21,824 nucleotides of DNA from a virus, in IMG/VR virus record IMGVR_UViG_3300005919_000018, positions 1 through 21,824 of that record. The stretch is one strand, 5' to 3'. Positions 1-21,824 of the stretch are shown here, one piece after another. The position numbers were made by a program, and so were the translations under genes. How positions within the stretch are numbered: the stretch's first letter is position 1; every line of letters begins with the position of its first letter. Below the pieces are notes generated by a model that was given only the letters and a program-made list of their open reading frames with translations, made no database searches and was not told the origin of the DNA.

Positions 1-194
1 GAGGCTCGGCTACCTAGTATAGTATAAGGCGCGGTCTGGCTCGGCTACGCCTGCACCCGTACCTGAGTCACTTCGTTCCACGGTACTACACGCGGTAACT
101 ACAGGAATTAGGGCTATAGTTATAACTAAACTAGTACTATAGGGATAAGAAAGGGCTAGTATAGTGGTATATAAGGCGAAGAGTACTAAGGGAG
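1..194. other. Non-coding left edge with short direct repeats
   Basis: No convincing gene is seen here. GGCTCGGCTAC occurs at 3-13 and again at 38-48. CTAGTATAGT followed by ATAAGGCG occurs at 14-31 and again, with five bases inserted, at 156-178. The second copy contains TGG-TATATA (165-173), which resembles the extended -10 boxes found further right and may be a weak promoter. An open minus-strand frame with a lipoprotein-like stretch exists, but it has no start codon. The sequence is cut by the window edge. Confidence 0.4.
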
Positions 195-245
195 ATTAGA
201 CAATAGAGGCTTAAAAGGGCTACAGGCCACGAATAGCGCGGGATT
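195..245 (+). repeat. Conserved upstream block, copy 1
   Basis: This block contains ATTAGACAA (195-203), AGGCT, and a 23-base element at 223-245 that begins CAGGCCACGAATAGCGC and ends GGATT. The 23-base element recurs at 1523-1545 with one mismatch, and ATTAGACAA recurs 18 bases before it there. Both copies lie upstream of one of the two paralogous genes at 382 and 1756. It could be a protein-binding site or an iteron-like element. No conserved stem was found inside it, so a structured RNA is less likely. Confidence 0.7.
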
Positions 246-246
246 G

Positions 247-306
247 AAAAAAGCCCTATTTACAATCCCTACTATGTGTAATAGGGATCGAATTTGGGGC
301 TTTTTT
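247..306 (+). terminator. Two-stem terminator-like hairpin upstream of first paralog
   Basis: AAAAAAGCCC (247-256) pairs perfectly with GGGCTTTTTT (297-306). Inside it ATCCCTA (265-271) pairs with TAGGGAT (282-288) around a 10-base loop. The outer stem ends in a run of T on the + strand, and also on the - strand because of the A run, so it could stop transcription in either direction. It lies just before the promoter at 342-350, and probably insulates the gene at 382 from transcription entering from the left. Confidence 0.65.
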
Positions 307-341
307 GAGCTGCTGAATTAGCGGGTCTTTTCGGCAAAATG

Positions 342-350
342 TGATATAAT
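342..350 (+). promoter_or_regulatory. Extended -10 promoter for first paralog
   Basis: TGA-TATAAT is a consensus extended -10 box (TGN-TATAAT). No good -35 box is seen at 17 bases upstream, which suits an extended -10 promoter. The expected start of transcription, near 357, leaves a leader of only about 25 bases before the ATG at 382. TATAATAAG is shared with the promoter at 1718-1726. Confidence 0.7.
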
Positions 351-381
351 AAGGCTCATTTAAATATATTCGGGATAATTC

Positions 382-1467
382 ATGCCAGCTACTATAACTC
401 TACCTCAGTCTACCACTAAGAAAGGGACTAGCCTACCTATAGAGGCTATTCTCTCTGCTACTCCCGGTACTCTCTTTAAGAACTGGAAAGCCCTGTGTAT
501 TGGCTTTGGTTGGGACAGTGATATGAGTAGTGGGGCTAAGGTATCGGCTAGGAAACTACTAGACCTTAACTGGGAGTATAAGAAAGCCGGGCATTTCATA
601 CAGCTAGTTAGGCGAAAGACGGAAGTTAGCGCAGATCAAACTATAGTAAACGGAGCAATAGTACCTATGCGTAAGATAAGAGAAGGTACTAAGTATTTAA
701 TTAATACTTGTCACTTACTACTTCAGAGACTAGAAGAGGATATACCTGAGACTCTTGGGGAAACTGAAGTAACAGTTACATACCTAAGCGTACTAGAGGT
801 GGCGGAGCTAGTTGGCATTGTTAATAGTAACTATAAGGCCAGAGATAGGGAAGTTACTGGGACTGGTACTGCCTCAAAGAGTATTAAGTTCTTTAATATA
901 GAGAGCTATAATAAGTTAGATTCTATACTAAAGGGGAGCTTTAGACATCTTAAGAGTAGGAACGCTTTGAAGTTAGATGATACTTTCTTAGTAACCCTAC
1001 AGCGAGAGAATGGTAATAAGCCAGTACAGAGGGAGGCTACTAACTCAGAAGCTACTAGGATTATAGAGATAAAGAAGGCGGTTTTAGCAGAAAGGGGCAT
1101 AAGTACTGAGGCATTTATATACACTACTCCTCTAGTTAATGCCTATCTTACTAGAGTAAGCCAGCTAGTTAAGGAAGAATTAGGTATAACTTCATATAGA
1201 AAGGTGAAGAAGTTTAGCTATTCTAGGGCAATTAAGCTTAGTGTTCGCCTGTATAAGAGAGAACTTCACAAGGCTAGTCTTATTTTAGAGACTAATAGAC
1301 AGGTATTAGACGACTTGAGAAAGAAAGTAGACCTATACTTAGAGGATGGGGCAGACAATGCTAGTGTTTTAGTAGGTAATGGTGTTAGTTTAGACACTCA
1401 ATTTAAGGAAATACGCGACTATATAGAGGAACTTCTTAGTAATAATATTAAAGTAACTGCGGAGTAG
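382..1467 (+). CDS. Initiator-like/DNA-binding-type protein of unknown function, paralog A
   Basis: A 361-residue soluble protein with no signal peptide or membrane segment. Residues about 32-79 form a compact domain (NWKALC, then SARKLL, then KKAGHFIQLVRRK). A second conserved part has the pattern TYLSVLEVAELVGIVNSNYK, followed by a long charged alpha-helical C-terminal half. From memory, this order of segments resembles uncharacterised proteins carried by phages and plasmids of Gram-positive bacteria, some next to replication regions; no assigned function is claimed. It is clearly paralogous to the gene at 1756-2736, with matching segments along the full length. The start is preceded by only a weak GGGA ribosome site. 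The gene has its own terminator-insulated promoter, so it is probably expressed alone. A role in replication or gene control is inference. Confidence 0.85.
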   Translation: MPATITLPQSTTKKGTSLPIEAILSATPGTLFKNWKALCIGFGWDSDMSSGAKVSARKLLDLNWEYKKAGHFIQLVRRKTEVSADQTIVNGAIVPMRKIREGTKYLINTCHLLLQRLEEDIPETLGETEVTVTYLSVLEVAELVGIVNSNYKARDREVTGTGTASKSIKFFNIESYNKLDSILKGSFRHLKSRNALKLDDTFLVTLQRENGNKPVQREATNSEATRIIEIKKAVLAERGISTEAFIYTTPLVNAYLTRVSQLVKEELGITSYRKVKKFSYSRAIKLSVRLYKRELHKASLILETNRQVLDDLRKKVDLYLEDGADNASVLVGNGVSLDTQFKEIRDYIEELLSNNIKVTAE

Positions 1468-1504
1468 GGTACTGCGGTTTATATGACTAATGCAGAAGTA
1501 GCTA

Positions 1505-1545
1505 ATTAGACAAGTTAGGCTCCAGGCCACGAATAGCGCTGGATT
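1505..1545 (+). repeat. Conserved upstream block, copy 2
   Basis: ATTAGACAA (1505-1513), AGGCT, then the 23-base element at 1523-1545 that differs at one base from 223-245. It lies between the first paralog and the promoter of the second. The order block, hairpin, promoter, gene is the same as in copy 1, which indicates duplication of the whole unit rather than of the coding region alone. Confidence 0.7.
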
Positions 1546-1553
1546 CAGCTAAG

Positions 1554-1617
1554 TTGTACACATTAGCCCCCCCCTATAGAAACTCTAGATACACTAGGGG
1601 GGAGCTAATATGTACAA
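1554..1617 (-). other. Long hairpin, 23-bp stem with C8/G6 tracts
   Basis: Bases 1554-1576 pair with 1595-1617 around an 18-base loop. The stem begins TTGTACA and contains eight C facing six G. On the + strand there are two mismatches, both C against A (1561/1610 and 1568/1603). In minus-strand RNA both become G-U pairs, giving an unbroken 23-bp helix, so the folded RNA, if there is one, is probably made from the minus strand. No T run follows on either strand, so it is not a standard intrinsic terminator. It could also act as a DNA cruciform, for example at an origin. Confidence 0.6.
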
Positions 1618-1626
1618 AAGCCCTAG

Positions 1627-1665
1627 AGGCCACGGATGACGGGGCGTGCAGCGGGACACCGGCCG
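1627..1665. repeat. GC-rich island containing a third, diverged AGGCCACG copy
   Basis: AGGCCACG at 1627-1634 matches the first eight bases of the element AGGCCACGAATAG found at 225 and 1525, then diverges. By hand count 30 of 39 bases are G or C, against about 40-45 percent around it. GGCC stands at both ends. The preceding AAAAGCCCTA (1616-1625) is also found at 249-258, so this stretch may be the degenerate remainder of another block copy. Confidence 0.45.
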
Positions 1666-1717
1666 AAGATAAAGTTTAAGTTTAACGCAAATAAATCCGT
1701 GCAAATGCTGACCATTA

Positions 1718-1726
1718 TGGTATAAT
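1718..1726 (+). promoter_or_regulatory. Extended -10 promoter for second paralog
   Basis: TGG-TATAAT is a consensus extended -10 box; no convincing -35 is seen. It lies 35 bases before the ATG at 1756, against 37 bases for the matching element at 342-350. Both continue as TATAATAAG. The leader would be about 23 bases and shows no Shine-Dalgarno sequence. Confidence 0.7.
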
Positions 1727-1755
1727 AAGTTTTAGTCAACTAGCAGACACTATCC

Positions 1756-2736
1756 ATGAAAGAATTAAAAGAGACTCTAGCACTCCTATCTCTACCAGTA
1801 ACATATAAAGACTACCCTTCCTTATGCTCAGCTATAGGCTTTCCAGTTGCTTCCGGGAACACTAAAGCAGCCCAACTTAAGCTCTTAGAGGCTAACTATG
1901 TAGTTGAAAAGGCTGGAAGAAGTATAACTCTAGTCTCCCGTAAGGAAGAAGCTATAGTTCTCCCACAGCGTAAGACCCATGAGCCTCGTAATGACTCTAT
2001 CTATTGTAGTATAGTATCGGTAGGTCTATTAGACTACCTAGCCCCTAATGTTGACGGGGATAATGTAACTACGGTGTATCTATCTACTAGCGAGGCGGCA
2101 GAAGTAGCGGGATTAGTAAACTCAGAGTATAAGAACCTACCGTTGGGAGACCAAAAGGACACTTTAGCTACCTCTCAGTTCAAGTCAGAAGTAAGAAATA
2201 AGGTAAAAGACTGTCTTAGGGCTGTGTATAGCTCCCTAACTAGGCAGAATATACTACTAATACGGGATACTTACCTAGTACAAAGGTTCAGTAGTGTGTG
2301 GGATGAGGCAGATAAAGAGACATGTGTTAGGATAATGGATATAAAGAGGAGGTTATTGGATAAGTATGGGGCAGAAACTGAGGGTATTATGTTCTTAAAG
2401 AAGTCATCAGAGGCATATAAAAGGGACTTATACAAGGAATTAAAGAGTGAACTAGGCTTATCTAAGTGTAAAAGGGTTAAAAGTATGTCATTTACTAAGC
2501 AGATTAGGTCTAGTTTGGTTAAATATAAGGCAGAACTAGCTAAGGCTAAGACAAATAAGGAGATAATTAAGTACTTAGGTAAGAGGTTAGAGCGGTTTTT
2601 ACAGAGGACTCCTTTTAGTATGTTAGTTAGCGGAGGAGTTAGTGTGGATGCCCAGAAGAAACAGGCAGTGTTAGAGTTCGAGGAACTTGTTGATGTTTTT
2701 ATTAGATTGGAGGGGGGGGGAGGTGAAAGAGTTTAG
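1756..2736 (+). CDS. Initiator-like/DNA-binding-type protein of unknown function, paralog B
   Basis: A 326-residue soluble protein paralogous to the one at 382-1467. Matching segments include DYPSLCSAIGF with AGRSITLVSRK (residues about 18-63), TTVYLSTSEAAEVAGLVNSEYK in the middle, RIMDIKRRLLDKYG and LGLSKCKRVKSMSF further on, and LVSGGVSVDAQ near the end. The proteins are well diverged, so the duplication is old or the copies were gathered separately. It is about 35 residues shorter than paralog A. Its last codons read through a run of nine G (2712-2720) that encodes glycines, and the gene overlaps the next small gene by 14 bases. No ribosome binding site is visible before the ATG. Function unknown; replication or regulation is a guess from family resemblance and context. 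Confidence 0.85.
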   Translation: MKELKETLALLSLPVTYKDYPSLCSAIGFPVASGNTKAAQLKLLEANYVVEKAGRSITLVSRKEEAIVLPQRKTHEPRNDSIYCSIVSVGLLDYLAPNVDGDNVTTVYLSTSEAAEVAGLVNSEYKNLPLGDQKDTLATSQFKSEVRNKVKDCLRAVYSSLTRQNILLIRDTYLVQRFSSVWDEADKETCVRIMDIKRRLLDKYGAETEGIMFLKKSSEAYKRDLYKELKSELGLSKCKRVKSMSFTKQIRSSLVKYKAELAKAKTNKEIIKYLGKRLERFLQRTPFSMLVSGGVSVDAQKKQAVLEFEELVDVFIRLEGGGGERV

Positions 2737-2884
2737 TGTTGAGGCGTTAGTTATAGTAGGGCTAATGAGGAAGTTAGGGGTGGAAAAGGTAGACGTGAGC
2801 GAGTTAGACTTTAGTGAGCCTAAGGGGTTGGTTATTGGGAGTGACGAGGTAGTATTGGAGGAGAGGGATGGGGGTAAATTGTAA
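2723..2884 (+). CDS. Small hypothetical protein, 53 residues
   Basis: The frame is open from 2687, but I choose the GTG at 2723. It begins VKEFSVEALV right after a G-rich stretch (run of nine G at 2712-2720, then AGG) that can pair with 16S rRNA. The product is acidic and amphipathic, with LMRKLGVEKVDVSELDF followed by EPKGLVIG and DEVVLEER, a pattern like small phage proteins of unknown role. It overlaps the end of paralog B by 14 bases, which suggests translational coupling, and it lies in the +1 frame relative to that gene. Loss of one G from the run would fuse the two frames. It is the last rightward gene before the convergent structural operon. Confidence 0.6.
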   Translation: MKEFSVEALVIVGLMRKLGVEKVDVSELDFSEPKGLVIGSDEVVLEERDGGKL

Positions 2885-3072
2885 GCTATATAAAGAGGGA
2901 AAGTGGCCCCAATGAGTCTCTTCAGTGCTGCTGATTGTATAATTAGCACTCCTAGTAGTGGAAGGATGTAGGTTAATTGTTAGGTACGATAAAAGACCTC
3001 TGGCAGTGTTCGTTGGATAGACGTTAGAGCTATCTCGTATTGGGCTTAGTTCCTCTTGAGGTAAAGATTGAA
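2885..3072. other. Convergent intergenic region
   Basis: Rightward genes end at 2884 and the leftward operon ends at 3073, so a terminator is expected here. I see only weak hairpins: 2924-2950 (AGT-GCTGATT with AATTAGC-ACT, small bulge) and 3045-3076 (CTTAGTTC with GAACTAG, reaching into the stop codon of the leftward gene). Neither has a T run, so termination may be Rho-dependent. Confidence 0.35.
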
Positions 3073-3420
3073 CTAGCCTCCGAAGTTTTGGAGTAATTCA
3101 AGTGAGATAGTATACTTACCTTTTCTTCTAACTACTTTAGTACTGTCTTTAACCATTCTTACGTTATAGACAGTGCCACCACACCCATCAGTATATTGAA
3201 ATACTACTGTATCCCGAACTAAGAAGAGAAATACTAGTACTGTATCCTTATCAGTCGGACTTAGTGGTATATATTCTACGCTCCACCCTCGTCTTACAGC
3301 ATTAACTACCTCATTTGCCCCCTCATATACCGGACTTTCTTCTTTAGTACTCTTTCCAGAGACCGCAATAGTAGTCTCTACTGCCCTAAGAAGCTTTGAT
3401 TGTAGTGGTAAGTCCGCCAT
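3073..3420 (-). CDS. gpM-like minor tail (tail-tip) protein
   Basis: A 115-residue protein whose C-terminal two thirds follow the pattern of lambda-type minor tail protein M: GWSVEYIPLS, then DTVLVFLF, then FQYTDG and a final KYTISLELLQNF strand. In lambda, gpM lies right after the tape measure gene and belongs to the tail tip. The position here is the same: it starts 3 bases after the tape measure stop. It is the last gene of the leftward operon in this window. The expected followers gpL, gpK, gpI and gpJ are absent, and the region beyond is convergent. Family assignment rests on pattern and position and is moderately sure. Confidence 0.65.
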   Translation of the reverse strand: MADLPLQSKLLRAVETTIAVSGKSTKEESPVYEGANEVVNAVRRGWSVEYIPLSPTDKDTVLVFLFLVRDTVVFQYTDGCGGTVYNVRMVKDSTKVVRRKGKYTISLELLQNFGG

Positions 3421-3422
3421 TG

Positions 3423-6400
3423 TTAGAATACTCCAGTTATTTGAGTCGGATTAAGCTGATTACCAGGTCTACTAGCCTTAGCAATACCCTGTTGAACTAA
3501 CGCTCGTAGCTGATTCCCTATAGCTTTAGATATAATTTCCCCTTGGTCTTGTGCGCTACTGCCTTCTTTCTCTACTACTGATACGCTAATAGTACCTATA
3601 GAGATACCTCCCCCGCCTACATTACTAGCTGAAACTCCCATATTACCCTTACTATCCCGCTTAATGGGCATGATGACTTCGGGCTTACCGCCTTCTCTAA
3701 GAGAACCCATGGGGAAAGTGGCAGGAGAACTACCTATATCTGGTATACCTCCTTTAGCAAATGGCGTAACTCCTATAAGACTACCTATATCAAGAGAAGA
3801 TAGGCTTGCTGAGCCACTTATCTGTGTAGTAGCCGCTGTCCCAAGCCCTGCTATAGAAGTTGACCCAACTGCACTAAATAGACTGCCTAGTATCTGACTA
3901 GCTAGTTGTTGTGCGGCTATCTGAGCTAAGCTATCTATAACAGTAAGGGCAAAGTCTTTCATAGCCTCACCAGCACTCTTAGCTCCAGTTATAAAGTCTT
4001 TAAAACTACTACTTAGTGCATCATTTAGAGTAGTCCGTGTGAACACTACAACTTCGTTAGAGGTCTGTTGGAAAGCATATAGACTAGCTGTCATTTCGTC
4101 AATAGACCTGCGTATATTGCCATTTACATCAGTAGTTCTATTGTACTCTGTCTCTGCGTTGGCGATAATCTTAGTCTGTGTGGCGATATAAGCCTCAGCA
4201 GCTACAGTCTTATCTAACATACCCTGTAGATTTGTCTTAGTCCCTGCGTCTACGTCCGCATTAGTCCTAGTAGTTGCGTTATTTAGTGCCTGTTCTGCTA
4301 TAGTAGTGTTACGTATACTATCAGTTAGTTCTGCTTGTGCTACGTTATTAGCCTTAGTATACTCTAGTTGACCTATAGCAAACAGAGTTAGTTCTTTATT
4401 CTTGCCAGCAAAAGCCTCAGCATATAGTTTGTCTAGCCTTGAGTCTAGTAGTTTGTTCTGGGCTTCAGCAGCTAACTTAGCACTACCAGTAAGGGTATAG
4501 TAGGCTTGGCTTGAGGCTATAAGACTCTCGTTGAATTGTCTTTGTGCAGTATCTCGCTGCCCCGCTGTCTTAAGTTCTTTAGCACTCTTCTCAGCTTCCA
4601 GGTTACTTATCTTAACTTTAAGACTATTAGATTGGTTAGCTAATGTCTCTCGGGCAGGAGAACCCTCTGGGGCTTTCTTTATAAGGTCTCTTTGTTTAGC
4701 TAACTGCCCGCGTAACTGGTCTAATCTCTCATCAAAGGCACGGCTCTGTAGTATATTTAGCTCAGAATAATAGGTCTGTATAGATAGTTTATTGTTATCA
4801 TATAGTGCCTTTACTTGAGCGAGCATAGACTGAGTAGCACTAACAGTGGCGTCTGTCTGACGTACTCCGGCATCTTTAGTCGCAGCAAGTTTATCTGCTT
4901 GTAGTTTCTTCTCTTTAGTAGCTAGATCTCTCCCTATACCAGCAGTATGCCTAGCTATAGCATCCTTAGAGGCGAATATAGCAGCTTCAGCTTTGTCTAT
5001 GTCCGCTTGTAGTATGTTAGCTTGTGCCTGAGAAGCTTTACTAGCAGCACCAACAGCTACTTCACCAAACTTAGCTCTTGCAGCTTTAGCTTCATTAAGC
5101 TTAACCTCATACTCCTTTAGTAACCCTAGCTGTTCTTGTATGAATGGGTCATTCTGAATAGATAGTTGTAGCTCTTTAGTTTGTTCTGAATTACCAGTAG
5201 TAGCTACTCTTATTCTCTCAATATAATCATTTATAGCCTTCTCGCCCCTAGCGAACACATCATTAGTTTCTTCCCCGGCTTTCTTTAGGCCATAGATAGC
5301 CCCAGCAACTAAGCCTATAGCTGTAACTAACCCAGCAGGGCTAAGTAAGAAAGCCATGGACACTTTTAGTAGTGTCATAGCCCTAGAAGTAGCCCCTAAA
5401 GCAGCAGTAGCACCAGCCGCAGCAGGAACAACCCCTAACATAAACTCTAAGAAAAGGGCTAACTTGTGGCCAGCTACTACGAAAGCTAACCCCAGTCCTG
5501 CGTTTAATGCTACTGTAAGCTCTTTAGATCCCTTTAACATGCCTCGTATAGAATCTATTACCCCTGTAGCAAGATTAACAGTCTTAATCATAGGCTCTTC
5601 AAGCATAACACCTATAGTCTCGGCTAGATGAGTAAAGGAAGTAGTTAGCCTTCCGAGGTTAGACTGTAAGCCTTCTCCTGCGATAACCATTGACTTAGAG
5701 AAGGTACTACCGTAGAATTCGGCAAATTTAACAAGTTCACCATGGGCTTGAACTAAGCCAGCTTTCATGTCTGCCGCTAGTGTAGCCGTACTTCTACCAG
5801 TAGCTTTAGCAAAGGCAGCAAATGCACCAGGAAGTCTATTACCTAACTGCTTTGTTAACTCTTCTGATTGGACTTTACCCTTATTAAATGTCTGTTGAAG
5901 TGCTTGAAATATACCTACGGCACTATCTGAGGAAAGATGAAGTGCGGTAATAGCGGTATTCATGTTAGTAAATACCTTCCACACGTCTTGGGTAGTCTCC
6001 CCTGCAATACTCATAGAAGCATTTAGGTTACGAAAGTTCTCCCTAAGGGTAGTAATTGATATACCTGTACGTTGGGCTTCTTCGTCTAGGGCTGTCATAA
6101 CACTTGCCCCAGCGAATTGACTATCAAACGTAGCTGCGAAGACAGATTTAGTAGTCTGTAACTCTATTAGAGCCTTGGGGACACTACGCAAAGTATTAAG
6201 CATAGTATTGATAGCAGCGTTTATTAGACGATAGCCCGCTACTACCCCAAAGATATGACTTAGTATGTTATCATGTATGTTAGATATAGAGTTAAGGAAG
6301 TTCTTTTGCTTAGATAGTTCAGCATTTTCTGCTCTAATACCAGCAGCATTAGCAGCCATATACTCATTACCACGACGAGTAAACTGTATATCCCTTGATG

Positions 6401-6908
6401 CCTTTAATGCTTTAGCGGTCGCTAGTTCTTCTCTCTTTATTTGAGCTAGTGCTAGGTTATTATTCTGGTTTTTAACCCTAGCTATCTCACTAAGTGCAGC
6501 TCTCTCAGCAGCAGCAGCTCTATTAATGGCTGCTATTTGAAGCTTTAGCTGGTCTTGGCGTATTCTATCTTGTGATGCAGCAGCAGTCCTAGTAGCAGCT
6601 TCCTTAGCTTGGGTAGCTTTCCTCTCCATAGCAGCTATCTGATCTAATGCTCTTTGGGCATTACTAGCATTAGAAGAAGTCCCAGCAGTACTCGTAACTA
6701 GCTTTTGCGCCCCTATTAGCTTACCTAGTACTCTAGTAGCCTCTTTAACATTCTGTTGGTATTTGCCAAATATAGAAGTTGCCGAAGTTAAAGCCTTATT
6801 AGTTGTAGTTACCGCAGCTGTAACTAGGCCTAGCTGCTTTATTAGCTCTTTTAGGGAGTTATCCTCAGACCCCATATCTACGCTAACAGCTACTTTAACA
6901 TCAGTCAT
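3423..6908 (-). CDS. Tail tape measure protein
   Basis: A 1161-residue protein, by far the longest in the window, placed after the frameshifted tail chaperone as in most siphophages. The N-terminal 200 residues are rich in Ala, Lys and Gln and look coiled-coil. Residues about 255-390 match the known tape-measure N-terminal domain (for example QLGNRLPGAFAAFAKATG). Two hydrophobic stretches at about 470-550 could insert in the host membrane. A second long coiled-coil part follows. Residues about 955-1012 (DALSSSFKDFITGAKSAGEA and on) match the lambda tape-measure C-terminal family, followed by a Gly/Ser-rich end. It sets tail length; at about 0.15 nm per residue a tail near 170 nm is expected. 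It overlaps the preceding frame by 8 bases. Confidence 0.95.
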   Translation of the reverse strand: MTDVKVAVSVDMGSEDNSLKELIKQLGLVTAAVTTTNKALTSATSIFGKYQQNVKEATRVLGKLIGAQKLVTSTAGTSSNASNAQRALDQIAAMERKATQAKEAATRTAAASQDRIRQDQLKLQIAAINRAAAAERAALSEIARVKNQNNNLALAQIKREELATAKALKASRDIQFTRRGNEYMAANAAGIRAENAELSKQKNFLNSISNIHDNILSHIFGVVAGYRLINAAINTMLNTLRSVPKALIELQTTKSVFAATFDSQFAGASVMTALDEEAQRTGISITTLRENFRNLNASMSIAGETTQDVWKVFTNMNTAITALHLSSDSAVGIFQALQQTFNKGKVQSEELTKQLGNRLPGAFAAFAKATGRSTATLAADMKAGLVQAHGELVKFAEFYGSTFSKSMVIAGEGLQSNLGRLTTSFTHLAETIGVMLEEPMIKTVNLATGVIDSIRGMLKGSKELTVALNAGLGLAFVVAGHKLALFLEFMLGVVPAAAGATAALGATSRAMTLLKVSMAFLLSPAGLVTAIGLVAGAIYGLKKAGEETNDVFARGEKAINDYIERIRVATTGNSEQTKELQLSIQNDPFIQEQLGLLKEYEVKLNEAKAARAKFGEVAVGAASKASQAQANILQADIDKAEAAIFASKDAIARHTAGIGRDLATKEKKLQADKLAATKDAGVRQTDATVSATQSMLAQVKALYDNNKLSIQTYYSELNILQSRAFDERLDQLRGQLAKQRDLIKKAPEGSPARETLANQSNSLKVKISNLEAEKSAKELKTAGQRDTAQRQFNESLIASSQAYYTLTGSAKLAAEAQNKLLDSRLDKLYAEAFAGKNKELTLFAIGQLEYTKANNVAQAELTDSIRNTTIAEQALNNATTRTNADVDAGTKTNLQGMLDKTVAAEAYIATQTKIIANAETEYNRTTDVNGNIRRSIDEMTASLYAFQQTSNEVVVFTRTTLNDALSSSFKDFITGAKSAGEAMKDFALTVIDSLAQIAAQQLASQILGSLFSAVGSTSIAGLGTAATTQISGSASLSSLDIGSLIGVTPFAKGGIPDIGSSPATFPMGSLREGGKPEVIMPIKRDSKGNMGVSASNVGGGGISIGTISVSVVEKEGSSAQDQGEIISKAIGNQLRALVQQGIAKASRPGNQLNPTQITGVF

Positions 6909-7242
6909 TTGTATTTCCTATAAACTTATCGGAGAACCCTCCACAGATATAAGGTATCTGGAAGAGTGTTTTTGTTACTGGCAAATCTTGTTCTTCTATT
7001 AGCTTTAGTAGTATGCTAGAGGCTGGACTAAGTGAACAGTACTCCCCTAAGTAAGGGATTAGTATTGTAAATAGCTCATACACTTTAGCATTAGTCTCCC
7101 ATAGATATATAGTATGAATATCTTCAGCTTCCTGCTCATCTTCCTCTTCTAGTGATAACCCTGGAAAGGCCTCTCGAAACGTGTCTTCCTCGTCTCTAGC
7201 TTTCTTAACTTCCTTATCCCTGTTACCGGCTCTATAGACCAT
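6901..7242 (-). CDS. Tail assembly chaperone, T-like domain made by -1 frameshift
   Basis: This frame encodes the C-terminal half of a G-T type tail chaperone fusion. The ATG at 7242 opens a 113-residue frame, but the frame is open upstream to the slippery site at 7269-7275. A -1 slip there joins the first 154 residues of the upstream protein to LLEAGETLG and then to MVYRAGNRDKE, giving about 276 residues. The T part starts very charged (VKKARDEEDT, EEEDEQEAED) and ends just inside the tape measure gene. In lambda, gpG binds the T part to recruit tail tube subunits onto the tape measure. Independent initiation at 7242 is possible, but no strong ribosome site is seen. Confidence 0.85.
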   Translation of the reverse strand: MVYRAGNRDKEVKKARDEEDTFREAFPGLSLEEEDEQEAEDIHTIYLWETNAKVYELFTILIPYLGEYCSLSPASSILLKLIEEQDLPVTKTLFQIPYICGGFSDKFIGNTND

Positions 7243-7262
7243 TCCAAGGGTTTCACCAGCTT

Positions 7263-7730
7263 CTAGTAGTTTTTTAGGCTACCATCCTCTAATTCTAGGT
7301 TAGAGAGTGCGCTATTAATAGCTTTAGAGAAAGAAGACATCCAGGGCGCAGACGAAAGAAACATATCTAGGAGAGCATCCAGACATTCTTCCGGTGTTTC
7401 CCAGACATCTTCAAGTGGTTGTACCTTTCTAGTATCACTGATAATAAAAGGCTTGGGCTTACCATCTTCTTCTTTAACAAGAGGAGCCTGTTTTAGGTAT
7501 AGTATCTCTTCTTTAAAGAAGTTATGGATACTAGCAATATCTGCATCTTTAGCTGATAGTCCTACTTGGGCTTGATATAAGTCCTGTAGTTCTTCCAGTC
7601 TTCTAGCCCCCTCCATAGCCTCATAGCGTTTAAAGCCTACGGTCATAGTATGCTTAGTATGAGCCGCATCTTTAGCGGTTACTGTTAGTTCTATTGAAGG
7701 TGATTGTAGTTGAACATATAGTCTTGTCAT
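7263..7730 (-). CDS. Tail assembly chaperone, G-like
   Basis: A 155-residue protein between the amidase gene and the T-like frame. Its N-terminal 50 residues form strands (LYVQLQSPSIELTVTAK, HTMTVGFKRYEAMEG) like other tail chaperones, followed by a helical half. It ends LEDGSLKNY at a TAG that lies directly after the slippery heptamer A AAA AAC, the usual arrangement for a G/GT gene pair. Most ribosomes make this short form, and a minority make the fusion. Both act in tail assembly and are not expected in the virion. The start ATG has only a distant AGAGAG upstream. Confidence 0.85.
   Translation of the reverse strand: MTRLYVQLQSPSIELTVTAKDAAHTKHTMTVGFKRYEAMEGARRLEELQDLYQAQVGLSAKDADIASIHNFFKEEILYLKQAPLVKEEDGKPKPFIISDTRKVQPLEDVWETPEECLDALLDMFLSSAPWMSSFSKAINSALSNLELEDGSLKNY
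7269..7275 (-). promoter_or_regulatory. Programmed -1 ribosomal frameshift site
   Basis: On the minus strand the codons read CTA AAA AAC TAC TAG, so A AAA AAC is in the right phase for simultaneous P- and A-site slippage. A -1 slip continues in frame into the T-like reading frame with no stop between. The zero-frame stop is 3 bases beyond the heptamer. A clear downstream pseudoknot or strong stem was not found; GGTCTATAGAGCC further on is a weak near-palindrome. Confidence 0.85.
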
Positions 7731-7765
7731 TGTAGTACAGTGCTCTCTGTAGTTAGGTTAAGTTA

Positions 7766-8302
7766 TTAGGAAACTGCAGTATAGATACCAGTAACGTAGG
7801 CATCTATTAGCTTTTCTTTGTTAGTTAGTGCTAGTTTTAAGTCTTGGTCATTATCTATAAAGAATGGTTCTGCTATAACGCAAGGCATAGCGGTCTTATA
7901 TAGAAGATTACCACCTCTATCATGGCTTTTAATTGCCTTAACTCCTCTGTTTGGAAGACCAAGTGCAACTAGAAGCTCCTTTTGAATACACTCAGCAAGA
8001 TGCTTACTCTTGTCTGCGCCTTCTAAGTGTAGTACTTCTGTCCCAGTAGCTCTCTCATTAAATGCGTTACAATGGAAAGATACCGCTATATCTACTCCAG
8101 CCGTATTTACATCATGGGGAAGCTGCCTATAGGTTGTTCTATACATAACTACAGGAGTAAGGCCAAGTTTAGCCAGTCGCTCAGCTATACCCATAACAAT
8201 CTCGCTATTAAAGGCAAACTCTGTAACCTTAGAGTGCTTATTAACAGCCCCTTGGTCTTTTAAGCTATGGCCTACTATTAGTCCTACTCTTGCAGTTGTC
8301 AT
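7766..8302 (-). CDS. N-acetylmuramoyl-L-alanine amidase (Amidase_3 type)
   Basis: A 178-residue zinc amidase that cuts the bond between N-acetylmuramic acid and L-alanine in peptidoglycan. Visible residues fit the family: His12 in VGHSLKDQGA, Glu28 in TEFAFN, His77 in SFHCNA, and a late Glu145 in AEPFFIDN. There is no signal peptide, membrane segment or separate cell-wall-binding domain. It lies inside the tail operon between the tail tube and chaperone genes, well apart from the lysis cassette, which has its own lysozyme. It may be a structural or entry enzyme, or a second endolysin expressed late with the virion genes. AAAAGAGAG stands before the ATG as ribosome site. The enzyme family is clear; its role in the virion is inference. 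Confidence 0.9.
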   Translation of the reverse strand: MTTARVGLIVGHSLKDQGAVNKHSKVTEFAFNSEIVMGIAERLAKLGLTPVVMYRTTYRQLPHDVNTAGVDIAVSFHCNAFNERATGTEVLHLEGADKSKHLAECIQKELLVALGLPNRGVKAIKSHDRGGNLLYKTAMPCVIAEPFFIDNDQDLKLALTNKEKLIDAYVTGIYTAVS

Positions 8303-8321
8303 ACATTGCTCTCTTTTAAAG

Positions 8322-9578
8322 TTACTTAAGTCTAATGTTAAAGTTACCTATGCACCGAAAAGCTAAATCTTGGCCTGAGTACTTAGCTACCGTACTTGCC
8401 GTAACACCACCTAGCATTAACTTATACCAGGTAAGTTCTACTATATTACCTGCAACACTTCCGTAGTTTAGGAGTAACTGATGGGTCTCCTCTAAATGGT
8501 TATCAGGGTTATAAGTTGCATCAGCAGCATCTTCAATGATAGTAGCAGTGACATCGTAAGGCGTAGCTCCCTTTGACCAACCGTCTTCACAGCTAGTCTG
8601 ATATCTGTCATACTCAAACCCATCTACATTAGGAACTAATAGTTTATCAAAGCAGAAGTTAGTAGCATCAACAGCCGGGGAAGTAGGAGCAGTATCACCG
8701 ACCCATAGAGCTAAGTTACTTAATGTAACAGTAGTAGAGTTGATACTACCTGCGTGGCCTGACTTCTGGTTTTGAAAGTCCGCAACAATAGCAGTCTTCT
8801 GTACAACTTGTGTAAGATTACCATTATAGTTAAACTTAAGTTTGGCTCTAGTACCTACTGTACTATCAAAGTCAATAGTACCACGGCAGTTAGCCATCTC
8901 GAAGCACTTCTCAGTAGCAATATCGGGAGAGCTTCGTCTAACTTCAATAGTCATGTAGTCATTAACGGAAGTCCCGTTAGTAATGTCTATATACCCGCCA
9001 CTTCCAGTACTAATTATAGTAGCCAATCCGCAAGACTCGAACCAGTCAGGCATTGGGACTTCAGCAGCCACAGGGTCAGCACCAGCGATAGTACCACGCT
9101 TAGGTAAGAATACTTCAAAGTCAAATACAGCATACTTGTCAGTAATAACAGTTTCCTCATCACGAGACAACTCATCACCTACGTAAACATGGGCTTCGGA
9201 GGTTAGCTCAGTACTGTAGTTAAGGTTAAGAGCTGCTAATGCGTTCTTAGCACCTAGGCCAGTACTAAAGGTAGCGGCTGATACAGTAACGAGGGCATTA
9301 TCGGATAAAGTTGCAGCAGTTTGACTATCTATGGAAGCTACTTGACCTACTACTGCCCCAGAGTTATCATAGATATAACCGCCTACCGTTAGAGAGCCTA
9401 AGCCATCGCCAGGAGCTACTCCGTATTGGAACTTAGTACCGCCTGTTACAGCAGTAGCCCCAGAGGTAACTGATAAGGTTTCGCCTGCTAGGTCAGCTAG
9501 TGACTTTACGGCAGAGCTACCCTCAGCATTCTGAGTTACGCCGTAGATGACCACAGCTTTTTCATGAAATTTAGCCAT
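8322..9578 (-). CDS. Major tail tube protein
   Basis: A 418-residue beta-rich protein in the tail-tube position. From residue about 105 it follows the usual pattern of siphophage tail tube proteins: acidic start (TSEAHVYVGDELSRDEE), DWFESCGLATI, then NCRGTIDFD, KLKFNYNGNL, and a C-terminal Ig-like repeat ending GNFNIRLK. Residues about 25-100 are an extra Gly/Ala/Ser-rich beta segment (GDGLGSLTVGGYIYDNSGAV and on) that the core fold does not need and that may decorate the tail. The start is supported by AGAGG six bases before the ATG. It is among the highest-copy virion proteins expected. Confidence 0.8.
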   Translation of the reverse strand: MAKFHEKAVVIYGVTQNAEGSSAVKSLADLAGETLSVTSGATAVTGGTKFQYGVAPGDGLGSLTVGGYIYDNSGAVVGQVASIDSQTAATLSDNALVTVSAATFSTGLGAKNALAALNLNYSTELTSEAHVYVGDELSRDEETVITDKYAVFDFEVFLPKRGTIAGADPVAAEVPMPDWFESCGLATIISTGSGGYIDITNGTSVNDYMTIEVRRSSPDIATEKCFEMANCRGTIDFDSTVGTRAKLKFNYNGNLTQVVQKTAIVADFQNQKSGHAGSINSTTVTLSNLALWVGDTAPTSPAVDATNFCFDKLLVPNVDGFEYDRYQTSCEDGWSKGATPYDVTATIIEDAADATYNPDNHLEETHQLLLNYGSVAGNIVELTWYKLMLGGVTASTVAKYSGQDLAFRCIGNFNIRLK

Positions 9579-9601
9579 GGTATACCTCTACTCTATTATC
9601 T

Positions 9602-9757
9602 TTATATAACACTTGTTTCATGATTGTTCCTCTTCATTGGGGTAGTAGTAACCTCTGGAACGTCCTCAATAGGATTACCACAGAAGTCTCGTTTAATCTC
9701 TTTAGGGGGAGTCTTACTAAGCGGTACTACTGCCCCTGTTTCATCGTATTTGAACAT
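9602..9757 (-). CDS. Small hypothetical protein, 51 residues
   Basis: An open frame filling the gap between the tail terminator and tail tube genes. It has a good ribosome site (AGGA, 8 bases before the ATG) and the product begins MFKYDETGAVVPLSK, with a middle KEIKRDFCGNPIEDVPEV and an end MKRNNHETSVI. No membrane segment or known motif is recognised. It starts 13 bases after the upstream stop and ends 23 bases before the tail tube start, the tight spacing of the rest of the operon, which supports a real gene. Function unknown; a small tail assembly factor would fit the place. Confidence 0.6.
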   Translation of the reverse strand: MFKYDETGAVVPLSKTPPKEIKRDFCGNPIEDVPEVTTTPMKRNNHETSVI

Positions 9758-9770
9758 AGTTTTTCCTATA

Positions 9771-10184
9771 TTAACTTACTCTTGGCATTACTAAACCTAT
9801 CAGTTCCTGCCACCATATCTTAGTACCAGTCTTAGCTACTACATTACCTTCCATAAAGTTAAGGGTAGAGTAGTTACTGTCATTAGTAAACGGGCTTTCC
9901 CCAGTATACGCATCTTTAATGGCTTGTCTAACGGTCGCTAGGTCGCCACGTAAACAAATAAGCTGTATAGAGCTAACCTGTAACTCTTGGTTTTCAGTAC
10001 CTCTATACGCATCAGTAAAGAAGGTCTCTGGGTACTGTAGCTTTACTCCTATAGTCCCTACCATTATACGAGGGGTAGTTAGAGGGGTATTTATAAGGTC
10101 AACAGTAGACTCGTCAGCTAGAGTAACGTCAGTATAAGATGTCTTAGACTTTATTAAATCTATTAAGTACTGTTCACCCATCAT
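9771..10184 (-). CDS. Tail terminator-like (gpU-like) tail completion protein
   Basis: A 137-residue protein overlapping the preceding gene by 4 bases (ATGA), so the two are translationally coupled. A second Met follows the first and could be used instead. It starts YLIDLIKSKTSYTDVTLAD and has a beta-rich middle (PRIMVGTIGVKLQYPE, LQVSSIQLICLRGDLATV), the helix-then-strands pattern of tail terminator proteins. Such proteins form a hexameric ring that ends tail polymerisation and joins the head. The assignment rests on size, pattern and place just before the tail tube gene. Confidence 0.6.
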   Translation of the reverse strand: MMGEQYLIDLIKSKTSYTDVTLADESTVDLINTPLTTPRIMVGTIGVKLQYPETFFTDAYRGTENQELQVSSIQLICLRGDLATVRQAIKDAYTGESPFTNDSNYSTLNFMEGNVVAKTGTKIWWQELIGLVMPRVS

Positions 10185-10501
10185 GCTATTACACTCTGTA
10201 GGCTACATTTAAGCTGTACCCATCCCACTAAGTCATTTAAGTACCCATCAACCTTAAAACTATACTCTATTGTTTGCAGAGTATAGGTAAGAGTATCGCC
10301 CTTTGCTACATCTAGGTTTAAGAAGTCTTTATAGCTTATCTGGAAGTCGAACTCTTGCTTCTCTATATCATAAGGACTATCAAAGCTTGGTATGTTATAG
10401 ACTAAGTGGCCTGGTATAGCCCTAGTAGTTCCACCAGGTAGCTCTACTGGTTCACCAGCTAACTCTAGGGTTTTACTTATTTGTTCGTCTGACTCTAACA
10501 T
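10181..10501 (-). CDS. gpFII-like head-tail joining protein
   Basis: A 106-residue beta-rich protein. The second half reads VAKGDTLTYTLQTIEYSFKV and then GWVQLKC, which follows the lambda gpFII-type pattern of a short barrel with a GD-turn (RGDTL in lambda). Such proteins attach to the portal-connector ring and receive the tail. It starts 2 bases after the upstream stop and overlaps the next gene by 4 bases. Similarity is at pattern level only, so the exact joint position (FII or stopper) is not certain. Confidence 0.55.
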   Translation of the reverse strand: MLESDEQISKTLELAGEPVELPGGTTRAIPGHLVYNIPSFDSPYDIEKQEFDFQISYKDFLNLDVAKGDTLTYTLQTIEYSFKVDGYLNDLVGWVQLKCSLQSVIA

Positions 10502-10503
10502 AA

Positions 10504-11070
10504 CTACCAGCTTAGTTTAATTCGTTTACCGTTAGTAACAGCCCTAACCCCTTTATCATTCCGTAACGCCCAGCCTATCATAATGCTAGTACTAGGGCCG
10601 AGAAGTAGTCTTAGTGGTAGTTTACTCTTGCTCTTACGTTCAACCATCTGTGTTCCATGCCTTCCGTACTGTCTAGGACTGCCACCTTTATCACGTAGAA
10701 TAAAACCACCTCTATGCGATTTACCGTATACTATGTTAGGTCTACCTTTGACTACTGAAGTTACATGAACTCTTCCTTTACTACTTGCATCTGAGTTTAT
10801 ATTACCCCAATACCAAGTAGTAGGGAATTTAGATAAATCAGAGTATACTTGCCTATAGGTTAGAGTGCCTACTAGCTTGTTTCCTCTTACTTCGGTTCTC
10901 TTTGAAAGTAGCTCTAGCTTATTTCTTGCTGTAAACTTAGTCTTTACTGCGTTTGCCAAAGCTACATTCAAAGAGGACATAATACTGTCCACTCCTGAGG
11001 GAGTACCACCTGTGGTCTTACCTAGGCTAGACCTAAGACTGCTAAGACCACTGATAGTAGCTGAACTCAC
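10504..11070 (-). CDS. gpZ-like minor tail/tail completion protein
   Basis: A 188-residue basic protein that starts with GTG directly after the stop of the capsid gene, with GGAAAG in the end of that gene as ribosome site. It has a helical N-terminus (SLNVALANAVKTKFTARNKL), a strand-rich middle (NKLVGTLTYRQVYSDL, WYWGNI) and a basic C-terminal part (RHGTQMVERKSKSKLPLR). Size, basic character and position fit the lambda gpZ / prophage minor tail protein group needed for joining head and tail. The call rests on pattern and neighbours. Confidence 0.55.
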   Translation of the reverse strand: MSSATISGLSSLRSSLGKTTGGTPSGVDSIMSSLNVALANAVKTKFTARNKLELLSKRTEVRGNKLVGTLTYRQVYSDLSKFPTTWYWGNINSDASSKGRVHVTSVVKGRPNIVYGKSHRGGFILRDKGGSPRQYGRHGTQMVERKSKSKLPLRLLLGPSTSIMIGWALRNDKGVRAVTNGKRIKLSW

Positions 11071-12186
11071 TTACTTAACTTTCCATGCAGCAACCTGGTT
11101 AGAATCTCTCCACCCCATCAAGTAATTGATGTGTATCTCTGACTCCATAGTACCAGTCTTAGGATCTTCCCAAGTGTTAAGGTATCTCATCATAGCTTCA
11201 TACTGTGCGCCTGGGTGCATAATTCGACCATACCGCTTAATGCCATTATCAGCAGAAGGTAATACCGCAAAGTGACCCTCTGGCACATACATTGTTTCTA
11301 CCCCAGTAGTACGGTTATGGTAGATAGCAGTATATGTATAGATGTCTACAGTACGACCACTGCCAATAGGCAATGAGCGTCTATAGTTAAGGTCTTGGTA
11401 CTTCTCAACTTCTGGTAATACTTTAAGAGCAATACGGTTAGTAATGTCTAGTGTTAGTGTAGCAGCGTCTTTGTAGTTAGCAGTAATATCAGCTTCAAGC
11501 AACGCATAGGCATCTTCTGCCATAACTAATGCTCTAATACTTCCTTTACGCAATACAGTATTACATGCGGTAATAATGTCTTTGTAAGGAGTACCATTTG
11601 CTGTCCATGCTAAGTTACCAACACCACCAGAGTTTAAGGTAGTTAAATCTACTTCTGGCACATAACCTTTCGCAAAGTCAGCAGCAGTAGTAATCTTAGT
11701 ACGATTAAAGTCATATAGCACTGTAGGGTGCAATGCACTTTGAGCAGTATGAGTAGCAGTAAAGATTAAGTTAGCAGCGTTGACTTCAAACAATGTTTCA
11801 AAATTAGCTTCTGTAACAGCTAGTTTCTTACGAATGTTGCCTAACCAGTTAGCCCATATGTCTACTTGACCAAACTCTTGACCTAACTGTCTACCATTAA
11901 TCTCTTCATAGTCAGGACTAGCTAAACCTTCTTTGGTGTAAGCAAAGCCTAGTTCAGTAGTACCAAAACCTTGAAGTTTGATAATAGGCGCATCAACATT
12001 AGGAGCAACATACATCGCAGGGGTATTGTTAGATTGGAACTCTCTATCAAAGTTCACAGTAGAACGGTTAGTAGTATCGACATTACCAAAGGCAGTTTGC
12101 AGCCAGTTAGGTCTAGCTACTTTATTAGCAGGAATAACACCCTCTAATACCTTACTCATTTCGTAAGGGCTAAGGAATTCAGACAT
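11071..12186 (-). CDS. Major capsid protein, gpE-like
   Basis: A 371-residue protein in the capsid position after the decoration protein. It shows the HK97-fold, lambda-gpE-family layout: N-terminal arm, then STVNFDREFQ and a YVAPNVDAPI strand, KEGLASPDYEEINGRQLGQE, a central helix region, and a C-terminal part with YVPEGHFAVLP, RYGRIMHPGAQ and HINYLMGWRDS. In this family the protein polymerises around a scaffold and is matured by the S49 protease encoded upstream. Start and stop of neighbours overlap as TAATG, so translation is coupled. About the usual length for the family (lambda gpE is 341). Confidence 0.9.
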   Translation of the reverse strand: MSEFLSPYEMSKVLEGVIPANKVARPNWLQTAFGNVDTTNRSTVNFDREFQSNNTPAMYVAPNVDAPIIKLQGFGTTELGFAYTKEGLASPDYEEINGRQLGQEFGQVDIWANWLGNIRKKLAVTEANFETLFEVNAANLIFTATHTAQSALHPTVLYDFNRTKITTAADFAKGYVPEVDLTTLNSGGVGNLAWTANGTPYKDIITACNTVLRKGSIRALVMAEDAYALLEADITANYKDAATLTLDITNRIALKVLPEVEKYQDLNYRRSLPIGSGRTVDIYTYTAIYHNRTTGVETMYVPEGHFAVLPSADNGIKRYGRIMHPGAQYEAMMRYLNTWEDPKTGTMESEIHINYLMGWRDSNQVAAWKVK

Positions 12187-12971
12187 TAGTATACCTCTCC
12201 AGTTTTAGAGAATCCCATAGGGTCAAATTCTGAACCTTCTACGAACTTCTGTTTAAGTAAATTAGATACGGCAGTAGTACCACCACATCCAGTATTATAG
12301 GCAGTAACGGCTACTGTAGTCCCAGTTGGCAAAGTAATAGTATCAACCGCTGTATCAACAGCCCATACTAATGCGTCTGCCCAGAAACTAGCCTCAGTAT
12401 AGACACTAGCATCAACATCACCAGAAGTACCATCTACGTCATAACATAATACCCCTGCTATCTTTGAAGTAGTAGCTTCACCTTGGATAAGTGTAATAGT
12501 TGGGTTAGTAGCAGTACCTGTATCAGCTAAGTCAGTAGGATTAGTACCTGGTAGCGTAGATACAAACAATACTCTAGTATCGTCAATAGCCTCTGTTCTA
12601 TAGTTAGTTAATGCACCAGACCATATGCCAGTAGCAGGGTCAGCTCCGCCATCAGAACCGTCAATTAAGCCAGCCCAAGCAGTTGCTAATTGTTCAGCAG
12701 TAGTACCAGCACCGCCATCAGTATAGGTTAGTCCACCTAAGATAAGAGTTTGTGAGGCAGTAATGGCTGCAAAGGTAACTTCTGCATTCTCAACGAAGCC
12801 AGAATAGGCAACTAGCTTACCGTCATCATCCGACTCTACGAAAGAGAGTGCTTTAATTACTTGGCCACTTTTGACAGTACCTACCTTAGTGTTACGTGGT
12901 GAGCTACGAAAGAAGGCAGCTTTAGGCACATAGTCAGGGTAATCCATATATGCACCGTTATTAGTAGTCAT
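12186..12971 (-). CDS. gpD-like head decoration protein with inserted domain
   Basis: A 261-residue protein, more than twice the length of lambda gpD (110). The two ends together look like a gpD-type protein: GTVKSGQVIKALSFVE and KLVAYSGFVE at residues about 31-62, and KIAGVLCYDVDGTSGDV with ASFWADALVW at about 170-205. Between them, about 63-168, lies an Ala/Thr/Gly-rich beta segment (LGGLTYTDGGAGTTAEQLAT and on) that looks like an independent domain added to the capsid surface. The end reads EFDPMGFSKTGEVY. It begins at the stop of the protease gene (TAATG). Decoration proteins bind the expanded shell as trimers. The family call follows from position and pattern. Confidence 0.75.
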   Translation of the reverse strand: MTTNNGAYMDYPDYVPKAAFFRSSPRNTKVGTVKSGQVIKALSFVESDDDGKLVAYSGFVENAEVTFAAITASQTLILGGLTYTDGGAGTTAEQLATAWAGLIDGSDGGADPATGIWSGALTNYRTEAIDDTRVLFVSTLPGTNPTDLADTGTATNPTITLIQGEATTSKIAGVLCYDVDGTSGDVDASVYTEASFWADALVWAVDTAVDTITLPTGTTVAVTAYNTGCGGTTAVSNLLKQKFVEGSEFDPMGFSKTGEVY

Positions 12972-13357
12972 TATCTAACTCCTTGGAATAGTTTAGGGGA
13001 TTTCTCTGCATTATCTAAAGCAGCCTGTAAGCCTTTTGAGAAGTCACTAGCGCTTGGGGCAGTAGTGTCAGGGTTAAGAGTAGTTGTAGTAGCAGTAGTA
13101 TCTAAACTAGCTTGGATACCTTGAGCAATGCCTTCAAACATTTCAACAGAATCTACTACTGTAGAGCCTGCTACAATACGTTTCTTAGCCATATCAGCAG
13201 CTACCTTAAATGTACCAGCAGCATCTACAATGCCTAGTACCCGTGTGCGTTCTTCTTGTACAGCAGCTTTAACCGCCACTGTAGTTTCTGCTCTACTAGC
13301 CGCAAGGTCAGCAGTAAGCTGAGCATTAGCCATTAAAGCTTTCTCTAGTTCTGTCAT
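12971..13357 (-). CDS. Possible nested scaffold protein (Nu3-like), internal start
   Basis: In frame within the protease gene, the ATG at residue 279 begins a 128-residue helical product starting MTELEKALMANAQLTADL with coiled-coil character (AASRAETTVAVKAAVQEER). In lambda the scaffold Nu3 is made from an internal start of gene C, and this ATG lies just at the junction of protease and scaffold domains after a Thr/Gly linker (LTHTGTTT). The ribosome site is poor (CAGG, 10 bases upstream). Alternatively the scaffold acts only as the C-terminal domain of the full protein. Confidence 0.45.
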   Translation of the reverse strand: MTELEKALMANAQLTADLAASRAETTVAVKAAVQEERTRVLGIVDAAGTFKVAADMAKKRIVAGSTVVDSVEMFEGIAQGIQASLDTTATTTTLNPDTTAPSASDFSKGLQAALDNAEKSPKLFQGVR

Positions 13358-14191
13358 AGTAGTAGTACCTGTATGAGTTAAAGTTAAATTAGTCCGTTCC
13401 TTTATTACACCATCGAATGAGGTAACAATTCCATCTATTAGACCCAAGGATAACGCCTCAGTACCAAGTACTACCTTACCGTTCAAGTCTATAATAGTTT
13501 GTATGTCTAAGCCAGGTCTATTAGCTGAGACAGTCTTATTCATAATGCTGTCTAAGTTAGATAGCATCTTCATAGCATCATCGATAGCTTTCTGCTCAAA
13601 AGGCTCGTGTTGATTAAGTAGGGCTTTCTCGTCCTTAGACCTAAGTATAAGATACTCTCTGCCTGCTTCCTCGTCTGCCTTTACTGTATTGACAAGAGTC
13701 ATAATAACCCCAATAGAGCCAATAATACTTGTCTCTGTAGCATAGAGCTTCTGGACAGCACTACCTAGCACATAGCCTGCACTAGCCATCATACCATCAG
13801 TAATACCTATAGTTTCTACACCGTACCGTTCAGGTAAAGAAGATATAAAGTCCGCTGCTCCGAATAAGCCAGCTACTTCGCCACCAGGAGTATCAAGGTA
13901 GAAATAGATAGCCTTGTGTCCTTGAGCTATAAGGTCCTTAGTCTGGGATACTATACTCTCGTAGGAGGTAGATCCTGAAGCTCCTCCACCATTCTTGGAG
14001 ACTAACGCATCAAAGATAGTAACTACAGCAGCACCCTTAGGGACTACTGAGTGTATAGTAGGTTCGCCAACTGCTAGAGATTCACCAGCTAAAAGCTTAA
14101 GACCTACTTCTGAGGTAATTATGTCTAACTTATCTTGACTTACCATTAGTGGGCAGTTTAAGATTCTAGTTAGTAGTCGGGCGTGGCTCAT
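12971..14191 (-). CDS. Head maturation protease, S49 family (gpC-like)
   Basis: A 406-residue protein with a SppA/gpC-type protease at residues about 50-250. DTPGGEV (100-106) lines the active site; Ser137 in MMASAGY is the likely nucleophile and Lys189 (SKDEKALLNQHEPF) the likely base. Their spacing of 52 equals the Ser166-Lys218 spacing I recall for lambda gpC. GKVVLGTEALSLGLIDG closes the domain. From about residue 279 the protein becomes a helical scaffold-like region (MTELEKALMANAQLTADL and on), as in lambda where scaffold Nu3 shares the end of C. It follows its own near-consensus promoter, with AGAGG before the ATG. Confidence 0.92.
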   Translation of the reverse strand: MSHARLLTRILNCPLMVSQDKLDIITSEVGLKLLAGESLAVGEPTIHSVVPKGAAVVTIFDALVSKNGGGASGSTSYESIVSQTKDLIAQGHKAIYFYLDTPGGEVAGLFGAADFISSLPERYGVETIGITDGMMASAGYVLGSAVQKLYATETSIIGSIGVIMTLVNTVKADEEAGREYLILRSKDEKALLNQHEPFEQKAIDDAMKMLSNLDSIMNKTVSANRPGLDIQTIIDLNGKVVLGTEALSLGLIDGIVTSFDGVIKERTNLTLTHTGTTTMTELEKALMANAQLTADLAASRAETTVAVKAAVQEERTRVLGIVDAAGTFKVAADMAKKRIVAGSTVVDSVEMFEGIAQGIQASLDTTATTTTLNPDTTAPSASDFSKGLQAALDNAEKSPKLFQGVR

Positions 14192-14258
14192 TCTACGATA
14201 CCTCTGTTGTTTTAAGGTAAATCATGCTGTTCCATTAAATTAGTATCTAGGTTAAATC

Positions 14259-14287
14259 ATAATACCACAAATAACCTACCCTGTCAA
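14259..14287 (-). promoter_or_regulatory. Internal near-consensus sigma-70 promoter for head genes
   Basis: On the minus strand TTGACA (14282-14287), a 17-base spacer ending TGG, and TATTAT (14259-14264) form a strong promoter with an extended -10. The start of transcription would be near 14252, about 60 bases before the protease ATG at 14191. It fills most of the 104-base gap after the portal gene. A small hairpin (14285-14309) overlaps the -35 box and the portal stop codon. It would raise expression of protease, decoration, capsid and tail genes above terminase and portal. Confidence 0.85.
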
Positions 14288-14295
14288 CTCCCTAA

Positions 14296-15726
14296 TTAAA
14301 GGGAAGTTGAGTTAGTATTAGGCTTGGTATTATTACTTTGGTGAGTAGAGCTGACACCACCTAGAGGCCTACCAAGAGCAGCTTCTAGTTCTTTTATTTG
14401 ACCAGCACTTTCTACGGCTTCTTCAAAAGTTAAGTGTCTTTCATCTAGTTTACCTTGGAGTGTCCCTAGGCCGTAGTTTAGTTCTAGTACATCAGCCTGT
14501 GTATCCTTAAGGTCATCAACACCATACCATCTAGGTAATTGGAATGTAGGAGTAGCATCACTAACTTTAGAGGAGTAAAGGATAGCTAGTTCTTTAAATC
14601 TGTTAGTGATAGGTACTATAGACAACGGGATAGTGTAAAAGTGATGTATGTACTCTAGCCTTTGACGGAACTCTACAGATATAGCCCTAAGAGAGCTGAA
14701 GGCTAAGTCCCCAGTATCTCCCGTTAGCGAGTGGTAGGGTACTCCTATTGCCCCAGCTATTCTACGTAGCTCAGCTTGGATAAGTAATGGTAGGTTTTTG
14801 CCTATATCAGTACTCTGGTAGAACTTAATAGACTCGCCTTTATTAAGATACTGAGTATTACCTCCAGATGCTTTAAAGACTATCTTATCCTCCCCGTTCT
14901 CTCCTGTCTCTACCCCAGGCGCACCTGTAGGAGTTAAGGCCATAGGGTTAGTATTCTCTATTATCCATGCAATAGCTTGGGCAGCCTTTTGCTTAGCTAC
15001 CGTAGCTTCTATTAGCTCATCTACTTCGTATAGATTAAGTATAACTGAGGTTAGTAGTGGCAGACCTATCCATTGCCCTGGGGACTCTCTTATAAACTGG
15101 TGTACTATATCTTCCGCTGGAATACTAACTACACTAAAAGGGTTATCTGCCCCAAGCCATAGGTGATTATAGATACCTTTGCGGAAGTAATAGGTAACTG
15201 GCTTAGAGTTATCAAACTTAATACCGTGTTTTACATTATCCTCTTCAGCTCCACCATTATAGAAGATATCGTGCATCTCTGTAGGGATAGCTTGTAGCTT
15301 TAACGGTACTGTATTAGTATTGCCTGTTCGCTGCACCATCATACGAGTATAAGCGTTGCCTGTGATGAACTGTGAGCTGTTTATAATAGACTGGGTGTTA
15401 GCAAAAGTCCCATGGCCATCTAAGTTAGGATTAGCTACAAACTCTTCCCAGAACTTCTGCATTTTCTTATGCTTCTTGCCTTTAGAGTTAGTCCAGTTTA
15501 CCTTAACCGCAGCTAGATAGGTCATATACTTAGTAAGGCCAGTCTTAGCATAGCCATTATTACGAACTAAGTCAGCAGACCTCATTTGAAGGTTAGCTAT
15601 CTCCATAGCTGCTATAGAGTCAGGGTCTCCGTGGATTAGTCCCTTTCTCTTATTCTTATATGAGGTAGATGCCCCCAAGTATGCGGACGGTTGAGTTATT
15701 TTGTTAAATACTACTTGCTCTGTCAT
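14296..15726 (-). CDS. Portal protein, lambda family
   Basis: A 476-residue portal protein that forms the 12-subunit ring through which DNA enters and leaves the head. The start region (GDPDSIAAMEIANLQMRSAD, VRNNGYAKTGLTKY) matches lambda-type portals, which begin with a similar LRARSRDLVRNN-like stretch. Later signatures include SQFITGNAYTRMM, AIPTEMHDIFYNGG, PAEDIVHQFIRESPGQWIG, the LNLYEVDELIEATVAKQKAA helix and IGVPYHSLTGDTGDLAFSSL. The C-terminus is Ser/Thr/Asn-rich and low in complexity. It lies between the gpW-like gene and the protease, as in lambda. Confidence 0.93.
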   Translation of the reverse strand: MTEQVVFNKITQPSAYLGASTSYKNKRKGLIHGDPDSIAAMEIANLQMRSADLVRNNGYAKTGLTKYMTYLAAVKVNWTNSKGKKHKKMQKFWEEFVANPNLDGHGTFANTQSIINSSQFITGNAYTRMMVQRTGNTNTVPLKLQAIPTEMHDIFYNGGAEEDNVKHGIKFDNSKPVTYYFRKGIYNHLWLGADNPFSVVSIPAEDIVHQFIRESPGQWIGLPLLTSVILNLYEVDELIEATVAKQKAAQAIAWIIENTNPMALTPTGAPGVETGENGEDKIVFKASGGNTQYLNKGESIKFYQSTDIGKNLPLLIQAELRRIAGAIGVPYHSLTGDTGDLAFSSLRAISVEFRQRLEYIHHFYTIPLSIVPITNRFKELAILYSSKVSDATPTFQLPRWYGVDDLKDTQADVLELNYGLGTLQGKLDERHLTFEEAVESAGQIKELEAALGRPLGGVSSTHQSNNTKPNTNSTSL

Positions 15727-15735
15727 AGCCTTATC

Positions 15736-16002
15736 CTACCAAATGTCTTTGCCGACTACTAATGGTATAGTAGCATTAGTTTTAAACACAGGAGTAGCTG
15801 GCTCAAGTGCGTGTATGAGGGCTAATAAGTTATCTCTTAGTGCGGTTAGGCTATCTAAGCTTAACTCTTGATAGGTATAGAGTCGAGAGAACGTACTACT
15901 GCCTACTCGTAATGAAGTTAGCCTATTACCTGCTAGTACTGAGTCTATTGCGGCCTGCACTGTAGCTAGTTGGTCTTTTAACTCTTGTAGTGGGATTGAC
16001 AT
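15736..16002 (-). CDS. gpW-like head-tail connector protein
   Basis: An 88-residue protein with the gpW pattern: an N-terminal helix (LQELKDQLATVQAAIDSVLA), a short hairpin (GNRLTSLRVGSSTFSRLYTY) and a second helix (LTALRDNLLALIHALE). gpW binds under the portal and prepares the tail attachment site. Lambda gpW is 68 residues; here about 20 residues are added at the C-terminus. Gene order terminase, W, portal is that of lambda. An AGG inside the stop of the small upstream gene can serve as ribosome site. Confidence 0.8.
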   Translation of the reverse strand: MSIPLQELKDQLATVQAAIDSVLAGNRLTSLRVGSSTFSRLYTYQELSLDSLTALRDNLLALIHALEPATPVFKTNATIPLVVGKDIW

Positions 16003-16005
16003 AAG

Positions 16006-16113
16006 TTACCTATTAATTATAAATGAGAGTATTGCTAGGGAGATAAAGAATATCAATACCAGCGGAAAGAGAAGCAAGGATACTATGTCTCTTATTCTTA
16101 GTTTATTTTGCAT
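16006..16113 (-). CDS. Small single-span membrane protein, 35 residues
   Basis: A short frame between terminase and gpW-like genes. Its ATG lies inside the last codons of the terminase gene, and its stop is 3 bases before the next start. The product has a basic start (MQNKLRIRDIV), one strong hydrophobic span (residues about 10-33, LLLFPLVLIFFISLAILSF) and a short polar end (NR). The basic N-terminus predicts that it stays inside. Coupling by overlap on one side and a tight junction on the other support translation. No family is recognised. It could be a membrane-acting accessory such as a small holin-like or exclusion peptide, which is inference. Confidence 0.6.
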   Translation of the reverse strand: MQNKLRIRDIVSLLLFPLVLIFFISLAILSFIINR

Positions 16114-18046
16114 ATAGATAGCTCTCTATAGCCTTCCATTGAGCATGAGTATAGTTTCTAATTCCAATGGCATAGGCGGCATGTAGTGCTAGTTTCTCAG
16201 CATCTATAGCCTCCTTACGTCTTCCAGGAATTAGCTTATATACAGGCTTACTATAACTACTGTTCATGTCTAGTATCTTACGACAGCTAGTCATTTGATC
16301 TTCGTAGCTACCATAGGACTGTTTATTAAAGTAGTACATGTTACTACGAGCCTCCTTATTCATATTAAGGTTTACTCGCTTAAGTACCTGGTCGTGCGCT
16401 CTATGCGCTCCTAGGTTAAAGACACTAACCCCCATAGTTTCAGCTATTGTCTTTCTAGCCTGCTGGTCTCTAGTTATATCTATTAGCGGCTCTCTGTATA
16501 TCTCGTCCTCTGAATGCCGTAAGTCCCTTACCCCTTTAACTGCAAATATCTGTTTATTACTAGCTATGTTCTTTAGTACCCATCGGTAAACTAGCTCAGA
16601 GTTATCAGCACTATCTATAGAGAGTGCGGCAACCTTAAGTGTCTTACCGTTAGAGTGAGGAATAGTACCATGAACTAACAAGTCAGATAGCTGTGTCCAT
16701 ACTTCTGAGTCTTGATTTAGCACATCACCAAATATCTCCTCCCATTTAACTAGCCAACTATTATTGTTCCTTCCCCATGCACGTATAACATAGGCAAATC
16801 TATTGTCTTGGACATCTACACCTGCTGTTAGTACTAACCCCTCTGAGGGTACTATGCCTTCTGGGTAGTTAAGTCGCAGTTTCTCCATCTCTTTAGCCCC
16901 GAGAGCAGTGATACCAGAAGCATAAGGTAATCCTCCGCTATTGTTCCTATAGCTCTTCATCAGGCTTTCATTACCTTTGAGAAGGTCTAGTTCAGCTAAT
17001 ATCTCTTTCTGGGCTAGTTCCCTAAAGGTAGAAGAAGATAGAGTAGATAGTAGCTCAGGTATGTGGAAGCCAAAGGTCTCTGTTACCTCTGGCCTTTCAG
17101 CGTGCCATCCCTTAGAGAAGTTACCTGTGAAGTCAGTAAACCCAAACTTCTTACCATTCTCAATGTTCTGGTTCTTTTCCTCGAATGACCATATACCACT
17201 ACAAGCCGGACACTCATAGTAAGCAGAGTCAGGGTTATGTTTGCCATATAGTTCATCTATGTATCTGTCTTGGTAGTCGTCATACTTGAGGTTATCTAGG
17301 CTTAACTCTATTAACTCTTTACAATGATGACACTCGGCCTTAAACACTAGCTTATTAGACTGCTTATATCCACTCTCTACCCTAGAGAAGTCTTTATCAG
17401 TAGGAGTACCACCGAAGATAAGCTTCTTAAAGCCTATAGGAAAGGTCTTCTGTCTTCCTTTTACGTTCTCTAGTGTGTCACCTTGCCCTTTTACATCATC
17501 CTTAACGTCATCTGGCTCTTCTACTCCTATGAATGGTATAGAGCTGGTCTTTGCGGAAGAGATAGCCCCTAGTGTAGTAAGTTTAAGAAAGCCACCAGGG
17601 AACTTAAAGTACGAGAAGCTTTCTTTAGCTACCCCTATATTAATAAGTTCTTTTAGTACTCTTGTGCCATTAAAGAAAGGTTTAAGCTTCTCTCTGCTAT
17701 ACACCTTAGACGGCTCTAGTCCTGGGAAAGCCCATTGCATCTTCGTAGGGGTAGTGTGGATAACTTTACCTATAACGCCATTAGTAAGCTCACTCCACCC
17801 GACTTGAGAACCTTTCATTGCAACTATAATATAGATACTTCGGTTATCACAGCAGTCATATATGTACTCTAGTGCTGGTATCTTATCAGGATCAAATTTA
17901 CCAGTAAAGTGACTCTCTTCTTGGGCAAGTATTCTATGGTCACGTAACCATTGCCTAGTAGAGGTTCTAATAGCAGGCTTGAGTAGGGAGAGTAATCCAC
18001 CGAGTAGCTTTCTTTCAGCCGTATTAGAAAATAGCCTCTCAATCAT
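16103..18046 (-). CDS. Terminase large subunit, GpA family
   Basis: A 647-residue DNA packaging motor and nuclease, close to lambda gpA (641). The ATPase part has the GpA-type variant Walker A MKGSQVGWSE (residues 77-86) and a Walker B-like FIGVEEPDD (172-180) followed by ENVKGRQKTF. Cys239/Cys242 (CHHC) and Cys279/Cys282 (CPAC) form a zinc ribbon. The nuclease part has acidic residues in LTAGVDVQD (Asp411) and SIDSADN (Asp478). It overlaps the small subunit gene by 4 bases (ATGA), and its end overlaps a 35-residue gene. The family suggests packaging from cos-like sites, but no cos site was identified. Confidence 0.96.
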   Translation of the reverse strand: MIERLFSNTAERKLLGGLLSLLKPAIRTSTRQWLRDHRILAQEESHFTGKFDPDKIPALEYIYDCCDNRSIYIIVAMKGSQVGWSELTNGVIGKVIHTTPTKMQWAFPGLEPSKVYSREKLKPFFNGTRVLKELINIGVAKESFSYFKFPGGFLKLTTLGAISSAKTSSIPFIGVEEPDDVKDDVKGQGDTLENVKGRQKTFPIGFKKLIFGGTPTDKDFSRVESGYKQSNKLVFKAECHHCKELIELSLDNLKYDDYQDRYIDELYGKHNPDSAYYECPACSGIWSFEEKNQNIENGKKFGFTDFTGNFSKGWHAERPEVTETFGFHIPELLSTLSSSTFRELAQKEILAELDLLKGNESLMKSYRNNSGGLPYASGITALGAKEMEKLRLNYPEGIVPSEGLVLTAGVDVQDNRFAYVIRAWGRNNNSWLVKWEEIFGDVLNQDSEVWTQLSDLLVHGTIPHSNGKTLKVAALSIDSADNSELVYRWVLKNIASNKQIFAVKGVRDLRHSEDEIYREPLIDITRDQQARKTIAETMGVSVFNLGAHRAHDQVLKRVNLNMNKEARSNMYYFNKQSYGSYEDQMTSCRKILDMNSSYSKPVYKLIPGRRKEAIDAEKLALHAAYAIGIRNYTHAQWKAIESYLYAK

Positions 18047-18735
18047 AATAGTCTCGCTGGTTTGTTGTCTATCTCTATCTCTTCTAGTACTATATCTTTA
18101 GCTAAGATAGCTTGCACAAACCTTGAGGAGTCGTAAACTGCACCTTCTATCATCTTAACCCCTAGAGTACCTAGTGTCTCCATCGCTAAGTCTACTTGTT
18201 TCTCGGCCTCTGTACTTTCTAGTCCTATAGTAAGGAGCGCTTGTCTAATAGACATGATGAAGGGTTCAAGCAAGTCAACTAAGACCCCTAGGCTTATATA
18301 CTCCCCGCGCTCGATGGCGGCTTTAATCCATAGATGACTTTCTCTGGCAATGCCTAGTCTTATCTCTTGCTTTATCTTAGCTGCCATAAGTGGAGGTATA
18401 TCACCATTATCACTATCATAAGTTCTCTTGGGGGCTAATTCTAGCTTCTTCTCTCTAAGTTTCTTATCGTTCTCTAACTTTTCTACTTTGAGGCCATAGT
18501 CCTGCTTCGCCTTAAGTATCTTTAGGTCAGCATTCTTCTTAAAGTGAGACACATAGGTTTGTATACACTCCTTATATGAATAGTCAATCAGAGGATTAGG
18601 GAGCCTTCCTACCTGCATCTCTTGGTACAGTAAAGATACGTTTACCCCTAAGATACCTGCTAGTACTATAGGTGATACCTTAGCATCTAGGTCTACTAGG
18701 TTTCCTGTCGAAGGTAAGTCTGTATCGTAAGCCAT
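18043..18735 (-). CDS. Terminase small subunit-like DNA-binding protein
   Basis: A 230-residue protein directly upstream of and coupled to the large terminase gene. Residues about 19-48 (VSPIVLAGILGVNVSLLYQE, then VGRLPNP) look like a winged helix-turn-helix as in lambda Nu1. A charged coiled coil follows (residues about 75-105, KAKQDYGLKVEKLENDKKLR), then a helical C-terminal half likely to bind the large subunit. It is first in the leftward operon, about 40 bases after the predicted transcription start, and has no visible Shine-Dalgarno sequence. Position gives most of the support for the call. Confidence 0.8.
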   Translation of the reverse strand: MAYDTDLPSTGNLVDLDAKVSPIVLAGILGVNVSLLYQEMQVGRLPNPLIDYSYKECIQTYVSHFKKNADLKILKAKQDYGLKVEKLENDKKLREKKLELAPKRTYDSDNGDIPPLMAAKIKQEIRLGIARESHLWIKAAIERGEYISLGVLVDLLEPFIMSIRQALLTIGLESTEAEKQVDLAMETLGTLGVKMIEGAVYDSSRFVQAILAKDIVLEEIEIDNKPARLL

Positions 18736-18761
18736 TGATATAGTTAGGTTAATTTAAAGGA

Positions 18762-18790
18762 TTGCACTAATGATAGCTTTATGATACACT
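18762..18790 (+). promoter_or_regulatory. Possible rightward promoter for fibre/lysis unit
   Basis: TTGCAC (18762-18767), 17 bases, TACACT (18785-18790) is a weak sigma-70 match (three and four of six positions). The rightward unit must start somewhere in this 110-base gap. This candidate's -10 box overlaps the -10 box of the leftward promoter, so the two could not be occupied together. Confidence 0.35.
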
Positions 18791-18809
18791 ACATTTAATA
18801 CCTTGTCAA
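18781..18809 (-). promoter_or_regulatory. Main leftward promoter of the structural operon
   Basis: On the minus strand TTGACA (18804-18809), exactly 17 bases, then TATCAT (18781-18786). The -35 box is perfect and the -10 box matches five of six. Transcription would start near 18774, about 40 bases before the terminase small subunit ATG. It is readable by a host sigma-70 polymerase without a phage factor, although an activator or repressor may act here. Confidence 0.85.
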
Positions 18810-18846
18810 TCAGGGATTACAAACACTCCATATATAGAGGCTTTAG

Positions 18847-19125
18847 ATGATTATTACTACTAATGGGAATTACCAAGTCCTACAGACCTCCCCCCGTAAC
18901 TGGTCTAGAGTGGCTATCTTTATCTCTGGTGCTTTAGGAGCTGCTACAGTAACCCTAACCTATATAGATGACTTTGGCTCATATATAGCTCTTACTGATG
19001 GGGATGTTACAGACCTACCTACACAGTTAGCAGCTAGCTTAGGCGATAATATGCCACTTTATCTTACGGTTACTGGTGCTGATGGTAGTACTAATATTAG
19101 TATGCTGGCTAGAGACTTAAACTAA
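18847..19125 (+). CDS. Small hypothetical virion-associated protein
   Basis: A 92-residue beta-rich protein, the first gene of the rightward unit. The ATG has AGAGG six bases upstream. The middle reads GALGAATVTLTYIDDFGSYI, which resembles ELGGVILTVTYEDELGNEIA at the start of the next protein, so the two share an N-terminal type of domain. The stop overlaps the next start (TAATG). There is no membrane segment or signal. A small structural protein linked to the tail fibre, or an attachment domain, would fit; no named family is recognised. Confidence 0.7.
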   Translation: MIITTNGNYQVLQTSPRNWSRVAIFISGALGAATVTLTYIDDFGSYIALTDGDVTDLPTQLAASLGDNMPLYLTVTGADGSTNISMLARDLN

Positions 19126-20204
19126 TGAGCCTTATTGCTAATAGTTTTATAAAAAAGACCCTAATAGCTAAGGCAATAGAGTTAGGTGGTGTAATACTTA
19201 CTGTTACATATGAAGATGAATTAGGTAATGAAATTGCTTTCTCCCCGCTAGATTTATTTAGTGGCGGAGAGCAAGGAGTGGGGTTTGATTTTTTTGATGT
19301 TCCTACGCTATCACAGGACGCAGCAGGCACAACTCCAGTAACCGCAGACGCTCAGCCTGTTGGTCGCGTGCTTGATAAGTCAGGCAATGGTAATCATGGT
19401 ACGCAAGGGACACAATACGCTAGACCAATATATAATACGCTACCAGATTGTATTACTATTGATAAAGTTATCGATGCTATTATCGTTACTGTTCCAGTAG
19501 GAGGATGGGTAGGTTCGATGGTCATCGGGACTGGTGATGGTACTGCAAGTTATGGTGTTGATCTGCCTGCTGGTTCGCATAAGATAGGTGGCCAGTTCTT
19601 TTCTAGTAATAAGATATTTGGGGTGCTAATACGAGAAGGGGCTGTAGCTGATGCAGACCTGGCAAAAGTAGAAGCTTATTTTGTTGAGAATGGGGCTAAA
19701 GCAAGTTATGGCGATGCGACTAGTCTAACAAAGGCATGGAAGGATAAAAACATAACTATATTCCCAGCAATTGATACGAAAAACGTTACTAATTTTGCAT
19801 CATCATTTGCGGGTAATAAATACACTGAATTCCCATCAATTGATACTAGCGAGGGTATTTACTTTAACTCGGCATGGACTAATACTAATTTATCAACATT
19901 CCCACTTCTAGATTTTAGGAAAGCAACAACATTTAGTACCTGCTGGTATTTAAATGTTAACCTGACTGATTTCCCAGCTCATTCATTTGATAACTGTTTA
20001 TGTACTAACTTTATGTATGCATTCCATTTTACTAATCTATCTCAAACAAGCATAGACGGAATATTAGTTAGCATAAATAGCAACCTGACAAGTTCAGGAC
20101 TATTTTGGCAGTCAGGAGGATCAGCACCAAGCGCAACAGGTAGAGCAGCAATAACAGCCATGCGGTCGCGGGACTGGGCAATTGGAGTAACAGGAGGATT
20201 CTAA
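19125..20204 (+). CDS. Tail fibre-like protein with leucine-rich-type repeats
   Basis: A 359-residue protein. Residues 1-45 resemble the preceding small protein. Residues about 48-90 (GFDFFDVPTLSQDAAGTTPV, VLDKSGNGNHGTQGTQ) match a module common in phage fibres and spikes. Residues about 200-315 carry irregular repeats of about 22 residues with the theme FPxxD(T/F)xxxTxFxxxW, like BspA/DUF285-type surface repeats. The end (TSIDGILVSINSN, then RDWAIGVTGGF) is the usual closing part of such fibres. It probably binds the host receptor. The repeat part has fewer CTAG and more GATC than its neighbours, which suggests a module gained by transfer. A remnant of another frame follows the stop. Confidence 0.75.
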   Translation: MSLIANSFIKKTLIAKAIELGGVILTVTYEDELGNEIAFSPLDLFSGGEQGVGFDFFDVPTLSQDAAGTTPVTADAQPVGRVLDKSGNGNHGTQGTQYARPIYNTLPDCITIDKVIDAIIVTVPVGGWVGSMVIGTGDGTASYGVDLPAGSHKIGGQFFSSNKIFGVLIREGAVADADLAKVEAYFVENGAKASYGDATSLTKAWKDKNITIFPAIDTKNVTNFASSFAGNKYTEFPSIDTSEGIYFNSAWTNTNLSTFPLLDFRKATTFSTCWYLNVNLTDFPAHSFDNCLCTNFMYAFHFTNLSQTSIDGILVSINSNLTSSGLFWQSGGSAPSATGRAAITAMRSRDWAIGVTGGF

Positions 20205-20343
20205 AGACGGTTTCGAGACTACCGCTTGGCAAGACGTAGATCAGACGGACTACTTGTGGCTACTTACAGCAGACCCAGAACCATACGGGTACGAGCAGTT
20301 TAAACTAGATAGTTCTTTATGGGTTACTCCTACTACCACTTAA
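20191..20343 (+). pseudogene. Orphan 3' coding remnant after the fibre gene
   Basis: In the +1 frame relative to the fibre gene, an open stretch of 50 codons without a start codon reads DGFETTAWQDVDQTDYLWLL, then TADPEPYGYEQFKLDSSLWV, to a TAA at 20341-20343, just before the lysozyme ribosome site. The sequence looks like real protein (aromatic and acidic residues, no low complexity) and could be the end of a small gene whose start is the first part of the fibre gene. I infer that a fibre module was inserted or exchanged, leaving this piece untranslated. Translation by frameshifting at the preceding GGAGGATTCTAA is conceivable but unlikely. Confidence 0.55.
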
Positions 20344-20357
20344 TTTAAGGAAGTTAG

Positions 20358-20768
20358 ATGTTAAATAAAAACTTAATAAATTTAGTTAAAGAAAACGAAG
20401 GGTTAAGGTTAAAACCTTATAGGTGTCCTGCTGGTAAGCTAACTATCGGATATGGTCATAACCTTGATGACAATGGAATTACTAGACTACTTGCTAATGA
20501 CCTATTACATATTGACTTAGAAGATGCAAGTAGAGACCTATTTAATGCCTTCCCTAGCTATACTGAACTGTCAGAAGTTAGACAAAATGCTTTAATTGAT
20601 ATGTGCTATAACTTAGGTATCGGAGGTCTACGTAAGTTTAAACTAATGCACAAAGCTCTAGCTAACAAAGACTTTAAGGAAGCAGCTATCCAAGTATTAG
20701 ACAGTGGCTATTCTAAAGACGTTGGATTAAGAGCTACTAGAAACTCTATAGCTATAGAAGAAGGCTAG
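20358..20768 (+). CDS. Endolysin, GH24 lysozyme
   Basis: A 136-residue muramidase of the T4 lysozyme/GH24 family that cuts the beta-1,4 bond between N-acetylmuramic acid and N-acetylglucosamine. The catalytic pattern E-8-(D/C)-5-T is met by Glu14, Cys23 and Thr29 in ENEGLRLKPYRCPAGKLT; Cys at the second place is usual in many phage members. IGYGHN follows, and ALIDMCYNLG, then GLRATRNSIAIEEG close the fold. The N-terminus is not hydrophobic, so this is not a SAR endolysin and needs a holin to leave the cytoplasm. AAGGAAG stands seven bases before the ATG. It is the first gene of the lysis cassette. Confidence 0.93.
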   Translation: MLNKNLINLVKENEGLRLKPYRCPAGKLTIGYGHNLDDNGITRLLANDLLHIDLEDASRDLFNAFPSYTELSEVRQNALIDMCYNLGIGGLRKFKLMHKALANKDFKEAAIQVLDSGYSKDVGLRATRNSIAIEEG

Positions 20769-20776
20769 TACTCCTT

Positions 20777-21052
20777 ATGCCTATTACTCCTGATACTTAT
20801 GACAGTACTACTGAAGCTAGACTACGTAGACTAGAGGCGTTTCAAGCCCAAGCTATTGTCTATAGAGAGATAAATGCTACTGCACAAAGAGTGTCACAAC
20901 AACAGTATGAATGCTTAGACAAGAAACTAGACCAACTGTTAGCTGAAAAGTCTAAAGAGAAGGGCTTTCTAGGTGGAGTAGTTCTAGTGTCTGGGTCAGT
21001 AATAGCAATCCTATCTACGTTTTATGAAAAAATTATTAACTTACTTCACTAA
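20777..21052 (+). CDS. Holin-accessory-like membrane protein (XhlA-like layout)
   Basis: A 91-residue protein with an N-terminal polar coiled-coil part (EARLRRLEAFQAQAIVYREI, then CLDKKLDQLLAEKSKEK) and one membrane span near the end (residues about 67-83, FLGGVVLVSGSVIAILSTF). Such a layout occurs in XhlA-like and other holin-associated proteins of lysis cassettes. It follows the lysozyme by 8 bases and has no clear ribosome site of its own. It may be the holin, a holin partner or an antiholin. Confidence 0.6.
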   Translation: MPITPDTYDSTTEARLRRLEAFQAQAIVYREINATAQRVSQQQYECLDKKLDQLLAEKSKEKGFLGGVVLVSGSVIAILSTFYEKIINLLH

Positions 21053-21064
21053 AAGGAACCAACT

Positions 21065-21328
21065 ATGCTAATTTACCTACTATGTAATCTAATCGCTTTA
21101 GTAGGGCTTACCCTACACTGGCTAAAGCGTTATCTAAGAAAACAGACAACTAACAACTTCGGAAAGTATCTATATGTCGAAGGCAAGTATACTGCGTTAA
21201 GTGTTATCACTACACTTGGGGTAGTAGCTGTGTCAGTAGAACCATCAGTATCTCTGTCAGACCCCTATGGACTAGGCAAGTTCCTAGCTATTGGGTATAC
21301 CATAGATAGTGTGATGAATAAGGAGTAA
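21065..21328 (+). CDS. Putative holin
   Basis: An 87-residue membrane protein. Hydrophobic spans lie at residues about 2-18 (LIYLLCNLIALVGLTLHW) and 42-58 (ALSVITTLGVVAVSVEP), with a weaker one near 71-80 (GKFLAIGYTI); basic residues (KRYLRK) follow the first span. Size, topology and place between lysozyme and spanin genes suit a holin that makes the membrane holes for lysozyme release. AAGGA stands eight bases before the ATG. Which of this and the upstream protein is the pore former cannot be decided from sequence. Confidence 0.6.
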   Translation: MLIYLLCNLIALVGLTLHWLKRYLRKQTTNNFGKYLYVEGKYTALSVITTLGVVAVSVEPSVSLSDPYGLGKFLAIGYTIDSVMNKE

Positions 21329-21331
21329 TCT

Positions 21332-21817
21332 ATGCCAAGCCTTTACGTTTACCTAGGTCTCGCACTAGCTATCTTCTCGTTAGGGCTAGGTGCTGGCTAT
21401 AAGGCTAAAGATGTATTAGTAAAGGCAGAGCAATCTACAGTACTCAAGCTAGAGAGGGCTAAGTTGGTAGAGGTTAGAGAGCTAAATAAAACATTACTAT
21501 CTGAACTATCAGCTAAAGAAGCAGAGATAAAAGTAGAAACTAAGATAGTTAATAGAGAGGTTATACGATATGTACCTACCATACAAAAGACTGATAGCGA
21601 GTGTAATATTAGCGTTGAGTCTAAACGCTTGCTCACCTCACTTATCGACCCTGTGTCCGCAGCCCCCAGAGGAACTGTTAGTCCCGATACCAGACCCTCA
21701 GATATTAGAACGTCAGATCTCATTACTAACCTAACTATTAACTTAGGGAAGTATAAGGTAGCTCAGGCTAGATGTAACTCCCTTATCTCCTGGTTTAAAC
21801 AACAAAAAATAGATTAG
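21332..21817 (+). CDS. Rz: Inner-membrane spanin (Rz-like)
   Basis: A 161-residue i-spanin. One N-terminal membrane span (residues about 5-23, YLGLALAIFSLGLGAGYK) anchors it in the inner membrane, followed by a long periplasmic coiled coil (KLERAKLVEVRELNKTLLSE and on). The C-terminal part (SECNISVESKRLLTSLIDPV, then CNSLISWFKQQ) matches the usual Rz-type end with paired Cys and a final amphipathic helix. With the o-spanin nested in it, it fuses inner and outer membranes at the last step of lysis. AAGGAG precedes the ATG. It implies a Gram-negative host. Confidence 0.85.
   Translation: MPSLYVYLGLALAIFSLGLGAGYKAKDVLVKAEQSTVLKLERAKLVEVRELNKTLLSELSAKEAEIKVETKIVNREVIRYVPTIQKTDSECNISVESKRLLTSLIDPVSAAPRGTVSPDTRPSDIRTSDLITNLTINLGKYKVAQARCNSLISWFKQQKID
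21570..21734 (+). CDS. Rz1: Outer-membrane spanin (Rz1-like) nested in the i-spanin gene
   Basis: In the +1 frame fully inside the i-spanin gene, a 54-residue lipoprotein begins MYLPYKRLIASVILALSLNA with Cys21 next. The basic start, hydrophobic core and LNAC lipobox form a signal peptidase II site. The mature 34 residues are proline-rich (CPQPPEELLVPIPDPQ), typical of Rz1 proteins. AGAGAGG lies about nine bases before the ATG. Its lipid anchors it in the outer membrane, where it binds the C-terminus of the i-spanin. The nested layout is that of lambda Rz/Rz1. Confidence 0.9.
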   Translation: MYLPYKRLIASVILALSLNACSPHLSTLCPQPPEELLVPIPDPQILERQISLLT

Positions 21818-21824
21818 GCTAGAA

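Follow-up and report, generated by a model that had tools for sequence, protein, structure and literature searches.

The window analysed here, a 21,824-base IMG/VR virus record of IMG/VR class linear and perhaps a fragment, carries at its left end two tandem plus-strand genes, A (382-1467, 361 aa) and B (1756-2736, 326 aa), which are convergent with a structural operon. The minus-strand genes, running from 18735 down to 3073, encode the terminase large subunit, portal, protease and major head protein, among others. At the right end of the window, endolysin is the first lysis gene on the plus strand and the last ORF appeared Rz-like by eye. We take the source to be a tailed phage, and its host was probably Gram-negative. 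The same phage is represented by a second, near-identical record, which spans only about 4.8-20.2 kb of the window; a single contig therefore supports the placement of A and B beside the tail genes. The tape-measure gene of the window is followed by a 115-aa gene and then by the A/B unit; in a related phage (L077:6997-14182, compared with window 3073-6908) it is followed by further large, probably tail, genes. This difference in the tail region indicates an insertion or rearrangement at this place. Neither A nor B was found in the available parts of related phages, which were picked by terminase, and scans of viral contigs and genome contigs revealed no close relatives of either gene. Positions 1-194 contain no ORF of at least 60 aa on either strand, no tRNA and no Rfam match, and the first 110 bases look G+C-rich. 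GATC sites are far rarer in the window than expected (26 versus 91, both strands), and CCGG is depleted about twofold, a pattern that resembles phages avoiding restriction.

A and B are full-length paralogs with 32% amino-acid identity (321 aligned codons) and 47% nucleotide identity, in agreement with the first-pass annotation, which had assigned both genes to one protein family. Since only 11 of the 34 fourfold-degenerate sites common to A and B are identical, their synonymous divergence is saturated. The longest word shared by the two units measures 11 nt in the coding and 17 nt in the upstream regions. A 65-aa ORF (2687-2884, plus strand) runs over a G9 tract and overlaps the 3' end of B in the +1 frame; it showed no family match and is a doubtful member of the B unit. 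The nine-G run near the end of B (window 2711-2723) overlaps this ORF, and slippage or simple translational coupling is possible.

Conserved parts upstream of genes A and B

Both genes are preceded by a set of shared sequence blocks. ATTAGACAA is present at 195-203 in unit 1 and, as an exact copy, at 1505-1513 in unit 2, these being the only two plus-strand copies in the window. It is followed, at a spacing of 14 nt (unit 1) or 4 nt (unit 2), by a 28-bp plus-strand element whose copies, GGCTACAGGCCACGAATAGCGCGGGATT (218-245) and GGCTCCAGGCCACGAATAGCGCTGGATT (1518-1545), agree at 26 of 28 positions, so that the near-identical repeat reported earlier for both units was borne out. A degenerate third copy on the same strand, AAAAGCCCTAGAGGCCACGGATGACG (1616-1641), had been overlooked. 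It follows hairpin 2 and matches 214-239 at 20 of 26 positions; its ungapped score was reached by 1 of 300 dinucleotide shuffles, and in a scan with a shorter 22-mer core it was indistinguishable from chance. A further repeat, AAAAGCCCTA, occurs within the 5' arm of hairpin 1 (249-258) and downstream of hairpin 2 (1616-1625). The order of parts, earlier given as the same in both units, thus differs between them.

The sole two good copies of the element in the window precede its sole two family genes, and no structural gene in the window is preceded by one. In the available parts of the terminase-picked related phages the element was not found with up to 5 mismatches allowed. The 15-mer core AGGCCACGAATAGCG matched 44 IMG/VR contigs, which we took as chance; in none of these does the match extend to the full element, and none encodes A or B. 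Folding of the element was not better than that of shuffles (z 0.13 and -1.26), and both substitutions between the copies fall on paired positions of a small hairpin in copy 2, the pairing being broken in copy 1. The element is therefore likelier to be a DNA site than an RNA structure. Diverged sequence of differing length separates the conserved blocks (ATTAGACAA, the 28-mer and TGNTATAATAAG), which argues for separate constraint and not for one recent copying event. As the element was conserved (26/28) while the fourfold sites became saturated (11/34), the constraint on the cis parts is real, and the earlier observation that the parts were kept while the genes diverged widely stands.

Each gene has its own extended -10 promoter on the plus strand, namely TGATATAATAAG (342-353) for A and TGGTATAATAAG (1718-1729) for B. 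Both begin with TGNTATAATAAG, at 342 and 1718, and TGNTATAAT has no further site on either strand of the 21.8 kb window, in which 0.03 TGNTATAATAAG would be expected. The hexamer TATAAT (345-350 and 1721-1726) lies about 30 bases before the ATG in both units and is directly preceded by TGN, as is characteristic of sigma-70 extended -10 promoters, while no -35 box was recognisable. The absence of TGNTATAAT elsewhere in the window makes these credible extended -10 promoters, consistent with the TGN-type promoter previously noted before each gene. The 28-bp element and the promoters do not overlap, the -10 hexamers being situated about 100 and 175 bp downstream of it.

The two hairpins are of different kinds. 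Hairpin 1 (247-306) has the A6...T6 architecture of a bidirectional intrinsic terminator, with a G+C-rich stem followed by a T-run on both strands, and folds with -23.6 kcal/mol (z -4.9) on the plus and -28.0 kcal/mol (z -7.9) on the minus strand. Only as minus-strand RNA does hairpin 2 (1554-1617) fold into an uninterrupted 23-bp stem (-40.4 kcal/mol; plus strand, -31.3 kcal/mol); it has no T-run and so does not qualify as an intrinsic terminator. They have no common sequence and are not homologous. Hence, a large hairpin is indeed found in each unit, as the first-pass annotation had stated, but the two are unrelated and only hairpin 1 is terminator-like. In both structures, C.A mismatches on the plus strand correspond to G.U pairs on the minus strand; the minus-strand stability of both hairpins hints, on the small basis of about four informative positions, at selection as minus-strand RNA. 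A search of Rfam returned no family at gathering score and chance-level matches only at a lax threshold.

Protein family and genomic neighbours

PHROG 36702 (function unknown) was the only PHROG to match A (E 4e-4) or B (E 2e-12). A profile HMM made from 24 other members, with A and B left out, recovered both (domain E 5e-19 for A and 4e-22 for B), confirming their membership. Pfam and NCBIfam gave nothing above threshold for A or B, and no PDB match was significant. The members originate mainly from large Bacillota phages and prophages. Like A and B, the proteins of PHROG 36702, among them gp200 of Geobacillus virus E3, are homologous over most of their length and have an N-terminal FKNYKELC-type domain, but they are only about 20% identical to A and B and are usually encoded in single copy. 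Upstream of 15 distant homologs there was no comparable repeat or hairpin, the matches being either of low complexity or weak, and a plain ribosome-binding site precedes most of these genes. We therefore attribute the cassette to this phage, or to close relatives outside the collections, and not to the family. Homologs lacking the repeat and hairpin had been named beforehand as evidence against the first interpretation, and all distant homologs checked are of this type. Plasmid homologs of B were not found, and a homolog gave a single Bacillus 'plasmid' record; Clostridium pCW3 Rep, considered as a potential family member, was dropped when the plasmid search gave no such match.

The predicted structure of a central family member (pLDDT 90, pTM 0.71) is composed of helix-helix-beta-hairpin modules, which may be regarded as winged-helix-like. 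This model had no significant PDB match, and RepE was not among the 50 PDB matches listed. The weaker model of B (pLDDT 73) yielded sub-threshold Foldseek matches only, to MukE and RepE (RepE54, E 1-5). In one phage, a normal family gene is immediately followed by a fusion gene (L060:5374-6309) that joins the N-terminal domain of the family to a GIY-YIG nuclease, suggesting that this domain is a DNA-binding module. Judging from the secondary structure, this fusion and the gene linkage described below, we consider the family to be an undescribed, probably multi-winged-helix DNA-binding family. The earlier statement that no such system had been described is accurate for the protein family, within the libraries used; the promoter and terminator are ordinary.

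The family genes recurrently neighbour a gene for a large YonO/RdRP-type protein. At seven loci (L052, L056, L088, L090, L122, L131, L132) the family gene lies at most two genes upstream of such a gene and is co-directional with it; L133 also has a family gene within two genes of a YonO/RdRP-like polymerase gene on the same strand. The hand-found loci with a polymerase within two genes on the same strand amount to eight. In Thomasclavelia phage TR-TP2, the neighbour of the family gene is annotated as an RNA-dependent RNA polymerase. The assignment of the neighbours as YonO-type is a prediction from profile matches: PHROG 8308, which also has matches in the Bacillus subtilis control genome, matched the four such proteins scanned, and Pfam RdRP matched one of them. 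The seven polymerases compared share 16-39% mutual identity, and a DxDGD motif was seen in three of them. In a chromosome survey of 27 further loci, taken without regard to their neighbours, a polymerase was encoded within two genes in 9 cases (directly downstream in six, upstream in three), while the majority of loci had no polymerase nearby. All 11 polymerase genes within the fetched regions of this survey were on the strand of the family gene. Besides the loci named above, those with a polymerase gene within two genes on the same strand are L166, L172, L174, L176, L177, L182, L183, L185 and L189. This repeated linkage favours a role in transcription over one in replication, and from gene context the family is a candidate partner or regulator of YonO-type polymerases. 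A YonO-like polymerase was found neither in the window, which is perhaps a fragment, nor in related phage fragments, and A and B, which are not polymerases themselves, are about 20% identical to the polymerase-linked homologs.

Proposed regulation of the pair and competing explanations

The locus is a real, constrained feature, for which a putative autoregulatory role of A and B appears probable. We tentatively favour, with somewhat less than even confidence, the more specific proposal that A and B are paralogous transcription regulators which auto- and cross-regulate through the shared 28-bp element and are driven by host sigma-70. According to this proposal, A and B stem from a tandem gene duplication, with a separate host-sigma-70 extended -10 promoter for each copy and the asymmetric 28-bp DNA element kept upstream of both; unit 2 has a second, weaker copy of it. 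The A and B proteins would bind this putative site and thereby control their own and each other's transcription, and hairpin 1 would halt read-through from both sides and so insulate gene A. Given that terminator and promoter both lie downstream of the element, repression through mere occlusion does not suggest itself; the proteins might equally well activate, act by looping or control the upstream transcript. Against autoregulation count the distances of about 100 and 175 bp between the elements and the -10 hexamers, the lack of the repeat in distant homologs, the absence of a significant PDB match for the fold, and the fact that a single phage, with n = 2 units, shows the cassette.

The neighbourhood of the homologs raises the question whether A and B instead serve a phage polymerase. 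They could be accessory or promoter-specificity factors for a YonO-type enzyme, with the element as its promoter or activator site and TATAAT providing early, host-driven expression. The linkage at eight hand-found and 9 of 27 surveyed loci, seen with polymerases that are only 16-39% mutually identical where compared, is in line with this idea, and a long, asymmetric conserved site resembles the promoters of phage RNA polymerases. Whether YonO of SPbeta recognises promoters alone or with further factors was left as not known in the study of this enzyme and its RdRP-like relatives (PMC5467207). However, the window and the related phage fragments are devoid of such a polymerase, the linked homologs are remote in sequence from A and B, most surveyed loci are unlinked, and the element does not precede any structural gene in the window. 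We thus rate this role of A and B as rather unlikely, and assign the same low likelihood to the broader notion that the family supplies YonO-type polymerases with a DNA-recognition partner hitherto missing, or with a dedicated regulator, and that the 28-bp element is the first visible target of such a factor. Replication initiation, with the repeat and hairpin regions as origins, had been the other candidate of the first-pass annotation beside a pair of autoregulated regulators. A hairpin adjoins the conserved site upstream of each gene, and A and B resemble RepE/Rep_3 iteron initiators in their winged-helix-like secondary structure and in the position of the gene near a conserved site, RepE54 being among the weak Foldseek matches of the B model. 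But no Rep-family profile matched in Pfam, NCBIfam or PDB, the better family model did not list RepE, and in place of tandem iterons there is one full copy per unit and one degenerate copy in unit 2. Moreover, the recurring neighbour of the homologs is an RNA polymerase and not a set of replication genes, and the GC skew, proposed earlier as a check for an origin, peaks near 3 kb, just where the coding strand changes, and is therefore uninformative. The origin reading was rejected as highly improbable, and autoregulated regulators are the better fit of the two.

Two further explanations concern the conserved stretch itself. Phage 'moron' units have their own promoter and terminator and lie on the strand opposite to the structural operon. 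The A/B unit shares these properties, and in related phages the tape-measure gene is here followed by additional, probably tail, genes. A duplicated 'moron'-type unit beside the tail operon may thus be considered, its conserved stretch being maintained through recombination or gene conversion, or being a recently moved repeat, and not owing its conservation to use; that the element is not known elsewhere in IMG/VR would fit as well. A single conversion tract, however, would not leave diverged sequence between ATTAGACAA, the 28-mer and TGNTATAATAAG, promoter and element have both been kept, and two tandem paralogs with a long conserved upstream element in common differ from the usual moron. We regard this origin as unlikely. 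Alternatively, the conserved parts may act in RNA, either as an attenuating leader with mutually exclusive folds, for which AGCCC within terminator 1 is a potential pairing partner of GGGCT at 217-221 (fold of 210-262), or as minus-strand antisense RNAs with functional hairpins, in keeping with the greater stability of both hairpins on that strand, where the C.A mismatches become G.U pairs. This is quite improbable given the lack of an Rfam match, the shuffle-like folding of the element and the two substitutions that break its pairing; besides, the recognisable promoters are downstream of element and hairpin, so that transcripts started at TATAAT would not contain the element.

With paralogous regulators acting through the shared element as the favoured reading, a specific candidate for the DNA target of an unnamed phage protein family is at hand, along with a role open to test. 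If A and B only autoregulate, they would be an ordinary phage regulatory pair, albeit one that offers a useful natural binding-site comparison. YonO-like single-chain polymerases are distant relatives of the cellular multi-subunit polymerases, and the polymerase neighbourhood of the family bears on how these enzymes find their promoters.
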